Shown piece by piece: positions 1 to 64,000 of a stretch of 64,000 nucleotides of DNA. How positions within the stretch are numbered: the first letter of the stretch is position 1; each line of letters begins with the position of its first letter. Where the stretch lies: NCBI GenBank assembly GCA_019744775.1, contig JAIETZ010000002.1, positions 310,001 to 374,000 of the forward strand. Direction: 5' to 3'. Origin of the DNA: Candidatus Obscuribacterales bacterium. Its GTDB lineage: Bacteria; Cyanobacteriota; Vampirovibrionia; Obscuribacterales; Obscuribacteraceae. Both the position numbers and the translations under genes were made by a program. Below the pieces are notes generated by a model. The model made no database searches and was not told where the DNA came from. It saw nothing but the letters and a program-made list of their open reading frames with translations.

Positions 1-249
1 AACGCCTATTTATATTCAGCTGCTGGTGTCGGCACAATGCTCGTTATGAGCCATCTTTTGAAACCGGAAATACCAATTACCCTTTTATCTGTTCAGCCAC
101 TGAAACAGTTTTCCGCTGCAGCCAAAACCGCCGGCGACATTTTCTTGCTAAACCCGACACCTAAACTTCTGCTTGATCTAAAGTTAATTGGAAATTTGAC
201 ACCTCAAGATCCGGCTGGGCATTTATGGAAGATTGAGCCTACAAAGTGA
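1..249 (+). CDS. 3' end of a truncated gene, possible STAS-domain protein
   Basis: The reading frame is open from the first base of the window and ends with TGA at 247-249, so this is the C-terminal 82 residues of a gene that begins outside. A hydrophobic stretch (SAAGVGTML, then PITLLSVQPLKQFSAAAKTAG) has the alternating strand-helix pattern of a STAS domain, as in anti-sigma-factor antagonists, where a Ser-x-Gly-x-Gly helix is followed by a strand and an amphipathic helix. No diagnostic residue can be checked without the N-terminal half, so the family is a guess. It converges on the minus-strand YfhO gene with an 18-nt gap. Confidence 0.45.
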   Translation, partial: NAYLYSAAGVGTMLVMSHLLKPEIPITLLSVQPLKQFSAAAKTAGDIFLLNPTPKLLLDLKLIGNLTPQDPAGHLWKIEPTK

Positions 250-267
250 ACCGCTTTGTGCGTGACT

Positions 268-2817
268 CTATTCTTTAAAGCATTTATCAAACAGAACCGC
301 GGCAAAAGCAATAACTATCAAGACAAGCAAACCGACAAATGCAATGGCAAGCGCTGTTTTTAAACTTGTCGGCTCATAGAGAAACTCGACTGCGTGCTTG
401 CCTTCCGGCACAAAGACACCTCTAAGCAAGCCGTTGGCACGAAAGATGGGGATTTGCTTCGAATCCACCTTTGCTATCCAGCCGGGATAAAAATGATCGG
501 TTAAGACAAGCAGTCCGGGACTTGACGAGCTGACTTCCAATTGAACTCGATTAGCTGAGTTGTCCAGCCACTTAATGTCTTGCTTTGGAAGCTTTTTACT
601 GGAAGGCAAGGGCATCGACTCGCTGTTATGCTTTTCCAGCAACGTTTCTTTTGCGGGATCAAAGAGTGTTGTCTCAGCATTTGTAATAGTCTTCAGAGCT
701 TGGTCCTGAGAATTTAACCACTGCCACCTATAACTTAAGTAGGCGCGGGGCATAGGATCTTTGACTCTATAAACTCTTTCATTCCATGACGGATCTTCCA
801 CCAGCAACTCAAAATAGTTCGGATCGAGCAAACCTGTTTTGGAAAACTTGCCGAAGGTAAATTTATCTATAAGACCAAGAGCATATGCAGTTGATGTTAT
901 TTGGCAGAATCGATAAAAAGGCAAATCAGTTTTCATAGAGATGCCATCTTTGCTAATGAGTTTCTTGCCGCTTACGTGTGACTTGTTAATCGTATCGACA
1001 TAGAGATTACGATAATCGTTGGTTTCAGCCAGAAGGTAACCCCATGAAGATGCATAGTGCTGGTGAAAATATGAACTCATATACAAAACTTGGCGGTTTG
1101 CTTGATAGTGAGCGATTGTTTTTTGCACGGCATCACCCGTCTCCAGTCCATTAGGTTGCAAAAGACCAGCGATGTACATTGTTATGAATCTCTCGCCATT
1201 TAAATTCTCCAATTTGGAAAGATCTCTTCCCTGTGCTTTCAATTGTCTTTCCAAATAGCACTTTTGCTCAAAATAATCGGGATTTGCAGGATGATAAGCA
1301 AAAGCAAACGCGTGATACAAAAACAAAGCACACGTGGATACCAGGACGGCTGCAGAAAATATGCCGGCACCTATTTTGTTAACTTGCTTCAACCAACAAA
1401 TGAAGCAAGTAGTTAATCCTACGGCAGCCATGGTCAAAAAAGCCTTACCAATCAGTTGCTGTGCATCCAGAATAAGTTGTAGGGCAAATTTCAGGCGAAG
1501 AAAAGTAACGGCATTGGGCAACATATCTGCAATGAGCGGCACTTGTACAAACACAAGAAGTAGTCCGGTTATTAATAGAATTGCCCACATAAGAACGCTT
1601 GTTATCTGAACTGATTTGGGTACGGCCCCTTGAAAAACAACGAACAGCCCACGCACAGCAAAGAGAATCAAGCAGAAAACCGGAAAGAACAAAAGTTTTA
1701 CCGGATATCTAAGCACGCCAACTCCCGGAACGGCATACAGCAGAAATTCACCCAAAGGAGTAAATCGACCGGCAGCAAATATCAGGAAACTTACTAAGAG
1801 GCAAAGCAAATACCAACGTGGTCTAAATTGTCTGTCGCACATGCCTACAAGAGCAAGGGTGATAACGATAGGTCCTATAAAGGCGGAAGCAAAATAAGGT
1901 TCTAATCCAGGATTAGCCAGAGCCAGGTTGGCAAATGGATTTGTACGCAAGTACAAATCCCCTAAAGGTTGTGGCAAAACCAAGCATAAAAAATCGTACC
2001 AATTGGCTGACCAGAACAATGTATCGGCAGGCACAAGCCCTTCAGCACGTGGCGACAAGGGCAACCACTCAACGGCCGGCAAGATGCCTGGTGCCGCCAT
2101 TAAAACACCTATTGCCATAGAAGCTACTTGCAAGAACGCATCTACAAAAATACGTGTCTTGCTTTGCTGTGGAGACAATTTAATAGCAAAGGAGAAAACT
2201 ACATACATACCAATAAGTATTAATGCTGGGCCAAAGATTTCCGGACGGCCTGTAAGAATCATGAGCGAAGTAGAAAAAGAAACCGCCGCCAGAGCAATCA
2301 CTCTTAAAATGCCGACTTGAGTTTCTACGCAGCGCAGAGAAAAAAGAAGCAGAGGAATCCAGGCCGCAGCAGCCATTAATGTGTAATTAGTCTGCAAGGA
2401 AAACATATATCCGCACAGACCGGCAGTTAACCCGGCAAAACAAGCAGGCAATATGCCCCAGCCAAAACCAGCAACAAGGAGAAAACTCCCGACGCCGGCC
2501 AACAATTGATGAAAAATGAGACTAAATGCAAGCCCCTGATTAAATGAAAGGAAAGCGAACATCCAATTAGGGGGATAAAACAATCCCGGTTCAGTAACAG
2601 CAATCTGCGGCATTCCACAGTATGAATACGGATTCCAGAGCATAAACTGCCCCTGTCGCCAATTCTCAGCAAGAATTTTCAAAGTCGGCTCGTAGATATT
2701 GGTTATATCGAACAAGTAAAAAGAAGCTTGTCCTGTCAGCCATGGTAGATAGTAAATCACTAACACTAAAGCCAGGATGGCACCAAAAAAAACTGTTGCG
2801 GTAAATCGATTCTTCAT
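268..2817 (-). CDS. YfhO-family polytopic membrane protein (paralogue 2)
   Basis: This is an integral membrane protein of about 849 residues with 12 or more hydrophobic segments followed by a soluble C-terminal part. The N-terminal region resembles YfhO/GT-C glycosyltransferases: an acidic first loop (FDITNIYEP), then WNPYSYCGMPQ and FYPPNW. Family members are thought to move sugars from a lipid carrier onto wall polymers or lipids outside the membrane. A longer frame opens at 2889, but ATG at 2817 is chosen because it forms an ATGA overlap with the stop of the upstream gene and starts just before the first membrane segment. The C-terminus (about 770-820) contains a LVLTDHFYPGW segment shared with its neighbour, followed by a last membrane helix. 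The substrate is unknown. Confidence 0.8.
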   Translation of the reverse strand: MKNRFTATVFFGAILALVLVIYYLPWLTGQASFYLFDITNIYEPTLKILAENWRQGQFMLWNPYSYCGMPQIAVTEPGLFYPPNWMFAFLSFNQGLAFSLIFHQLLAGVGSFLLVAGFGWGILPACFAGLTAGLCGYMFSLQTNYTLMAAAAWIPLLLFSLRCVETQVGILRVIALAAVSFSTSLMILTGRPEIFGPALILIGMYVVFSFAIKLSPQQSKTRIFVDAFLQVASMAIGVLMAAPGILPAVEWLPLSPRAEGLVPADTLFWSANWYDFLCLVLPQPLGDLYLRTNPFANLALANPGLEPYFASAFIGPIVITLALVGMCDRQFRPRWYLLCLLVSFLIFAAGRFTPLGEFLLYAVPGVGVLRYPVKLLFFPVFCLILFAVRGLFVVFQGAVPKSVQITSVLMWAILLITGLLLVFVQVPLIADMLPNAVTFLRLKFALQLILDAQQLIGKAFLTMAAVGLTTCFICWLKQVNKIGAGIFSAAVLVSTCALFLYHAFAFAYHPANPDYFEQKCYLERQLKAQGRDLSKLENLNGERFITMYIAGLLQPNGLETGDAVQKTIAHYQANRQVLYMSSYFHQHYASSWGYLLAETNDYRNLYVDTINKSHVSGKKLISKDGISMKTDLPFYRFCQITSTAYALGLIDKFTFGKFSKTGLLDPNYFELLVEDPSWNERVYRVKDPMPRAYLSYRWQWLNSQDQALKTITNAETTLFDPAKETLLEKHNSESMPLPSSKKLPKQDIKWLDNSANRVQLEVSSSSPGLLVLTDHFYPGWIAKVDSKQIPIFRANGLLRGVFVPEGKHAVEFLYEPTSLKTALAIAFVGLLVLIVIAFAAVLFDKCFKE

Positions 2818-5291
2818 GCTCGCCTTGTAAAAAACAGATAGACAATACTGCCAAGCAAAGCCAATGCAGCAATTGCCGACAGGAAACAACCGTACAAAAG
2901 AGTTTGCGGGCTATAGCGAAAGTCGATTATATGTTCGCCGGCATTAAGAAAGATTCCGCGCAGCACGCCATTCACTAGCACAATGCTTGCCCCTTTGCCA
3001 TCGACAAGTGCATTCCAGCCAGGGTAATTGTGATCTGTTAAGACAAGCAGTCCCGGCTTGCTGGTTGTGATTTTTATGCGGACAACACAAGCCGAGTTTT
3101 CTATGAATTCGCACTGCCAGGCGCCCAAACCTCCTGTATGAGGCATTGGACTATCACTATTTACCAGAGTGATGGATTCGGGATCAATGTCTTCAACATC
3201 AGAATTGACAAATGCATATACCTGGTTATTTGCATCAAGCTTCTTCCAGTTGTAGGACATATAGACCCGCGGCAACGGGTCTGTTACTTTATAGGTGCGA
3301 ATATTCCATGTCCTATCTTCATCCAATAACTGGAAATACCGCGGGTCCAATTTTGCGCTTTCCACAAATTGTCCATGAACTAGACGATCAATCATGCCAA
3401 AAACATACTTGGTGGATGTTATCTGGCAAAAGCGATAAAAGGGTTTATCAACATCACCTTGGGCATTAACGCCGGCAGCCAAGTGAGACTTATTGAATGA
3501 TTCGACGAAGAGTTTTCTGTAGTCGGCAGTTTCTGCACCTTCATAACCGAAGGAGGAACAAAACTTCCTATCAAAGTGAGTGCTCGGCGTCAGAATTTGC
3601 CGCCCGTATTGATAATAGCTTGCCGGCCAAAAAGGATCACCGCCGGCAAGCAATTTATTAGGCATCAACAATCCGGAAAAATAAAGTGTGACAAAACGCA
3701 ATTGACCATCGGTCAGCTTGCTTACGTCTTCATGGAGAGATGCCAATTTCCTCTCTAGATAAGTTGGTTTGTCATCAAAGAAATCCTTTTGAGCAAAATG
3801 ATAGGTATAAGAATAGGCGTGAATAAGAAGCAGGCAGTAAATACTGCCAAGCACAATTACAGAAAAAAGCTTCTGGGAAATCTTTTCTTTCTGCTTAAGG
3901 TGCACCATCATCAATACAACCATGGCAAATGCAGCCATCAAAGCCAAAGAATGTCCTATCAACTGACCGGCTTTGAAATAGGCAGCTGACCCGGATTGCG
4001 CCAGCGCAATTCCCACGCTGTTTTGATATAGAGGAAGTCCAAGACCAATCAAAGCAAGAACCAGCCACAATCCCGAATTTAAGGCTAGACAACGCTTGCC
4101 TACCCTGTTTTGCATAACCAAATAGAATCCGCGGGCAGCAAATATGGATATGAACCAAACAGGAAAAAAGAGCAATTTAACCGGATACCTAAGTATCGCC
4201 AGTTTGGGGAATTGCGAAAGAAAATATGGGGCAACAGGCAAATTATCTCCTGCGGCAAAAACAACGAAAGCAATCATCAAGAGAGACATCACTATGCCGG
4301 CAGAAAAACTCATATCGAATATGCCAATAAGAGCTAGAGCAAATACTGCCGGTCCGACAAAAGCAAGTAAGTACGGTGGATACCCGGGTCTGGCAGCGGC
4401 AATATTGAGAAATTTATCCGGATGAACTAAAAGGTCGCCTAGAGGCTGAGGCAAAAGAATGCTCAAGAAGTCATACCAGTTAGCCGACCAGACAAGCACT
4501 TCCTTTGCCACAAGTCCGTGCGCACGGGGAGACAGCGCCTGCCATTCGAGGGTAGGCAGAATGAAGGGCAAGGCTAGTAGCACCGCCAAGGCAATTGCCA
4601 CCACTTGCCATACGGAATTACAAAGATTGGCAGTATAGCTTTTTAAATCTCTTAGATAAGAGAGTCCAATATAGCCGGCAATGAGAACAAAGGCCGGTGC
4701 AAAAATTTCCGGACGACCAGTCAAGATCATCATAGCCATCGATAGGGTGGCAATCACCATATAGATGTAATTCTTAACCTGTGTTTTCATCGAACGAATA
4801 GACCAGATAGTTAACGGCAACCAAGCCGCACTAGCCATCAGTGTGTAATTAGTCGAAAGAGAAAACATGTACGCTGATAACGCCGCTATGACACCGGCTG
4901 TTGCGGCAGGCAGGAAGCCCCAACCAAGACTTGCCACAAGTAGGAAATTGCCCATACCAGCAAGAAACTGGTGAGTTATTAGGTTCGCCGCCAGAGCCGG
5001 ACTGAAAGGCAGCCAGGCAAAAATCCAGTTAGGCGCGTAAAACAGATTCGGCTGCGGAATAGCTATCTGAGGCTCTCCGCAATGTGCATAAGGATTCCAA
5101 AGCTGAAACTGACCATTCCTCCAATATTCAGACAAAATTCGCATGGTCGGCTCAAAGTGATTTGTAATATCTGTCACATAGAAGGACTGCGCGCCGCATA
5201 ACCATGGAAAATAGAAGATGATCAGCGTCGCTAATAGCCCCGCTGCAAATACGCTTGTAAAGTGGTATCTGGACACGTTGTTACCGGTCAA
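2814..5291 (-). CDS. YfhO-family polytopic membrane protein (paralogue 1)
   Basis: The protein has 825 residues and the same plan as the gene that follows it: a first membrane helix, an acidic loop (VTDITNHFEP), WNPYAHCGEPQ, about a dozen membrane segments and a C-terminal soluble region with LVLTDHNYPGW before the last helix. The two are clearly paralogues and are translationally coupled by a 4-nt overlap. YfhO-type proteins have a GT-C glycosyltransferase fold and probably use polyprenyl-phosphate sugars on the outer face of the membrane. The nearby FAD oxidoreductase transcribed divergently is of a type often seen in polysaccharide loci, which fits a role in surface glycans. Exact donor and acceptor cannot be read from the sequence. 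Confidence 0.8.
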   Translation of the reverse strand: MTGNNVSRYHFTSVFAAGLLATLIIFYFPWLCGAQSFYVTDITNHFEPTMRILSEYWRNGQFQLWNPYAHCGEPQIAIPQPNLFYAPNWIFAWLPFSPALAANLITHQFLAGMGNFLLVASLGWGFLPAATAGVIAALSAYMFSLSTNYTLMASAAWLPLTIWSIRSMKTQVKNYIYMVIATLSMAMMILTGRPEIFAPAFVLIAGYIGLSYLRDLKSYTANLCNSVWQVVAIALAVLLALPFILPTLEWQALSPRAHGLVAKEVLVWSANWYDFLSILLPQPLGDLLVHPDKFLNIAAARPGYPPYLLAFVGPAVFALALIGIFDMSFSAGIVMSLLMIAFVVFAAGDNLPVAPYFLSQFPKLAILRYPVKLLFFPVWFISIFAARGFYLVMQNRVGKRCLALNSGLWLVLALIGLGLPLYQNSVGIALAQSGSAAYFKAGQLIGHSLALMAAFAMVVLMMVHLKQKEKISQKLFSVIVLGSIYCLLLIHAYSYTYHFAQKDFFDDKPTYLERKLASLHEDVSKLTDGQLRFVTLYFSGLLMPNKLLAGGDPFWPASYYQYGRQILTPSTHFDRKFCSSFGYEGAETADYRKLFVESFNKSHLAAGVNAQGDVDKPFYRFCQITSTKYVFGMIDRLVHGQFVESAKLDPRYFQLLDEDRTWNIRTYKVTDPLPRVYMSYNWKKLDANNQVYAFVNSDVEDIDPESITLVNSDSPMPHTGGLGAWQCEFIENSACVVRIKITTSKPGLLVLTDHNYPGWNALVDGKGASIVLVNGVLRGIFLNAGEHIIDFRYSPQTLLYGCFLSAIAALALLGSIVYLFFTRRA

Positions 5292-5360
5292 AAATAAGCT
5301 GACTGTAAGAATCCACCCTAGTTTACACTTTCAACCCAAGAAAAAATTCAAAATCACCGA

Positions 5361-6989
5361 GTGACCAAAATGGCAAACAAAGAAGATCAAAAGGCAGTAA
5401 TCATAGGCGCAGGACCAGCTGGACTGACAGCAGCATATGAGCTCCTTCAGCGCAGCAAAATCAAACCGGTAGTTTTGGAAGCAAGTGATCAGGTCGGCGG
5501 ACTAGCTCGCACGGTCAACTATAAGGGCAACCGCATTGACCTTGGCGGCCATCGATTCTTTTCCAAGTCAGACTGGGTAATGGACTGGTGGACAAATATT
5601 CTGCCAATTGAAGCAAGACATGACGGACAACAAATAGTTACGTATCAAGGAAAATCACGCGCGGTGGAAGGCTACACAACCGGTCCGACACCTGATGCGC
5701 AAGACAACATTATGCTTGTGAGAAACAGGCGCTCTCGTATTTATTTCCGACGACAATTCTTTGATTATCCAATTAGTTTGAGCGTAGACACGCTTATGAA
5801 AATGGGATTGATCAATACAATACTTACCGGATTCAGCTTTATCAAAAGCCAAGTAAGTCCTGTGCGCCCGGAAAAATCGCTGGAAGATTTTTTTACAAAC
5901 CGTTTTGGCAAACATCTCTACAAAACATTTTTCCAGTCTTATACGGAAAAGGTCTGGGGCGTGCCTTGTTCTGTCATTGACGCTTCCTGGGGAGCGCAGC
6001 GTGTAAAAGGACTTGATGTCACAAAACTCATTAAGCATGCGCTCGGCAAAATATTTGTTCAAACAAAAGACGTCAAACAAAAAGGCACCGAAGTTTCCCT
6101 AATTGAAAGATTCCTCTATCCAAAGCATGGCCCGGGACAACTCTGGGAATATGTGACGGACAAGGTAAATGAGGAGGGCGGATCTGTCACCCTCCACAAA
6201 GAAGTTCAAGAAGTAATTACGGCCAACAATAAAGTAGAAGCCGTTGTCGTGAAGGACATGCAAACAGGACAAACCGAAACGATTAAGAGTGACTACTTCA
6301 TCTCCTCTATGCCGGTTAGAGATCTCATGCAAGCCATGACACCAAAACCACCGGCTGCCGTTATGGAAATTGCCAACGGTCTTATCTACCGAGACTTCAT
6401 CACGGTTGGACTTTTAATAGACAAGCTCAAAGTATCAGAAGGACATCCGCAATCCGGACAGCTAATTAAGGACAACTGGATTTATATTCAAGAGCCGGAT
6501 GTGGCGCTCGGACGTCTGCAATTGTTCAACAATTGGTCTCCTTACCTTGTCTCTGATCCAAGCAAAGTCTGGCTTGGACTAGAGTACTTCTGCACGGAAG
6601 GCGATGAGCTGTGGAACAAATCCGACAAAGAGATGGAATTGTTTGCCATAGATGAGTTGGACAAGATTGGCATCATCGACAAAGCAGGCGTTTTAGATTA
6701 CACGGTAATCCATGCAAAAAAAGCTTATCCGGCATACTTTGGCACTTACGATCGCTTTGATGAATTGCGCAATTACCTAGATAGTTTCAAGAACCTTTTC
6801 CTGATTGGGCGCAACGGCATGCACCGCTACAACAATCAGGATCACTCAATGTTGACAGCTTTAGCAGCCGTGGAAAATATTGTCTCCGGTGTCACTACCA
6901 AGGACAATATTTGGGAAGTGAATACGGAAGCCGAATATCACGAAGAAAAAACAGCGTCTGAACCCAAAGTTGCTGCCGGCAAAGCCTGA
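5361..6989 (+). CDS. FAD-dependent amine-oxidase-like oxidoreductase
   Basis: A dinucleotide-binding motif ([15 protein letters not shown]) lies near the N-terminus, followed by the acidic end of the second strand (VVLEAS) and the FAD-contacting [11 protein letters not shown] and [10 protein letters not shown] segments. The C-terminal flavin motif is at [15 protein letters not shown], about residue 485-500. The arrangement matches protoporphyrinogen-oxidase-like or UDP-galactopyranose-mutase-like proteins found in glycan loci. It probably oxidises or rearranges a sugar or lipid intermediate, but no substrate is evident. The start is either GTG at 5361 or ATG at 5370; neither has a clear ribosome-binding site. 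The final 52 nt overlap the convergent metallo-hydrolase gene. Confidence 0.8.
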
Positions 6990-7810
6990 AAATCAAACTT
7001 GCCTTTTTCATCCAGACTAACGTGTCCCCACGGCACGCCCGTTTCGTGATCAAAGACAACCAGCCAATTTTCTTTCGCGGCTTTAGTCAGCCAGTTGGAT
7101 TTAACATCGCAACTTTCCAGAGGGAAATGATCATAGCCCATTACCCAGGGTGGGCTTATGTGACTCTTGGTTGGAATTATATCGGCAAAGTAGACGCCTT
7201 TTTTCCCTGCCGATTCAAAATAAATAACCTGGTGATGGCTTGTATGTCCGCCTGTCACCTTGGCAAAAACTCCAGGCACAATTTCGGTGTCACCATCAAT
7301 AATGGTCATCACACCATGCTCAACCAAAGGCATGAAGTCGTCTTTTCTATAACTGCCGATACCGCGCGCATTAACATTATGCGCCAAGTCAAATTCGCCT
7401 TTTTGCACATAGTATATTGCGTTTGGAAATGTCGGCACTAATTTGCCGTCAACAAGTCTGCACGCTCCACCGGCATGGTCAAAATGCAAATGCGAAATAA
7501 TGACCGCATCCACATCGGCATTTGTCAGCCCCAGGGGCGCAAGAACATTTTCCGGTGATACAAGTGTCTCTACTTCATAGCGGTCTGCTTCTTTTTTATC
7601 CCAACGAGTGCCCATACCGGTTTCCACTAGAACCTTTTTACTTCCTGTATCAATAAGCAATAGATTGCAAGAAAGGGGGATACGGTTTAGCTCATCGGAA
7701 GGAGATACTTTGGACCACAAAGTCTTCGGTACAACGCCAAACATCGCACCGCCGTCCAATTTGAAATTGCATTCTCTAATTATTGATAGACGAAAGTTAC
7801 CGAACTGCAC
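6938..7810 (-). CDS. MBL-fold metallo-hydrolase
   Basis: This 290-residue soluble protein belongs to the metallo-beta-lactamase fold. The zinc-binding signature HLHFDH is at residues 107-112 (His107, His109, Asp111, His112), a further metal His occurs in GGHTSHH, an Asp is in VYFADI, and a C-terminal His lies in FDHETG. The layout resembles quorum-quenching lactonases and other small-molecule MBL hydrolases. No signal peptide is visible, so it is probably cytoplasmic. Its last 17 codons overlap the end of the convergent oxidoreductase gene by 52 nt. The substrate is unknown; a lactone or glutathione thioester are examples of what the fold can hydrolyse. Confidence 0.85.
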
Positions 7811-7852
7811 TGCTATTCTTCTCCATAGCCACTGGACACTACACTCATTGAA

Positions 7853-8593
7853 TCACGGTTTGGCGCCTAATTTCTTCAGTTGTTTTGCAACTTCCTGTTC
7901 GGAATGGGCATCGGGTGTGTGCCTATAAACAAATCTCCAGAGCCCAATTAGTTTGTTGCGCGCCGTACTTTTGACTAATCCGCTGGGATTGGATTCATAG
8001 ATCGTCTCCCAAGTACGAATTTCCTTAAATATACGCGGCAAGCTTGTGTCTAATATTTGGGCTTGCTTGGCTAACCAAGGCGGTGCTTCAGGAAATTTCG
8101 CGGCCATTCTATAGTATTTGGCCGCCTTCTTATCGTCCTTGCAGTTAATGAAGGCATTTACTCCGGCGATATAAGGCAGGTTCCAGTCATTTTGATTTTC
8201 TGAAATTCCACGCGAAATAATTTTGTCGGCCAAATCCGGTCTTGCTTGTTCGGCGCCTACAGCAAAGGCAGCAAACCAATAGGCTTGTATAAAATGCGGG
8301 TCTAAGGCGGTAACCAGACTCAAATAGTCATAGCATCTAGCATAATGATCAGCCAAGCGACTGTTGGTATCACCGAAATACTGAATGAAATTGAGCCAGT
8401 AGATATCAGCTAATATCTGGTCATAGCCAAACGATACCAGATGCAAAACTTGCGGTCTAGGCAAAATCTCGCCGGAGCTTTTGGAAGGTATTTTGCTTAC
8501 GCCGGCATCTACTTTGACTTGACAATAATGAACGGTCGTCGCCGCAGCAATGAGAATGCCAACCATACATAAAATGTCCAACTTCTTCGACAT
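7853..8593 (-). CDS. membrane-anchored TPR-like protein
   Basis: The 246-residue protein begins with an uncleaved-looking N-terminal hydrophobic helix (residues 6-23) and continues as helical hairpins of TPR/SEL1 character. The segment around ADIYWLNFIQYFG is a recognisable pattern in anchored TPR-like proteins of environmental bacteria. It probably sits on the outer face of the inner membrane and mediates protein contacts. It is followed downstream by the metallo-hydrolase gene and preceded by the pilin gene and its terminator, so it likely has its own transcript. No enzyme motif is present. Confidence 0.6.
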   Translation of the reverse strand: MSKKLDILCMVGILIAAATTVHYCQVKVDAGVSKIPSKSSGEILPRPQVLHLVSFGYDQILADIYWLNFIQYFGDTNSRLADHYARCYDYLSLVTALDPHFIQAYWFAAFAVGAEQARPDLADKIISRGISENQNDWNLPYIAGVNAFINCKDDKKAAKYYRMAAKFPEAPPWLAKQAQILDTSLPRIFKEIRTWETIYESNPSGLVKSTARNKLIGLWRFVYRHTPDAHSEQEVAKQLKKLGAKP

Positions 8594-8619
8594 ATTACAA
8601 GCCTAATATCGCCCCCAAC

Positions 8620-8649
8620 AAAAAACAAGGATCAGCATTTGCTGATCCT
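8620..8649 (-). terminator. rho-independent terminator of the pilin gene
   Basis: A perfect 10-bp stem (AGGATCAGCA at 8628-8637 paired with 8640-8649) with a 2-nt apparent loop is followed on the minus strand by TTGTTTTTTG. It lies 34 nt beyond the pilin stop codon, so the pilin is probably transcribed as a single gene. Confidence 0.85.
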
Positions 8650-8682
8650 CATTTGCCCATATTGTTGAAATATAGATTTGAA

Positions 8683-9123
8683 TTACGGAGTCAAGGTGAT
8701 GATTATACCGGTGTCTCCATATCCCGTTACGGTGTAAGCACCAGCAACTGGAACACCTGCTTCGTAACCAATTTCACCCTGCGAACCGGCTGCTCCACCT
8801 GTTGGGAAGCCTGCTACGCCTGTGAATGGGTTTTTCGGTGCTGTACCTGCGCCACCAGCTGGTCCTGTACCACCTGGGTAGTAGGCTTGCAATTGATCAA
8901 CTGCTGTCGGATAGGCACCATTGTTGTCTGTTGCATACTGTTCAGCTGCGATTTGTGCTGTACGGGCATTACCCTTCACACCAGCTTCTTTAGCCTTAAC
9001 TGTGGCATTGAAGAAGTTCGGCAAAGCAGTAGCTGCCAAAATACCAATAATAATAACCACGACCAATAGTTCCACCAATGTGAAACCTTCATTCTTGCGA
9101 TAACGCTTTAGTGTTGCCTTCAT
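8683..9123 (-). CDS. type IV pilin / type II pseudopilin (GspG-PilA-like)
   Basis: The short basic leader ends at the prepilin peptidase site G-FTLVELLVVV, with the conserved Glu at position +5 of the mature protein, followed by a hydrophobic helix of about 20 residues that anchors and packs the pilin. The globular domain is rich in Gly, Ala and Pro (residues 80-125), has few charged residues and lacks a Cys pair. The size of 146 residues suits a major pilin or GspG pseudopilin. A good ribosome-binding site (AAAGGAA) lies 9-10 nt before ATG. A terminator follows and a long leader region precedes it, consistent with a highly expressed single-gene unit. No other pilus assembly gene is in the window. 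Confidence 0.9.
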   Translation of the reverse strand: MKATLKRYRKNEGFTLVELLVVVIIIGILAATALPNFFNATVKAKEAGVKGNARTAQIAAEQYATDNNGAYPTAVDQLQAYYPGGTGPAGGAGTAPKNPFTGVAGFPTGGAAGSQGEIGYEAGVPVAGAYTVTGYGDTGIIITLTP

Positions 9124-9483
9124 TGTTTTAATTCCTTTCTCGCCAATAACCCAATCGTAAACAAAAAATTTAGTAGCCCTTTAAATATAATGCAGAATTC
9201 GAAAATTCTTTCTACTTACAACCCTTTGTGAAACAAAGCAATTACACATGGCAGAACAAGTAAGCCTCAGTCTCCGATAATTTTTCGGATTCATAAGCAT
9301 CTTTGTAAAACCACGGTCCCAACTTGACCTCAAAGGGATATTGCCCGGGTCAACTTTCAAAATAACGGATTAAACGGCAAAGTTCCTAAATTCACCTTTT
9401 AGAGGGACAAATCCAACTTCGAAACTCCCACCTAATGGTGAGAATCCCCCTGAAAACGGCGAAAATGTGCCTGAATCGATTTA
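9124..9483 (-). promoter_or_regulatory. 360-bp upstream region of the pilin gene with short inverted repeats
   Basis: No gene is visible here. The region contains three small perfect inverted repeats: AGAATT-CGAA-AATTCT (9194-9209), CTTTGT-GAA-ACAAAG (9224-9238) and TCCGA/TCGGA (9273-9289), plus TTGACC/GGTCAA arms at 9324-9353. It probably holds the pilin promoter and a structured leader. No convincing -35/-10 pair could be assigned. Confidence 0.35.
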
Positions 9484-9723
9484 TTAAACGGCGGCGAGTT
9501 CGCGCTCGGCGGCACCTTTACGGTGGCGGTCATGCACTACTTTGCGCGGTTTGCGCAGGTGCTCCATGAAACGACGATGAGCCAATGTATCTATTTGCGC
9601 TTGCGGCGTCTTATCAGGGACTGACAAAACGAACTCATCGGCGCTTTCCAATTTGGGTTTATTAGCGTGTTTACCCAACAAATATAAGTAGCCGCCGCGA
9701 GTCGCATATACATAATGGATCAT
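9484..9723 (-). CDS. small hypothetical protein
   Basis: This 79-residue protein is not recognised. It starts with MIHYVYATRGGYLYLLG, which is hydrophobic and aromatic, and ends with a strongly basic segment (about 55-72) rich in Arg, Lys and His. The basic tail suggests nucleic-acid binding, but no motif supports this. It sits alone between the pilin leader and the LCP gene. Codon use looks normal and the frame is uninterrupted, yet short ORFs of this size can be spurious. Confidence 0.4.
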   Translation of the reverse strand: MIHYVYATRGGYLYLLGKHANKPKLESADEFVLSVPDKTPQAQIDTLAHRRFMEHLRKPRKVVHDRHRKGAAERELAAV

Positions 9724-9845
9724 CTATGTCGTCCCCTTCATTGCCAGCTGACGTGCCTGCGCACAAGCCTAATACTTTACCTCATGCCATCTTATGTGCA
9801 ACGTCTCTGTCTTATATAAAACATAACATTGTCTAAACAATTAGA

Positions 9846-11099
9846 TTATCTGTCAGCAGCAGTTTCGGAATCGGCTATAGGTTCCAGATCATCGCCGGCA
9901 ACAATCGTCACTGAACTCAAGATGTCGCCAATCGATGCAGTTACTACTTCACCATTACCTTTAAGATCTGTTTTTACCAATTCAGCTTCTTGGGGATTGG
10001 CCCTTTGAGCGATGATTCTTGTTCTATCCGATAGACCAGCACCAGTGCTTTGACCGCGCAACATCATTTCCCGATCCGGCGAATCTTTAATAACAACGAC
10101 GTTATATCCCTTAGCTCGCATCATGCGCGCGACTCGCCTTCCCAGTCCTTGATAGTGGCTATTGTTTTCAACTGCCAAGCGCACATCTGCAGATATCGGC
10201 TTTTGCCAATCTTGACCCAATAGACGTGCCACCACTTGTCGTATGTCCGATTCATCGGAAACCCAATCACCTGTTCCGGAAAAATTACCCGGCAACATAA
10301 CTAACTGTTGATTCTTTCTGGGCACCACACGCACAAAATTGGCCAGACGAAGCAAGTCACCCTCGTTCATATCCGTGTAGACATATTGCCTGGACATCTC
10401 CAGGAGCTTCGGCAAATGAGACCACGACTCCGGCTTCAAAGCTTTATCCATAGCGGCGCGCATGAAGAGTTCTTGTCGCTGAACACGCCCGATATCACCC
10501 AAAGCATCATGCCTATAGCGTACAAAGCCCATGCTTTGATTGCCTGTAAGCGTATGCCAACCTGGCTCAAGATCAATTTTCAGCTTAGCTGTCCAGTCCA
10601 TATATTGCATGCGCTTAGGAACTTGCACGGTGACACCGCCAACTTCATCGACCGCCTTAACCAAGCCTTGGACGTTCAAAACAACAAAGTGATCAATAGG
10701 AATACCAAGCAATTCAGACACGACATGACGAGCAGTAATTGGACCGCCAATGGCATTAGCTGCGTTTACCTTTTGAGTGCCGTAGCCGGAGATATGCACT
10801 TGCGTATCGCGAGGTATCTGGAGCACAGTGATGGAATTACGAATAGGATCCAGGCGCGCAACCAAGATAGTATCTGAGCGCCCACTGAAGGCAGCCGCAT
10901 CAGCTTTCATATGACCTGGTTCATTGTTATAGACGACATCCGTGCCTAAAAGAAGCACGGTTGTCGGCTCAACCAGACCACCCAAGCGCAGAATAGGCGG
11001 CAAAAGCCCCGGTCTAAATAAAAGCGTCAAAACATAGCCGGCGACGACTCCAAGAATCGCCGCGACCACAAAATAAAATGACCAATTGATAGATCTCAA
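9846..11099 (-). CDS. LytR-CpsA-Psr (LCP) family glycopolymer ligase
   Basis: The protein has 417 residues. An N-terminal membrane anchor (about 8-28) is followed by the LCP domain (about 45-245), with LLLGTD, the acidic/Arg GRSDTILVARLD motif, the IPRDTQV motif and RYRHD-GDIGRVQRQ. A C-terminal LytR_C domain (about 295-345, VRLAVENNS to GYNVVVIKD) follows. LCP enzymes transfer polyprenyl-linked glycopolymers onto peptidoglycan or other envelope acceptors outside the membrane. The conserved Arg and Asp residues that bind the lipid pyrophosphate are present. It is a single gene, divergent from the family 9 glycosyltransferase at 11178, and both may act on the envelope. Confidence 0.92.
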   Translation of the reverse strand: MRSINWSFYFVVAAILGVVAGYVLTLLFRPGLLPPILRLGGLVEPTTVLLLGTDVVYNNEPGHMKADAAAFSGRSDTILVARLDPIRNSITVLQIPRDTQVHISGYGTQKVNAANAIGGPITARHVVSELLGIPIDHFVVLNVQGLVKAVDEVGGVTVQVPKRMQYMDWTAKLKIDLEPGWHTLTGNQSMGFVRYRHDALGDIGRVQRQELFMRAAMDKALKPESWSHLPKLLEMSRQYVYTDMNEGDLLRLANFVRVVPRKNQQLVMLPGNFSGTGDWVSDESDIRQVVARLLGQDWQKPISADVRLAVENNSHYQGLGRRVARMMRAKGYNVVVIKDSPDREMMLRGQSTGAGLSDRTRIIAQRANPQEAELVKTDLKGNGEVVTASIGDILSSVTIVAGDDLEPIADSETAADR

Positions 11100-11177
11100 T
11101 CAGTATCTCCTCAATCTACGATATTATACGAGCTTTGGGCGAAATTCTCTTGATGACCGGATGAAACAGCTCTTCAC

Positions 11178-12335
11178 TTGAGAATGAGACGGCAAAAAGA
11201 AAACAGCCAGAGGGAAATGGAAATTCTTACGCAGAATGCGCCAAATACTGAGCGGAAGCGGCTTTTAGCCGTCAACTTCGGCGGGATAGGAGATGAGATT
11301 CTTTTCTTGCCGACCCTGGCAACCATTAAGAAATATTTTCCTTCATGGCACATAACCCTACTCGTGGAGCCACGTTCAGCCTCCATCAGGCAGGTAACCA
11401 ACCTTGTTGATGACGTAATTACCTTCGATATAAAAAAGCGTCCGCTCATGGTTCAAGACCTTTTGGAATTGCTTGGACTTATGCGCAACGGTAATTTTGA
11501 TCTGGTACTTTCATCAGGATCCTCGCCGTTAGTTTCCGTACTGCTTTTCCTGTCCGGCATAGGCAAACGCATTGGCTACAATTCCAATTTGCTCTCGCGT
11601 TTTCTTTTAACCAACCCTGTCCCATTGAACAAAGCCCAGTACGCAGCCGGCATGTATCACGATCTTGTAAAAGGACTGGGGATTCACGAAGATTTCCGCA
11701 ATCCACAAATATGCTTAGACGCCGAAAGTCGCAAACAGATTAAAGGTCTAATTAGTCAAAAGGCAATTACACGAATTGTCATTCATCCGGGCACAAGCAA
11801 ATTAGCCATCATCAAGGGCATCTTCAAAACCTGGCCGGCTAAGGACTGGGCGCATCTCATCGAACTCTTGCTCAACAAGAAAAATATTGAAGTGATACTG
11901 GCAGGCGGACCCGATGACAAAGAACCGGTTGAACAGATTGTCACAGCATTGAACGAGCGTGGTATCACCGACAGTGACAATTTAGTGATGGCTTATGGCA
12001 AGACCAAATCACTTGCAGAACTCGGTGCGCTCATTGAAGCGGCGGATTTATTGGTGTGCGTGGATTCTGCACCAATGCATATGGCAGTGGGACTAAATAA
12101 AAAAACAGTGGCACTGTTTGCCGTAACTGATCCGAAAAAATTATTGCCCGACGATAAATGCTTTGTAGCGCTTATGAATTCTTCTCACGCGCCCCTTGAG
12201 GCACCTTCTCGTGCCAGCCGGCAAGATCGCCTTCCACCTGGTGTTGTGCTTCCGGCCGAGCATGTTTTGCAGAGCGTTCTGGATCAATTGTCTCTATCTT
12301 CCAGTCAAGGACGCTCTCCGGAACGCTGTGGTTGA
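11178..12335 (+). CDS. family 9 glycosyltransferase (heptosyltransferase-like)
   Basis: The N-terminal nucleotide-fold segment AVNFGGIGDEILFLPTL and the C-terminal donor-site motif VCVDSAPMHMAVGL with the GG of AGGPDDKE identify a GT9 enzyme. GT9 enzymes use GT-B folds to add heptose or related sugars to lipopolysaccharide cores in the cytoplasm. Start codons at 11178, 11184 and 11217 are all possible; the domain begins after residue 30 from the first, so a shorter protein is plausible. The last 164 nt overlap the convergent HD-GYP gene. The terminal helix PAEHVLQSVLDQL fits the family, so at least most of this overlapping tail is real coding sequence. Confidence 0.82.
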   Translation: MRMRRQKENSQREMEILTQNAPNTERKRLLAVNFGGIGDEILFLPTLATIKKYFPSWHITLLVEPRSASIRQVTNLVDDVITFDIKKRPLMVQDLLELLGLMRNGNFDLVLSSGSSPLVSVLLFLSGIGKRIGYNSNLLSRFLLTNPVPLNKAQYAAGMYHDLVKGLGIHEDFRNPQICLDAESRKQIKGLISQKAITRIVIHPGTSKLAIIKGIFKTWPAKDWAHLIELLLNKKNIEVILAGGPDDKEPVEQIVTALNERGITDSDNLVMAYGKTKSLAELGALIEAADLLVCVDSAPMHMAVGLNKKTVALFAVTDPKKLLPDDKCFVALMNSSHAPLEAPSRASRQDRLPPGVVLPAEHVLQSVLDQLSLSSSQGRSPERCG

Positions 12336-13332
12336 TTTTCTCGCCTTTCTCGCCGACAACGGAAAGTAAAGCTTCTACGACCTTTTGATCGAACTGCTTG
12401 CCTGCATGTTTGCGCAACTCAACGCCAGCCTTTTCATGACCGATTGCTTTTCTATATGGTCTATCCGATGTCATCGCATCATAAGCATCGGCAACCAAAA
12501 CTATGCGCGCACCTAAGGGAATATTGTCACCGGCTAAATGATCGGGGTAGCCTGAACCATCGAGATATTCATGATGATGCAAAACAAGTTCTTTAATGTT
12601 TTGCAAAGCAGGCAAATTACCAATTATTTGCGCACTGCGCACTGGATGCTGAGACATTATCTTTTGTTCTTCCGGTGTCAGCTTATCCGGCTTCCAGAGA
12701 ATAGCTTCAGGAACACCGATTTTTCCAATGTCGTGAAGGATGCCGGCTACTTCCAGCTCCTTTTGTTTTTCCGTGCTCAGTCCCAAAGCTTTACCGATGA
12801 GAGCAGCATAGCGTCCCACTCTTAAACTATGTCCTGATGTGTAATCGCATTTAGCGTCTAAGGCATTGGCAAGAGCACGAATAACACCCATGGAAATTTC
12901 TTCCAATTGCGTTATCGCCTTTTTTAAATCCTTGACCAAAACATCATTCTGTCTGGATAAGTCATAAGCCTCCAAAGCGCGCTTTACGGTGAGGCGCAAA
13001 TCATCGGCATCCCAGGGCTTAGGAATGTACTTGTAGATGTGTCCTTGATTGATTGCATCAATCAAAGCCTCCACATCGGTATAACCTGTCAAAAGAATCT
13101 TAATAGCGTGCGGACGAATACCAAGAGACTTTTCCAGTAACTCAACGCCTGTCATATGAGGCATTCTCTGGTCTGTAATTATCAGGCTCACCTCTTCAGC
13201 TTGCAGGATTTTCAGAGCCTCGGCTCCTGAGGCTGCCGAAAATGTCTGATAGTCATCGCCCAATACTCGCTGCAGAAGCCTCAGATTGGCCGGCTCATCG
13301 TCAACCACTAATATCTTGTGCTCAGAGGCCAC
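12172..13332 (-). CDS. HD-GYP domain response regulator (RpfG-like)
   Basis: An N-terminal receiver domain (about 5-120) carries the acidic pair Asp11-Asp12, phospho-acceptor Asp54 in IITDQRMP, and a Lys in the PKPW loop. A HD-GYP domain (about 145-330) follows, with LHDIGKIG, HHHEYLDGSGYP and DAYDAMTSDRPYR. This family hydrolyses cyclic di-GMP when phosphorylated. All metal-binding His/Asp residues and the GYP motif are present, so activity is expected. Its start overlaps the end of the upstream histidine kinase gene by 11 nt, and the two are presumably a cognate pair. The 50-residue tail after about 335 lacks family similarity and is written over the end of the convergent glycosyltransferase gene. 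Confidence 0.93.
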   Translation of the reverse strand: MASEHKILVVDDEPANLRLLQRVLGDDYQTFSAASGAEALKILQAEEVSLIITDQRMPHMTGVELLEKSLGIRPHAIKILLTGYTDVEALIDAINQGHIYKYIPKPWDADDLRLTVKRALEAYDLSRQNDVLVKDLKKAITQLEEISMGVIRALANALDAKCDYTSGHSLRVGRYAALIGKALGLSTEKQKELEVAGILHDIGKIGVPEAILWKPDKLTPEEQKIMSQHPVRSAQIIGNLPALQNIKELVLHHHEYLDGSGYPDHLAGDNIPLGARIVLVADAYDAMTSDRPYRKAIGHEKAGVELRKHAGKQFDQKVVEALLSVVGEKGEKINHSVPESVLDWKIETIDPERSAKHARPEAQHQVEGDLAGWHEKVPQGAREKNS

Positions 13333-14842
13333 TTAAACTCTCCTTTGCCTGACTTTCGCGCAAAGCCAATGTACGCTTAATCGCTCTTGCCTGAATAGGA
13401 ATCTTGACTATAAACGTTGTTCCCTGATTGGGCTTGCATTCAAACCAGATTTTCCCGCCGTGTCGCTCAATTATGGAGTGGCAAATCGACAAACCCAGAC
13501 CGGTGCCCTGTCCTACTGGTTTTGTCGTAAAGAACGGCTCAAAAATTTTACTTTGGTCACTCACGTTGATACCCGGCCCATTATCGGAAATGGTAACAAC
13601 TACCGAACTGCCCTCTAATTTCGTGCCAATTTTCACCTTAGGTGAATCCGCAGACTGCACTGCTTCGCCGGCATTGGACAAGAGATTCATCCACACTTGA
13701 TTAAGCTGTCCCGGATAGCATAGAACAAGCGGCAGGTTGCCGAATTCGCATTCAACCGGAATGCGGTCTCGTCCAAAGTATTGACCAAGAATTTTAAGCG
13801 TCGATTCGATGCCATCCTCGATATTTGCCTCCTTCAACTCTGCTTCATCAAGGCGACTGAAACTCTTCAAATTGCGCGTGATGTGTCTTATCCGCTCAGC
13901 GCCCTCCGATACGTCGGCCAAAATATTATCCAGATCGGTAACCATGAAATCGTATTTGAATTTTTGCTTTAACTCCCGCAATTTTTCCGAATACTTTTCC
14001 GGCACGTCGTCACACGCTTGAATCAATTGCTTAAGTTCACTGAAGTAAGTGCGCAGGTAAGGCAAATTACCGTGTACGAAATTAACAGGATTATTCAATT
14101 CATGAGCGATACCGGCAACAATGCGACCAAGCGAAGCCATTTTTTCCTGGTGCACCAATTGCGACTGCATTGTCTTTAGTTCACTGACAAGACGCGTGTT
14201 TTCGTCCAACTGCACGGACAACCTGCGCGCGCCTTCGCCTGCCAACTTGGACATTTGCTCACAGAAAACGGCCCAGATAAATGCCACCGAAATGAGAATA
14301 GCCGTGCGTGTGACAAGCCTGACTGAAAGCCTGTGTCCGTAAGCTGCCACCAGTCCCATGTCTTTGTCTGCATGAAAGAAGTAAGGCAAAAAACCGGCGT
14401 TATTCCAAGCTAAAAGTCCGGCATAAGTCAACGAAACAAAAGTAGTGGTGGCAAAAATACCTTTGGCACCAAATGTATGGCTGGCAAACAAAATAGGCAG
14501 CAAGTAGAGAAAGTACAGGTCAGAGTCAATTCCCTTTGTAAAATGCACCAGTCCGCTGATTGCGCCAATGTCGAAAGCAATTAAGACACCGTTCAAAAAA
14601 TTCAAGTACTGCTCGTCAACAAATGTGCCTTGTCTTAAAAGAACCAGTCCAAGCAGACTGTAGATGACCACGACCATTAAGACGACCATGGCCATTATTT
14701 GACTCGTCTCAACACTTGTCGCTCTAGATAGCCAGGAGCCTGTTAAGGCAATGAAAAAACTAGCCAGGGCAAAGGTCAGGCGAAAGGTCAACAATTGCCT
14801 TGTCTTTAAAAATAAGTCTGTCTTGCGCCCGCTATCCATCAT
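13322..14842 (-). CDS. membrane sensor histidine kinase
   Basis: The N-terminal half (about 20-195) has five or six membrane helices and no large periplasmic loop, so the signal is likely sensed in or near the membrane. A coiled-coil leads to the dimerisation helix with the phospho-acceptor His247 in GIAHELNNPVNF. The ATP-binding domain contains the N box (NQVWMNLLSNAGEAV), G1 DNGPGI, the F box EPFFTTK and G2 GTGLGLS. It is the probable partner of the overlapping HD-GYP regulator. Start codons at 14842 and 14839 are equivalent. Confidence 0.93.
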   Translation of the reverse strand: MMDSGRKTDLFLKTRQLLTFRLTFALASFFIALTGSWLSRATSVETSQIMAMVVLMVVVIYSLLGLVLLRQGTFVDEQYLNFLNGVLIAFDIGAISGLVHFTKGIDSDLYFLYLLPILFASHTFGAKGIFATTTFVSLTYAGLLAWNNAGFLPYFFHADKDMGLVAAYGHRLSVRLVTRTAILISVAFIWAVFCEQMSKLAGEGARRLSVQLDENTRLVSELKTMQSQLVHQEKMASLGRIVAGIAHELNNPVNFVHGNLPYLRTYFSELKQLIQACDDVPEKYSEKLRELKQKFKYDFMVTDLDNILADVSEGAERIRHITRNLKSFSRLDEAELKEANIEDGIESTLKILGQYFGRDRIPVECEFGNLPLVLCYPGQLNQVWMNLLSNAGEAVQSADSPKVKIGTKLEGSSVVVTISDNGPGINVSDQSKIFEPFFTTKPVGQGTGLGLSICHSIIERHGGKIWFECKPNQGTTFIVKIPIQARAIKRTLALRESQAKESLSGL

Positions 14843-14874
14843 TATTGCTTTCTTGCATTATTGCTAGTCTTGCA

Positions 14875-16737
14875 TCAGAGATACTCTTGAGCTTGTTTGT
14901 AAACGGCAGCCATCTCGGCAAAGCGACCAAGCGTCTTTAACGCCTCTGCCCAAGCTTCATAAGTATCGCCCTCGTAAGGATCAATTTCGGCTGCTTTTTC
15001 AAATTTTTCCAATGCCAATTCATTCATACCAAGCAAGCAAAGGCAACGTCCCCAATTGAAATAAAGCGGCACATCACCCTCATAAAGTTGCGAAGCCTGC
15101 TGGAAATGCTCATCAGCATCAGCCAGCTGTCCTGAATTCATGGACAATTGCGCCAATAAACTATGTGCCGGTCCAAGCTGAGGATGCATCGCCAACAAAC
15201 GCCTTACTATTTGCTCGCACTCATCAAGTCTGTTGGCTGCTTTCAATGCTTGCGCATAATAGAGACTAAGCTCCACATCGCCTGGAGCATATCGCAGAAG
15301 TCGCATACCTCTGTCTAAGACAAGCCCGATTTGTTTTTTGCGCAGAGCTTTCTCCAGACCCTCTTTGTACGGATTCAAACATGCTGGATCGATGTTGACC
15401 GCACGCTGGTAATGCGGATCGGCTTCTTCACTGCGACCAACTTGCTCAAGCAATGCAGCCAAATGCCAGTGCCCCAGAGCGTAGTCATTGTTAACAGTGA
15501 GCACTCTTGTAAATACTTCACCGGCCTTGTCAACTTGCCCGGCAAGCAAAAGGCATTGCCCCAATCCATCAAGCACCAAATAATTATTGGGATTTTCATT
15601 CAAGGCTTGTTCAAAATAAACTGCTGCTTGCCGGTAATTAGTTAAGGCAATTTCCGTGTAAGCCATCCAGATATTCAGCTCAGGATGTGTCCAGCCGTGA
15701 CCTTTGCCGCCTTCCAACGCTGCCAAAAATTTGCTTTGAGCATCTTCGTAGTTGCCCAGAAAAAAATATGCAATGCCGCAGAACATATTAATTTGCGGCA
15801 AATCGGGACTTAACTCGAGAGCTTTTTCAAAAGCTTGAGCGGCCATTTCGTATTCGGACAATACACTATGCACCATGCCCAAATTCAAACGTGCACTGAC
15901 AAGGGCCGGATCAATGTCTATCGATTGAATTAGTTTTTCTGCAGCCTCGTCATAGCGCCCCTGACAAAAGAGATTGACGCCCCAGTCATTGTAGACAAGA
16001 CCGCGATCTTGGGCGGCCAATACTTTGGCTCCCGTGCCCAGAGCAATTTGATAGTGCTCACGTGCTTCGTCGTATTGACCAAGTTGTGAAAGCGCAACAG
16101 CCCAGTTGCGTTGCACCATCAAGAGACGATCATCCAAGCGCCAGGCTTCACGAAAGCAATTGAGCGAATCTTCAACTTGTCCAAGAGCCAAATAACACAA
16201 ACCCAAGCCATTAAAGGCTTCGGCCATTTTCGGATCTATGAGAGCAGCGCTTTTAAAATATTGCGCCGCTTCGGGATATTCACCCAAGTCATAACAGGCA
16301 ACACCGGCTTGATAGTTGGCCGCCATTAGCTTGCTGTTAAGTTTCACCGCTTGGTTGTATTGTCCGATTGCGCCTTTCAGACTGCCCATCTGGTGCAAAG
16401 CTAGACCCCAATGCAAATGAGCAAGCGCGTAGTCTTCTTTTATTTCACAAGCAGTACGGAATTGATGAACAGCTTCAGCTTGCTTGTTCATTCTCAGTTC
16501 AATCAATCCCAAATAATAATGGCACTCTGCATAACTCTTATTCATCGCAAGAGCATTGCGGAAATGCTCTTGGCTCAAGGCAAAATTCCCCTGGTTGAAA
16601 AACACAATGCCGAGACTAAATTCCAACTCGGGATTGTTCGGCTCCTCACCAATTAAGCGGAGCAAAATTGATTGAGCTTCTTCCCACTGGCCTTTTTCGA
16701 CCAGTTCTCTCACTAGCTGTTTTACATCAGTAGTCAT
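14875..16737 (-). CDS. large TPR-repeat protein
   Basis: The 620 residues are almost entirely tetratricopeptide repeats, about 17 units of 34 residues, recognisable by the recurrent pattern of W/Y, LG, Y, A and P (for example AECHYYLGLIELRMNKQAEAVHQF and AYTEIALTNYRQAAVYFEQAL). There is no signal peptide or membrane helix, so it is a cytoplasmic scaffold. It lies between mraY and the histidine kinase on the same strand with short gaps, which suggests co-transcription and perhaps a link between envelope synthesis and cyclic di-GMP signalling. The partner proteins cannot be inferred. Confidence 0.88.
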   Translation of the reverse strand: MTTDVKQLVRELVEKGQWEEAQSILLRLIGEEPNNPELEFSLGIVFFNQGNFALSQEHFRNALAMNKSYAECHYYLGLIELRMNKQAEAVHQFRTACEIKEDYALAHLHWGLALHQMGSLKGAIGQYNQAVKLNSKLMAANYQAGVACYDLGEYPEAAQYFKSAALIDPKMAEAFNGLGLCYLALGQVEDSLNCFREAWRLDDRLLMVQRNWAVALSQLGQYDEAREHYQIALGTGAKVLAAQDRGLVYNDWGVNLFCQGRYDEAAEKLIQSIDIDPALVSARLNLGMVHSVLSEYEMAAQAFEKALELSPDLPQINMFCGIAYFFLGNYEDAQSKFLAALEGGKGHGWTHPELNIWMAYTEIALTNYRQAAVYFEQALNENPNNYLVLDGLGQCLLLAGQVDKAGEVFTRVLTVNNDYALGHWHLAALLEQVGRSEEADPHYQRAVNIDPACLNPYKEGLEKALRKKQIGLVLDRGMRLLRYAPGDVELSLYYAQALKAANRLDECEQIVRRLLAMHPQLGPAHSLLAQLSMNSGQLADADEHFQQASQLYEGDVPLYFNWGRCLCLLGMNELALEKFEKAAEIDPYEGDTYEAWAEALKTLGRFAEMAAVYKQAQEYL

Positions 16738-16809
16738 CTTCGGCGTAACCAGGTTGAGCCTTAAATTTAAGGCTATAACCTTACTTACCCCATATTTAAG
16801 TAATTAAGA

Positions 16810-17895
16810 CTATGGCAGGATTTTTCTGACGTTGATAAAGGTGATAATCGTTAAAAGACACAGGACAAACTGGACCACGTGAAAATAAGCGACAATCTGC
16901 CATTCCTTAACGCCTTTATTCTTGCCGAGCGCCTCAAAGTGGTGATGAAGCGGAGCCATCAAGAAAAGCCGTTTGCCTTCTCCAGGCAGCTTCTTGGTCA
17001 ATTTAATCCAAACAACCGACAACGGCGACTCCGACTTATCCGACGCATAGGGCTTGGTCAGTTTGAAATAAACGACCTGACAAATAACAGACAAAGTTTC
17101 TGTAATGTAAATAAGCGACAGTGGAATAAACCAGAGAACCAAATTGCCGGAAAGGGCAAGAGCGGCCATTACACCACCAAGCAGAAGAGATCCGGTGTCC
17201 CCCATAAAAATATGGGCTGGATTGCGGTTGAACACAAGAAAACCGGCAGTAGCACCAGCAGCAGCAGCAGCAATTGCCGCTAGCTCGTAAGAGCCCTGGT
17301 AATAAAGCATAAAACTCAAAGTTGCCAGGATTTGGCAGGCAGTTCCAGCAGCAAGTCCATCCATGCCGTCATGCAAATTAACGGCATTTGTCGTTGCCGC
17401 CAGTAAAAACGCCGCAAACAAGATAAAGAACCAAGGGGGTACGCTGAAAATACCGATGGCACTTGGTACGGCCGCAGTCGATAAAAGAATAAGTCCAAGG
17501 CAAGCACCAATAACTGCTTCCAATACAAGTCTTACTTGTCCGGATATGCCTTTGTTGTCCTTGTTGGCAATTTTGGCCATGTCATCGCTTAAGCCGATGA
17601 TGCCGCAGAAGTTTGTCACGAGCAGAACAGACAATGCCTGCACTCCGAACTTTCCTGTATAGAAGAACCAGGCGATGCTGCCGACGCATGCGGCAAACAA
17701 AAAGACTATGCCACCGGCTGTCGGTGTGTTGGCTTTGCCGGCATGATCTTTGGGTCCGTCTGCACGGACAAATTGACCAATTGCCTTGGAACGCAAGTAC
17801 TTAATAAATGCCGGTAAAAGGGCGACAGCCACCATAAAGCCGATAAGCATCGGCATTGGCAAGCACAATAGGCTGTCTTCAAATGGAAAGTTCAA
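16810..17895 (-). CDS. mraY: phospho-N-acetylmuramoyl-pentapeptide transferase MraY
   Basis: MraY makes lipid I by moving phospho-MurNAc-pentapeptide from UDP to undecaprenyl phosphate in the inner membrane. The 361-residue protein has about ten membrane helices. Key elements are visible: the DHAGKANTPTAGG segment, Asp104-Asp105 with Lys108, NAVNLHDGMDGLAAG (Asn173, Asp176, Asp179), NPAHIFMGDTGS (Asp233), and the APLHHHFE motif at 314-321. The gene is away from any mur/fts cluster and lies between a SLOG protein gene and a TPR gene. Ala is encoded by a run of gcagca codons at about 17255-17272. Confidence 0.95.
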   Translation of the reverse strand: MNFPFEDSLLCLPMPMLIGFMVAVALLPAFIKYLRSKAIGQFVRADGPKDHAGKANTPTAGGIVFLFAACVGSIAWFFYTGKFGVQALSVLLVTNFCGIIGLSDDMAKIANKDNKGISGQVRLVLEAVIGACLGLILLSTAAVPSAIGIFSVPPWFFILFAAFLLAATTNAVNLHDGMDGLAAGTACQILATLSFMLYYQGSYELAAIAAAAAGATAGFLVFNRNPAHIFMGDTGSLLLGGVMAALALSGNLVLWFIPLSLIYITETLSVICQVVYFKLTKPYASDKSESPLSVVWIKLTKKLPGEGKRLFLMAPLHHHFEALGKNKGVKEWQIVAYFHVVQFVLCLLTIITFINVRKILP

Positions 17896-17918
17896 TTTTC
17901 AGCTAGCTTTCTAGGTTC

Positions 17919-18446
17919 TTAATCCAAATAGAAACTAGTAACTATCTTACGATGTTCCTTTGCATAATTGACAGCTTCTAATAAAGTATGGCTTGAATGA
18001 TAGAGGAAACAGATGACCTGTTGGCAGCGGTCGATAATCTCGTGGTTGCAAATTTTCGAGGCATCAGCCAAGGTCATAGTGCGTCTTTCCGGATATTCAA
18101 TGATGTTCTTAATGCCAATCAGAAGATCTTGAACTTCAGATGGCTGCTGTCCGATTGTTTGCGGCAAGATGACTTCCAATCTGTCAGGATTGGCTCTTTG
18201 AGCACCGCGAATGGCCGCCATGTTGGTTCCGTTGGCACCACCGGATGTAACTACCTGGTTGCCGGACAAGACAAGCGCATAAGAAAGCATTTCCACCAAT
18301 TGCTGGTTTGTCAAAGGCATATTACGCGTGCCGATTATGGCCACTCGACGTGGTCCTGATTGCTGAATGAGCAATAACTCTTGAGCCAGCTCGTCTACGG
18401 TCGGTATAGTTGCCGCCCCTGTTGCACCACGTTCTGACTGACTCAT
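17919..18446 (-). CDS. SLOG/DprA-like Rossmann-fold protein
   Basis: The 175 residues form a compact nucleotide-binding fold: VAIIGTRNMP, then VTSGGANGTNMAAIRGA, which resembles the glycine-rich signature of the SLOG superfamily (DprA, LOG, TIGR00725). SLOG members bind nucleotide-like ligands or ssDNA. The protein is shorter than DprA and lacks its C-terminal winged helix, and it has a different motif from the PGGxGTxxE of LOG phosphoribohydrolases. It is the first gene of a minus-strand run that continues with mraY, and is divergent from pcrA. A role in nucleotide sensing is possible but not shown. Confidence 0.65.
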   Translation of the reverse strand: MSQSERGATGAATIPTVDELAQELLLIQQSGPRRVAIIGTRNMPLTNQQLVEMLSYALVLSGNQVVTSGGANGTNMAAIRGAQRANPDRLEVILPQTIGQQPSEVQDLLIGIKNIIEYPERRTMTLADASKICNHEIIDRCQQVICFLYHSSHTLLEAVNYAKEHRKIVTSFYLD

Positions 18447-18536
18447 TTGATTACCTAGGTTGGAAGTTGTTAACTGGCTGTGCGCCGAACGGCTCGAAAC
18501 GGATACACTTATAAAGTTAGCCGAGCCGAAACTCTA

Positions 18537-18550
18537 GAGTACCTGTACTC
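18537..18550. promoter_or_regulatory. GAGTAC-CT-GTACTC palindrome upstream of pcrA
   Basis: A perfect 6+2+6 inverted repeat lies 60 bp before the pcrA start codon in the divergent promoter region. It resembles the GTAC half-sites of cyanobacterial LexA boxes, but with a 2-nt rather than a 4-nt gap, so it is only a candidate operator. Confidence 0.4.
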
Positions 18551-18609
18551 AGGGTCCTAGGTCATGGCATGTAGTTCACCTGTTTACAAGTTTTAATCTA
18601 ATTTATTTT

Positions 18610-21024
18610 ATGTTAGCTACTGGCAACCTATTACAAGGACTAAATGACCACCAAAAGACGGCGGTTAGCCTCGGCTGGGGTCCATCATTAATTGTGGCCG
18701 GCGCCGGCTCGGGTAAGACAACAGTGCTTACAAGGCGCGTTGCATATCTAATGACCGAACTTCACCAGTCGCCTGATTCCATTTTGGCCGTTACCTTTAC
18801 AAACAAAGCTGCTGAAGAAATGAAGCACCGCTTGCAAAAACTTGTTGGCGGGCACGCCAGGCATATTTTAATCGGCACCTTCCACAGCTTTTGCGCCAGA
18901 GCCCTGCGCGAAGAAATTGAAAATTACAAAAGCCCGGAAGGCTTTACCTGGAAGCACAACTTTGTCATTTACGACGAAACGGATAAACAAAGCGTTGTGA
19001 AAAATGTCGTTCAACGCCTCAATCTGGATGAAAAAGTATTCAATCCGCGTGAAATGTGCCACCGCATTTCATCACTTAAAAATGACGGCTATATGCCGGC
19101 ACGTTATGCTAATGAAGCGCGCAACTACAAAGAAACTCGCGTGGCGGAGATTTTTTCTGCTTATCAATCGGATTTGGCCAAAAACAACGCGCTTGATTTT
19201 GATGATTTAATTTTGACACTTGTCGAATTGCTCAGACAAAACATTCCGGTGCGCCGAAGATTTAGAGAACGCTTCCAACATGTTCTTGTCGATGAATTTC
19301 AAGACACCAACCAATCACAATACGAATTAATCAGGTTGATTGTCGAAGCATCCGATGAAGAGAAGCAAGCCAACCCGGCAAGCATTTGGCATGAGCGCAG
19401 TCTACTTGTAGTGGGCGATGTCGACCAGTCGATTTATTCGTGGCGCAAAGCCGATTTCCGCATCATCTTAGGCTTCCAATCTGATTTTAAAGAATCAAAA
19501 ATTGTCAAACTGGAAGACAACTACCGCTCAACGTCGACAATTCTTGAAGTAGCCAATTCAATTATTCAAAACAATACCGAGCGCATTGAAAAGGTCTTGC
19601 GTTCCAGTCGCGGAGCCGGCACCAAAGTAAAATGCTTTGAAGCGCAAGATGAAATTGACGAAGCGTATTTCGTACAAGAAGAATTAAAACGGCTTTCCGC
19701 ACGCGGCAGACAATTATCAAATTGCGTCATTCTATATAGGACGAACGCACAAAGCCGCGCCATGGAAGAAGTTTTGGTGCGTAGCCATCAACCTTACACG
19801 GTTGTGGGCGGCACGCGATTCTACGAGCGCCAAGAAATCAAAGACGTGCTAGGCTATTTAAAGCTCATCTTCAACGGTGCCGATGGACAAGCATTCATGC
19901 GCGTGATTAACACGCCGCGCCGGGGACTAGGCAAGACTACTCTGGAAAGACTTGTCTCCTTTGCCTTTGAGCGCGATTTGACACTTTTAGATGCAGCCAA
20001 AGAAATAGGCGCTGCCCAAGGCGTTTCTGAAAAATCACAAAGAGCTTTGCGTGATTTTGCCAATATGGTCAAACGCTGGCAGGCAGAAAGCACACAAACA
20101 CCTATTTCCGAGATACTCTCCGGCATTTTAAAAGAAACAGGCTATCTGGACAAATTGAAAGAAGATGCAGCACAAGGTCTTGACGAATTAGCTTCCGGCA
20201 GAATTGAGAACGTTATGGAATTGCATAACGTCGCCAAAGAATTTGAATCCATGTCGGACAAACCCGATCTGGAAGCGTTTCTTACACGTATTGCACTGGT
20301 ATCAGATATTGACCAAGCAAAAATGGACGAAGACTGCGTCAAGCTGATGACCATTCACTCAGCAAAAGGTCTGGAATTTCCAGTTGTTTTCATTCTTGGC
20401 CTAGAAGAAGGCTTATTCCCACACATGCGTTCATTGGACTCACCAAATGCAATGGAAGAGGAACGTCGCTTGATGTATGTAGCGGTAACGCGAGCAGCAG
20501 ATTTGCTTTACTTGACCTATGCTCGCAAAAGAGCTGCTTTTGGCTGGGCGACAGGCTTTTCCAATTTCACAATACCATCGCGCTTCTTGAAGGAAATTTC
20601 GCCGCAACACATGACCGGCTTTTACCCCAGTCCGGAAACACCTTCCAATGATCAAAAGGAAGATTACGATCCATGGGATGAGAGCTCCTGGGCTCCGAAG
20701 AAGAAACAACCAAGCCCTGCCCCGTCTGCTCAAAGACCGGCAGATTATGCACGTTCGTCCAAGCCTCAGGTAAAACCACGAGCTTTCCGCCAGCAAACTC
20801 CGCCGCAGCAGTCTTCTTCATGGATTGAATCCAAGCCCAAAGAAGAAAGTATTCCTTTTGAAAAACTTTCAGTGGGTGACAAAGTGCAGCATGCCAAATT
20901 TGGTATAGGAGAAGTCACCCAGATAATTGGCGACAAAGACAAAGAACTTTATAACGTGGACTTCAAGACCGAGGGCAAACGCCTCATGGACCCACGGTTT
21001 GCCAAACTAGTTAAGCTAACTTGA
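18610..21024 (+). CDS. pcrA: UvrD/PcrA-type 3'-5' DNA helicase
   Basis: This 804-residue superfamily 1A helicase unwinds DNA during repair and removes RecA filaments or stalled complexes. It has the Q motif (LNDHQ), Walker A AGAGSGKTT at 30-38, motif Ia TFTNKAA, motif II DEFQDTN, motif III GDVDQSIYSWR, motif IV NYRST, motif V TIHSAKGLEFPVVF and motif VI YVAVTRA. A flexible Pro/Ser-rich linker (about 685-750) leads to a C-terminal Tudor-like domain (VGDKVQHAKFGIGEV), which in PcrA contacts RNA polymerase. ATG follows an A/T-rich leader with no strong ribosome-binding site. A possible LexA-like operator lies upstream. Confidence 0.94.
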   Translation: MLATGNLLQGLNDHQKTAVSLGWGPSLIVAGAGSGKTTVLTRRVAYLMTELHQSPDSILAVTFTNKAAEEMKHRLQKLVGGHARHILIGTFHSFCARALREEIENYKSPEGFTWKHNFVIYDETDKQSVVKNVVQRLNLDEKVFNPREMCHRISSLKNDGYMPARYANEARNYKETRVAEIFSAYQSDLAKNNALDFDDLILTLVELLRQNIPVRRRFRERFQHVLVDEFQDTNQSQYELIRLIVEASDEEKQANPASIWHERSLLVVGDVDQSIYSWRKADFRIILGFQSDFKESKIVKLEDNYRSTSTILEVANSIIQNNTERIEKVLRSSRGAGTKVKCFEAQDEIDEAYFVQEELKRLSARGRQLSNCVILYRTNAQSRAMEEVLVRSHQPYTVVGGTRFYERQEIKDVLGYLKLIFNGADGQAFMRVINTPRRGLGKTTLERLVSFAFERDLTLLDAAKEIGAAQGVSEKSQRALRDFANMVKRWQAESTQTPISEILSGILKETGYLDKLKEDAAQGLDELASGRIENVMELHNVAKEFESMSDKPDLEAFLTRIALVSDIDQAKMDEDCVKLMTIHSAKGLEFPVVFILGLEEGLFPHMRSLDSPNAMEEERRLMYVAVTRAADLLYLTYARKRAAFGWATGFSNFTIPSRFLKEISPQHMTGFYPSPETPSNDQKEDYDPWDESSWAPKKKQPSPAPSAQRPADYARSSKPQVKPRAFRQQTPPQQSSSWIESKPKEESIPFEKLSVGDKVQHAKFGIGEVTQIIGDKDKELYNVDFKTEGKRLMDPRFAKLVKLT

Positions 21025-21061
21025 AAAGTAAGCCAATAGTCTTTTCTTCGTGATAATCATT

Positions 21062-21085
21062 TATATGTGAGTCTATATGTGAGTC
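21062..21085. repeat. perfect 12-bp tandem duplication upstream of ndk
   Basis: TATATGTGAGTC occurs twice in direct tandem (21062-21073 and 21074-21085), ending 47 bp before the ndk start. The A/T-rich half could supply -10-like sequence in both copies. Whether it is a promoter element or replication slippage cannot be decided. Confidence 0.75.
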
Positions 21086-21132
21086 AGGCATAGACGCACA
21101 TGACAAGTCCCGCCCCAAAAGGAGTAATCTCA

Positions 21133-21618
21133 GTGGCAGACACAGAAAAGACATTTGTCGCAATAAAACCAGACGGCGTACAGCGCGGTCTTGTCGGTGA
21201 AATCATCGGTCGTTTTGAAAAGCGTGGACTGAAGCTAGTCGGCTTGAAGCTCCTCAAAGTTCCACAAGAAATGGCAGAAAAGCATTACGGTGAGCACAAA
21301 GGCAAACCATTTTTTGAAGGTTTGGTCAGTTTCATAACCTCAGGACCAATAGTTGCAATGGTCTGGGAAGGCAAAGGCGCAATTGCCTTAACACGCACAA
21401 TCATCGGTTCAACAAACCCGGCACAAGCTGCTCCCGGCACCATCCGCGGCGACCTCGCTCTGGATATCGGCCGCAACGTAGTCCATGCATCCGATGGTCC
21501 GGAAAGTGCTCCTCGCGAAATCGGCATCTTCTTCAACAACAATGAAGTAATCGGTTGCTGGTCGCGCAATATCGATCCATGGGTTGTTGAACAACCACTT
21601 ACTTGCGCTTCTAAATAA
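21133..21618 (+). CDS. ndk: nucleoside diphosphate kinase
   Basis: Ndk transfers the gamma phosphate between nucleoside triphosphates and diphosphates through a phospho-His intermediate. GTG at 21133 is chosen because AAGGAG lies 8 nt before it and because numbering from there puts Lys at 12 and the catalytic His at 118 in NVVHASDG, exactly as in the family. An upstream ATG at 21100 would add 11 unconserved residues. The protein has 161 residues, slightly longer than usual because of a C-terminal tail. A strong hairpin terminator follows. Confidence 0.95.
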
Positions 21619-21636
21619 GTAAGTAAACTCAACTCT

Positions 21637-21670
21637 AAAAACGCGCGGCTCAACACGCTGCGCGTTTTTT
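21637..21670. terminator. bidirectional rho-independent terminator between ndk and the GT9 gene
   Basis: AAAAACGCGC (21637-21646) pairs with GCGCGTTTTT (21660-21669), followed by T and A/T-rich sequence. The A-run on the left makes it usable on the minus strand too, and the stop codon of the convergent glycosyltransferase lies inside its right arm. Confidence 0.88.
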
Positions 21671-22745
21671 ATTGGAGCAAAAGATCGTTAACAGAACGCA
21701 TGACTTCATTAGCCGAAAGCTCTTCCAGACAGGCATTTGTAGACAGCGGACAAATGGCTTCAAAACACGGCTGACAGGACAGATGCAAACTGACCGCCCG
21801 GGACTGCGGACCTAATGGTTCCAAACGCTTATACGGAGTAGCTCCAAAAATACCTACTACTTTGGGCATGCCCACAGCAGCAGCTAGATGCATCGGTCCG
21901 CTGTCTAATCCAATTACAAGGCGGCTTTTTTGGTAGAGCGCAATTAAGTCAAGCAAACTGGTTTCACCGGTGACATCCAACACCTGTATGCCACCACTTT
22001 TAAGAGAATCGGCAATCGCAGAATTCGTTTTCTTCTCGGATGGCCCACCGGCAAGAATTAACGGCATACGAATTTCGCATAACTTTCCAGCTAAATCAAT
22101 CCATTTTTGGCTGGTCCAAATCTTGGAAGTCCATGTTGTGCCGGGTAAAAGTACAGCAACGTTAGATTGCCCAGTTAGCAACTTGTCTATTTTTTGTCGC
22201 GAAGTTTCCGGAATCTCCGGAAGCGGGAATTCAATTTCCTCATCTTTAATTGTGGGGGCAAGGCCAAGTGTCCGAAATAAATAGGAAGCAATCTCCAAAT
22301 TGACACGCACAATGTGTTTATCAAGAGCAAAGTAATTTCCGACTTCAACCTTATCGGTCAAAAACAGCCCGGCGCCTTCTCTGGTATGGGAAAAACCAAT
22401 TCGCTTGGGAGCACCGGATGCCACCGTGCATAGTGCGCTCTTCAATAAACCCTGCATGTCTAAAACAACATCGTAGTTTTTGTTTCTGATATCACTCCAA
22501 AAAGCATGTGCTTCCTGGGCGACGGATGCCCAATTTAGAGGCGAGGCAAGCTTTTTGATCCACCCTTTGCGCGGCAAGACAAACACTTCATCAACAGCTG
22601 GATTGTTGGTAACAAGTGGTGCGCTCATCGGCTCAACCACCCAGCCGATCTGGGCTTCAGGGATGCGACGCTTGATGGCAGCCGCCACAGGCAAGCTGTG
22701 AATGGTATCGCCAATGGCACTAAGTCTGATAATTAGGACTTTCAC
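21669..22745 (-). CDS. lipopolysaccharide heptosyltransferase (GT9, WaaC-like)
   Basis: This 358-residue enzyme starts with the GT9 signature MKVLIIRLSAIGDTIHSLPV. It contains the acceptor-side DMQGLLKSAL segment, LLPGTTWTSKIW, AGGPSEKK and the donor motif LVIGLDSGPMHLAAAVG. Members add L-glycero-D-manno-heptose from ADP-heptose to the Kdo or heptose of the inner LPS core. This supports an organism with an outer membrane. The Cys-rich CQPCFEAICPLSTNACL stretch near the end is common in the family. The start at ATG 22745 is fixed by the motif. The gene is alone, divergent from the RHH protein gene. Confidence 0.9.
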   Translation of the reverse strand: MKVLIIRLSAIGDTIHSLPVAAAIKRRIPEAQIGWVVEPMSAPLVTNNPAVDEVFVLPRKGWIKKLASPLNWASVAQEAHAFWSDIRNKNYDVVLDMQGLLKSALCTVASGAPKRIGFSHTREGAGLFLTDKVEVGNYFALDKHIVRVNLEIASYLFRTLGLAPTIKDEEIEFPLPEIPETSRQKIDKLLTGQSNVAVLLPGTTWTSKIWTSQKWIDLAGKLCEIRMPLILAGGPSEKKTNSAIADSLKSGGIQVLDVTGETSLLDLIALYQKSRLVIGLDSGPMHLAAAVGMPKVVGIFGATPYKRLEPLGPQSRAVSLHLSCQPCFEAICPLSTNACLEELSANEVMRSVNDLLLQ

Positions 22746-23096
22746 AATGTTCCTCTAACCACAAATTGTAGCTGGTAGCGCCTTTTTGGCGATCTTACCA
22801 CCGTCGATGGTGCCATACGCCTGTAAGGCACCACTCGATTATGGGCAGAAATATTACCGATGATTACGAGTGATACCAGCCATTAAATGTGGTGCGGCAC
22901 CACCGGTGAAGGCACGGCAAAAGCCTCATCCAGCAAGCGTTTCGGGACTCGCGCCACCATATATACACCATGATCATATGTGGATATTTAACTGATGGAA
23001 TGTTCGCGCCACCTTAGGTAGTGGTATTAATATAGCAACCACATTCAATTGGGGCACCACAAAATATCCAAGGTGCCCTATCAAGAGGAAAATACG
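22746..23096. promoter_or_regulatory. 351-bp intergenic region with repeated GGTGCC/GGCACC inverted repeats
   Basis: No gene is visible. Three inverted repeats share a GGTGC/GCACC core: TGGTGCC-A-TAC/GTA-A-GGCACCA (22808-22833), GTGGTGC-G-GCACCAC (22889-22903) and GGGCACC/GGTGCCC (23052-23078). TCGCGCCACC occurs as a direct repeat at 22949-22958 and 23004-23013. The last inverted repeat ends 18 nt before the ATG of the ribbon-helix-helix protein gene, a good position for autoregulation. Confidence 0.55.
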
Positions 23097-23351
23097 ATGG
23101 CCGTAAAAAGAAAAGCAAAAAGACCGGCTGCAAGAAAGCCAGCAAAAAAGGCACCAGCCCGTAAGGCTTCCAAGTCCACAATGAGAGCAAGCAGAGCCCA
23201 TGAATCAGGCGGCAGCTACCTCAAGTACAGTGGCAAGTTCACCGTCCGTCTGCCGAGATCCCTGCACCAAGCATTGGTCAGCAGAGCAGAAAGAGAAGGT
23301 GTGAGCCTCAACTTGTTTGTCACAAACGCTCTTTCGCGCACCGTCAAATAA
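23097..23351 (+). CDS. ribbon-helix-helix protein with a histone-like basic N-terminal tail
   Basis: The 84-residue protein has two parts. Residues 1-38 are dominated by Lys, Arg, Ala and Pro (KRPAARKPAKKAPARKASK), like histone H1 or AlgP tails. Residues 42-84 match the C-terminal RHH domain of HicB-type antitoxins: strand GKFTVRLP, helix SLHQALVSRAEREG, then SLNLFVTNALSRT. It probably binds DNA as a dimer, with the tail adding non-specific contacts. ATG at 23097 is preceded by AAGAGGA. No HicA-like toxin gene is adjacent, so a classical toxin-antitoxin pair is not supported. A strong terminator follows, so it forms a single-gene unit. Confidence 0.85.
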   Translation: MAVKRKAKRPAARKPAKKAPARKASKSTMRASRAHESGGSYLKYSGKFTVRLPRSLHQALVSRAEREGVSLNLFVTNALSRTVK

Positions 23352-23370
23352 GCATTAGCTATGACCCGAA

Positions 23371-23408
23371 AAAATGCCAGGTTCCGAAAGGACCTGGCAT
23401 TTTTCTTT
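23371..23408 (+). terminator. rho-independent terminator after the RHH gene
   Basis: AAAATGCCAGGTTCC pairs with GGACCTGGCATTTT across a GAAA tetraloop with one bulged T, followed by a T-rich tract. It separates this gene from the amino-sugar operon. Confidence 0.9.
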
Positions 23409-23477
23409 CTATCCATTACGTAAATCTAACTGCGCGAGAGATGAACCTTATCAGGAGCAACTTTGAGTCCAATGTCT

Positions 23478-23532
23478 AATAAGTTAGACTTTCAAAGTCC
23501 TACTTATTGTCGTCAAGAGATAAGTAAGTAGG
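23478..23532 (+). promoter_or_regulatory. two mutually exclusive hairpins in the leader of the amino-sugar operon
   Basis: Hairpin 1 pairs AATAAGT (23478-23484) and GACTTT (23487-23492) with AAAGTC (23494-23499) and ACTTATT (23502-23508). Hairpin 2 pairs CCTACTTA (23499-23506), which is part of the right arm of hairpin 1, with TAAGTAGG (23525-23532). Only one can form at a time. No T-run follows, so a translational switch or a protein-binding repeat is more likely than classical attenuation. Confidence 0.4.
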
Positions 23533-23567
23533 CCTTGTTGACAACCTCCCGCAACGAGAGAAGCGTA

Positions 23568-24758
23568 ATGACTCAAGCAACACAAAAGGTTCCAGTTCTC
23601 GGACTCAAGGAACAGTACCAGCCCATCGCCGACGAATTAGAGGCAAATGTCTTAGCAGTACTTAGAAGCGGCAACTACATTCTGGGCGAGCACGTGAAGG
23701 GTCTAGAGGGCGAGGTTGCCAAGCTGTCCAGCGCACAAGAAGCAGTCGGGGTTGCCAATGGAACCGACGCTTTAATACTTGCTCTCTGGGCACTCGATAT
23801 AGGCCCCGGCGATGAAGTTATCACATCTCCTTTCACCTTTGCGGCCACTGTTGAGGCTATCGCCATACGCGGAGCAAAGCCGGTTTTTGTCGACATCGAC
23901 CCGGACACATTCAACATCAACACCAAACAAATTGAAGCCGTCATCACCAAAAAGACCAAAGCCATTTTGCCGGTGCACTTGTACGGTCATCCGGCAGACA
24001 TGGATCCAATCATGGAGCTGGCGAAAAAGTACAAACTCTTCGTTATCGAAGACAACGCTCAAGCAATTGCCGCCACCTACAAAGGCAAAACGACAGGCAG
24101 CTTCGGTGATGTCGGCTGCATAAGTTTCTACCCGACCAAAAACCTTGGCGCGGCAGGAGATGCCGGCATGGTCACCGCCAACAACAAAGATGTTGCCGAC
24201 AGATTGAGAAAATTGCGCGCGCACGGCATGTGGGTTCGCTACTATCACGATGAGCTAGGCGTAAATAGCAGACTGGATGAAATTCAAGCCGTAATTCTGC
24301 GCACTAAGCTCAAGCATTTGTCCAAGTGGAATGACAGAAGAAGACAAATTGCCAATCTGTACGAAACACTATTGAAAAATTGCCCGGGTATTACTTTGCC
24401 CAAGACAAGCACAGATGTCACACATGTGTTTCACCAATATACAATCCGTGTGCACAACAACAACAAGACCGAGACAAAAGGTAGAGATGTTCTGCAAGCA
24501 AAACTAGCAGAATCCGGTATCGGCTCCATGATTTATTACCCGGTACCGCTGCATCTGCAAAAGGCCTTCAGCCAATACGGTTATGCTGAAGGCGACTTCC
24601 CTGTAACTGAATTAGTTTCCGATGAAGTACTTTCGCTGCCTATGTATCCGGAATTAACCGATGCGCAAGTGAAATTGGTTGCCGAGTCAATCAAGACCAT
24701 ACTCAACGCGCCGGCAACCGCTCCGGCTGTATCGCAACCAGTTGCAGGAACAGTTTAA
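23568..24758 (+). CDS. DegT/DnrJ/EryC1/StrS-family sugar aminotransferase
   Basis: This PLP-dependent enzyme transaminates a nucleotide-linked keto-sugar, giving an amino sugar for surface glycans. The motifs are clear: the NGTDAL phosphate loop, SPFTFAAT, FVDIDPDTFNI, HLYGHPADMD, the PLP-binding Asp162 in VIEDNAQA, and the Schiff-base Lys191 in FYPTKNLGA followed by GDAGM. ATG at 23568 is chosen because the domain starts there; a TTG at 23535 would add a non-conserved leader. The next gene, an acetyltransferase, begins 1 nt after the stop codon, which fits sequential amination and N-acetylation in the style of WbpE-WbpD or FdtB-FdtC. Confidence 0.92.
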   Translation: MTQATQKVPVLGLKEQYQPIADELEANVLAVLRSGNYILGEHVKGLEGEVAKLSSAQEAVGVANGTDALILALWALDIGPGDEVITSPFTFAATVEAIAIRGAKPVFVDIDPDTFNINTKQIEAVITKKTKAILPVHLYGHPADMDPIMELAKKYKLFVIEDNAQAIAATYKGKTTGSFGDVGCISFYPTKNLGAAGDAGMVTANNKDVADRLRKLRAHGMWVRYYHDELGVNSRLDEIQAVILRTKLKHLSKWNDRRRQIANLYETLLKNCPGITLPKTSTDVTHVFHQYTIRVHNNNKTETKGRDVLQAKLAESGIGSMIYYPVPLHLQKAFSQYGYAEGDFPVTELVSDEVLSLPMYPELTDAQVKLVAESIKTILNAPATAPAVSQPVAGTV

Positions 24759-24759
24759 G

Positions 24760-25515
24760 ATGAGTATTGACGCAAGTGTCAAATTAGGCAAAGGAACAAA
24801 TATTGCTTCCGATGCGTTTATTGGCAAAGGCTCAGTAATTGGTGACAATGTCGTAATTGAACCCGGGGTCGTCATTTACGAAAATGTAAAAATTGGCGCC
24901 AACACTTACATCGGCGCTCAATGCATTTTGGGTGAAAGAGTTTTTGGATTCAACACGGATCCTAATTATGCAAACCCGGAACTCTCAATTGGACCAAACA
25001 GCACCATACGCTCGGGAACAATTATCTACGCCGGTTGCACAATGGGTGAAAAATTCCAGACAGGACACCGTGCCTGCATTCGTGAATACAGCCATTTCGG
25101 CACTAATTGCGCCTTCGGCACAATGTCGCAATCCGATGGTCAAATAAAAGTTGGAAACGATTGTCGCTTCCACAACAATGTCTTCATTGCCACATTCACG
25201 ACAATTGAAGACGATGTGCACTTCTATCCGATGTCTTGCACAACGGACAGCTTGCACCCACCATGCCAAAAAGGCCGTCAAGGACCATATGTGGAAAAAG
25301 GCGCCATAATTTGCGCCCGCGTTCTTTTGCTACCGCGCGTTCGTATCGGCGCAGGCGCAGTTGTTGCAGGCGGCTCAGTTGTTAGCCATGACGTTCCGGC
25401 AAACATGATTGCCGCAGGCAATCCGGCAAAAGTCGTCAAAGCAAAAGATGCCGTCCGTTGCCACTTAGAAGATCGTCCCGCCTGGGAAGTCGCCCTGGAA
25501 TCCGTAAAGTCCTAA
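24760..25515 (+). CDS. left-handed beta-helix (hexapeptide-repeat) sugar N-acyltransferase
   Basis: The 251-residue protein is built of isoleucine-rich hexapeptide repeats (for example VIGDNVVIEPGVVIYENVKIGANTYIG split across two blocks, and VRIGAGAVVAGGSVV) that form the trimeric left-handed beta helix. It probably N-acetylates the amino sugar made by the preceding DegT enzyme, using acetyl-CoA. The TGHRACIRE region may carry the catalytic His. ATG at 24760 lies directly after the aminotransferase stop, indicating translational coupling; longer in-frame starts would overlap that gene. Substrate identity is not encoded in any motif visible here. Confidence 0.88.
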   Translation: MSIDASVKLGKGTNIASDAFIGKGSVIGDNVVIEPGVVIYENVKIGANTYIGAQCILGERVFGFNTDPNYANPELSIGPNSTIRSGTIIYAGCTMGEKFQTGHRACIREYSHFGTNCAFGTMSQSDGQIKVGNDCRFHNNVFIATFTTIEDDVHFYPMSCTTDSLHPPCQKGRQGPYVEKGAIICARVLLLPRVRIGAGAVVAGGSVVSHDVPANMIAAGNPAKVVKAKDAVRCHLEDRPAWEVALESVKS

Positions 25516-25523
25516 ATAACCTA

Positions 25524-27917
25524 ATGATTCAAATCAAAGAAAGAACAACTGATATCAGTAAGCAAACTGAGGGGCAGTCCAGCCTCATCAGCATTGGCTT
25601 AGTTCTTGTCATTGCCGCAACCATCGTTGCTTACAGCAATGTGTTATTCAATTTTTTCAATGGCGACGATTTTGTGCACTTAACCTGGCTCAAGGATGCT
25701 GTCAAGAATCCCGAACTTATCTGGCGCAACTTCCATAGTTCGTGGCTCGACGGCACAACAACACGCTTTTATAGACCGCTTATTTCTGTCTTCATGGTCA
25801 CTGATTACCTTGCCTGGGGTATTAACGGACTAGGTTTCCACATAACCAATTTGCTCTTTCATTTAGCAAGCACCCTACTTATATTTTTTATCGTCAAGAA
25901 TCTTGCGCGCAATTCGCAGACTTGGGCATTAACAGCAGCCGGGCTGTTCGGACTATATCCGTTACATCCCGAAGCTGTTTCTTGGATTACCGGTAGAGTT
26001 GACAGTGTAGTCACGCCATTTTGTCTTTTCAGCTTGCTGGCATTTATGTATTACCGCCAATCAGGAAAACTTTTCTGGGCGGCATTGGCAACCGTATCAA
26101 TGTGGCTTGGTCTCTTTTCCAAAGAAATGGCCATTACATTGCCGGCCATCTTCGTACTTTATGAAGTCCTATACGGGCAGTCATCATCTTCTTTAGGGTC
26201 CTCTTTTGGAAAACTAAATTGGTTCATCGAGAAATCAAAATCAATTGTTGTCCACACTGGATGGTTCTGGCTGATGCTCGGGCTTTATTTCTTTGTGAGA
26301 GTGAAAGCACTCGGCACATTTGTCGGCGGCTATGATGATTCACTTCTGTACATTGCCAATTTCAACAACTTCATAAGCAGTTGGCTGCATGGCTTGAAAA
26401 AGCTCGTCGTGCCACTAAACATGAATCTCATGAGCACGCGTCATATTTTAAGTATCACCTGGCAGGGATCAGCAATTGTTTCGGCGGTGCTCGGAATTTA
26501 CAGCATCTTTAAAAACAAAGACCTCTTGCGACCTGTTGCCTTTCTTACTTGTTGGCTAATTCTTTGTCTGGCACCCGTATACAAGATTTTCAACATAACT
26601 GATGATCTGCAAGGAAGCAGGCTTGCTTATCTGGCAACGGTGCCGCTAACAATATTGATGACCGTGGCCTTTGCGCGCTTTTCGCAAGGCCGTGCTTCTG
26701 GTCTAAAAAACATTCTCAAAGCTGTGGTTGCCGTTTGTCTTCTTACTTCGGCAGCAATGCTGTTATGGACAAACAATCAAGCCTGGGCAGAGGCCGGTAG
26801 ACAATCGAACGCCATAAGAATGTCCTTGAATGAATTGTACAAAAAGGTCGAAGGTGATCCGCAAGCACTCTTTATTGGACTTCCCGATGAAGTAAACGGC
26901 TCATACATTTGCCGCAATGCTCTCTGGGGCATGACCAAATCACCGCAAATGCACCGTGACATAGTCAATTGTTTGATGGTCAACAGCTTCGAGCCAATCT
27001 TGCCTTTTGGATATTTAAAAGAATCGCTCTATCAAGCAAAAGAACAAGTAAGGCTATTTAGGTGGGATAACACTTCTGAAAGCTTTTTAGATATCAGCTT
27101 ACCGGAATCAGACTCACTTTCCAAAGTGACGACCGTATTTCAAGGCAATGCCCTGAAACAAATTGCTAAGCCACAAAAGATCTCCGGCACTACTTACACC
27201 TGGCTTCCTGATGGCACACTGTCTGTTTCCTCAAGCGCAGACGCTCGCAAGCATTCAGAAATAATTCTTGATCTGGGCAAACTACCTTGCTGGTTCACAG
27301 ATTTCATTGCAGTAAATTTTGAAGTGCTTCACTTGCCTGAACAAAGCGCCCAATGGGGAGCAGATCTACTCTACAAAAACGATATCAATAAGGATTTTGA
27401 ACTGAGAAGAAGAACGCACGCTCAAATATATCCGAAAACGGTTTTTGCTTTACATAGTTTGCCGGAGTGGTCTCTGGGCGGCACGGCTAAACAATTCAAA
27501 CTCATGCTGCCGCCGGGTAGCGAATTAAAAATCAAATCCATTGAAGTAGTTAGACCGGAAACAGTCATGCCCAGTTTGACATTCAAAAATTCCGGCTATT
27601 TCGGCACCAAAGGCTATCTGCATATTTCAGACAAAGACAACACTCAAGTTATTAATATTGATACCAGAGAAATTGCAAATGCCGCCGGCGCGCGAATTGA
27701 AATAACCAGACCAAATCTCTTGTTTGAATTCCAAAATACAACTGAGCCAAGCCGTGTGATTGCCCAGACAATCGATACGGGCAAGAAGGCTTCGGTTACT
27801 CTTACGGAAGATAAGTTTCCTTCCGCCGGCATCTATGAACTGCGCGTCAGAGCCATCGACAGCGCCGGTAATCCCGTCGGATTAGCCAGCGACCATATCG
27901 TTATATCCGTCGATTAA
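25524..27917 (+). CDS. GT-C-like polytopic membrane protein with C-terminal soluble domain
   Basis: The 797-residue protein has about eleven membrane helices in the first 440 residues and a soluble, beta-rich C-terminal part of about 350 residues. The first loop contains GDDFVHL and, further on, RFYRPL, reminiscent of the acidic catalytic loop of PMT/TMTC-type GT-C transferases. LYPLHPEAVSWITGRVD is typical of this group. It probably transfers a lipid-linked sugar outside the membrane. It starts 8 nt after the acetyltransferase, so it likely uses or exports the acetylated amino sugar. The C-terminal region ends with an Ig-like segment (ELRVRAIDSAGNPVG). Confidence 0.75.
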   Translation: MIQIKERTTDISKQTEGQSSLISIGLVLVIAATIVAYSNVLFNFFNGDDFVHLTWLKDAVKNPELIWRNFHSSWLDGTTTRFYRPLISVFMVTDYLAWGINGLGFHITNLLFHLASTLLIFFIVKNLARNSQTWALTAAGLFGLYPLHPEAVSWITGRVDSVVTPFCLFSLLAFMYYRQSGKLFWAALATVSMWLGLFSKEMAITLPAIFVLYEVLYGQSSSSLGSSFGKLNWFIEKSKSIVVHTGWFWLMLGLYFFVRVKALGTFVGGYDDSLLYIANFNNFISSWLHGLKKLVVPLNMNLMSTRHILSITWQGSAIVSAVLGIYSIFKNKDLLRPVAFLTCWLILCLAPVYKIFNITDDLQGSRLAYLATVPLTILMTVAFARFSQGRASGLKNILKAVVAVCLLTSAAMLLWTNNQAWAEAGRQSNAIRMSLNELYKKVEGDPQALFIGLPDEVNGSYICRNALWGMTKSPQMHRDIVNCLMVNSFEPILPFGYLKESLYQAKEQVRLFRWDNTSESFLDISLPESDSLSKVTTVFQGNALKQIAKPQKISGTTYTWLPDGTLSVSSSADARKHSEIILDLGKLPCWFTDFIAVNFEVLHLPEQSAQWGADLLYKNDINKDFELRRRTHAQIYPKTVFALHSLPEWSLGGTAKQFKLMLPPGSELKIKSIEVVRPETVMPSLTFKNSGYFGTKGYLHISDKDNTQVINIDTREIANAAGARIEITRPNLLFEFQNTTEPSRVIAQTIDTGKKASVTLTEDKFPSAGIYELRVRAIDSAGNPVGLASDHIVISVD

Positions 27918-27960
27918 TTTGGTAAATAGATAGAAGAATAACCAGTCAAAGGCTAAGTCT

Positions 27961-28317
27961 GTGACCAAACCCAAGCGGCAGTTTTCATCAAGCCTTATCG
28001 GACAACGGCTAATTGAAGCCGGCTATTTAACCCAAGAGCAGCTGGATAAAGCTCTTGCGCAGCAGATGGAAACCGGGCTTCTATTTGGCGAAGTCTGCCT
28101 TTTGCACGGCTGGATAACCTTTGACCAATTAAAAGAATGCCTACCTCCCATGAGAAGCAAAATCGGACAGAGGCTTCTAGAATCAGGCGTCATTACCATG
28201 GAGCAGCTTTATCTGGCACTAGTCGAACAACGCAGCTCAGGATGCCGCCTGGGGCACATTCTTATCGCACGCGGCTGGGTCGAAGAGTCCAAAATGATGG
28301 CTACCAGTCACAATTAA
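27961..28317 (+). CDS. stand-alone MshEN/GspE-N-like protein, candidate cyclic di-GMP receptor
   Basis: This 118-residue protein consists of two tandem repeats that each resemble the N-terminal domain of MshE/PilB/GspE ATPases: IGQRLIEAGYLTQEQLDKAL-AQQ and IGQRLLESGVITMEQLYLAL-VEQ, each followed by a GEV or GHI turn and LHGWIT or ARGWVE. MshEN domains bind cyclic di-GMP through such twin motifs. No ATPase domain is attached. Translation probably begins at GTG 27961. A HD-GYP phosphodiesterase and a pilin occur elsewhere in the window. The motifs lack the conserved Arg-Leu-Gly of the best binders in the first half of each repeat, so binding needs testing. Confidence 0.65.
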   Translation: MTKPKRQFSSSLIGQRLIEAGYLTQEQLDKALAQQMETGLLFGEVCLLHGWITFDQLKECLPPMRSKIGQRLLESGVITMEQLYLALVEQRSSGCRLGHILIARGWVEESKMMATSHN

Positions 28318-28337
28318 GTCTGGGATGACATTAAATC

Positions 28338-30161
28338 ATGTTTCCTCTGCGGGACATAAACACATCCAATAGACCCCACCCAGTCACGATTATTTTGATC
28401 GCGATCAATTTAATCGTCTTACTTTACGAGCTTCACTTAGGCAGTAAGGGGTCAAGTGAGTTCATTGTCAAATATGGCATGGTTGCATCGCGCTTCCTGA
28501 ACAATCCTGACGGACAACAGCTTTTTACACTTCTTAGCTCTACATTTCTGCATGCCGGAATATTTCACTGTGTCTTCAATATGTGGTTCCTTTGGGTTTT
28601 TGGCGACAATGTAGAAGACTATCTTGGTAGTTTGACTTATTTGTTGTTTTATCTATACTGCGGTTTTAGCGCCGACATAATTGCGTTAGCTGCTCAACCG
28701 ACTATTAATCTTCCGACTATTGGCGCCAGCGGAGCAGTCGCCGGAGTACTAGGTGCCTACATCGTCTTGCACCCTGACGCTAAAGTAGTCTCTACCCATC
28801 CTATCTTAGGCTGGTTCAAACCTATAACTATTCCTGCCTACTGGTATTTGGGTATTTGGTTTGCAATGCAGCTAATAAGCGGCTGGCAAGGATTTTTAAA
28901 CCCTATAGAACAAGGTGGAGTTGCTTGGTGGGCTCATATTGGCGGATTTCTCGGCGGTGCCGTGTTTGCTGCCTTTATGCCGCGTGATTATCCTGAGGTC
29001 CAAACCAAGACTGAACCTGAGAAATATTCTTTCGGTCATCAAGCTTTCGTGCTCATATTTTTGTCGCTTATCGTCTCAACAATACTTACCTGGCAGATTC
29101 AGTTAAATAAAAGTCGACACAAAAGATCGCTGCCTACTTTCACCGTAGCATCTGTCACAACAGATAGCACACTAAACAAATCATTTGCACGCAAACATGG
29201 TTGGACAGGCACCAACAAGGCCATTAGCATTCCACTCAATGCCAAACAATCGCTATGGATTTTCGGACACACTTGGATAAATCTGCCAAGCAAGAAATCT
29301 TTTAACCAAGTGATAATTGCCAATTCAGCAGGTTGGTTAGACTTCGTTTCAAAAGCAAAACCGGTGCAATTCTTCTGGGGCAGTATTAAGAACAAACCAA
29401 CCTCAATCATCAATGCACTTAAGGCGGATCTGCAATATGAACCAATGAGCGGAGCCCTAATACACGAGAAGCTTTATCTGTTTGCGAAAAGACTCGAAGA
29501 TATCGATTTGCTGGTTGTCGACAATCCCAAAGACAAGCCGACATCCTGGAAAATTCGTCAAATCCCATTACCGAAAGCTGCTCAGAAATTGAAACTGGGT
29601 ACAGCTTGTCTTACGACTTCCGATTACCTCTATGTTTACGGTGATGTGCCTTTCGATGCCAACAACAATAATCTTGTGGTAGCTCGTTTTCCTCTTGCCG
29701 ATTTAACTCAAATCCAATGGCAATATTTCAGTGGATTTAAATCAAAAGAAAGCATTTGGTCGAATGACTTCATGCAAGCAGTTGTAGTGGCACGCAATGT
29801 CCCAAAGGAAATAGCCATTACAAAAGTGAATCCCAAAATAGGATTTGTAGCGACTTACATGGAGCCTCAAGGATCACAAATTATGCTTTTGCAGGCGCCT
29901 AGTCCTGAAGGACCTTGGTCGTCACCACTGGTTGCTTTCCAGTGCAACAAGGGCCAAAAATGCATCGCATACGAAGCGATTAACCACCCCGAATTGTCAC
30001 AGAAGAACCTGGAGCTGGTTGTTTCTTTCTTTGGTGATAAGTGCCCGCAACCAACGCGGCAAATACCGCAGTTTGTCCACATCACCCTGGCAGAGAAGGC
30101 TCAGGAGCCCAAGCAGAGCCCTAGAAAAAGCATGGATTATCAATTCAGCACAAATTTTTAA
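28338..30161 (+). CDS. rhomboid intramembrane protease fused to a propeller-like (DUF4185-like) domain
   Basis: Residues 1-255 form a rhomboid serine protease: His72, His77 and Asn81 in HAGIFHCVFN, the catalytic Ser131 in GASGAVAG and the catalytic His200 in WAHIGGF. A last membrane helix at about 234-255 leads into a 350-residue extracytoplasmic domain. This contains repeated strand motifs typical of five-bladed propellers, such as YLYVYGDVPF, NNLVVARFPL, GFVATYMEP and ASPEGPWSSPLVAFQC, which resemble DUF4185 and GH43-like folds. Such a fusion would place a glycan- or protein-binding domain next to the protease active site. ATG is preceded by a GGGATGA segment. Confidence 0.82.
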   Translation: MFPLRDINTSNRPHPVTIILIAINLIVLLYELHLGSKGSSEFIVKYGMVASRFLNNPDGQQLFTLLSSTFLHAGIFHCVFNMWFLWVFGDNVEDYLGSLTYLLFYLYCGFSADIIALAAQPTINLPTIGASGAVAGVLGAYIVLHPDAKVVSTHPILGWFKPITIPAYWYLGIWFAMQLISGWQGFLNPIEQGGVAWWAHIGGFLGGAVFAAFMPRDYPEVQTKTEPEKYSFGHQAFVLIFLSLIVSTILTWQIQLNKSRHKRSLPTFTVASVTTDSTLNKSFARKHGWTGTNKAISIPLNAKQSLWIFGHTWINLPSKKSFNQVIIANSAGWLDFVSKAKPVQFFWGSIKNKPTSIINALKADLQYEPMSGALIHEKLYLFAKRLEDIDLLVVDNPKDKPTSWKIRQIPLPKAAQKLKLGTACLTTSDYLYVYGDVPFDANNNNLVVARFPLADLTQIQWQYFSGFKSKESIWSNDFMQAVVVARNVPKEIAITKVNPKIGFVATYMEPQGSQIMLLQAPSPEGPWSSPLVAFQCNKGQKCIAYEAINHPELSQKNLELVVSFFGDKCPQPTRQIPQFVHITLAEKAQEPKQSPRKSMDYQFSTNF

Positions 30162-30244
30162 GTATTTAAAAGGAACTTCGACTCTCCGGCGACATCATTG
30201 GCACAGTCCAAACTGTTCATTTACAGAAGGACGGAGGAGACATC

Positions 30245-30628
30245 ATGCGAAATCTAGCTATAGGTTTGGGCATTTGTGCAATTGTCATTGCTTTGGCGTT
30301 TGCACTGCCACATTTGATGCCTGGCATTGACCGCAATACCTACTATCCGACAACAGCCGATACTTCTATCTATGCCGAACAGCAACCGGCAGTGATGGTT
30401 GAGCCGATGCCTGAGACAGTCTCGGTAGTTCGCAGACCGGCTATTGTGGAAACAAAAGTCATCAGACGACCGGTAACCAGAACAAGAATAGCCGCCAGAA
30501 GACCTGTTTTGGTAGAAAAAGAAGTGGACTATGATCATATTGGCCGCATTGAAGAAATTGAATACGACTACGATCACCATACAGGAAGAAACTTCCTGAG
30601 CAAAATAGGACACAAGATCTTCCACTAA
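30245..30628 (+). CDS. small anchored protein with a basic central region
   Basis: The 127-residue protein is not recognised. A single N-terminal hydrophobic helix (about 4-24) is followed by a Pro/Val/Arg-rich segment (RRPAIVE, IRRPVTRTRIAARRP) and an acidic Tyr/Asp/His-rich end. It looks like a membrane-anchored periplasmic or cell-surface protein. A strong ribosome-binding site (GGAGGAG) precedes ATG, supporting expression. It converges on selB 9 nt later. Confidence 0.6.
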   Translation: MRNLAIGLGICAIVIALAFALPHLMPGIDRNTYYPTTADTSIYAEQQPAVMVEPMPETVSVVRRPAIVETKVIRRPVTRTRIAARRPVLVEKEVDYDHIGRIEEIEYDYDHHTGRNFLSKIGHKIFH

Positions 30629-30637
30629 AGGGCTACT

Positions 30638-32458
30638 TCAACTAGGCGCTTTCATCAGGACACGTCCTGACGGCAAGCGTCTGGTTATTTGCTGGTCATC
30701 GAAATAAGTAAGAAGCGCCATTGCATACTTGCGCGATGTGCCGAGAGCCTGTCTGAATTCACCAGGAGCGATGTCTTTCTTCTTCTGCCAGAGATCTGCA
30801 ATTACGCGGTGGCACTTATCAATTGTCTCTTGAAGCGCGGCAAATTCATAAGCAACAATGGCAGCTTCTCTGTGCTTCATCATCTCTGTAAGTGTTTTCT
30901 CGACTACTTTGCTGTCGACATTTAGCCTGGTAGCCAACTCCTCAATTTCCAGGCACATAGTTTCCGAAAGTATTTTCAGCACACCCGCACGCAAAGCCTC
31001 ATGCATTGCAGAGTCTATGTCATTATCCTTTTGCCCAACTATGGCTAGTTTGTCGCCAAGCTGTTCGATTTGGCCAAGAGCTACAAGCTTACTTACCAGA
31101 GCCTGAAAGACTTCTCGTCTTGCTGTCGGCAAAACCTTGCTGCGAACTGCTTCTTGCGTGCCGGGTAAACTCTCAAGAATTGATTTAAACAAATTGTCTT
31201 GCTTGTCTTCAGAAAGTATCGAATCAGCAGCTTGCACTAATTCACCTTGCAAGAGAGTGGCTAACGCAGATGAATCTGGCGGCAAGAATCTAGCAAGTTC
31301 AGATATAGGCAAAATTCCTTGTGGAGACAATTGCAAATAAGCAAGCAATGCTTTCTCAAAGTCAGCATCCGACAAGAATCCATCTAATTGCGAGAGTTTT
31401 TCTTTGGTCAACCAGCGCGGCGGGTTAAGAAGGAGAACGCTGCCACCTAATATTGTGTCGTCGGACAAGCGAATAATTAGTTTGTCTTGAATGCGAGCAA
31501 TTAGTGGAACTTCAAAAGCAATCTTTGCCACATTACCAGTGACGAAGCGCACATGTCCTATTGCTTCTTTGGTGCCGTGATACACACGAATATCTTGACC
31601 AGCAATTGTTTTAACGGTTTCACTTGTATCGCGATGAGTTGCAATTGCCACAATAAGCACATCTGCAGGCGTGTGATCTTCTTTCAACAAGACATCACCA
31701 CGTTCTAAGTTTTCTTTGCTGGCCAAATTGACAGCTACTCTTTGACCGGCGAATGCTTTATCAATGGTTTTGCCAAATGATTCCAAACGGCGAATCTTTG
31801 CTCTTAGATTTCTGTTGCCGACGAGCACTTGATCGCCTGTACTTAATTCACCATCAACAAGAGTGCCTGTGACGACCGTACCAAACCCGGATTTTGTAAA
31901 GACTCGATCAATTGGAAGAAAGAAAGTCTTGCCGTTTTGTTTTGCTCGATATGCGGCGCATGATTTGAAAATGGATTCTTTGAGTTCGGCAAGTCCAGTT
32001 TCTTTGATTGCTGAAACCGGCACGACACCAATTGAATGCAATCCGTATTCTTCCAAAAGTGATTCAATTCTTTGTCGAGACGACTCAATGCGATGACTGT
32101 CACAAGTATCTATTTTGTTCAACGCTACAAGGACATTGGGCACGCCTAGAAATGATAAAATCCGCACGTGCTGGATCGTCTGCGGCATGGGACCTTCATC
32201 GGCAGCGACAACGAGCAAAGCCATATCGATGCCGCCGACGCCGGCAAGCATGTTCTTAAGAAATTTCCCATGTCCAGGCACATCAACAAAACCAACGACC
32301 ATGTCATCAAGTGACAAGTGCGCGAAACCCAGATCGGTTGTCATCTGGCGTTCTTTTTCTTCCTTCAATCGGTCAGGATCAATGCCTGTGAGGGCTTTCA
32401 GCAGGCTAGTTTTGCCATGATCGACATGTCCGGCAGTAGCGACTGTGAAGTAACGCAT
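30638..32458 (-). CDS. selB: selenocysteine-specific elongation factor SelB
   Basis: SelB delivers selenocysteinyl-tRNA to UGA codons marked by a SECIS hairpin. The G domain has GHVDHGKT at 10-17, DVPGHGKF, and ALNKID. It is followed by EF-Tu-like domains II and III and about 230 C-terminal residues of winged-helix repeats that bind the SECIS element. The switch segment reads RQMTTDLGFAHL, the SelB variant of the EF-Tu motif. The length of 606 residues is normal. No selA, selD, selC or obvious selenoprotein gene lies in this window, so the rest of the pathway must be elsewhere. Confidence 0.95.
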   Translation of the reverse strand: MRYFTVATAGHVDHGKTSLLKALTGIDPDRLKEEKERQMTTDLGFAHLSLDDMVVGFVDVPGHGKFLKNMLAGVGGIDMALLVVAADEGPMPQTIQHVRILSFLGVPNVLVALNKIDTCDSHRIESSRQRIESLLEEYGLHSIGVVPVSAIKETGLAELKESIFKSCAAYRAKQNGKTFFLPIDRVFTKSGFGTVVTGTLVDGELSTGDQVLVGNRNLRAKIRRLESFGKTIDKAFAGQRVAVNLASKENLERGDVLLKEDHTPADVLIVAIATHRDTSETVKTIAGQDIRVYHGTKEAIGHVRFVTGNVAKIAFEVPLIARIQDKLIIRLSDDTILGGSVLLLNPPRWLTKEKLSQLDGFLSDADFEKALLAYLQLSPQGILPISELARFLPPDSSALATLLQGELVQAADSILSEDKQDNLFKSILESLPGTQEAVRSKVLPTARREVFQALVSKLVALGQIEQLGDKLAIVGQKDNDIDSAMHEALRAGVLKILSETMCLEIEELATRLNVDSKVVEKTLTEMMKHREAAIVAYEFAALQETIDKCHRVIADLWQKKKDIAPGEFRQALGTSRKYAMALLTYFDDQQITRRLPSGRVLMKAPS

Positions 32459-32565
32459 GATGCTTTCTTAAGAATGCTTCCTTAGCTATGACCAATACCC
32501 TCAATCCTACTAGGAAGTAGAATTTTCTATGCAAAATTCCACATAGCTTCATAGAGGGCGCCTTC

Positions 32566-33177
32566 GTGATTCACCAGTTAATCGACCCAATTCTTACATC
32601 CATCAAGGACACCGTAGCCGCATGGGGCTATGTCGGTGTAGCCGTGATGATGGCTATTGAATCCGCCAATATTCCTCTGCCATCGGAAGCAATCATGCCG
32701 ACAGCAGGAATTTTGGTTCAACAAGGCAAAATGAATTTCCATTTGGCTGCTTTAGCTGGTGCCATCGGCTGCTTAATCGGTTCCATTCCGTCTTACTTCT
32801 TGGGACTTTATGGTGGCAGACCATTCTTGGAAAAATTCGGCAAGTTACTTTTACTCAAATCCCATGATCTGGATCTAGCGGATAAGTGGGTAGATAAGTA
32901 TGGCGACATGACATTCTTCATCTGCAGAATGCTGCCTGTTGTTCGTACATTCATCTCATTTCCGGCTGGAGTTCTCAAAGCTCACTTTGGCATGTTCTGC
33001 GTCTTCACTTTCATCGGCTCTTTAATCTGGTGCTATTTCCTCACCTGGGTTGGTATCAAATTCGGTGAGAACATGGAAGTCTTCGTTGACCTCTGGCACA
33101 AATTCGATATAGCCATCGTGCTTATCGGCGGCAGCGGATTTGCTTATTACCTCTATAGACACTTAAAATCCGAATAG
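32566..33177 (+). CDS. DedA-family (SNARE-associated) membrane protein
   Basis: This 203-residue protein has about five hydrophobic segments and the DedA signature: ESANIPLPSEAIMPTAG, GSIPSYFLGLYGGR and FICRMLPVVRTFISFPAGV. DedA proteins help recycle undecaprenyl phosphate or move phospholipids in the inner membrane. The conserved acidic Glu in ESANIP and Arg residues in RMLPVVR are present. The start is GTG at 32566. It is divergent from selB and ends at a bidirectional terminator. Confidence 0.92.
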   Translation: MIHQLIDPILTSIKDTVAAWGYVGVAVMMAIESANIPLPSEAIMPTAGILVQQGKMNFHLAALAGAIGCLIGSIPSYFLGLYGGRPFLEKFGKLLLLKSHDLDLADKWVDKYGDMTFFICRMLPVVRTFISFPAGVLKAHFGMFCVFTFIGSLIWCYFLTWVGIKFGENMEVFVDLWHKFDIAIVLIGGSGFAYYLYRHLKSE

Positions 33178-33197
33178 ACATTCGGGAAACAGCTCAA

Positions 33198-33230
33198 AAA
33201 AAATGCAGGTTCGCTGAACCTGCATTTTTT
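33198..33230. terminator. bidirectional rho-independent terminator
   Basis: A perfect 15-bp stem (AAAAAATGCAGGTTC at 33198-33212 with 33216-33230) with a 3-nt loop and A/T tracts on both sides lies between the convergent dedA-like gene and the gene at 33229. The stop codon of the latter is at its edge. Confidence 0.92.
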
Positions 33231-33624
33231 ATTTTCTATACTGTCTTCTGCGAGTTTCTTGCCTGATTTCGAGAAGCTCACGCAAGAGAGCTTTTCTGTT
33301 GGGACCATCCCACTCTTTAAGCCACTCAGTTACCGCTTGTTGAATCATGCCGCTCTTATCAGGTGAGTTGGTGCCATAGGCGCGCTTCAACTCTAACCAA
33401 ATGGACTGCAAGGCAGCCAGTTGTTCAGAAGGCATCTTGATGGTGTAGGCAATGTACTTGCCACTGGCATGACTCCCGGCACTTAACTCAGGCAGCTCCA
33501 GGTCAAATTCGTTTTCAGCTTCAGCGGCATCATTTTGAGCCCACTTTTCGTGGACCTCATTGGCTTCATCGTTGTCACCAAAAGGCATTTGATTGTTTAA
33601 ACCTGTAAGAGGATCAACTGCCAC
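33229..33624 (-). CDS. hypothetical protein with a ribbon-helix-helix-like C-terminal half
   Basis: The first 50 of 131 residues are acidic and low in complexity. Residues 57-107 follow the ribbon-helix-helix plan: strand AYTIKMP, first helix EQLAALQSIWLELKRAYG, a DKS turn and second helix MIQQAVTEWLKEW. The end is basic (RQETRRRQYRK). It may be a small DNA-binding regulator, but the assignment rests on pattern alone. It shares its terminator with the dedA-like gene and its promoter region with the gene at 33863. Confidence 0.5.
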   Translation of the reverse strand: MAVDPLTGLNNQMPFGDNDEANEVHEKWAQNDAAEAENEFDLELPELSAGSHASGKYIAYTIKMPSEQLAALQSIWLELKRAYGTNSPDKSGMIQQAVTEWLKEWDGPNRKALLRELLEIRQETRRRQYRK

Positions 33625-33680
33625 CTAATACCACCTCGGAAGAGATGCCCCAATTGTACATTCAAAATTCGTTTTGATAC

Positions 33681-33757
33681 GGGCTTTCTGGCGCGTACCT
33701 AAGCTGAAATGAGAGTGAATATCGTAAGGCTACGAAGCCAAATATGCCCGAAAGCCC
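33681..33757. other. long-range inverted repeat, possible structured RNA
   Basis: GGGCTTTC (33681-33688) pairs with GAAAGCCC (33750-33757), extended after one mismatch by GGC/GCC. A small internal hairpin GGCT-ACGA-AGCC lies at 33728-33739. The 77-nt element sits in the 238-bp gap between divergent genes. No known riboswitch consensus was recognised. Confidence 0.35.
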
Positions 33758-33862
33758 AAGCCCCATGGGAATCTCACCATCTCAACCCTTGATTTTTCGC
33801 AGAATAAAACGAAAATATCCAATACACCCTCTAGTCGACATAGTGTCGGCATCGGTACTTAA

Positions 33863-34471
33863 ATGCTCTACGAAGTTATTCGAGAAATTGTTAGCCGAAT
33901 TGCACAGGACAAAGTCCTTATGGGCTTAATTGTCATCCTCGTGCTTGGTTCTTTCTGGGGCGGCATGCAGGTCAAACACGGCTCTGAAGGTGGCTATGAC
34001 AGAGAAGTTGCGGTGCCCGTGCAGGCCGAAAAACCTGTCGAGCACCCGGCTGCCGAAGGACCAAAACTCGATGGCTCTCTGGCATGTGATTTTGTGAAAT
34101 GGTGGTTGACAAGCGCCATGGACTATTCTTCGTCCGGTGCCCAACAAGCTAAAAGCAAAGCTTTCGGTTGGATGACTCCTGAAGCGCAAGAAGCTTTTAA
34201 GACTGCCTTCTGGTCCCCTGACATCGCTGCCGGTATCGCCGACGGACGGATCAAGGCTCAATATCACCTGGCTGATGTGCAGACAGTGGCTGTCAATCCG
34301 GATGGATCAATTGTTGTTTGCGCCAATGGAACTTTCGTCTACCAAGCCGGCGGTCAGCCTACAAGCCAGCAGATGCAGACGGACTATTTGGTCCGTAAAG
34401 ACCCGTCAGGTCTACGTATTGCCGGACTCTACAACAGGGTGGCACCTGTAGTCAGCTCATCAACTTATTAG
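33863..34471 (+). CDS. anchored protein with an NTF2/VirB8-like extracytoplasmic domain
   Basis: This 202-residue protein has one N-terminal membrane helix (about 18-36), a short Pro/Glu-rich linker and a soluble domain (about 70-195). The pattern CDFVKWWLTSAMDYSS, a helix-turn with WMTPEAQEAF, and final strands YLVRKDPSGLRIAGLY recall the NTF2-like fold of VirB8/TraE and of Cys-containing anchored proteins in cyanobacteria. There is no other conjugation gene nearby, so a transfer role is unlikely. It may act as a structural envelope protein. Confidence 0.5.
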   Translation: MLYEVIREIVSRIAQDKVLMGLIVILVLGSFWGGMQVKHGSEGGYDREVAVPVQAEKPVEHPAAEGPKLDGSLACDFVKWWLTSAMDYSSSGAQQAKSKAFGWMTPEAQEAFKTAFWSPDIAAGIADGRIKAQYHLADVQTVAVNPDGSIVVCANGTFVYQAGGQPTSQQMQTDYLVRKDPSGLRIAGLYNRVAPVVSSSTY

Positions 34472-34580
34472 TTCTTTTGTATCCCTAAGACTGTTACCTG
34501 GCACCACTTTGCAGTCAGTCTTATGCTATATTCTTCTGTCCTTGCGTCTCACCAGACAATATTGTCAAGAGACACAATGT

Positions 34581-34653
<73 letters not shown>

Positions 34654-34659
34654 AATTTT

Positions 34660-35016
34660 TTACGCTTCGAGATTTGGATAGACAGCAGTGCGTGGTGGCA
34701 CTACTGTAGCGTCAGCCACTTTGGTTCCGCATGTTGTGCAGAAGTTAGCTGCCGCCGGCAATGGCTTATTGCACGGTGTGCAATGTTTTTCTTTTGGTGG
34801 ACGCTGTCCTTGTTTGGCGCCGCAAGAGAGACAGAATAAATCAGAAGCTCTCACTTCAGTGGCACAAGAATGACAAACAACGGCTTCAGTTGGATTTGGG
34901 CCGGCAAAATCCATTTTGCGTGCGTGCCCACACTTGCGGCAGAATTTTGCGTTGTCTCTGTTTTCAGTTGAACAACTCGGGCAGGTATAAGCTTTGGTTG
35001 AATCTGTGTTGCTCAT
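34660..35016 (-). CDS. triple zinc-ribbon protein
   Basis: The 118 residues carry three C-x2-C...C-x2-C zinc ribbons: CPSCSTENRDNAKFCRKCG, CHSCATEVRASDLFCLSCG and CTPCNKPLPAAANFCTTCG. Such proteins bind zinc and act as small scaffolds or nucleic-acid or protein adaptors. No catalytic domain is present. Its end lies 6 nt beyond the tRNA gene on the opposite strand. The same kind of ribbon occurs at the C-terminus of the crotonase at 62145. Confidence 0.85.
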   Translation of the reverse strand: MSNTDSTKAYTCPSCSTENRDNAKFCRKCGHARKMDFAGPNPTEAVVCHSCATEVRASDLFCLSCGAKQGQRPPKEKHCTPCNKPLPAAANFCTTCGTKVADATVVPPRTAVYPNLEA

Positions 35017-35082
35017 TGGTTTTTCCTTTTTAGAATGCCATGGCCTTATTCAATAAATTGGATGCCGTTATTTCTGTGCCAG

Positions 35083-36270
35083 TTATTTTGATGCTAGTTT
35101 AACTAAGCGCTTTTGAGCAGCAACAAGGGTTTCATCCTTGCGGCTGAAGCAGAAGCGGACATATTTATGTCCTTTGTCGTCTGCAAAAAAGCTGGAACCT
35201 GGAACAACCGCAACGCCTATGTCCTGAACCAAGTGCTGAGTAAATTCAACATCCGTCTTATAGCCGTATTTGCTGATATCAGTCATTACGTAATAGGCAC
35301 CTTGCGGCTTGAAGTATTTGATACCAGATTCATCCAGTATCTTGAGCATGGTATCACGTTTTTTCGTGTATTCATGAGTTAAATCCTGGTAGTAGCGCTC
35401 AGGCAATTTAAGAGCCGTGACAGCAGCTCGCTGCAGCGGAGCGGGCGATCCAACTGTTAGAAAATCGTGCACCTTACGAATGGATGATGTTAAATCAGAA
35501 GAAGCAATTGCCCAACCGACGCGCCATCCGGTGACACTATAAGTCTTAGATAAACCACTGATGGTTACGGTCAAATCTTGCATGCCGTCAATGGTGGCAA
35601 TTGAGATGTGCTTTAAATCGTCGTACAAAATATGTTCGTAAATCTCGTCAGTTATTGCCAGCACACCCCACTTTTGGCAAAGCTTAGCGATGAGTTCTAG
35701 TTCTTGGCGGTTGAATACTTTACCAGTGGGGTTATGGGGCGTATTGATAATAATTGCTCGTGTTTTGGAATTGAAAGCGGCTTCCAATTCCTTCTCGTCA
35801 AACGTCCAATCAGGTGTGCGCAGAGTTACATACCTTGGTGTAGCACCGGACAAAATTGCGTCCGGTCCATAATTTTCATAGAAGGGCTCAAAGACAATTA
35901 CTTCTTCTTGGGGATCAATTAGAGCCAAAGCACTAGCGATCATCGCTTCGGTGGTACCACAGCAAACTGTGATCTGTGTTTCCGGGTCTACATTCAATCC
36001 CAGATAGCTAGCTGACTTTTCGGCAATTGCCTCACGCAAAAGCTTGTCACCCCAGGTGATGGCATATTGATTGACGTCGTCGTTAATAGCTTGGCAAGCG
36101 GCTTTCTTCAATTCGGGAGGAGCCGGGAAGTCAGGAAGACCTTGCGCTAAATTGACCGCTTGATACTTTGCGGCCAAACGCGACATTTCGCGGATAACGG
36201 ATTCGGAAAACTGACTTGCTTTAGCGGAGCTTCTCTTCAGCTCGACGATTGGATTCATGACGACACTCAC
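35083..36270 (-). CDS. class I/II PLP-dependent aminotransferase
   Basis: This fold-type I aminotransferase is closest in pattern to methionine/kynurenine/glutamine transaminases (YbdL or KAT type). It has AQGLPDFPAP near the N-terminus, the phosphate-loop GTTEAM, NTPHNPTG (Asn180), Asp208 and Tyr211 in ITDEIYEH, the Schiff-base Lys242 in SGLSKTYSVTGWRVGW, and the carboxylate-binding Arg in VRFCFS. It probably transaminates an amino acid in the cytoplasm, possibly in methionine salvage. The start is GTG at 36270 or ATG at 36258. The gene stands alone, divergent from galK. Confidence 0.9.
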   Translation of the reverse strand: MSVVMNPIVELKRSSAKASQFSESVIREMSRLAAKYQAVNLAQGLPDFPAPPELKKAACQAINDDVNQYAITWGDKLLREAIAEKSASYLGLNVDPETQITVCCGTTEAMIASALALIDPQEEVIVFEPFYENYGPDAILSGATPRYVTLRTPDWTFDEKELEAAFNSKTRAIIINTPHNPTGKVFNRQELELIAKLCQKWGVLAITDEIYEHILYDDLKHISIATIDGMQDLTVTISGLSKTYSVTGWRVGWAIASSDLTSSIRKVHDFLTVGSPAPLQRAAVTALKLPERYYQDLTHEYTKKRDTMLKILDESGIKYFKPQGAYYVMTDISKYGYKTDVEFTQHLVQDIGVAVVPGSSFFADDKGHKYVRFCFSRKDETLVAAQKRLVKLASK

Positions 36271-36289
36271 TGCTTGACAAAGGGCGTAA

Positions 36290-36308
36290 ACAAGCCACTG
36301 CGGCTTGT
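36290..36308. promoter_or_regulatory. inverted repeat ACAAGCC-ACTGC-GGCTTGT in the aminotransferase/galK divergent region
   Basis: A perfect 7-bp inverted repeat with a 5-nt spacer lies 20 nt before the aminotransferase start and about 180 bp before galK. It may be an operator or a leader hairpin of the aminotransferase transcript. The rest of the 219-bp gap shows no gene. Confidence 0.35.
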
Positions 36309-36489
36309 AGGACTATAGTTAAGCACGCGCCACCATCTTTGTCATTTCAATCGAAACTGGGTCAATTGCAGGGGAGCAATGCCTGCCATCTCTGCGCGTT
36401 AAAACCAGATAATAGCCATTGGCCGGCACTTTGCGATAATACGCAGCGTCCGATGGTATCCATGTCAGAAGCCCTCGAGGAAACGCGCT

Positions 36490-37794
36490 GTGGATTTAGC
36501 CAGACTCCAGGAAACCTTCATCGATCTCTTTGGAGAAACGCCACGTTTTTTCCGCGCACCCGGACGCATCAATCTTATTGGCGAACACACCGATTACAAT
36601 GACGGTTTTGTTCTGCCGGCAGCCATCGACAAACAAACAGTGGTGGCAGCCTGTCCGCGCAACGATCGCAAAGTCATTGTTCACTCACTAAACTTCGATC
36701 AAACCGTCGAATTTGATTTAAACGAGGCGCCTGGCAAACGCAAGAAAGCAAGCAACCCAAGCTGGCAAGGATACGTTGAAGGTACTGCTCGCGTTCTGGA
36801 AGCGGAAGGCTTCAAGCTGACAGGCGCAAATATGCTTGTCCTAAGTGATATCACATTGGGTGCCGGACTATCATCATCAGCGGCATTGGAACTGGCAATT
36901 GGTTTTGCCCTGACACAAATTTCCGGACACAGCATCGACAAGCTGAAGCTGGCACAGATAGGCCAACGTGCCGAGCACGAATATGCAGGCACTCGCTGCG
37001 GCATTATGGACCAGTATGTTTCAGCTTTTGGCAAAGCAGATCATGCACTTTTGTTAGATTGTCGTTCAATGACTTCTAAGTCCGTCCCTATAGATACGAC
37101 AGCATTCTCGATAGTTGTTTGCGAATCCAAAGTCGGACACGAACTGGCAGTATCCGAATACAACAAGCGCCGCGCCGAATGTGAACGTGCTGTGCAAATC
37201 CTCCACAAGTTTGACCCTGATTTCACATCACTTCGCGATGTACCTGTTGAGATGTTCGAAAAACTCGCACCACATTTACCGGAAGCCATTCGCCGCCGCG
37301 TCAAACACGTGGTCACGGAAAACGAACGCACAAGAGAAGCAGCATTGGCTCTCAAAAAAGGCGACATAACCAAAGTTGGCGAATTGATGTATTTGTCACA
37401 CAAGTCATTGAAAGATGACTACGCTGTCTCTTGCCGCGAACTTGATTTGCTTGTCGATATCGCCCGATCCATTGACGGCACTTTCGGTGCAAGAATGACC
37501 GGGGGCGGCTTCGGCGGCTGTACAGTCAACATCGTCGAAAAAGATCTCGTTGAATACTTTAAGCAAACACTTGGACGTCGCTATCGCGAAGAGACAGGAA
37601 TAATCCCGTCGCTTCATGTAGTCAACGCCAGTAGCGGCATATCGGAGATAAAAGATCTAACCGAGCGCAAGAAGACATTTTCTCTGGGCATGAGACAAAA
37701 GAGAACAACCCTTCCTGACGGGCGATATCTCCTTTATTACAGCTTCGATAGCGAAAAAGAAAAAGGCGGGTCGTCAGAGACTACGCATGTCTGA
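36490..37794 (+). CDS. galK: galactokinase
   Basis: GalK phosphorylates galactose to galactose-1-phosphate in the Leloir pathway. All GHMP motifs are present: GRINLIGEHTDYNDGFVLP (25-43), the ATP loop LGAGLSSSAALE (123-134), the catalytic Asp174 in GIMDQY, and the third motif MTGGGFGG at 336-343. GTG at 36490 starts just before the domain. The end carries about 45 extra residues with KRTTLPDGRYLLYY that are not part of the usual enzyme. The next gene, galT, overlaps by 8 nt. Confidence 0.95.
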   Translation: MDLARLQETFIDLFGETPRFFRAPGRINLIGEHTDYNDGFVLPAAIDKQTVVAACPRNDRKVIVHSLNFDQTVEFDLNEAPGKRKKASNPSWQGYVEGTARVLEAEGFKLTGANMLVLSDITLGAGLSSSAALELAIGFALTQISGHSIDKLKLAQIGQRAEHEYAGTRCGIMDQYVSAFGKADHALLLDCRSMTSKSVPIDTTAFSIVVCESKVGHELAVSEYNKRRAECERAVQILHKFDPDFTSLRDVPVEMFEKLAPHLPEAIRRRVKHVVTENERTREAALALKKGDITKVGELMYLSHKSLKDDYAVSCRELDLLVDIARSIDGTFGARMTGGGFGGCTVNIVEKDLVEYFKQTLGRRYREETGIIPSLHVVNASSGISEIKDLTERKKTFSLGMRQKRTTLPDGRYLLYYSFDSEKEKGGSSETTHV

Positions 37795-38785
37795 ATTACG
37801 CTGGAATCCTCTTTTAGGTGAGTGGGTCGCAACGGCCACGCACCGGCAGGATCGCACATTCCTGCCGCCCAAAGACTTTTGCCCCTTATGCCCGACAAAG
37901 AAAAATGGTTTCCCCACGGAAATCCCTGAAAAGACTTATGACATTGTCGTCTTTGAGAATCGCTTTCCGAGTTTGAAACGCATGCCCGGTTTGCCGGCTG
38001 TTGAAGACAGCGACCTTTACCCAGTCGAACCCGGTCAAGGCTTATGCGAGGTCATTCTTTATTCACCTGATCACAACACATCGTTGGCAGAAGAACCCAT
38101 CTCACAAATCGAGAAGCTCGTAAGAGTATGGACCGACAGGTTCTTCAAAGCCAGCTCACTTTCCTTTGTCGATTATGTTTTTATCTTTGAAAACAAAGGC
38201 GAGGAAATAGGTGTCACTATCCACCACCCACATGGACAGCTTTACGGCTATCCGTTTATTCCACCAAAAATCAAACAAGAATTAGATCAATGTCGACAAC
38301 ACATGAATCGTTTGGGGACATGTCTCATCTGTGACATCATCAAGGAAGAATTTGCCAACGGACAAAGAATCATTGATCAAAACAAGCACTTTGTAGCTTA
38401 CATTCCCTTCTTCGCACGTTGGCCGTACGAAGTTCACATTGCCTCAAAAAAGCATCTGCAAGCGCTCACCGATTTAAGTGATGTCGAGCAAAAGGCTCTG
38501 GCTAAAATACTTAAGTCAATAACCTCTGCTTACGACAAACTGTTTGATAAGAGTTTCCCTTACATGATGGTCCTTCATCAGCGGCCGACAGACGGGGACA
38601 ATTACGACTATTATCATTTCCATATTGAGTTTTACCCACCAATGCGTGCTGCAAACAAGCTAAAATACTTGGCCGGAAGCGAAACAGGAGCCGGTGTCTT
38701 TATTAACGATACCTTGGCTGAAGATAAGGCCAAAGAGCTGCGCAAACGAGTTCGAAAACCAAGCAAAGTAGGAGCATCGAAGTGA
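37787..38785 (+). CDS. galT: galactose-1-phosphate uridylyltransferase
   Basis: GalT exchanges UMP between UDP-glucose and galactose-1-phosphate through a uridylyl-His intermediate. The active-site HPH is at 147-149 in HHPHGQLYGYPF, a zinc-type CPLC pair is at 32-35, and the second half includes CLICDI, FARWPYEVHI and the HFHIEFYPP motif. Length is 332 residues. It overlaps galK by 8 nt and the methyltransferase gene by 4 nt, so translation is coupled. Confidence 0.95.
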   Translation: MSELRWNPLLGEWVATATHRQDRTFLPPKDFCPLCPTKKNGFPTEIPEKTYDIVVFENRFPSLKRMPGLPAVEDSDLYPVEPGQGLCEVILYSPDHNTSLAEEPISQIEKLVRVWTDRFFKASSLSFVDYVFIFENKGEEIGVTIHHPHGQLYGYPFIPPKIKQELDQCRQHMNRLGTCLICDIIKEEFANGQRIIDQNKHFVAYIPFFARWPYEVHIASKKHLQALTDLSDVEQKALAKILKSITSAYDKLFDKSFPYMMVLHQRPTDGDNYDYYHFHIEFYPPMRAANKLKYLAGSETGAGVFINDTLAEDKAKELRKRVRKPSKVGASK

Positions 38786-39522
38786 GCCTGAATACCCCCA
38801 GCGAATTTGTCCTCGAAGGCATAGCTTTTTTCGGCAGAACACTGAATGAATACTTGGGCATGTTTGCCATTACGCTTGATGAATTGAAAGGCAAGAAAAT
38901 CCTTGATTGTCCATCAGGACCCGCCTCATTTGTGGCTGAAGCGACAAGACTGGGAATAGATGCCATCGGTTGTGATCCGCTCTACAAACAAGACTATCAA
39001 CGGTTGGCAGACAAAGCACGCAATGACATTATTCGCTCACTGGACAGAACAGCCAAAACACCTGAGCTTTTCTACAGGCAAACTGACGAAGAAATCAATG
39101 CTTTCAGAGACGAAAAACTAAAAGCAGCAGAAATCTTTGCCGCCGATTACACAGAAGGATTTAAAAGTGGCCGTTATCTTAATGCTGCTCTTCCAGCGCT
39201 TCCATTTGCCGGCAAGAGTTTTGATATTACCTTGAGCGGCAATTTGCTCTTCCTCTACACAGAGCATAAATATGGCGGAATCATAGACGACTCCGTATTT
39301 GACTATGACTTTCATCTCAACGCAATAAAGGAACTTATTCGCGTAACCAAGAAAGAAATTCGCTTGTACCCGATTGAAATGCCCAAAGTCGGCATGCATC
39401 AGTTTATCGAACGCCTCGTCCCAGATTTGAAAGCTCTAGGCGTCGACTCAAAAATTCAGCGTGGCACATATAGAGACATCCGCGGTGCCGATCATGTGCT
39501 GGTCTTGAATCTAGAGGGTTAA
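38782..39522 (+). CDS. SAM-dependent methyltransferase-like protein
   Basis: A Rossmann-type motif I (ILDCPSGPASFVAEATRLG, about 37-55) and acidic motif II (AIGCDPLY) point to a class I methyltransferase. The post-I region is long and helical, and the motif IV-like segment SFDITLSGNLLFLY lacks the usual D/N-P-P, so the substrate is not a nucleic-acid base. The start GTG overlaps the galT stop (GTGA). It lies between galT and an aldolase-like gene in the same operon, with no obvious link to galactose use. Function unassigned. Confidence 0.75.
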   Translation: MSLNTPSEFVLEGIAFFGRTLNEYLGMFAITLDELKGKKILDCPSGPASFVAEATRLGIDAIGCDPLYKQDYQRLADKARNDIIRSLDRTAKTPELFYRQTDEEINAFRDEKLKAAEIFAADYTEGFKSGRYLNAALPALPFAGKSFDITLSGNLLFLYTEHKYGGIIDDSVFDYDFHLNAIKELIRVTKKEIRLYPIEMPKVGMHQFIERLVPDLKALGVDSKIQRGTYRDIRGADHVLVLNLEG

Positions 39523-39526
39523 GAGA

Positions 39527-40600
39527 ATGAAAGGACTTAACTGGCACGACGATTTAACGCCTGCAGAGGAATTTGAAGAACTTGCAGCATATTGCCGCAA
39601 GCACAATATTGAGTCGGACATTTACGGTGAAGGTAAATTCCTCAACGACTTTGAAGAAGAAATAGCCAAATTTCTCGGCCTGGATGCAGCCGTATTTATG
39701 CCCAGCGGTACTATGGCTCAACAAATAGCCCTACGGATTTGGGCAGAAAGACTCAAGATAAAAACAGTCGCCCTGCACGAAACAAGCCACGTTGAAGCAA
39801 ACGAAAAGCGTGGTTATTCTTACCTGCACGGCTTGCAAACTATAACATTGGGCGGCATGAACTCAGCAATTCTTGCCAAACACTTAGACGAAATAAAAGA
39901 GCCTGTAAGCACTTTGCTTATTGAATTACCGATGCGCGCACTGGGAGGACTCTTACCGACCTGGGATGAACTTTTAGAACTGTTGAACTTAGCGAGATCT
40001 AGAAAAATCAAAGTTCATCTAGATGGCGCACGCATTTGGGAAGCCAGTACCTTTTACGATAAATCCTGCGCCGACATTTGTCAGCTATTCGACTCAGTCT
40101 ATGTCTCTTTCTATAAAGGAATAGGCGGCATGACCGGCTCCATGTTGCTTGGACCAAATGACTTTATTGAAGAGTCTCGTATTTGGCTCAGACGCCACGG
40201 CGGCAATCTCCATACAATGACGCCCTATGTTGTCTCTGCAAAACTCAATTTCGAAAAGCGCATCAACAAAATGCACAAATACCGCAATCGTGCCATATCA
40301 CTTGCCAAAGCACTCAAGGATATTCCTGGTCTTGAAACAAAGCCGGATCCGCCACAAGTGAACATGTTCCATGTTTTTATTAATGCCTCACTTGATCAAC
40401 TGCAAAAGGCGCACGAAACGCTTATGAAAGAAGACAACTTCAGGCTTTGCACGCGCTTTGCGGAAACACAAATCCCGAATTGGACGCGTACGGAGATTGC
40501 TGTCGGCGATCAGGCTCTATCTCTTTCCAACGAAGAAATCGTTGAGAAATACCGAAAGCTAATAGCTCTTGCCGGTAATCAATTAAAAGTGCCTGTCTAA
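39527..40600 (+). CDS. threonine aldolase / beta-eliminating lyase family PLP enzyme
   Basis: The 357-residue protein is a fold-type I PLP enzyme of the low-specificity threonine aldolase group. It has the MPSGTMAQQIAL phosphate loop, HETSHVE, the PLP-ring Asp166 in VHLDGARIWEAS, and the Schiff-base Lys197 in SFYKGIGGMTGS. These enzymes cleave threonine to glycine and acetaldehyde. The N-terminal DDLTPAEEFEEL and the IYGEGKFLNDFEEE segments replace the usual DxxGG start, so the substrate may differ. It begins 4 nt after the methyltransferase gene. Its stop interleaves with the stop of the convergent secreted-protein gene. Confidence 0.82.
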   Translation: MKGLNWHDDLTPAEEFEELAAYCRKHNIESDIYGEGKFLNDFEEEIAKFLGLDAAVFMPSGTMAQQIALRIWAERLKIKTVALHETSHVEANEKRGYSYLHGLQTITLGGMNSAILAKHLDEIKEPVSTLLIELPMRALGGLLPTWDELLELLNLARSRKIKVHLDGARIWEASTFYDKSCADICQLFDSVYVSFYKGIGGMTGSMLLGPNDFIEESRIWLRRHGGNLHTMTPYVVSAKLNFEKRINKMHKYRNRAISLAKALKDIPGLETKPDPPQVNMFHVFINASLDQLQKAHETLMKEDNFRLCTRFAETQIPNWTRTEIAVGDQALSLSNEEIVEKYRKLIALAGNQLKVPV

Positions 40601-41208
40601 TCCAAGAAGTACGATTTGCCGCTGGCAATCTTTTTCATAGATTTAGCCAATTGACGACGGGCATTATCAAACCCTGCGACATCTTCATACATCGTATGAG
40701 CAGCATCTTGTACTTGATCGTCATCACAAGTACTGCCTTTGGCAATGGCTTTTAGTCTCGGCACATCCGCTTGCAAGTCGCCGGCGATGCGTTGCATTTC
40801 TTTGACGTCGAAACTGCTTTCACCATCAACCATAGAGGCAACATTATTCACTTCTGTTTGCAGGAGACTGGTCAACTTCTCAATTTGGTAAAGGTATAGA
40901 TCAAGCCATTCTTTGCGTGGCGGCAAAACACCTGTCGAACCTGGCGCTATCGGTGTAAATAACTGGTCATCAAGAAAAGCTCTGTCAAGAATGTCCGGAT
41001 CGCTATCTGATCCCTCAATGCGATTTACTTCATTAGCTAATCCTGCAAGCGATCTCTTCAAATTATGAGAGACCCTGCCAAGATCATTTACTGAGTTAAC
41101 AAGAGTATTGGTGGCACCAGGCGCGACACCACTAACCTTTTCAGCAGACGCAGGTAATGCCGTCAAAGCGACTATGGAAGACAACAAAATGAATCTATTC
41201 ACTCTCAC
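40597..41208 (-). CDS. secreted helical protein of unknown function
   Basis: A Sec signal peptide (basic MRVNR, hydrophobic core, ALPASA cleavage site near residue 22) precedes a mature region of about 180 residues that is predicted to be mostly helical, with heptad-like LVNSVNDLGRVSHNLKRSLAGL and IEKLTSLLQTEVNNV. Two Cys (one in STCDDD) do not form an obvious pair. It is periplasmic or surface-exposed. It is the last of three minus-strand genes for exported proteins and no family is recognised. Confidence 0.65.
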   Translation of the reverse strand: MRVNRFILLSSIVALTALPASAEKVSGVAPGATNTLVNSVNDLGRVSHNLKRSLAGLANEVNRIEGSDSDPDILDRAFLDDQLFTPIAPGSTGVLPPRKEWLDLYLYQIEKLTSLLQTEVNNVASMVDGESSFDVKEMQRIAGDLQADVPRLKAIAKGSTCDDDQVQDAAHTMYEDVAGFDNARRQLAKSMKKIASGKSYFLD

Positions 41209-41261
41209 GCCTGTTACCTCAAAAGCTACGACATGAGAATTGTATCACCGAAGTTCGCTAA

Positions 41262-41855
41262 CTATTTCCCATCCACCATGGTGCTGAGCGATCTTGGTTG
41301 ACCTTCTACATCCAAAAATTGCGACAGTCGCTTTTGTTCTTCGTCGTGAGCAAGTGCACGCATGGCATCCATGGTCGCGCGATTTTTATCTTCCAGTGCA
41401 CGCCACCATAACTCACTACCATCCATTAGTGATTCCTGAATCCAGAGAATGTGCAGTTTTTCCGGTTGAGCGGCAAATGATTTGGCTTGGTCGGAAGCCT
41501 GCCACCATTTTTGGGCAAATTCAGCGCGCTTGGAATATGGCACGTAAGTAGACATATCCTTTGCCATATTCTGCTTAGACTCTTTCAGGAATTGCGCTTC
41601 GGCTATCGCAAACTGCACCTTGTCATCCAGGGATGTTTGTCCATAGGGCGACTTAAAAATTCGCGGTAGCTCGCCGAAATACCAGCCGTCCTCCATTACT
41701 CTTTCATGTTTGCCGGCTTCTGCCCGTACTTCGTCAAAGGTTGGATCGACCAAAATACTGTGCGGCGGCGGCGCATGAAACTCCGCACAACCACCAAGGC
41801 AAATTGCGCTTATCGAAAAGATTGAGAGCACCAATGAATGTATTTTGAAGTTCAT
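41262..41855 (-). CDS. lipoprotein of unknown function
   Basis: The N-terminal signal ends in a lipobox (CLGGC, Cys at about 22), so this 197-residue protein should be lipidated. The next residues AE do not fit the strict +2 Asp inner-membrane rule, so it may reach the outer membrane. The mature part is helical and rich in Trp, Gln and Glu (KWWQASDQAKSF, ELWWRALEDKNR). No family is recognised. Its start codon is only 3 nt after the stop of the secreted protein gene upstream, so they are co-transcribed. Confidence 0.7.
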   Translation of the reverse strand: MNFKIHSLVLSIFSISAICLGGCAEFHAPPPHSILVDPTFDEVRAEAGKHERVMEDGWYFGELPRIFKSPYGQTSLDDKVQFAIAEAQFLKESKQNMAKDMSTYVPYSKRAEFAQKWWQASDQAKSFAAQPEKLHILWIQESLMDGSELWWRALEDKNRATMDAMRALAHDEEQKRLSQFLDVEGQPRSLSTMVDGK

Positions 41856-41858
41856 CGC

Positions 41859-42926
41859 TTACCAGCCGTTAATGGCTTTTACGTCGTTCCAGTAAGGACT
41901 TGTTGCCAGCTGCTTTTTGAAGGACTCAACAAATTGCTTTTTGGTAACAGGGTCCTTCTCGCCTTCAAACGTCAGGTCGCGTTTAGGCCACACCTCATCT
42001 AAAAATTCCCAGGCTGACTTTCCATTGCCGCTGTAAATAAGCTCAAGCATATTCGTGGGCAAATCAAACGGCATGGTTATCTTATCGCTGTCACGACTTT
42101 CACCCTCACCAGCGTCGCCTTCTTTAGGCGGCTGCATCGCCGTCTTAGTTTCGGCAATTATTTTCTTCATGTAAGCTGCGGTCGGTACCGGAGCTTTCAT
42201 CAGGTCCGTAGCTAAACGAAGCTTACCGTCTTTGATACGTAGAATGACTTTTATACGAGGCGAAGTCGCTGAAGAGAAATTCCAATTGGAAAAGGTATCT
42301 TCAACTCCAATTCCCTCAATGCTGCCGTCGCCGCCAATATCAATGAATTCAATCGAATCATTGCCGGTTTCAATCTTAGCCAGCTTCTTGAAGTTCGACC
42401 CTAATGAAAATATCGAATACTCATAAAGGCATTTAGCACCACAATTAGCCCGCTCAATGATTATCTCCGGACTACCGCTACCAAATGCGCTAAAGCCGGG
42501 AGCCAAAACTTTCAATGGCGCAGGTATCTTTGAAGCGAAGTCTCCAATTGAACCAACGCCTAATTTACGTGGCGGGAAGAAAGTTTTTGAAACTACAACC
42601 GGAGCGATGACTGTGAAATAGGTTGAATTGGGCCAATACTCATCCGGAAGACCTTGAGCCAAAACTTTGTTACCACGCTTCAATTTGTAAGCGCCGACAT
42701 TCCAACATTTTCCCACTTGCGGCACAAAGACATATTCGCCGATGGTTATCTTCTTGTGAGACCGTTTGACACTGTCTTTCGAAACAATGGCAAAGGCGGT
42801 GTCATCCTTGGTTGGCTTTCCAGGGACTGTTAATACATTGACAGCTTGTGCTGGGTATGCCAAAGAAGCCGCTGCCAGGGCAGCAAATAGCTGCCTTGAA
42901 AACCAGACCCGTCCTATTGTCATCAT
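41859..42926 (-). CDS. secreted protein of unknown function
   Basis: A signal peptide (residues 1-29, AYPAQA cleavage) precedes a mature protein of 325 residues rich in beta-strands. It contains GDGSIEGIGVEDTF and GSGSPEIIIERANCG, which resemble short Asp/Gly-rich repeat motifs of FG-GAP/VCBS-like propellers and could bind calcium. The C-terminal part is helical and basic (VTKKQFVESFKKQL). It is the first of three linked genes for exported proteins, divergent from lepB. No precise function is supported. Confidence 0.6.
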   Translation of the reverse strand: MMTIGRVWFSRQLFAALAAASLAYPAQAVNVLTVPGKPTKDDTAFAIVSKDSVKRSHKKITIGEYVFVPQVGKCWNVGAYKLKRGNKVLAQGLPDEYWPNSTYFTVIAPVVVSKTFFPPRKLGVGSIGDFASKIPAPLKVLAPGFSAFGSGSPEIIIERANCGAKCLYEYSIFSLGSNFKKLAKIETGNDSIEFIDIGGDGSIEGIGVEDTFSNWNFSSATSPRIKVILRIKDGKLRLATDLMKAPVPTAAYMKKIIAETKTAMQPPKEGDAGEGESRDSDKITMPFDLPTNMLELIYSGNGKSAWEFLDEVWPKRDLTFEGEKDPVTKKQFVESFKKQLATSPYWNDVKAINGW

Positions 42927-42997
42927 GATTCATGCGCTCAAAAGAGGAAACGCATATTATTGTATATTAGTTCTTCGTCCGCGCCGGGAGCGATAAC

Positions 42998-43696
42998 ATG
43001 CAAGAGAACGAAGCAAAAACAAAAAGCACATCGAGTGAATGGATCAAAGAAACCTTAAAGACACTAGCTTTGACGCTTGTCTTATTCGTCGTCATTCGCG
43101 GCACAATAGCCGAAGCAAGATATATTCCATCAAGTTCAATGGAACCAACGCTGCAAATATCCGACCGCTTGATTATCGAAAAACTGTCAGGACTTTTCCA
43201 ACAGCCGATTAAACGCGGCGATATTGTTGTGTTCTATCCTCCGGCAATTGAACTCGGGGGCAAGGACTTAAGTTATGATCCCCTCTCCTTGCTTGGTAGG
43301 TTGACGGGCTTTCCATTTCTACCTTGCGAGAAAGCTTTGATTAAGCGTGTCGTCGGGCTTCCTGGAGATCACATTCTTATTGAACATGGTGTCGGCGTTT
43401 ACATTAATGGGCAACTTTTGGACGAATCCGCATATATTAAAGAAGTACCAGGCTATGACCTCAAGACTTTGTCTGACATTGGTAATCCCTATTTCCACCC
43501 ATTTCCCAACAACATGAACCCAATCACGGTACCGGAAGGCTGTCTATTCGTAATGGGCGACAATCGCAACAACAGCGCTGATAGTCATGTCTGGGGATTT
43601 CTCGATCAAAAGCGCGTCATAGGCAGAGCATGTTTGCTCTTCTGGCGCCCATTTTTAGAGCCAAAGTATTCAACCTACACAAGCTCGGTTCACTGA
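42998..43696 (+). CDS. lepB: signal peptidase I
   Basis: Type I signal peptidase removes Sec/Tat leader peptides at the outer face of the inner membrane. A single N-terminal membrane helix (about 20-38) is followed by the catalytic Ser47 in SSSMEP, the general-base Lys116 in LIKRVVGLPGD, GDIVVF, and the C-terminal box GDNRNNSADSHVWG. The 232-residue length suits a single-anchor enzyme with an insertion around GGKDLSYDPLSLLG. It ends with a 7-nt overlap of the convergent ArnT-like gene. Confidence 0.95.
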   Translation: MQENEAKTKSTSSEWIKETLKTLALTLVLFVVIRGTIAEARYIPSSSMEPTLQISDRLIIEKLSGLFQQPIKRGDIVVFYPPAIELGGKDLSYDPLSLLGRLTGFPFLPCEKALIKRVVGLPGDHILIEHGVGVYINGQLLDESAYIKEVPGYDLKTLSDIGNPYFHPFPNNMNPITVPEGCLFVMGDNRNNSADSHVWGFLDQKRVIGRACLLFWRPFLEPKYSTYTSSVH

Positions 43697-45357
43697 ATTT
43701 GACCGGTTTGAGCAAATTCGCGACTCTCCATTTCGAAGAGAGTCCATTTACCTTCTTTCGAAATCGGCTTGTAAGTGCTACCCACAAACCAATGCATTTT
43801 CTTGAGCATTTCTTTTGGCACAAGGACAAAATGCTTTTCATGATTGCTTGATGTAAACGTTGCGCAGGCATCTTCATCTTGTAGTCGCTTAACAGGCTTA
43901 TGCAATATGTAGGGCATCGTCGGCTCTTCCGCCATGAAGATTGCCACGCTGGCATGCTCACCACGTGTCAGCTCAACAAGTCTGTTAAAACCAACTTGCT
44001 TATGGTTGTACATCGAGGTTAATGCACCCGGTACATAGAATGCACAACCGAAAAGTAGGGCACCGGCGGTTGATAGAGAAACCCATCGTATTCTACTTTC
44101 CTGCGACAGGCTCCTTGCAAATTGCAGAAATACAAATCCTGCCAATAGCCATAAAAACATCACCACGAAAATCGGCCAATGTGCAAAAACAATTCCTTTT
44201 AAATAGCTGGACAATTTGCCTTGCACGACAAAAACAACGGCAAGAGCAATAAGAGCAGCACCTTGAACCACCAGCATTGCTTTCGATTTTGCTGCACGTG
44301 CAAGATATTCAATTTGGATAGCAGCCATAATGGCAAATCCTGGACATGCAGGAATTATGTACCAAGGCAATTTTGTCTTGATGCAGGTAAACATTCCAAA
44401 GATGGCAACGAACCAAAAAACTGACAATCTGAACAGACCATCCATACCATCAACACCAGAGAGCTTGAAAGTTCTTTTTATTGAATCAAAAGAAAAGAGC
44501 GGCAAAATGCACCAAGGAGCAAAACCGCCGAAAAATACCGGGATGTAAAAGTACCAAGGCATTTGGTGATTAACGGTGCCAACCATGCGTCCAAAATTCT
44601 GTTCGATAAAGAACTTCTGTAGAAATTTCCCTTCCGTCGCTATGCCTGCAGCTGCATACCAAGGCACAGCGATCAGAGTCACCAAAGCCAATCCCAGAAA
44701 AGGTTTGGCTCTCAGACAAAGACGAATTGTTTCTTTGACTGAACGTGTGCCTATTAGCAATGCCGGCAAGATAACAACGGCGCTCAGGATAAGAGCAATT
44801 GGCCCCTTACACAAAAGTCCCAGTCCAGCTGCCAAATAGCCAATAAATAAATCGCGATTACTTTCTTTGATGAGTCCCTTCCATAAAAACAACGTGGTGG
44901 CAGTGACAAGAAGTGTCAATGTGGTATCGGTCAAGCAAATATGTGAGCCAATTGCCACAAGAGGCAAACTCAAGAAAATGAGCCCGGCAAGAAAGGCAGT
45001 TGATTGTGACACCAAACCACGGCAACCCCAATAAATACAGAGCGCGGTGAAAATTCCTGAAAGTGCAGCCGGTAATCTGCCGACAAATGGCGATATCCCA
45101 AGCAACTTATATGCGCCGCAGACCATCCAGAAAAACAAAATAGGCTTATCAAGCCAGGGTTCATAATTATTGAGCGGCAGTAAATACTTGCCTGTTTCAA
45201 CCATCTCACGGGCTGATTCCAGAAAGAAACTGTCAGTCGGATCAAGAGGTCCAAAGCCACCCAAAAACGGCAAATACGCCACCAGCCCTAAGACAGCGAG
45301 GATGGACGCGTAGGCAAAGCCCGGCACCTTAACTTTTTCTGATGTCATCATTAGCAT
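43690..45357 (-). CDS. ArnT-like GT-C glycosyltransferase (GT83/PMT)
   Basis: This 555-residue protein has about twelve membrane helices followed by a soluble tail. The first periplasmic loop carries PTDSFFLESAREMVETG and then NYEPWLDKPILFFWM, the acidic catalytic loop of ArnT/PMT enzymes. ArnT adds aminoarabinose to lipid A from a polyprenyl carrier; the exact sugar here is unknown. It is preceded by the RsiV-like gene's region with a gap, and transcribed toward lepB. With the LPS heptosyltransferase it suggests outer-membrane lipid modification. Confidence 0.85.
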   Translation of the reverse strand: MLMMTSEKVKVPGFAYASILAVLGLVAYLPFLGGFGPLDPTDSFFLESAREMVETGKYLLPLNNYEPWLDKPILFFWMVCGAYKLLGISPFVGRLPAALSGIFTALCIYWGCRGLVSQSTAFLAGLIFLSLPLVAIGSHICLTDTTLTLLVTATTLFLWKGLIKESNRDLFIGYLAAGLGLLCKGPIALILSAVVILPALLIGTRSVKETIRLCLRAKPFLGLALVTLIAVPWYAAAGIATEGKFLQKFFIEQNFGRMVGTVNHQMPWYFYIPVFFGGFAPWCILPLFSFDSIKRTFKLSGVDGMDGLFRLSVFWFVAIFGMFTCIKTKLPWYIIPACPGFAIMAAIQIEYLARAAKSKAMLVVQGAALIALAVVFVVQGKLSSYLKGIVFAHWPIFVVMFLWLLAGFVFLQFARSLSQESRIRWVSLSTAGALLFGCAFYVPGALTSMYNHKQVGFNRLVELTRGEHASVAIFMAEEPTMPYILHKPVKRLQDEDACATFTSSNHEKHFVLVPKEMLKKMHWFVGSTYKPISKEGKWTLFEMESREFAQTGQIQ

Positions 45358-45419
45358 GTAATGTTACAGCGGAATTAGTGCGATTCCAAGCGTAATTCTC
45401 TAAGGTTTTAGGTCCCTTC

Positions 45420-46208
45420 TTAAAGTTGAGACACAGCACTCTGAGGACTAATTACACTCCTAATCAAGCCATAGGGAACACCTACAGGTTTCTGAATTGG
45501 CTCAGCATGAATTGATGCTTGCGCGTCATTGAAATAGAAGCCCATTTCCTTGTCCAGAAAGACGAAATTCTGAAAATTGTCTGGCGTAGGAGCAGTGCCT
45601 TCTGCAATGATGTCCGGATTTGGATACTTAAGCATCTTCTTTATTTTTAGAGCTGTCTGCTTGGAGACAATCTGCAAAAACTTTTTCTGATCAGTAGTCA
45701 AATTAGTAAGTGTAATAGCAATTGGCGGATTCAATTGTGTGTTGAATACAAAATAGTTATTCACCGGATGTGCAGCCCCGTAGTAGTAGCTGCAAGTGGC
45801 AAAACTAACGCTGACAATATCGTCGGTTGATTTGTGCACTTCAAATGACGCAGTAATACTGCTGCCATCTTTTTGCTTTTTTGCCTCTATGCAAATAGGC
45901 AAATCATCCGAAACAAAATCAGAATAGTCTTTTGCAGCAGCTTTTGCTTGCCTAATAAGCTCAGCCTGCATTGCACTATTCAACTTATTAACCAAATCAA
46001 TCTGTGGTCCGGAAAAATATGGATAATTAAATTTGACGGAAAAGCCTAATGGCGGGTTCGGCAAAACGAATTGCTTTTTCACAAAAGTAATGGCGCCTTT
46101 AGCGGGTGTTGCTTTGGCGACAATCGGCTTTGCCGGCTCAGCAGCGCTAGAACCGGCAACTGAAAACAGACACAATGCGACTAGAGCTACTCTGACAAAA
46201 GTATTCAC
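45420..46208 (-). CDS. secreted PdaC/RsiV-like (DUF4163/DUF3298-like) protein
   Basis: A signal peptide (cut near SSAAEPA, about 22) is followed by a domain of about 220 residues. The motif CSYYYGAAHPVNNYFVFN matches the G-GAHP signature of RsiV/PdaC-type DUF3298 domains, and LTNLTTDQKKFLQIV and MGFYFNDAQAS follow in the expected order. Such domains bind lysozyme or peptidoglycan in Firmicutes. No sigma factor gene is adjacent, so it is not a classical anti-sigma factor. It likely senses or binds wall material in the periplasm. Confidence 0.75.
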   Translation of the reverse strand: MNTFVRVALVALCLFSVAGSSAAEPAKPIVAKATPAKGAITFVKKQFVLPNPPLGFSVKFNYPYFSGPQIDLVNKLNSAMQAELIRQAKAAAKDYSDFVSDDLPICIEAKKQKDGSSITASFEVHKSTDDIVSVSFATCSYYYGAAHPVNNYFVFNTQLNPPIAITLTNLTTDQKKFLQIVSKQTALKIKKMLKYPNPDIIAEGTAPTPDNFQNFVFLDKEMGFYFNDAQASIHAEPIQKPVGVPYGLIRSVISPQSAVSQL

Positions 46209-46215
46209 GATTCAC

Positions 46216-46572
46216 CTATTTAAGAAGTTTTTTGATATTTTCCGTTGGTCGACCAAGCACAGCCTTTGATCCACGCTCAACAATAGGACGTTGAATTAAA
46301 TCAGGATGCTTCACCATCAACGCAATTAATTCCTTGTCCGACTTTTCGGCCTTAGCCAATTTTAGTTCGCGATAAATCGGTTCAGTCGTGCGCAACAACT
46401 CACTAGCCGGTATTCCCATCTTTTTCAAGAGATCTTGCAGCTTATTAGCAGTTAGCGGCTTGATGTAATAGTTGATTTTGTTGTAATCCACACCACTTTC
46501 ACGCAAAAGCTTGTCCGCCTCGCGACACTTAGTACAAGTAGGCTTTTCGTATACGGTTATCTTTTCCTTCAC
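46216..46572 (-). CDS. ArsC/Spx-family thioredoxin-fold protein
   Basis: From GTG at 46572 the protein has 118 residues, the usual size for this family, and a ribosome-binding site GGAGG lies 9 nt before it. A longer frame to 46713 adds 47 unconserved residues. The N-terminal motif VYEKPTCTKCREADKLL carries a CxxC (Cys13 and Cys16), as in Spx, rather than the single Cys of classical ArsC. The EPIYRELKL segment and the PIVERGSKAVLGRP region match the arsenate-reductase/Spx fold. It could be an arsenate reductase or a redox-active regulator; the sequence alone does not decide. Confidence 0.85.
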   Translation of the reverse strand: MKEKITVYEKPTCTKCREADKLLRESGVDYNKINYYIKPLTANKLQDLLKKMGIPASELLRTTEPIYRELKLAKAEKSDKELIALMVKHPDLIQRPIVERGSKAVLGRPTENIKKLLK

Positions 46573-46643
46573 GACGTAAGTCCTCCGGTATCCCCTGATA
46601 ATAGCATCTGCCACCCCCTTATCGATACGCACAGACAATCCAG

Positions 46644-46655
46644 GGTACAAGTACC
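46644..46655. promoter_or_regulatory. GGTAC-AA-GTACC palindrome upstream of the K+ channel gene
   Basis: A perfect 5+2+5 inverted repeat sits 48 bp before the channel start and 71 bp before the ArsC/Spx-like start in their divergent promoter. It has the same GTAC-N2-GTAC arrangement as the site before pcrA, suggesting one regulator could act at both. Confidence 0.35.
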
Positions 46656-46703
46656 TAGGAGGCTGCGCTATGCAGTCAGTGTCGCATAATTTCGGGTCTT
46701 GCC

Positions 46704-47486
46704 GTGGCTTCACTCAGACAGAAACTGTACAGACAACTGTCCATCACGGCATGGCCGGATGAGGGCTTGTCGCCGCTTAACAAAATCATTGCGGCCATCA
46801 TTATCGTTAGTATTGTCATTGTTACTTTAGCTACCGAGCCGACAATTTATGAGCCTTGGCAGCATCAGATTATTGCGGCAGACATAACAATCGGTGTCCT
46901 ATTTGTCATCGAGTACGTATTGAGACTCTGGGTAGCCGGTGAAGATCCTGAATACAAAGGATTTTTCGGCAGGGTGAAATATGCTTTTACACTTCGCGCC
47001 TTACTGGATCTACTTGCCGTTTTGCCTTTCTTCTTAGGTTTTGTCGGCGGAGACATATTTTTGCTGCGACTCTTCAGATTAGTTCGCATCTACACATTGG
47101 CAAAGCTTGGTGACTTTTCAATTGCCATAAGACATATTCGCGATGCAATTAAAGAAAGATACATGGAATTATTTCTCGCCTTCATGCTGGCAATGATGGT
47201 GCTGCTTGTCTCGTCCACGGTGATGTTCTTGGTTGAAGGTCCTGTCCAGCCAGAAAAATTCGGCAGCATTCCACGTGCGATGTGGTGGGGCATAGCGACA
47301 CTTACAACAATTGGCTATGGCGACATTTATCCTCATTCAGCTTTGGGCAAGTTCTGCTGCTCTATAACCTGTCTGGCTGCAATTGGCTTAATTGCCATGC
47401 CTACAGGCATCATGGCGGCAGCCTTTAGCGACGCCTTTCAAAGGCACAAGAAAACGCTCGAATCCCGGCATAATAATAATCACTGA
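46704..47486 (+). CDS. voltage-gated potassium channel (six-helix)
   Basis: This 260-residue inner-membrane protein has the six-helix plan of a Kv-type ion-transport channel. A charged S4-like segment LLRLFRLVRIYTLAKL is followed by a linker, S5, and the selectivity filter TTIGYGD before S6. Regularly spaced Arg residues in S4 suggest voltage sensing. No cytoplasmic cyclic-nucleotide or RCK domain follows, so gating is likely by voltage alone. Translation starts at GTG 46704. It is divergent from the ArsC/Spx-like gene. Confidence 0.92.
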   Translation: MASLRQKLYRQLSITAWPDEGLSPLNKIIAAIIIVSIVIVTLATEPTIYEPWQHQIIAADITIGVLFVIEYVLRLWVAGEDPEYKGFFGRVKYAFTLRALLDLLAVLPFFLGFVGGDIFLLRLFRLVRIYTLAKLGDFSIAIRHIRDAIKERYMELFLAFMLAMMVLLVSSTVMFLVEGPVQPEKFGSIPRAMWWGIATLTTIGYGDIYPHSALGKFCCSITCLAAIGLIAMPTGIMAAAFSDAFQRHKKTLESRHNNNH

Positions 47487-47511
47487 CATTTAGCTTGCAC
47501 GTCTGGATTAA

Positions 47512-48663
47512 CTACCACATCGCAACAGAGCGTGACTCTTGCACATTAGTGCCCGGGAAATAGTATTGCAGAATGTCCTTATAGGTTTTTCCCTGATGAG
47601 CGAGCTCAGCTGAGCCCCATTGGCAGAGTCCCACACCATGACCGGCGCCAGTAGAGAACACTTGCAAGTCACCATTGGGTAAAGTACCTAGTTTGTATTT
47701 GGTGCCTGGTGCTTTGTCCCAGCCTGCGGATTGGCCTAAAAGGATCCAGAATTGATAGCCGGATAGCACGCGTCCATCAGGCAGCTTAACCTTTACTGGG
47801 CGTCCGGCATCGTCATAATCCAAAATAGCCGGCAAACCTTCGCCGAATGCTTTGGCTGCCACATCTTTGGAAATGCGTCTGACGGTCAATTTACTAAATG
47901 GTGATTTCACGCAGTAATCACAGTTGACTTGCTTTAAATATGGTGGCACTGCTGATTTGTTGGAGAAGACGACCTCACCACCGCTTGTCCCACCTGCACA
48001 TGTTGAGTGATAGAAGACAGCGACAGGACGATTCTCGTGCATGAGCAGTTGTCCCCAAACACTGTGTACCGCTTCGCGTACTTCTTTGCGATTATTGCTC
48101 GAACCTAAATACAATTCCCGCTGCGTCGAGTCACCCAATACCATCGAAGGCAAGTGTCTGGCTAATCGTGTTTGGGTAAGCACTGCCTGCGCTTTCAATG
48201 CTTCCACAGGCCAATTGGCAGGAGTTTCACTGGAGACAACGCCAATTACATAGTCTTTGACGGCGACAACATTGCGTACTCTTATGGATTGTTTCGGCTG
48301 TATAGACATTTCCACATCACCTGGATATGTCCGCTTATCGATGCTATCAATTCCCAACGCAATACCTGAGGCTTGACCGTCGAATACAATTCTCGGCGCC
48401 ACAACAATTGCTTGAGGAGATCCTTGTTTTGTAAGTTCCAATTGACCGGCTTTTCCCGTAAGCAAATATTTTCCAGGTGGCAAAGATCGCTGCATTGGCA
48501 TCTTGATGCGCGCAGGACCATAAAGAAAAATCTGTTTGACCGGTTGATGCGCCTCGAACAAGTCCACTTTTACCTTATCCGGCGTTGCCGCCAAAGCAAT
48601 CTGCCCCATTGCGAAAAATAGAGCGTTGAAAATTGCTATTAGCAAATAAGTTTTGCACTTCAT
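47512..48663 (-). CDS. SpoIID/LytB-domain protein
   Basis: The SpoIID family cleaves or binds denuded peptidoglycan glycan strands. A signal peptide (to about residue 24) is followed by a variable N-terminal segment and the SpoIID domain (about 125-370): KDYVIGVVSSETPANWPVEALKAQ split by motif, the VFYHSTCAGGTSGGEVVF region, CDYC, and the C-terminal GHGVGLCQWGSAELA. ATG at 48663 is chosen because it forms an ATGA overlap with the stop of the penicillin-binding-like gene. SpoIID proteins are found in cyanobacteria as well as in sporeformers, so sporulation is not implied. Confidence 0.9.
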   Translation of the reverse strand: MKCKTYLLIAIFNALFFAMGQIALAATPDKVKVDLFEAHQPVKQIFLYGPARIKMPMQRSLPPGKYLLTGKAGQLELTKQGSPQAIVVAPRIVFDGQASGIALGIDSIDKRTYPGDVEMSIQPKQSIRVRNVVAVKDYVIGVVSSETPANWPVEALKAQAVLTQTRLARHLPSMVLGDSTQRELYLGSSNNRKEVREAVHSVWGQLLMHENRPVAVFYHSTCAGGTSGGEVVFSNKSAVPPYLKQVNCDYCVKSPFSKLTVRRISKDVAAKAFGEGLPAILDYDDAGRPVKVKLPDGRVLSGYQFWILLGQSAGWDKAPGTKYKLGTLPNGDLQVFSTGAGHGVGLCQWGSAELAHQGKTYKDILQYYFPGTNVQESRSVAMW

Positions 48664-49607
48664 GTAGGCCAATCACTTGCCAGCAGAAATTTGTGTGCCT
48701 GTGGTACAGCCGCGTCTTGGCTTGTACCTGATGAAGCTCTTAAGCAAAATGAATACCGCGGCTTATCGAAGGGGAAATAGCCGATTATCCAAGACTGAAA
48801 TGTGTTGCCGTGTGGGGCGGTGCCTGTTTTGGCAGCTATGTGCAATTTATTTTCCGGATCGAGATTTTTGGCAGTGCCGTTTTCACGAGCAATAATCATG
48901 CCTTGTTTCAAAATCTTCCAGGTGTTGTTGGATAACTGCAAGTGCGTCCTGCCTGGTTTATCGGGTGGCGACTCAGCACTGTGCAACAGAGGCAAATCAC
49001 CTTCCGCACCAATTAAGGCCGCCATGCGCAAGAGTTGAAGTGCATGTGGTTTAAATGAATCGTTCAATCCCAATACATATGATTGCGGACTGCCCTCTGC
49101 TTTTTGCGGGAATGGACCTGAGGCTATGCCACAAGCAGGTTCATTTAAAAGAAACGCTTTGGCATGCTCTAAAAACAAATCGGGGCTAATTGACTGGGCT
49201 GCTTGAGCGAAGTAAACATTGCAAGACATGCCGATGGCATGAATGAGATCCAAGCGACCGTGCGGTTTCTGACAATGATATGTCTGCGAATTTACAACAA
49301 CGCTGCCCGTGCAATCAAAAGTTGTTTCCGGACTCAGCAAATGATCTTCAGAAATTGCGCAAGCAGCCACCAACTTCATTAAAGAGCCCGGAAGTCCTGG
49401 CGCCATAGACATGCCTGTGGGAAATCCGACTTGACCAGTTTTTAAATCCGCCCAAAAAAAGCTTGGCTTGGTTGCTACAACTGCCGCCCGGGCAGGCTGG
49501 GCAACCGGAAAAGCACCGCCAAGACTAAAAAGCGACTTTAAGAATTGCCGCCGACCTGTAGAATGAGGTGCATCAGTAGGTGCCAAAACCAAATACCCGA
49601 AAGCCAA
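48660..49607 (-). CDS. twin-arginine-exported penicillin-binding-like transpeptidase
   Basis: The catalytic triad of a serine transpeptidase/carboxypeptidase is present: SxxK at Ser75-Lys78 (GSLMK), SxN at 128-130 (SCN) and KTG at 260-262. The 315-residue protein is much shorter than class B PBPs and lacks the dimerisation domain, resembling the transpeptidase domain of PBP2/FtsI or BlaR-type sensors. The N-terminus has RRQFLKSLF, a twin-arginine signal, so it is probably exported folded by Tat. It overlaps the SpoIID gene by 4 nt; the two may trim and crosslink the same glycan sites. Confidence 0.85.
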   Translation of the reverse strand: MAFGYLVLAPTDAPHSTGRRQFLKSLFSLGGAFPVAQPARAAVVATKPSFFWADLKTGQVGFPTGMSMAPGLPGSLMKLVAACAISEDHLLSPETTFDCTGSVVVNSQTYHCQKPHGRLDLIHAIGMSCNVYFAQAAQSISPDLFLEHAKAFLLNEPACGIASGPFPQKAEGSPQSYVLGLNDSFKPHALQLLRMAALIGAEGDLPLLHSAESPPDKPGRTHLQLSNNTWKILKQGMIIARENGTAKNLDPENKLHIAAKTGTAPHGNTFQSWIIGYFPFDKPRYSFCLRASSGTSQDAAVPQAHKFLLASDWPT

Positions 49608-49619
49608 ACCCTGACCATC

Positions 49620-50264
49620 ATGACCGTTACCAGTTTATCCCGTTTAATGCGCCCAAGTCTACGCCAGTTGTTTAAACTCGGCATCTTAAGCCTGGCTCTT
49701 TGTTCACCGGCTTTTGCTGTTCACCAGGAATCCAAAGCTGAGAGCCTGCCGGAGATTGCCAAAAAGACCCTTGCCTTCCATTTTTCCAAGCCGAAAGGCG
49801 AGTCGCTCGCGCAATTCGCCAACAGCTTCTACGTACCGCCCGAGTATCGCCGGGCAAAAGGTCTGTTTATAACCTTGTCTTACAAGGGAGAAACGCGTGC
49901 CTGCTGGGGGTCGCTTGAGCCACGCTATGAAAATCTCGTCCAGGCAACCGTTTATACGACTGTCCAAGCTCTGAAGTGTGAATATCGCCATAAGCCAATT
50001 GGCTACAGCGAGTGGCAACGCCTCAAACCCCAAGTCACAATTGTGAACAACCTTGAACCAATTGTGGGGGGAGCCAGAGGGCTCTCCAGCCAGAATCCCT
50101 TGCGGGATGGGCTCTTCGTAAGGTCGGGCGGTAAGACTGGTGTTTTGCTGCCGGGAGAAGTTCGTGATGCTTATTATCAATTAGTTAAATGTAAGCTGAA
50201 GGCGGGCATTAACCCAAAAGAACAGTGTCAAATCTGGCGAGTGAAGGCTGATGTCATCCGATAA
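49620..50264 (+). CDS. secreted AMMECR1-domain protein
   Basis: A signal peptide (hydrophobic FKLGILSLALCSPAFA, cut before VHQES) is followed by an AMMECR1-like domain (about 70-205): GLFITLSYKGETRACWGSL, the core LKPQVTIVN, DGLFVRSGGKTGVLLP and REV-like VRDAYYQL. In cytosolic relatives this domain reads RGCIG; here it is RACWG. Export is unusual for the family, whose function is unknown. ATG at 49620 is taken; ATG at 49647 is an alternative. The last 14 nt overlap the macroglobulin gene. Confidence 0.75.
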   Translation: MTVTSLSRLMRPSLRQLFKLGILSLALCSPAFAVHQESKAESLPEIAKKTLAFHFSKPKGESLAQFANSFYVPPEYRRAKGLFITLSYKGETRACWGSLEPRYENLVQATVYTTVQALKCEYRHKPIGYSEWQRLKPQVTIVNNLEPIVGGARGLSSQNPLRDGLFVRSGGKTGVLLPGEVRDAYYQLVKCKLKAGINPKEQCQIWRVKADVIR

Positions 50265-53200
50265 GAATCTCCTGGTTTCTTGGGAGTTTTTGCTCGTAAA
50301 ACTAGTGTTGTTTGCCATGCTATTTGTCGCCTTCGACAAACCGTGCGGTTCGGTCATTGGCAAAATCGCCCTCGAGCAAAAGAATTTCGATCTCTATTCA
50401 TACGACATTGGTGCACAAAAAGTTTACGCATTAGCCGTTGGACCCAGAGGCAAATCGAGCGACGAGCGCGGTGTGTGGATAAAGTCGGATGGTACTTTCG
50501 TCTTGCCGCATTTGCCTGTCGGCGAATACACAATTAAATTGCGCGCTCCGGGATTTGCCAGCGAATACATCAACGGCGTTTTTGTTGACGAAGGAAAAGT
50601 CACCAAACTCAAATCGCCAATTACACTGGATTTATTGGAACCATCGGTTACATTAGCCTCCAACACAAGAGTTTATACGACCAAAGAAAAACCAAAGCTG
50701 TGGATTAATGCTTATGGTGGCACATTGGCTTCCGTTGATGTTTACAAAGCAGACTTTCTTCAGTTCATGAATCAGTGTGCTAAAAATTCCATCGAGGTCA
50801 ATTCAAGCCTCGATATCTACAAACCAAGCGACAGTACGGAATTGAATTTACAAGGCACGCCGGTTGCCACGATGACGCGCCAACTGGAGCTTGATACATC
50901 GGACTGGTCATATGCCGACTTCCAGCTAAGTAATACGCTGCCACCAGGCGATTATGTAGCAAAAGTCAAACTGAAATCACAGCGCGGCGAAAAATCTTCC
51001 TGGGATGTGCTCTGGTTTTCTGTCACCGACTTAGGACTCATCGTTAAACAGGCACCGGACAAAACAGTAATACGCGCCATTGATTTAAACACCTTGGGAC
51101 CACGTAAGGGAGTTGCCCTTAGCATGTTTGATCGCAGAGCAGGCAGCTCCAGAACACTGGGTCAAGCAACAACTGACAGCAATGGCTTTGCCACGATAGG
51201 GAGCGGAAAGAATCTGCCGTCCAATTTAACCGGCTCTGTTCTAATAAGCGGAGTGCAAGGAAATGATAGAGCCTATTCCGATGCGTCTTGGTGGCAAGGA
51301 CGAGCCGGACAATATCGCACTTACTTCTATACGGAGCGGCCTATCTATAGACTCGGCCAAACTGTTTCCTTCAAAGGCATTGCTCGCAAATTCGACGAAA
51401 CAGGGTTCCACAATCCCAAAGGCGGATTGCCCGTAACTGTCACAATTGAAGATCCGGACAATCAGAAAGTCGCCGAACAACGCCTGCGCACTAACGAACA
51501 CGGCACATTCAACGGCACATTTGATGTACCTGCTGATGGACATACAGGCGCATATCAAGTGACTGTGAAGTATCCGGATGACACATCCACTTACAACAGT
51601 TTTGAAGTTGCTCAATATCGCAAACCGGAATACCAAGTCGAGGTGACACCAGTCACGCCACGAGTCATTGCCGGTTCAACACTGAAAGCACGTATCAAGG
51701 CAACCTATTACTTTGGCGCGCCTGTTGCATCAGCCAAAGTGAAGTACTCTGTTTACGCAGGTAATGACTGGCAAGCCAGAGAAAATCTTCTGCCGCGCCC
51801 GGAATACTATGACTTCTTTGATGACTGGGGCGATGATGCGGATTATTCGTATGCATCTGATTTCGTTTGTGAAGGATATGCCCAAACTGATGACGCCGGC
51901 GAAGCAGTCATTGAATTTAAGACCAAAGACCTAAAGCCACCGACAGACGGTCCATATAGCAACGATTATCAAGACAAAAAATACAAGATCGAAGCAGAAG
52001 TTACAGACTTGAGCCGCATTGCTGTCGTTGGCAACGGAAGCGCTTCTGTTGTCGCTGGTGATTACGCCTTATTTGTTAAATCAGACAGCTATGTCGCAAA
52101 ATCAGGCGAACCGATTAGCGTTAACATCAATGCCATCAACTACGATGGACAACCTGCAACAAACAAGCAAGTAGATATAAGACTCATGCGCTGGGTTTGG
52201 GATCAGACAGCAAGCACTTATCGCGGTGTCGACCTATCTGATCATGCCACTGCCACAACCAACGACAAGGGCGTGGCAACAGTCAGCTTAAAAACACAAG
52301 ATTCATATCCGACAGAGACTTATTACATAACAGCCCAGAGCAAAGATTCCAGCGGACATACTATTTATGACAACGAAAGTATTTGGATAGCAAGCTCCAA
52401 TTATCCTTATGCACTTTCTGAAAAGGATGCGAATGTCGAGCCACTTTCGTTGAAACTGGACAAGCCGGTCTATAAGCCTGGCGACACTGCCCGCGTGATG
52501 ATAAGCACACCAACAACAGGCAAGGAAGGCTCAGAAGCAATAGTATCTGTTGAGGGCAAGCGTCTCTACAATTACCGAGTAGTTCCGCTTAAAGCAACAG
52601 CCACACTGGTTGAAATTCCAATCACAGAAGAATATGCGCCAAACGCTTTCGTTGCCTGTACTTTCGTTGACAAAAAGCATCAATTTTACAATCAATCGCA
52701 AATTCTCAAAGTTTCCCCTGACGACAATTTCTTGAACGTCAGCATTACTACCGACAAACCAAAATACAAGCCGGGCGAATCAGTTCAATACACGATTAAA
52801 GCTCTTGATTCACATGGTAAGCCTTCCGCCAACACAGAAGTTTCTCTAGGTGTAGTTGACGAAAGCATTTATGCCATTCGCCCAGAGGCGGCCGAAGACA
52901 TTCGTAAATTCTTTTACCGCATGCAAGAAAATTGGGTTAACACAGTTTGCTCATTCCCTCATAGTTATTCCGGTGGTCCGGATAAAGTTGAGCCGCGCAT
53001 GCGCAAAGACTTCAGGGACACTGCAGCCTGGCTGCCGGATCTAGTAACAAACAAAGACGGCATTGCCATTGCCTCAGTTAAGCTGCCGGACAATCTCACA
53101 ACCTGGCGAGCAACTGCTCGAGCTATCGGCATGGCAACAACTGTTGGCGACACGATAAACAAAATAATTTCCACCCAAGACTTAATAGTCCGCCTGGCAT

Positions 53201-55257
53201 TACCGCGCTTCTTCACAGAGGGTGACGAAGGCTACATCACTGCCATTGTGCACAATTACACTGACGCTGCGGAAAACATTGATCTGTCTTTAACGGCCAC
53301 AAAGCAATACAAGTTAGCTAAACCGACCGAACAAAGACTTTTGGTGAAAGCAGACAAAGCCGAGCGCTATTCGTGGCCGATAACCGTCGTCGGCTCCGGA
53401 GACAGTTTAGTGAGCATTATTGCTCGCGGCAAGAAAACAGGAGACGCAATGGAAATGCATCTGCCTGTGAGATCATTAGGCATAAAAGCTGCCTTGTGTC
53501 AGTCCAAAATAATTACCAACGAAAGTCAATCGGCATTTTTGCCCGTGTCACCTGATAATCCAGCGGCCAAAGACATTAAATGGCAACTAGCACTTGCCGC
53601 TTCGTCAATTGGTCCTGTTCTGGGAAGCTTCAATTCACTTATAGATTATCCATATGGTTGTACCGAGCAAACCATGAGTCGACTTGTTCCTTCAATAGTA
53701 GCAATGAAGCTAAATAAGGAATTAGGTCAAACGATGACATCCAGCGACAAAGAACGCTTCCGTGTCGTCTATAACAAATCCATACAAAAGCTTGCTGAAC
53801 ATAGACATGCAGACGGCGGTTGGGGCTGGTGGAAATTCGACGATAGCGATCCCTCCATGACTTCATATGTTATGGAAGGGCTCATGCTTCTCAAAGAGGC
53901 TGGCTACAAAGTAGAGGATACCTGGCTCAGCGAGGGCAAAGCTTGGCTTTCTAAAAATGCTAAAGATCTCTTCAAGCAATTAAGCGATCCCAAACAAGTT
54001 GATGTTTATGGCTTGACACGCCAGAGAAGAATAGACTTAACGCGGATGCTTTATGTGCTGAGCAAAAATGGTCAAGCCGTACCGAATAATGTTCGTAGTT
54101 GGTATCACAAGAATCTCGAAACAATGCAGCCGGAAGAGCTGACATATCTCACGCTAGCCATCGGCAACAATCAGTTGTCCAAGCCGTTTTACGACCGCTT
54201 AATTGCGCTGGCCAACAATAATGATGGTATGACTGATTGGGATCATACAAGAGCGCTTTTGAACAAAATAAAAATCAAATCCGACGAAGACGACTACACA
54301 TACCAGTTTACAGGCGTGGAGACAACTGCCGTAGCTCTGCAGACGGTTCTTGCTTGCGAACCACAAAACAGTGCTCGCATTGAGTCAATTAAGCGCTGGC
54401 TGTTGCTGCAGCACGATAAAGACGGCTGGGAAAACACAAAAACAACCGCCAAGGTATTTCTAGTTCTACTACAAGAAGAGATTCTCGCACGCAAGTCAGG
54501 CACTGCCGGTACTAATTACACCGTCAGCGTTAATAGCGGGCAAACGCCGACATCTGCCGAACTCATCGCTCTGCACAAACTGCTTACATTTACTGATGAG
54601 AATCGCTATGACGAAGACACGGTAATTTCGGAAAATATCCCTGCGGGCACGCGCATACCATCAACTGCCGTCGAGTTGAAAAAGCAAGGACCAGGCAGAC
54701 TTTATTACACCAACTTGATTACATACACGCGCAAATTACACCCAGGCGACACCATCAATGAAAAATCACTACCTGCCAATTTGGCTATTAAACGCTCTTT
54801 CTTCCGTTTAAAACCAACGTCCATTGCCAGCGATGGCACGACACACTTCAATCTGGATCCAATATCAAATAATGTCATTAAGGCTGGTGAAACTGTTTTG
54901 ATGAAAGTAAGTGTCAACTCACCGGTTGCCTTGCCTTACGTAATACTTGAAGCAGCACTTCCTAGCGGCGCGGAAGTAGTCTCTGATGACCCACGAGCCG
55001 ACCTCATTGATCAAGGAAGTTCAAACAGATCCGTGGAAACCGATTGGGGCACCTGGTGGTGGTCGCACCAAGACATCCTGGACGACAAAGTTGTTTTCTT
55101 TGCCAAAAGCATGCCGGCCGGCAAATGCGAATTTCAGACGCTTGTTCGCATGGAGCTGCCCGGCAAATTCCAAATCAATCCAATGAGTTTGCACGGAATG
55201 TACACAGACCACGTACGGGCTCTGTCAAGTTTAGATTCCATAACCGTAAAAGAATGA
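50251..55257 (+). CDS. bacterial alpha-2-macroglobulin with intact thioester
   Basis: This 1668-residue protein has an N-terminal hydrophobic segment (about 12-30), a carboxypeptidase-like MG0 domain, serial macroglobulin domains (about 100-900) with a bait-like region, then VVDESIYAIRPE and LPDNLTTWRATA, and the thioester-domain motif YGCTEQTMSR in which Cys1137 and Gln1140 form the reactive bond. Receptor-like domains end the protein. These proteins trap attacking proteases by covalent capture. The anchor lacks a clear lipobox (DKPC), unlike E. coli YfhM. It overlaps the VanW gene by 4 nt; the usual partner, PBP1c, is absent. Confidence 0.95.
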   Translation: MSSDKNLLVSWEFLLVKLVLFAMLFVAFDKPCGSVIGKIALEQKNFDLYSYDIGAQKVYALAVGPRGKSSDERGVWIKSDGTFVLPHLPVGEYTIKLRAPGFASEYINGVFVDEGKVTKLKSPITLDLLEPSVTLASNTRVYTTKEKPKLWINAYGGTLASVDVYKADFLQFMNQCAKNSIEVNSSLDIYKPSDSTELNLQGTPVATMTRQLELDTSDWSYADFQLSNTLPPGDYVAKVKLKSQRGEKSSWDVLWFSVTDLGLIVKQAPDKTVIRAIDLNTLGPRKGVALSMFDRRAGSSRTLGQATTDSNGFATIGSGKNLPSNLTGSVLISGVQGNDRAYSDASWWQGRAGQYRTYFYTERPIYRLGQTVSFKGIARKFDETGFHNPKGGLPVTVTIEDPDNQKVAEQRLRTNEHGTFNGTFDVPADGHTGAYQVTVKYPDDTSTYNSFEVAQYRKPEYQVEVTPVTPRVIAGSTLKARIKATYYFGAPVASAKVKYSVYAGNDWQARENLLPRPEYYDFFDDWGDDADYSYASDFVCEGYAQTDDAGEAVIEFKTKDLKPPTDGPYSNDYQDKKYKIEAEVTDLSRIAVVGNGSASVVAGDYALFVKSDSYVAKSGEPISVNINAINYDGQPATNKQVDIRLMRWVWDQTASTYRGVDLSDHATATTNDKGVATVSLKTQDSYPTETYYITAQSKDSSGHTIYDNESIWIASSNYPYALSEKDANVEPLSLKLDKPVYKPGDTARVMISTPTTGKEGSEAIVSVEGKRLYNYRVVPLKATATLVEIPITEEYAPNAFVACTFVDKKHQFYNQSQILKVSPDDNFLNVSITTDKPKYKPGESVQYTIKALDSHGKPSANTEVSLGVVDESIYAIRPEAAEDIRKFFYRMQENWVNTVCSFPHSYSGGPDKVEPRMRKDFRDTAAWLPDLVTNKDGIAIASVKLPDNLTTWRATARAIGMATTVGDTINKIISTQDLIVRLALPRFFTEGDEGYITAIVHNYTDAAENIDLSLTATKQYKLAKPTEQRLLVKADKAERYSWPITVVGSGDSLVSIIARGKKTGDAMEMHLPVRSLGIKAALCQSKIITNESQSAFLPVSPDNPAAKDIKWQLALAASSIGPVLGSFNSLIDYPYGCTEQTMSRLVPSIVAMKLNKELGQTMTSSDKERFRVVYNKSIQKLAEHRHADGGWGWWKFDDSDPSMTSYVMEGLMLLKEAGYKVEDTWLSEGKAWLSKNAKDLFKQLSDPKQVDVYGLTRQRRIDLTRMLYVLSKNGQAVPNNVRSWYHKNLETMQPEELTYLTLAIGNNQLSKPFYDRLIALANNNDGMTDWDHTRALLNKIKIKSDEDDYTYQFTGVETTAVALQTVLACEPQNSARIESIKRWLLLQHDKDGWENTKTTAKVFLVLLQEEILARKSGTAGTNYTVSVNSGQTPTSAELIALHKLLTFTDENRYDEDTVISENIPAGTRIPSTAVELKKQGPGRLYYTNLITYTRKLHPGDTINEKSLPANLAIKRSFFRLKPTSIASDGTTHFNLDPISNNVIKAGETVLMKVSVNSPVALPYVILEAALPSGAEVVSDDPRADLIDQGSSNRSVETDWGTWWWSHQDILDDKVVFFAKSMPAGKCEFQTLVRMELPGKFQINPMSLHGMYTDHVRALSSLDSITVKE

Positions 55258-55943
55258 AGAAGCCATTCATTAGATTTGCCGCTCTTGTCGCAATTCCTAT
55301 TGCGCTTGCTGCCTATTTTTTGACCAGCCATCCGTTTACGCAAGAACTTGGAAGTCAGACGATTTACATTGGTGAACTATCGCCTCAACAAATCAACAAT
55401 GTTCAGGTTGCCGCCAAGTCCATCAATGATGTAGTTCTAAAGCCCGGCGAAGAATTTTCCTTCAACAAGACAGTTGGTCCACGTACATTCAAGCGTGGTT
55501 ACGATGCCGCTCCTTCCTATTTAAATTCCGATAGCCCGGCAACTTTCGGTGGCGGCATTTGTGTCGTTTCATCAGCAGTTTATCAACTGGCATTAAGCGC
55601 AGGCTTTCCAATTATCGAGCGCCTGCCACATCAAAAAACAGTACGCTCAGTATTGCCCGGGCTGGACGCCACAGTTTGGTACGGCAAGGCTGACCTGCGT
55701 TTCCAAAACAACCTCAAGACACCTATTCAATTGAAGGCGGAAGTCGATCACAATGACGTGACGCTGAAGATTTTGGGCTCGCAACCAAAAGAGGATGTGA
55801 CTGTGCGCAGGCTGGTTACCAGAGAAACAGCCGATCAAATTCAAGTCGAGGTCTTTCGGCAGATTAAGGACAAAACGACTTTGGTCTCAAGAGACCTCTA
55901 TGCGCTTGCTCCTCGCCATGCGTATCAGCATCATAATCACTAA
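55254..55943 (+). CDS. VanW-family protein
   Basis: A single membrane anchor or signal (about 7-24) is followed by the VanW domain: KSINDVVLKPGEEFSFN, TVGPRTFKRGY, GGGICVVSSAVYQLAL, ERLPHQKTVRSVLPGLDATVWYG and LRFQNNLKTPIQL. VanW occurs in vancomycin-resistance clusters and near peptidoglycan enzymes, but its reaction is unknown. ATG at 55254 gives ATGA overlap with the macroglobulin gene, so translation is coupled. The last 57 nt overlap the convergent membrane protein gene. Confidence 0.92.
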   Translation: MKKPFIRFAALVAIPIALAAYFLTSHPFTQELGSQTIYIGELSPQQINNVQVAAKSINDVVLKPGEEFSFNKTVGPRTFKRGYDAAPSYLNSDSPATFGGGICVVSSAVYQLALSAGFPIIERLPHQKTVRSVLPGLDATVWYGKADLRFQNNLKTPIQLKAEVDHNDVTLKILGSQPKEDVTVRRLVTRETADQIQVEVFRQIKDKTTLVSRDLYALAPRHAYQHHNH

Positions 55944-57329
55944 AGGTGCAACTGCGACGATAACACCGGCGGCTATAAGCACTTCCACCTTCGTTGCGGC
56001 AACAGCCTCATTGCCTTTATTGACGAGTTCTCCAGCCAAGGTGCCTACAGCAACCATCTGAGCCGGCGCCAAAAGCAAATAGCCTAACGAGCCTGATGTG
56101 GACCTAAATGCCACGGGTCCAAGAATTGCAAGCAATATTGCACCGACCATGGTGGCATCAAAGAGTCCGGCTGCGGGTTCTGCATGCAAGAAGAAGTTAG
56201 CAGCCAATGGAGCAAAAGTTCCAGCCATTAGAAACAACGCTAATTTAAGCCATCTATCTGTTGCATCGCGCAAGCTAATTGCCAGGACAATGGAAATCGC
56301 AAATCCAGCGTAGATTACCGCTCCAACGTATGGATGCAAGATATTCACGCCAGTGACATTAGCGACATAGTCAACCACATAACATTGCAACAGTGCTCTT
56401 ACAACAAAAAACAAGCCTACACAAAGAGCGACTCCACCCGGTCGAGCAACCAAAGTAGTAATTGCGGCTATGACAAAACCAAGCGTGCCAAAAAGACGAG
56501 AGGCAACGACTGTCACACCGGCAATAAGCACTGCCATTGAGAGAAATTGAAAGATTACTGCAGGATCGTTTATTTTGTCTTTGGCTCTATCCTCAAAGTC
56601 GCGGAACATATGACTGACAAACATGCTGCCGCCAACCAGCCAGGCATAGTTGCCCGCATTAGTTAAAAGCAAGAGCTTAGTGCAGGCAATGAGCATAACC
56701 AATCCGCCCGTTGCCGACATAATAATGCGTTTCAAATACCATTTATCATCAGACATAAATGGGTTTTGAAACAACCTAAGTAGAATTATCGACGAAAACG
56801 CAGCAAGCAAAACACCTTCAAAGGTGGATGCATTTCCGGAAGGTAACCCGGTTAGGATCCAGAATAGACCGGCAAGCCAGGCAAGCGGCGGCAAAATATC
56901 CTGAAAGTCAGGATCATCGGGAATATACACCATCTCAGAAACTTTCCAGGTAATGAGTCCCAAGCAAGCAGCAACGAGATTATCCCTAGATGTGTCGGCA
57001 GGTGCATAGAGCGAATAAGACACAGCAGCTCCAAGCATAGCCAGTCCACGCAAAGGCGCAGGTAGTTTAATTACTGAAAGCAACCACGGAACTGCCACCG
57101 CCAAAAGAAAGCTCGGCAAAAACGGCATCACGGCAACGCCCCATTTTTCTCCGACTAAAAAAAGAACACAATAACCTATGGCAATAGCCGCGACAAAGGC
57201 TGCCGATCGTCCGGTAACGGTAAAACCGAGCTGCTTGTATATGCCCTGCTTAAAGAAGGGAAAGTAGAATGCCACCAAGCATGTGATACCAAAAAACAAT
57301 AGCACTTGTTGCAGATTATTTGCTAACAC
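55887..57329 (-). CDS. polytopic membrane protein of unknown function
   Basis: The 480-residue protein consists of about thirteen hydrophobic segments with short loops and no large soluble domain. Gly- and Ala-rich helices such as LAGVTVVASRLFGTLGF and VIAAITTLVARPGGVAL are present, but no transporter signature was recognised. The start is GTG at 57329, inside the end of the upstream TPR-like gene with a 14-nt overlap, which indicates co-expression. Its last codons overlap the convergent vanW-like gene by 57 nt. Confidence 0.65.
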   Translation of the reverse strand: MLANNLQQVLLFFGITCLVAFYFPFFKQGIYKQLGFTVTGRSAAFVAAIAIGYCVLFLVGEKWGVAVMPFLPSFLLAVAVPWLLSVIKLPAPLRGLAMLGAAVSYSLYAPADTSRDNLVAACLGLITWKVSEMVYIPDDPDFQDILPPLAWLAGLFWILTGLPSGNASTFEGVLLAAFSSIILLRLFQNPFMSDDKWYLKRIIMSATGGLVMLIACTKLLLLTNAGNYAWLVGGSMFVSHMFRDFEDRAKDKINDPAVIFQFLSMAVLIAGVTVVASRLFGTLGFVIAAITTLVARPGGVALCVGLFFVVRALLQCYVVDYVANVTGVNILHPYVGAVIYAGFAISIVLAISLRDATDRWLKLALFLMAGTFAPLAANFFLHAEPAAGLFDATMVGAILLAILGPVAFRSTSGSLGYLLLAPAQMVAVGTLAGELVNKGNEAVAATKVEVLIAAGVIVAVAPLVIMMLIRMARSKRIEVS

Positions 57330-58314
57330 TTTCGATTTCCTTTTCCGAGTCTATCGTCTTGTCACTAGAAATTGAACTTTCAGCCGGCTGGATATCAACT
57401 GCTGGAACCACAGTCTCCGCTGGAGTCGATTCGGTTGGCGTGGTTGAGTCCGACACCACACCCGGCGTCGTCACTGGCGGCGTAGAACCGGATGCCACCA
57501 CAGCACCTGTATTTACCTGCTTAACCAGCTCGACAATATAGTCGTAAATTTTACGAGGCGGATTAACCGTAACGGTCTTCATGAAGCCCATGGCATCAAC
57601 TGTAACCTCGGCTGTTGTTTCGCCCTTTTCGTCCAGATACATAATTGTTGATCTTGGCTCAACCCAACAAACATCGGCTTTCAACTCAATGCCCTTTATC
57701 TTGCTGACATTTAGTTTTCCTTCCGGTGTTTGCATAAAGTCGAAACAAATGCGCTTATTAAATCGCACTCGTTCAATTCTATTTTCGTTAACTTCCTCAC
57801 TATAGATATCAGCAAGAGCCAATTCATAATGATCACCGTCAACTGTTTTGAAAGACGACAGACCGACAGCACCGGCTTTCTTCAACATTTTAGACGCCTC
57901 TTCTCCAAGAGTGTCCACGCCAATTGACTTGTAACAAGAAGAAAGATCGGAAAGCCCCGCCTGCACCTCAGGTGTATCCGGTGTCATTTTCCCATAGGCC
58001 GACAAACTATCCTGATAACAGGTTCCTGCTTCCTGCCATTTCTGTCGCAGGCGATGGCAGTCACCAAGATGCTTCAAGCAGCCAGCCAGCATTATTCGTT
58101 CTTTGAAATTGTCCGCAGCATCTTGGGACGTCTGCTTGAGCATTTCCACAACCTTATTCCAGTTGCGTGCTGCTTTTGAATACTTGCCTGCATCAAAAGC
58201 CTGCTGCCCAGCATCGACCATCTTTTGCCAAAAAGATGTGTCTTCTGCCCATGCGGCACTACTATTTAGGCTAAGAACCAATGCGCCGGCTACCAAAAGA
58301 ACTTGCTTGTTCAT
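57316..58314 (-). CDS. secreted TPR-like protein with low-complexity tail
   Basis: A signal peptide (cleaved near SAAWA-ED, about 24) precedes TPR-like helical hairpins (about 28-150: FDAGKYSKAARNWNKV, LGDCHRLRQKWQEAGTCYQDSL). A beta-rich domain follows (about 155-260), then a Thr/Pro/Ser/Glu-rich tail (about 275-332). It is probably periplasmic or surface-associated. Its stop lies 14 nt inside the start of the membrane protein gene, so the two form a unit. Confidence 0.7.
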   Translation of the reverse strand: MNKQVLLVAGALVLSLNSSAAWAEDTSFWQKMVDAGQQAFDAGKYSKAARNWNKVVEMLKQTSQDAADNFKERIMLAGCLKHLGDCHRLRQKWQEAGTCYQDSLSAYGKMTPDTPEVQAGLSDLSSCYKSIGVDTLGEEASKMLKKAGAVGLSSFKTVDGDHYELALADIYSEEVNENRIERVRFNKRICFDFMQTPEGKLNVSKIKGIELKADVCWVEPRSTIMYLDEKGETTAEVTVDAMGFMKTVTVNPPRKIYDYIVELVKQVNTGAVVASGSTPPVTTPGVVSDSTTPTESTPAETVVPAVDIQPAESSISSDKTIDSEKEIESVSK

Positions 58315-58426
58315 ACCAAATCCTCTTTCACCCCTACATTATTCCCCCAGGGAGTACCAAATGGGCGAACGACCGATAAAAACTTCTTCTTTCGTCATTT
58401 CCCTCTATCACTGTAAAATCAGCTGT

Positions 58427-59260
58427 ATGTTAGCTCGATTTTTCATAGTTGCCATATGTGGACTGCTCTTTGTAGCAGCCGCTTTCATGCTGCCGACCGT
58501 CGAGTTCCCACAATCGGCAGCCGACTTATTCTTGCAAAAAATCCGGGAAGGCAATAGAAAGGCAGCAGTCGAGATGTTTGGCGACAACACCTGCCATTGC
58601 CCCCCGCGCGGCGGCTACGAAACCTACCTAAGATACGATATGCATGACCCAACACTTGCCTTTCTCATAGGCAAGCCTTTTGCCTTCACAACAGGCACAG
58701 TCACACCGGTCAACGCTGAAATTCCTTATGTCTTCCCTTGGGATAAGCCGTCCACTTGTTACGTTGATGTAGAGCTTAGTTTTCCCAACGAGAAACCTTA
58801 CCTTCTGCCCATGGAAATGGCTTTTGGGATTCCGATGACAGAGGATCAATTCAATGACTTCACTGTTAACCCAAACAAAAACGGATGGAAAGCGTTTGCC
58901 TTACGCCTACGTCCTTCTATTGCGCCCGGATTGATACCAACTAAGCCAAGACAATTCAAAACACAAAGCAAGGACCAATTGGAAAATCTTTTGAGCCCGG
59001 AGATGATTCCATTTCTCCGAGCTACAGATGCCGGCGATGTCATTCTCAAAGACAAAAGCAAAATGCCGCTGGCAGAGATTGAGGCAAAATTGCCGCGCTT
59101 GGAGAAAGCAAGTTTGCGCCTTCGCGTGGTTAAAAGCGGTCAGCTAAAGCCATGGAAGATTAACAAATTCCGGTTTGAAAAAGCCTCTATTATCGATAGT
59201 GGAACCACACCAAAAGAATCTACAATAGAATTCCCTCTCAATTCGAAGTTTGACCTATGA
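58427..59260 (+). CDS. anchored hypothetical protein
   Basis: This 277-residue protein is not recognised. From ATG at 58427 it begins with a signal/anchor (MLARFFIVAICGLLFVAAAF) followed by a soluble region with DLFLQKIREGNRKAAVEMFG, like the first helices of DUF4878/NTF2-like domains, CHCPP, and a long beta-rich domain. An in-frame ATG at 58361 has a better ribosome-binding site (GGGAG) and would add 22 residues. It overlaps the CAP-domain gene by 4 nt (ATGA). Confidence 0.6.
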   Translation: MLARFFIVAICGLLFVAAAFMLPTVEFPQSAADLFLQKIREGNRKAAVEMFGDNTCHCPPRGGYETYLRYDMHDPTLAFLIGKPFAFTTGTVTPVNAEIPYVFPWDKPSTCYVDVELSFPNEKPYLLPMEMAFGIPMTEDQFNDFTVNPNKNGWKAFALRLRPSIAPGLIPTKPRQFKTQSKDQLENLLSPEMIPFLRATDAGDVILKDKSKMPLAEIEAKLPRLEKASLRLRVVKSGQLKPWKINKFRFEKASIIDSGTTPKESTIEFPLNSKFDL

Positions 59261-59766
59261 GATTTAAATCTACAGTGATCGCCCTAGCTATTGGTTTTGC
59301 TTTCTGTCCGGCATTTGGACAGGAAACGGAAACCAAGGAAATAATGTTCCAGCCGGCAGATTCCAACTTGCAAGCGGTAAGAGACCAAATTGTCAACCTC
59401 GTTAACAGCGAAAGAGCAAAAGAAACCACATCAGCTATTCAATTGAATGCAAATTTGACGCGCGTGGCTCAAACATTTGCCGATGATATGGTCGCCAGAC
59501 ACTTTTTCAACCATGTCGACCCGGATGGCAACACCTGCAAAGAAAGGGCAAGGAAGCTAAAACTAGCCAGCCCTCAGGCTGAAAGCATCCTGGCAGGGGT
59601 TTTGACTGGAGAAGAAGCAGTCGAGGAATTCATGTCAGATCCGCCCAGAGCCCAGAATTCCAGCCGGGCCAACATTCTCAACCCTGAATTCCGATTTCTA
59701 GGCGTGGGAGTAGCCAAAAAACCCAGCGGGACGCTTGTTGTGGTCCTAGAGTTTTCCAAAAAATAG
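59257..59766 (+). CDS. secreted CAP/SCP-domain protein
   Basis: A signal peptide (FCPAFG-QE, about 21) precedes a CAP domain (about 42-169) of the SCP/PR-1 type: QIVNLVNSERAKETTSAIQLNANLTRVAQTFADDM split over the first two helices, then FFNHVDPDG, EEAVEEFMSDP, and the final strand VVVLEFSK. The first His of the usual metal site is in RHFFNHVDPDG. YkwD-like proteins of this kind are secreted in many bacteria and their role is poorly known. ATG overlaps the preceding gene's stop, showing an operon. Confidence 0.88.
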   Translation: MRFKSTVIALAIGFAFCPAFGQETETKEIMFQPADSNLQAVRDQIVNLVNSERAKETTSAIQLNANLTRVAQTFADDMVARHFFNHVDPDGNTCKERARKLKLASPQAESILAGVLTGEEAVEEFMSDPPRAQNSSRANILNPEFRFLGVGVAKKPSGTLVVVLEFSKK

Positions 59767-59890
59767 TACAGCGGGATCAATTGATCAGTTCTCGGAGTAA
59801 GAACCTGACAAAACACTTTCCGAGAGGATATGATTTCTCTTCGTGTGAGTAAGCCATGTCTTTGAAGTGCCTGTAAAGTCAGAAGTTTTC

Positions 59891-61231
59891 ATGTGGAATC
59901 AACAGCTCGAGTGTATATCACGTAGCGAGCTTGCGCTTTTGCAACTTGAGCGCCTAAAGCAAGTCGTAGAGCGCGTCTACAACAATGTGCCTTTTTACAG
60001 AGAACGACTTGACAAAGAAGGCCTAAAGCCGGAGTCAATCAAAACGCTTGACGATTTGCGCCGCCTGCCATTTACGGTTAAAGCAGACTTGCGCTCTAAC
60101 TACCCATTTGGCTTATTCTCCACTGACGTCAAAGATATATCTCGTCTACATGCTTCATCGGGTACTAAAGGCAAACCAACGGTTGTCGGTTACACCAAAA
60201 ACGACCTGGATATTTGGGCAGAAGCTTGTGCTCGATCTCTTGCGGCAGCTGGCGTGCATCCACATGACATTTTGCACAATGCCTACGGATACGGACTTTT
60301 CACCGGCGGGCTTGGTGTTCATTACGGCGCGGAAAGACTTGGCGCAGTTGTTGTGCCGGCTTCCGGCGGCAAAACTCAACAGCAAATAAAACTGCTGCAG
60401 GATTTTTCACCGCGCATTCTTAGTTGCACCCCATCGTATGCACTCAATCTTGCCTACACAATGGAAGAAATGGACATTTCGCCGCAATCTCTAAAGTTGG
60501 AGATTGGCATCTTTGGCGCCGAACCGTGGAGCCAGCAAATGCGCGAGCAGATTGAAAAGCGCTTGCATATACAAGCGCTGGACATTTACGGGCTCAGTGA
60601 AGTTATGGGTCCAGGCGTGTCAGTTGAATGCTTGGAGGGTAAACAGAGGGACGGCAATTGCGGCTTACACGTTTGGGAAGATTTCTTCTTGCCTGAAATA
60701 GTTGATGCCAAAACCGGTGAGGTCTTGCCGTACGGTGAAGAAGGCGAGCTGGTGTTTACCAACTTGGCAAAAGAAGGTATTCCACTGTTACGTTATCGCA
60801 CCGGTGACATTTCGCGTCTCAATGCTGAGCCTTGCTCATGTGGTCGTACAATGATCCGCATGCAACGAGTTCGTGCACGGCTGGATGACATGCTTATTAT
60901 TCGCGGCGTCAATTTATATCCTTCCGAAGTTGAGCAATTACTTTTGCAAATAGAGGGATTGTCGCCGAATTACCAGCTAATAGTAGAAAGAGAAAAGGCT
61001 CTCGATACACTGGAAATTCATATCGAAGTCACAGAAGATTTAATTGGCCGTTGGGGTAATTTTGAAAAAGGCCAATTGGAGATGACAACACTTTCACACC
61101 ATATAACAGTTTTGCTCAAAGAAAATCTCGGTCTTACAGCCGGTGTCAAACTGATGCCGCCAAAATCAGTACCGAGAAGCGAGGGCAAAGCAATTAGGGT
61201 AGTCGACAAAAGGAGGCAAGACAGGTTATGA
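59891..61231 (+). CDS. phenylacetate-CoA ligase-like AMP-forming ligase
   Basis: The protein (about 446 residues from ATG 59891; GTG at 59867 would add 8) belongs to the PaaK branch of adenylate-forming enzymes. It has HASSGTKGKPTVVGYT, the Tyr/Gly-rich GYGLFTGGLG, YGLSEVMGPG, the ATP-ribose Asp in YRTGDIS, CSCGRT and the C-terminal GVNLYPSEVE with a final Lys region. PaaK activates phenylacetate with ATP and CoA; aryl acids in general are possible. It is the first gene of a coupled cluster with a thioesterase and several crotonases that runs off the right edge. Confidence 0.88.
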   Translation: MWNQQLECISRSELALLQLERLKQVVERVYNNVPFYRERLDKEGLKPESIKTLDDLRRLPFTVKADLRSNYPFGLFSTDVKDISRLHASSGTKGKPTVVGYTKNDLDIWAEACARSLAAAGVHPHDILHNAYGYGLFTGGLGVHYGAERLGAVVVPASGGKTQQQIKLLQDFSPRILSCTPSYALNLAYTMEEMDISPQSLKLEIGIFGAEPWSQQMREQIEKRLHIQALDIYGLSEVMGPGVSVECLEGKQRDGNCGLHVWEDFFLPEIVDAKTGEVLPYGEEGELVFTNLAKEGIPLLRYRTGDISRLNAEPCSCGRTMIRMQRVRARLDDMLIIRGVNLYPSEVEQLLLQIEGLSPNYQLIVEREKALDTLEIHIEVTEDLIGRWGNFEKGQLEMTTLSHHITVLLKENLGLTAGVKLMPPKSVPRSEGKAIRVVDKRRQDRL

Positions 61232-61668
61232 AAGCAGGGCTCAAAGTTGGCCAAATTGCTGAAGTAGAAATCATCGTATCGCCGGATATGCGTGCAGCAT
61301 TTGAAGAACAGACAGCGCATGATCTCTACGCCACATCACAACTCGTTCAGCATATGGAATGGGTTGCCCGCAAAACGATTCTTCCTTTCCTTGAGCCTAA
61401 TGAAGAGAGCATGGGCAATCACCTAGAAGTCTCACATATGCGACCAACGCTCACCGGCATGAAAGTCAAGTTCAGGGCTACCGTTAAAGAAATTTTGAAC
61501 AATAAAGTATTTTGTGAAATTGAAGCATCTACTTCCATGGGCAAAATTGCCCGAGGACAGGTAACCCAAGCCATTGTTGAAAAAGAATGGCTTTTGAAAA
61601 AGAAAAAAGAAATGTCCTTGATTGATCATCTGGTGCAAGACTCCAGCAAACCTTCAGTCAAAGCATAA
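61228..61668 (+). CDS. FlK-like hotdog thioesterase
   Basis: The 146-residue protein matches the fluoroacetyl-CoA thioesterase (FlK) family of hotdog enzymes. Thr36, Glu44 and His70 have the same spacing as the catalytic Thr42, Glu50 and His76 of FlK (8 and 26 residues apart). ATGA overlap with the ligase gene couples them. Fluoroacetate is not implied; a housekeeping or aromatic acyl-CoA thioesterase is more likely, hydrolysing a dead-end CoA ester of the pathway. The tail is Lys-rich. Confidence 0.85.
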   Translation: MKAGLKVGQIAEVEIIVSPDMRAAFEEQTAHDLYATSQLVQHMEWVARKTILPFLEPNEESMGNHLEVSHMRPTLTGMKVKFRATVKEILNNKVFCEIEASTSMGKIARGQVTQAIVEKEWLLKKKKEMSLIDHLVQDSSKPSVKA

Positions 61669-61692
61669 ACATACAAAACAAAGGAGCAATAA

Positions 61693-62016
61693 ATGCATAA
61701 GTTAGTCGCACTCTACAAGAAACCTGAAAACGCCCAGGATTTCGACAACCATTATTTCAATGTCCACATGCCGTTAGCCAACAAGATGCCGGGCTTGCGC
61801 AAAGCAGAAATTTCCAAAATTCTCGGCACCCCACAAGGCGATGCGGACTATCATTTGCTAGCTGAACTCTACTTTGACGATCTCGACGCTATCAAAGCAG
61901 CTCTTGGGTCGCCTGAGGGCAGAGAAGCAGGCAAGGACTTGATGGGTTTTGCCGGCAAATTGGTTTCACTCTACTTCGCAAAAGTAGAAGACAAAGTTCC
62001 AGCAGCAATTAAGTAA
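61693..62016 (+). CDS. EthD-family protein
   Basis: This 107-residue dimeric ferredoxin-like fold protein has the EthD signature YFNVHMPLANKMPGLRK with an N-terminal LVALYKKPE strand. EthD proteins are small accessory or ring-modifying enzymes in degradation operons, and homologues are common beside phenylacetate-type genes. A strong AAGGAG lies 7 nt before ATG. It follows the thioesterase by 24 nt. Confidence 0.88.
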   Translation: MHKLVALYKKPENAQDFDNHYFNVHMPLANKMPGLRKAEISKILGTPQGDADYHLLAELYFDDLDAIKAALGSPEGREAGKDLMGFAGKLVSLYFAKVEDKVPAAIK

Positions 62017-62062
62017 CGAAGCGGAACAAGCGTTGCGATGAGCAATGTGCATTGTAGCGTAC

Positions 62063-62119
62063 TGCGGCTGCCGGATGGCAAGCAAGGAGACAACCCTGTG
62101 AGTTGTCGGGGCAACCGCA
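62063..62119 (+). other. structured intercistronic element
   Basis: TGCGG-C-TGCC (62063-62072) pairs with GGCA-A-CCGCA (62110-62119), enclosing a second hairpin GACAAC/GTTGTC (62089-62107). It lies in the 128-nt gap between the EthD and crotonase genes. It may affect mRNA processing or translation. There is no T-run, so it is not a terminator. Confidence 0.35.
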
Positions 62120-62144
62120 AAAAAGGAAATCGGAGCGTTTACAT

Positions 62145-63101
62145 ATGATAAACACAGCAGCAATTCTGGCAGGTATGCCGGTTGAGTCATTCAAGTTCCA
62201 GCGCATAATCTATGAGAAAAAAGGTTATGTGGCAACGATCACCATAAACAGACCGAATGTATTGAACTGCTTCGATATGGTTACTCTTATCGAAATGGGA
62301 CAGGCAATTCAAGATGCAAGTTTCGATGACAACATAGCAGTAGTTGTGTTTACCGGAGCCGGTGAACGTGCGTTCTGCACGGGCGCTGATCTGGATGAGC
62401 AAGAAAGCTTCCTCAAGAAGCCAAACAACTACTACAAGTGGATGTACACGTTTATCGAAATGCACGATCGCTTGCGCAACATCGGCAAGCCGACAATTGC
62501 TCGCTTGAACGGCATTGTTGCCGGCGGTGGTAATGAGCTTAATATGGCTTGCGACTTAGCAATAGCTGCCGAGCACGTGAATATCCGCCAAGTGGGTGCG
62601 GCCCGCGGTAGCGTCGCTGCCGGTGGGGCTACACAGTTCCTTCCGCTCCTAATAGGAGATCGTCGAGCAAGACAGATGCTTCTTACTTGCGAGCCGATTG
62701 ATGCGGAAACAGCTCTTGACTGGGGCTTGATTAACGAAGTGGTACCGCAGTCTCAACTGGATTCCGCTGTTGCGAAATTGGCTGAAAAACTCTACAACAA
62801 GCTGCCTGAGTGTACGCGCTACACCAAACAGCAACTAAACTTCTGGCGTGATTTGTCCTGGAGCACAACAATTGGTCATGCCCGCGATTGGTTGAGCCTG
62901 CATGCCGGCTCTTACGAAGTTGGACAAGGCTTGTCTGCCTTTGGCAACAAAGAAGAAATGCCCTATCCCAAAATTCGCTGCAAAGCCGCAGGCGATCAAC
63001 AAATGTTTTCCGCAAGCACAGAGCTAACCAATTGCCCGAGCTGCAAAGCCGAGCAGCCAACAACATTTAAGTTCTGCGGACAGTGCGGATCTAAATTCTA
63101 A
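62145..63101 (+). CDS. BamA-like crotonase with C-terminal zinc ribbon
   Basis: Residues 10-290 form a crotonase domain with oxyanion-hole motifs AFCTGADLDE and GIVAGGGNELN. Glu131 is present, but the second catalytic Glu of hydratases is replaced: the segment RQVGAARGSVAAGGATQFLPLLIG resembles the equivalent region of ring-opening 6-oxocyclohex-1-ene-1-carbonyl-CoA hydrolase (BamA/Oah), as do PECTRYTKQ and ARDWLSLHAGSYEVGQGLSAF. The C-terminal 22 residues form a CPSC...CGQCG zinc ribbon, an unusual fusion. ATG at 62145 has GGAG 9 nt upstream. It may open or hydrate an alicyclic CoA ester. Confidence 0.82.
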   Translation: MINTAAILAGMPVESFKFQRIIYEKKGYVATITINRPNVLNCFDMVTLIEMGQAIQDASFDDNIAVVVFTGAGERAFCTGADLDEQESFLKKPNNYYKWMYTFIEMHDRLRNIGKPTIARLNGIVAGGGNELNMACDLAIAAEHVNIRQVGAARGSVAAGGATQFLPLLIGDRRARQMLLTCEPIDAETALDWGLINEVVPQSQLDSAVAKLAEKLYNKLPECTRYTKQQLNFWRDLSWSTTIGHARDWLSLHAGSYEVGQGLSAFGNKEEMPYPKIRCKAAGDQQMFSASTELTNCPSCKAEQPTTFKFCGQCGSKF

Positions 63102-63111
63102 GGAGAACGTA

Positions 63112-63894
63112 ATGATGACCATGACCTACAAAACAATTTTGACGGAAGTCGAAGGCAATATCGCCATCATTCGCCTGAATCGTCCAAAAGCATTGAATGC
63201 GCTTTCCCACGAACTAATGGGTGAGCTTGTCGAAGCCCTGACTCAATTTGATCGAGATGACAATGTCCGCTGCATCATTTTGACAGGCAGCGACAGAGCA
63301 TTTGCCGCCGGCGCCGACATCAAAGAGATGGCCGATGAAACTACAGTGAGCATCATGCTCAAGGATCAATTCGCCACCTGGGACCGCGTGCGTTTCACCA
63401 AGAAACCAATTATTGCTGCCGTTGCCGGTTATGCCTTGGGCGGCGGCTGCGAGTTGGCGATGACTTGCGACATCATCATTGCTGCTGAGTCGGCTCAATT
63501 TGGACAGCCGGAAATAAACATCGGTGTCATACCAGGAGCCGGCGGTACACAGCGCCTCACAAGAGCAGTAGGCAAATACAAAGCCATGGAAATGATCCTT
63601 ACAGGTAGACCAATTACAGCAAGCGAAGCTCTGCAAATTGGTCTTGTTAATAAGGTAGTGACCAGCGAACTGTTACTTGACGAAGCAAAAGCCCTTGCAC
63701 AAGAAATTGCGAAGAAATCCCCGATTGCAGTACGCTTAGCCAAAGAAGCCATCCTCAAGGTATTCGATACATCAATTACCGAAGGTCTGGAATTCGAACG
63801 CAAGAACTTCTACATGCTCTTCTCTTCAGAAGATCAAAAAGAAGGGATGCAAGCATTCATTGAAAAACGTGCAGCCGCTTTTACCGGCCGCTAA
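63112..63894 (+). CDS. enoyl-CoA hydratase (PaaF/EchA-like)
   Basis: This 260-residue crotonase hydrates trans-2-enoyl-CoA. Both catalytic glutamates are present, Glu114 in GGGCELAMTCD and Glu134 in GQPEINIGVIPGAGGTQRL, and the oxyanion-hole segments AFAAGADIKEM and AGYALGGG fit. ATG at 63112 or 63115 follows AAGGAGA. It lies 10 nt after the zinc-ribbon crotonase gene and 18 nt before the next crotonase. It could serve phenylacetate degradation, beta-oxidation or the alicyclic branch. Confidence 0.92.
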   Translation: MMTMTYKTILTEVEGNIAIIRLNRPKALNALSHELMGELVEALTQFDRDDNVRCIILTGSDRAFAAGADIKEMADETTVSIMLKDQFATWDRVRFTKKPIIAAVAGYALGGGCELAMTCDIIIAAESAQFGQPEINIGVIPGAGGTQRLTRAVGKYKAMEMILTGRPITASEALQIGLVNKVVTSELLLDEAKALAQEIAKKSPIAVRLAKEAILKVFDTSITEGLEFERKNFYMLFSSEDQKEGMQAFIEKRAAAFTGR

Positions 63895-63912
63895 CCAAGG
63901 AGAATTGTAAAA

Positions 63913-64000
63913 ATGTCCGACGAAAACATTTTGCTCGTAGAAAGAAAAGACGGTGTAGCAACTATCACCTTGAATCGTCCAGATAAACTCAATTCCTTCA
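63913..64000 (+). CDS. 5' end of a third crotonase (enoyl-CoA hydratase/isomerase)
   Basis: The first 29 codons read MSDENILLVERKDGVATITLNRPDKLNSF and the gene is cut by the window edge. The VATITLNRP-KLNSF pattern is the usual N-terminus of crotonases, and PaaG-type isomerases share it. AAGGAG lies upstream. Function beyond the family cannot be read from this fragment. Confidence 0.85.
   Translation, partial: MSDENILLVERKDGVATITLNRPDKLNSF

Follow-up and report, generated by a model that had tools for sequence, protein, structure and literature searches.

Predicted autoregulatory operators of a tailed, HicB-type ribbon-helix-helix gene in an order of non-photosynthetic cyanobacterial relatives

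Results

A dense motif array in a divergent intergenic gap

The whole stretch of DNA that was analyzed, referred to as the window, is 64 kb long and belongs to a genome of 4.1 Mb in 13 contigs. Positions 22746-23096 of the window form a 351-bp divergent intergenic gap between a gene on the reverse strand encoding a glycosyltransferase of family 9 (GT9, heptosyltransferase; 21669..22745; PF01075, E 2.6e-44) and a gene on the forward strand encoding an 84-residue-long ribbon-helix-helix (RHH) protein (23097..23351), in which a basic tail rich in K, R, A, and P is joined to a HicB-type RHH domain. The RHH gene is followed on the same strand by a stem-loop that resembles an intrinsic terminator (23370..23404), with 15 pairs and a T-rich tail, which suggests a one-gene transcript. 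The downstream neighbor, also on the forward strand, encodes a DegT/DnrJ/EryC1 aminotransferase (23568..24758; PF01041, E 3.5e-125).

A sequence-only reading of the window had described the gap as an array of GGTGCC/GGCACC inverted repeats and a direct repeat, more densely packed than any other intergenic region. The repeats lie where it placed them. The inverted repeats are TGGTGCCATACGCCTGTAAGGCACCA at 22808-22833, GTGGTGCGGCACCAC at 22889-22903, and GGGCACC...GGTGCCC at 23052-23078, and the copies of the direct repeat TCGCGCCACC occupy positions 22949-22958 and 23004-23013. The distance from the end of the third inverted repeat to the ATG of the RHH gene at 23097 is 18 nucleotides, as the same reading had counted.

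The density of the motifs is borne out as well. The gap contains five copies of GGTGCC and GGCACC, compared to a mean of 0.27, and none of 2000 dinucleotide shuffles reaches five. Six related 6-mers of the GGTG/CACC type occur 11 times, compared to 0.8 expected (0 of 2000 shuffles), and nowhere else in the window does an intergenic gap hold more than three. The comparison was widened to 864 kb of the genome, composed of the window and 40 stretches of 20 kb, with gaps set by a simple longest-ORF rule. Among the 341 intergenic gaps of at least 60 bp in this sample, the gap ranks first in density; one runner-up contains nine of the 6-mers, one contains five, and the remainder three or fewer. The gap with five motifs, in L079, was rejected as an intergenic cluster, because inspection showed it to be coding. 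Exact inverted repeats with 6-bp arms number eight in the gap, compared to 4.2 in shuffles, 51 of 500 of which reach eight; there are three with 7-bp arms, compared to 1.2 (76 of 500 shuffles), and none with 8-bp arms. Inverted repeats as such are in mild excess, and the unusual feature of the gap is the density of the motif, not the number of hairpins.

An RHH protein with a basic tail

The RHH domain belongs to the Pfam family HicB (PF05534, E 2.9e-12, 46.7 bits compared to a cut-off of 21) and is made up of the strand SGKFTVRLP and two helices. This core is nearly invariant over 48 orthologs, in all of which the strand SGKFTVRLP is unchanged. The tail, residues 1-44, is of low complexity and contains 15 K and R and a single D or E. 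It has no Pfam match at E values up to 0.1, and its match to the NCBIfam family Rv3852_fam is weak (E 0.0099, 16.4 bits compared to a cut-off of 100). The tails of 47 orthologs are 24-97 residues long, with a median of 62, and consist of 27-35% K and R (30% overall) and 3% D and E. A structure model with a mean pLDDT of only 65 shows two helices, 54-67 and 71-82, as its sole secondary-structure elements, and a sequence search of solved structures returned no match at E 0.1.

Of the 53 genomes examined from the order, 48 carry the RHH gene, among them all 22 that are near-complete. Among 21 class-level genomes, there is one match to the RHH protein, which is a longer HicB preceded by a HicA-like gene (PF07927, E 4.9e-5, 23.8 bits, under the cut-off of 27). 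A GT9 match was found at 41 of the 48 RHH loci and a DegT match at 47. The upstream sequence of the seven loci without GT9 is 12-323 bp long in five, 883 bp in L004, and 1476 bp in L013. No hicA lies next to the tailed RHH gene, the neighbors of which are the GT9 and DegT genes. No relatives of HicB were confirmed in viral contigs.

Two upstream elements conserved with the gene

The upstream regions of 45 orthologs were examined, of which 44 were testable, the one from L048 being too short. A motif similar to GATACCAGCCATTAAA (at most four edits) is present in all 44, with GRTAYCAGCCAT intact in 40. The first part of the GRTAYCAGCCAT motif is the box TGATACCA (22871..22878, forward strand), which is a perfect HicB-type box and scores 11.7 bits on the box model of HicB operons described below. 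This box is conserved just 5' of the middle inverted repeat and was absent from the earlier reading. The palindrome GTGGTGCGGCACCAC (22889..22903, forward strand) follows, and its right box CGGCACCA at 22895-22902 is spaced 24 bp, twice 12, from the TGATACCA box. Among the 44 upstreams, 40 have [TC]GGTGC after the motif and 32 have GGTGC-N0-2-GCACC there, the palindrome being incomplete in the other 12. The distance of the distal motif from the ATG of the RHH gene is 225-384 bp, and that from the divergent gene reaches 983 bp. In two genera, GATACC within the element is inverted to its reverse complement GGTATC (9 rows compared to 30), which fits a DNA site rather than an RNA.

The proximal element consists of an extended -10 with GCCAC six bases further on. 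It is found by score in 43 of the 44 testable upstreams, and the diverged L011 is the single exception. The hexamer TGGAAT (22996..23001, forward strand) is the putative -10 of the window, as judged from the orthologous upstreams, most of which have TACAAT or TAGAAT preceded by TGG or TGA; a sigma-70 scan of the window did not detect TGGAAT. Directly after the -10 lies the pair CGCCACCT-TAGG-TAGTGGTA (23007..23026, forward strand), two 8-bp boxes 12 bp apart, for which the consensus of the orthologs is TGCCACYT-NNNR-TGGTGGTA. TGCCACYT and TGGT are both intact 12 bp apart in 37 of 43 proximal elements, and the full TGGTGGTA is present in 28. The six elements that are not intact include those of the window, the sibling locus L003, and three genomes of a second family. 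The pair of the window is degenerate, and scores less than 3 bits on the HicB-operon model.

Composite patterns of the two elements were searched for in 40 genomes, 27 of the order and 13 class-level. The distal composite is present in 21 of the 27 genomes of the order, at the gene in 19 and on another contig in G001 and G018, two assemblies in which the contig that carries the gene begins at the gene. The proximal composite is present in 22 of the 27, with the copy of G018 again on another contig. Neither composite was found in the 13 class-level genomes. Five extra distal and four extra proximal matches are all at the mismatch limit, and one of the extra distal matches is the only distal match of G038. 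The genomes missed are those in which the gene was not found, those with diverged copies, and, for the proximal composite, G001. Both composites are nearly single-copy.

The remaining repeats of the gap are specific to narrower lineages. Two of the features listed by the sequence-only reading are conserved, namely the second of its three inverted repeats and the position at which the second TCGCGCCACC copy lies; the first and third inverted repeats are not. A GGTGCC-N5-20-GGCACC repeat of the first type (TGGTGCC...GGCACCA at 22808..22833, forward strand) is present in three of 44 upstreams, those of the window, L003, and L018 from another genus. The third repeat, GGGCACC...GGTGCCC (23052..23078, forward strand), which lies in the leader and could form a 9-bp RNA hairpin, and TCGCGCCACC itself are each found in one of 44, that of the window. 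Instead of the GGTGCC/GGCACC inverted repeat that had been put forward, the unit of the array looks like an 8-bp near-palindromic box, TGRTAYCA or TGGTGSCA. Box TGGTGCCA at 22808 is 12 bp from TACCACCG at 22796, and the first TCGCGCCACC copy (22949..22958, forward strand) provides box CGCCACCA at 22952-22959, where L003 has TCATGCCACCA. A de novo count of k-mers with one upstream per genus (22 genera) ranks CACC/GGTG, ACCA/TGGT, and CCAC/GTGG highest. After masking of both conserved elements, GCCACC/GGTGGC (23 compared to 3.2) and GGCACC/GGTGCC (21 compared to 3.2) are still enriched, so that additional boxes seem to come and go around a core that stays in place. A 12-bp rule for the whole array was rejected outside the conserved blocks, where the masked set contains one pair at 12 bp; inside them, a spacing of 19 bp (14 pairs) is as common as one of 12 bp (15 pairs).

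A two-box code upstream of HicB operons

The upstreams of HicB operons that were compared come from cyanobacteria, Thermus, Treponema, Bacillota, Rhodococcus, proteobacteria, and phages, and none is from this order. Seven loci were used from a first set of 30, in which 19 lacked the strand pattern and four had no hicA-like ORF called. A second set of 15 provided 13 loci after two of the PIN type were left out; in L236 and L243 no gene was called before hicB, and in L241 a hypothetical protein stands there. Boxes of 8 bp resembling TGRTAYCA are paired 12 bp apart in 19 of these 20 upstreams, which represent several phyla, and 14 of the 18 box pairs within 5-40 bp are spaced by exactly 12 bp. 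EM with a width of 20 and palindromic symmetry, both picked after the pairs had been noticed by eye, yielded TGGTATCATATATGATACCA, i.e., TGGTATCA-TATA-TGATACCA. All but one of the 20 sites score more than 15 bits; the exception is the site from Nitrosococcus with 4.8 bits. The class-level relative has TGGTGTTA-TATA-TGCCACCA-AATG-TGGTATCA 5' of its HicA-like gene, and Moorella has TGGTGGCA-TATT-TGATACCA 5' of hicA (PF07927, E 7.2e-9). The result is a compact operator code for RHH-type HicB proteins that is open to test. No statement of it was found in the part of the open literature that was searched.

In the cyanobacterial plasmid loci L244 and L245, operons of PIN-family toxins are paired with a related RHH protein, and L245 has TGGTGCTA-TAG-TGGTGTCA, with a spacing of 11 bp, near the start of the operon.

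When the 20-mer model of HicB operons is applied to the orthologous upstreams, they average 9.4 bits, compared to 2.4 bits for random segments of their own genomes, which are mostly coding DNA; 17 of 44 exceed the 95th percentile of this control, and one exceeds the 99th (15.6 bits). Single boxes are more widespread. One of at least 11.7 bits is present in 40 of 44 upstreams, compared to 4% of random 420-bp segments at 11.6 bits or more, and one of at least 8.3 bits is present in all 44, compared to 21% of such segments. The 20-mer that scores best in the whole window (15.4 bits, at 22703) falls in the coding start of the neighboring gene, the third best is at 22796-22815 in the gap (11.2 bits), and the best 20-mers of many orthologs fall outside both conserved elements.

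The genome also has an operon at L082 13111-13697 (contig C5) that encodes a HicB (PF05534, E 9.3e-16) with the strand SGEFRVRIPP. The ORF that precedes hicB, the first of the operon, has no Pfam, NCBIfam, or PADLOC match and aligns to the HicA of Moorella at 27%, so that it is called no more than HicA-like. The pair TGGTACCA-ATAG-TGGCACCA lies directly before this ORF.

Candidate second target and sites across the genome

With regard to the motif being common elsewhere, the composite elements are not, but the GGTG/CACC motifs form a second dense cluster at L091 18241-18927 (contig C11 188241-188927), in the gap between genes for a Flp/Tad-type secretin (PF00263, PF13629) and an OmpR-type response regulator. 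The corresponding secretin gaps are enriched in the 6-mers relative to shuffles at all three loci of the same genus and in genera g2, g3, and g9 (0 of 500 shuffles each) and g5 (1 of 500); the other 12 of the 19 loci tested are not enriched. Of 20 loci, 13 carry an element similar to GGCACCAAATATGGTTGTC 5' of the secretin gene; its consensus includes ACCA-N4-TGGT, and none of 200 mononucleotide shuffles does as well, the consensus having been derived from the same set of loci as was tested. The 19 and 20 loci were taken from 30 gathered, the others having been dropped by hand, most of them for want of a scored upstream gap. The secretin/response-regulator gap is a candidate second target, partly conserved, as judged from its sequence.

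Two further sites of the genome sample resemble HicB-type operators. L077 15372-15391 is a site of 20.2 bits, TGATACTAAATATGGTGGCA, between two divergent TadE/G-like genes, and L061 18083-18102 is the top-scoring intergenic HicB-type site of the sample, TGACACCATAAGTGGTGTCA, located among short ORFs of unknown kind.

Model hits in the sample of the host genome are intergenic in three of five cases at 19 bits or more, five of 20 at 15 bits, and nine of 67 at 11 bits, with 9% of the sample being intergenic. Among the matches listed from searches of the genome for box pairs, 70 loci, some of which overlap, were screened, and only the gap upstream of the RHH gene contains three or more of the 6-mers within 300 intergenic bases; the secretin gap was matched in these searches but is outside the 70. 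The L079 pair, taken as intergenic, proved to be coding on inspection.

The two-box pattern looked about 4 to 49 times enriched relative to the reversed pattern in 24 genomes of family f1, in 21 of which pairs spaced by 12 bp outnumber those spaced by 15 bp (2906 compared to 1758, ratio 1.65). The respective numbers are 95 and 95 in 13 class-level genomes, 47 and 56 in the host genome, and 64 and 74 in three genomes of the second family. The sample of the host genome contains 35 pairs at 12 bp and 32 at 15 bp, with no excess over codon-phase spacings. A genome-wide excess of sites, of the kind that a chromatin-type role would entail, is not supported: most of the enrichment disappears under the control of same-phase spacing. 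In 800 kb of G007 contig C9 (L276-L315), coding TGRYRYCA pairs number 27 at 12 bp, 16 at 15 bp, and 14 at 18 bp, and intergenic ones two, two, and zero.

Discussion

The array probably controls the tailed RHH gene, and its boxes are predicted to be operators through which an exapted HicB RHH domain regulates its own gene. HicB-type boxes are located at the RHH gene's own promoter and are conserved with the gene, even though the proximal copy of the window is degenerate. Autoregulation by the RHH protein, which the sequence-only reading had suggested, is favored because the elements are kept with the gene across two families, are nearly single-copy, and resemble the box code of HicB operons; what that reading took for the repeat unit, and which repeats it held to matter, have been corrected. 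The layout is kept in an order of non-photosynthetic cyanobacterial relatives and, as far as its sequence tells, looks like the switches of toxin-antitoxin genes.

In the proposed mechanism, dimers of the tailed RHH protein would bind the 8-bp near-palindromic boxes TGRTAYCA and TGGTGSCA. Binding to the proximal pair, which covers the predicted start site just after the -10, would block RNA polymerase, and the distal element may increase occupancy nearby, or form a bridge with the proximal pair, through cooperative binding. Additional lineage-specific boxes may contribute further binding, and the basic tail may raise the affinity for DNA. The predicted outcome is negative autoregulation. This shut-off of the promoter by a tailed RHH dimer is proposed by analogy with published HicB operators and with the isolated RHH domain. 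According to the accessible part of PMC11594946, HicB represses its own operon, with operators that overlap the -10 in Yersinia pestis and Burkholderia pseudomallei, and of the five characterized HicAB systems compared there, two have no known specific binding site. As far as the available portion of PMC6327479 goes, the isolated RHH domain of Sinorhizobium meliloti HicB equals the full-length protein in binding to the operator. Autorepression by HicB is also described in the accessible text of PMC10865869, and the corresponding text of PMC4848639 on hicAB of Pseudomonas aeruginosa gives no operator.

The boxes might instead be operators of a different regulator, another HicB or RHH protein, with the tailed RHH gene as merely one of its targets. 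The other HicB of the genome could bind the same boxes, given that its operon carries the same box code, and the second dense cluster at the secretin/response-regulator gap also speaks for this explanation. However, a second match to the RHH query, a candidate for another hicB, was found in only three of 53 genomes of the order, compared to 48 with the tailed gene, by a query that is not sensitive for all HicBs, and the distal motif accompanies the tailed gene in 44 of 44 testable upstreams. This explanation is unlikely.

Two further readings each have only a slim probability. If the distal element served the divergent heptosyltransferase gene, the array would be two unrelated regulatory regions back to back. 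The called GT9 start and the motif are 46-75 bp apart in 14 of 41 loci; however, in seven loci, all from one genus, this distance grows to 610-983 bp and the motif is still 289-293 bp from the start of the RHH gene. Such a back-to-back arrangement is very improbable. At least as improbable is that the repeats act in an RNA leader, where a 5'-terminal hairpin, or one ahead of the ribosome site, would set translation or stability. Only 4 of 200 shuffles fold as well as the leader 23007-23096 (z -2.6), the 9-bp hairpin of the third inverted repeat is close to the start codon, and the proximal element keeps most of its hairpin pairs. Nevertheless, a given hairpin pair is lost in as many as 12 of 43 proximal elements, whereas TGGT is intact in 40, the third repeat is confined to one of 44 upstreams, the distal element lies 5' of the putative promoter, and the flips between GATACC and GGTATC are unsuited to RNA. 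The three Rfam matches in 21000-25000 (E 0.1-0.15) are all under the gathering scores and outside the gap, and no hairpin that compensating changes would keep was evident.

In the favored reading, HicB antitoxins are the probable source of both the RHH domain and its operator code, with the direction of descent being inferred. The tailed gene would then be a worked case of the domain of an addiction-module antitoxin turned into a fixed chromosomal regulator. A more far-reaching and doubtful scenario is that the order took the DNA-binding half of HicB, swapped the toxin-binding half for a histone H1-like tail, kept the operator code of hicAB, and made the protein a core regulator with the Flp/Tad-type secretin, and perhaps other Tad genes, as a second target. 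Nothing on such a protein was found in the titles and abstract openings of the part of the open literature on this lineage that was covered.

The tailed RHH protein shares the Pfam HicB RHH domain with the HicB proteins of hicAB systems, such as HicB3 of Y. pestis and those of B. pseudomallei, Streptococcus pneumoniae, and S. meliloti. The likeness extends to the two-box operator code and to its site at the promoter, the latter as published, in the accessible text, for two of these systems. Unlike hicAB, the tailed protein has a basic tail instead of a domain before the RHH, and its gene has no hicA neighbor, an extra distal element, and the same neighbors throughout an order. The RHH autorepressors MetJ, Arc, CopG, and NikR are small dimeric proteins that repress their own promoters via repeated short boxes. 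The tailed RHH protein would be expected to behave alike, with a box sequence and a 12-bp spacing that are of the HicB type. Bacterial histone H1-like proteins have K/A/P-rich tails similar in composition to the tail described here; by contrast, the RHH core sets the tailed protein apart from them, and a genome-wide excess of sites is not supported here.
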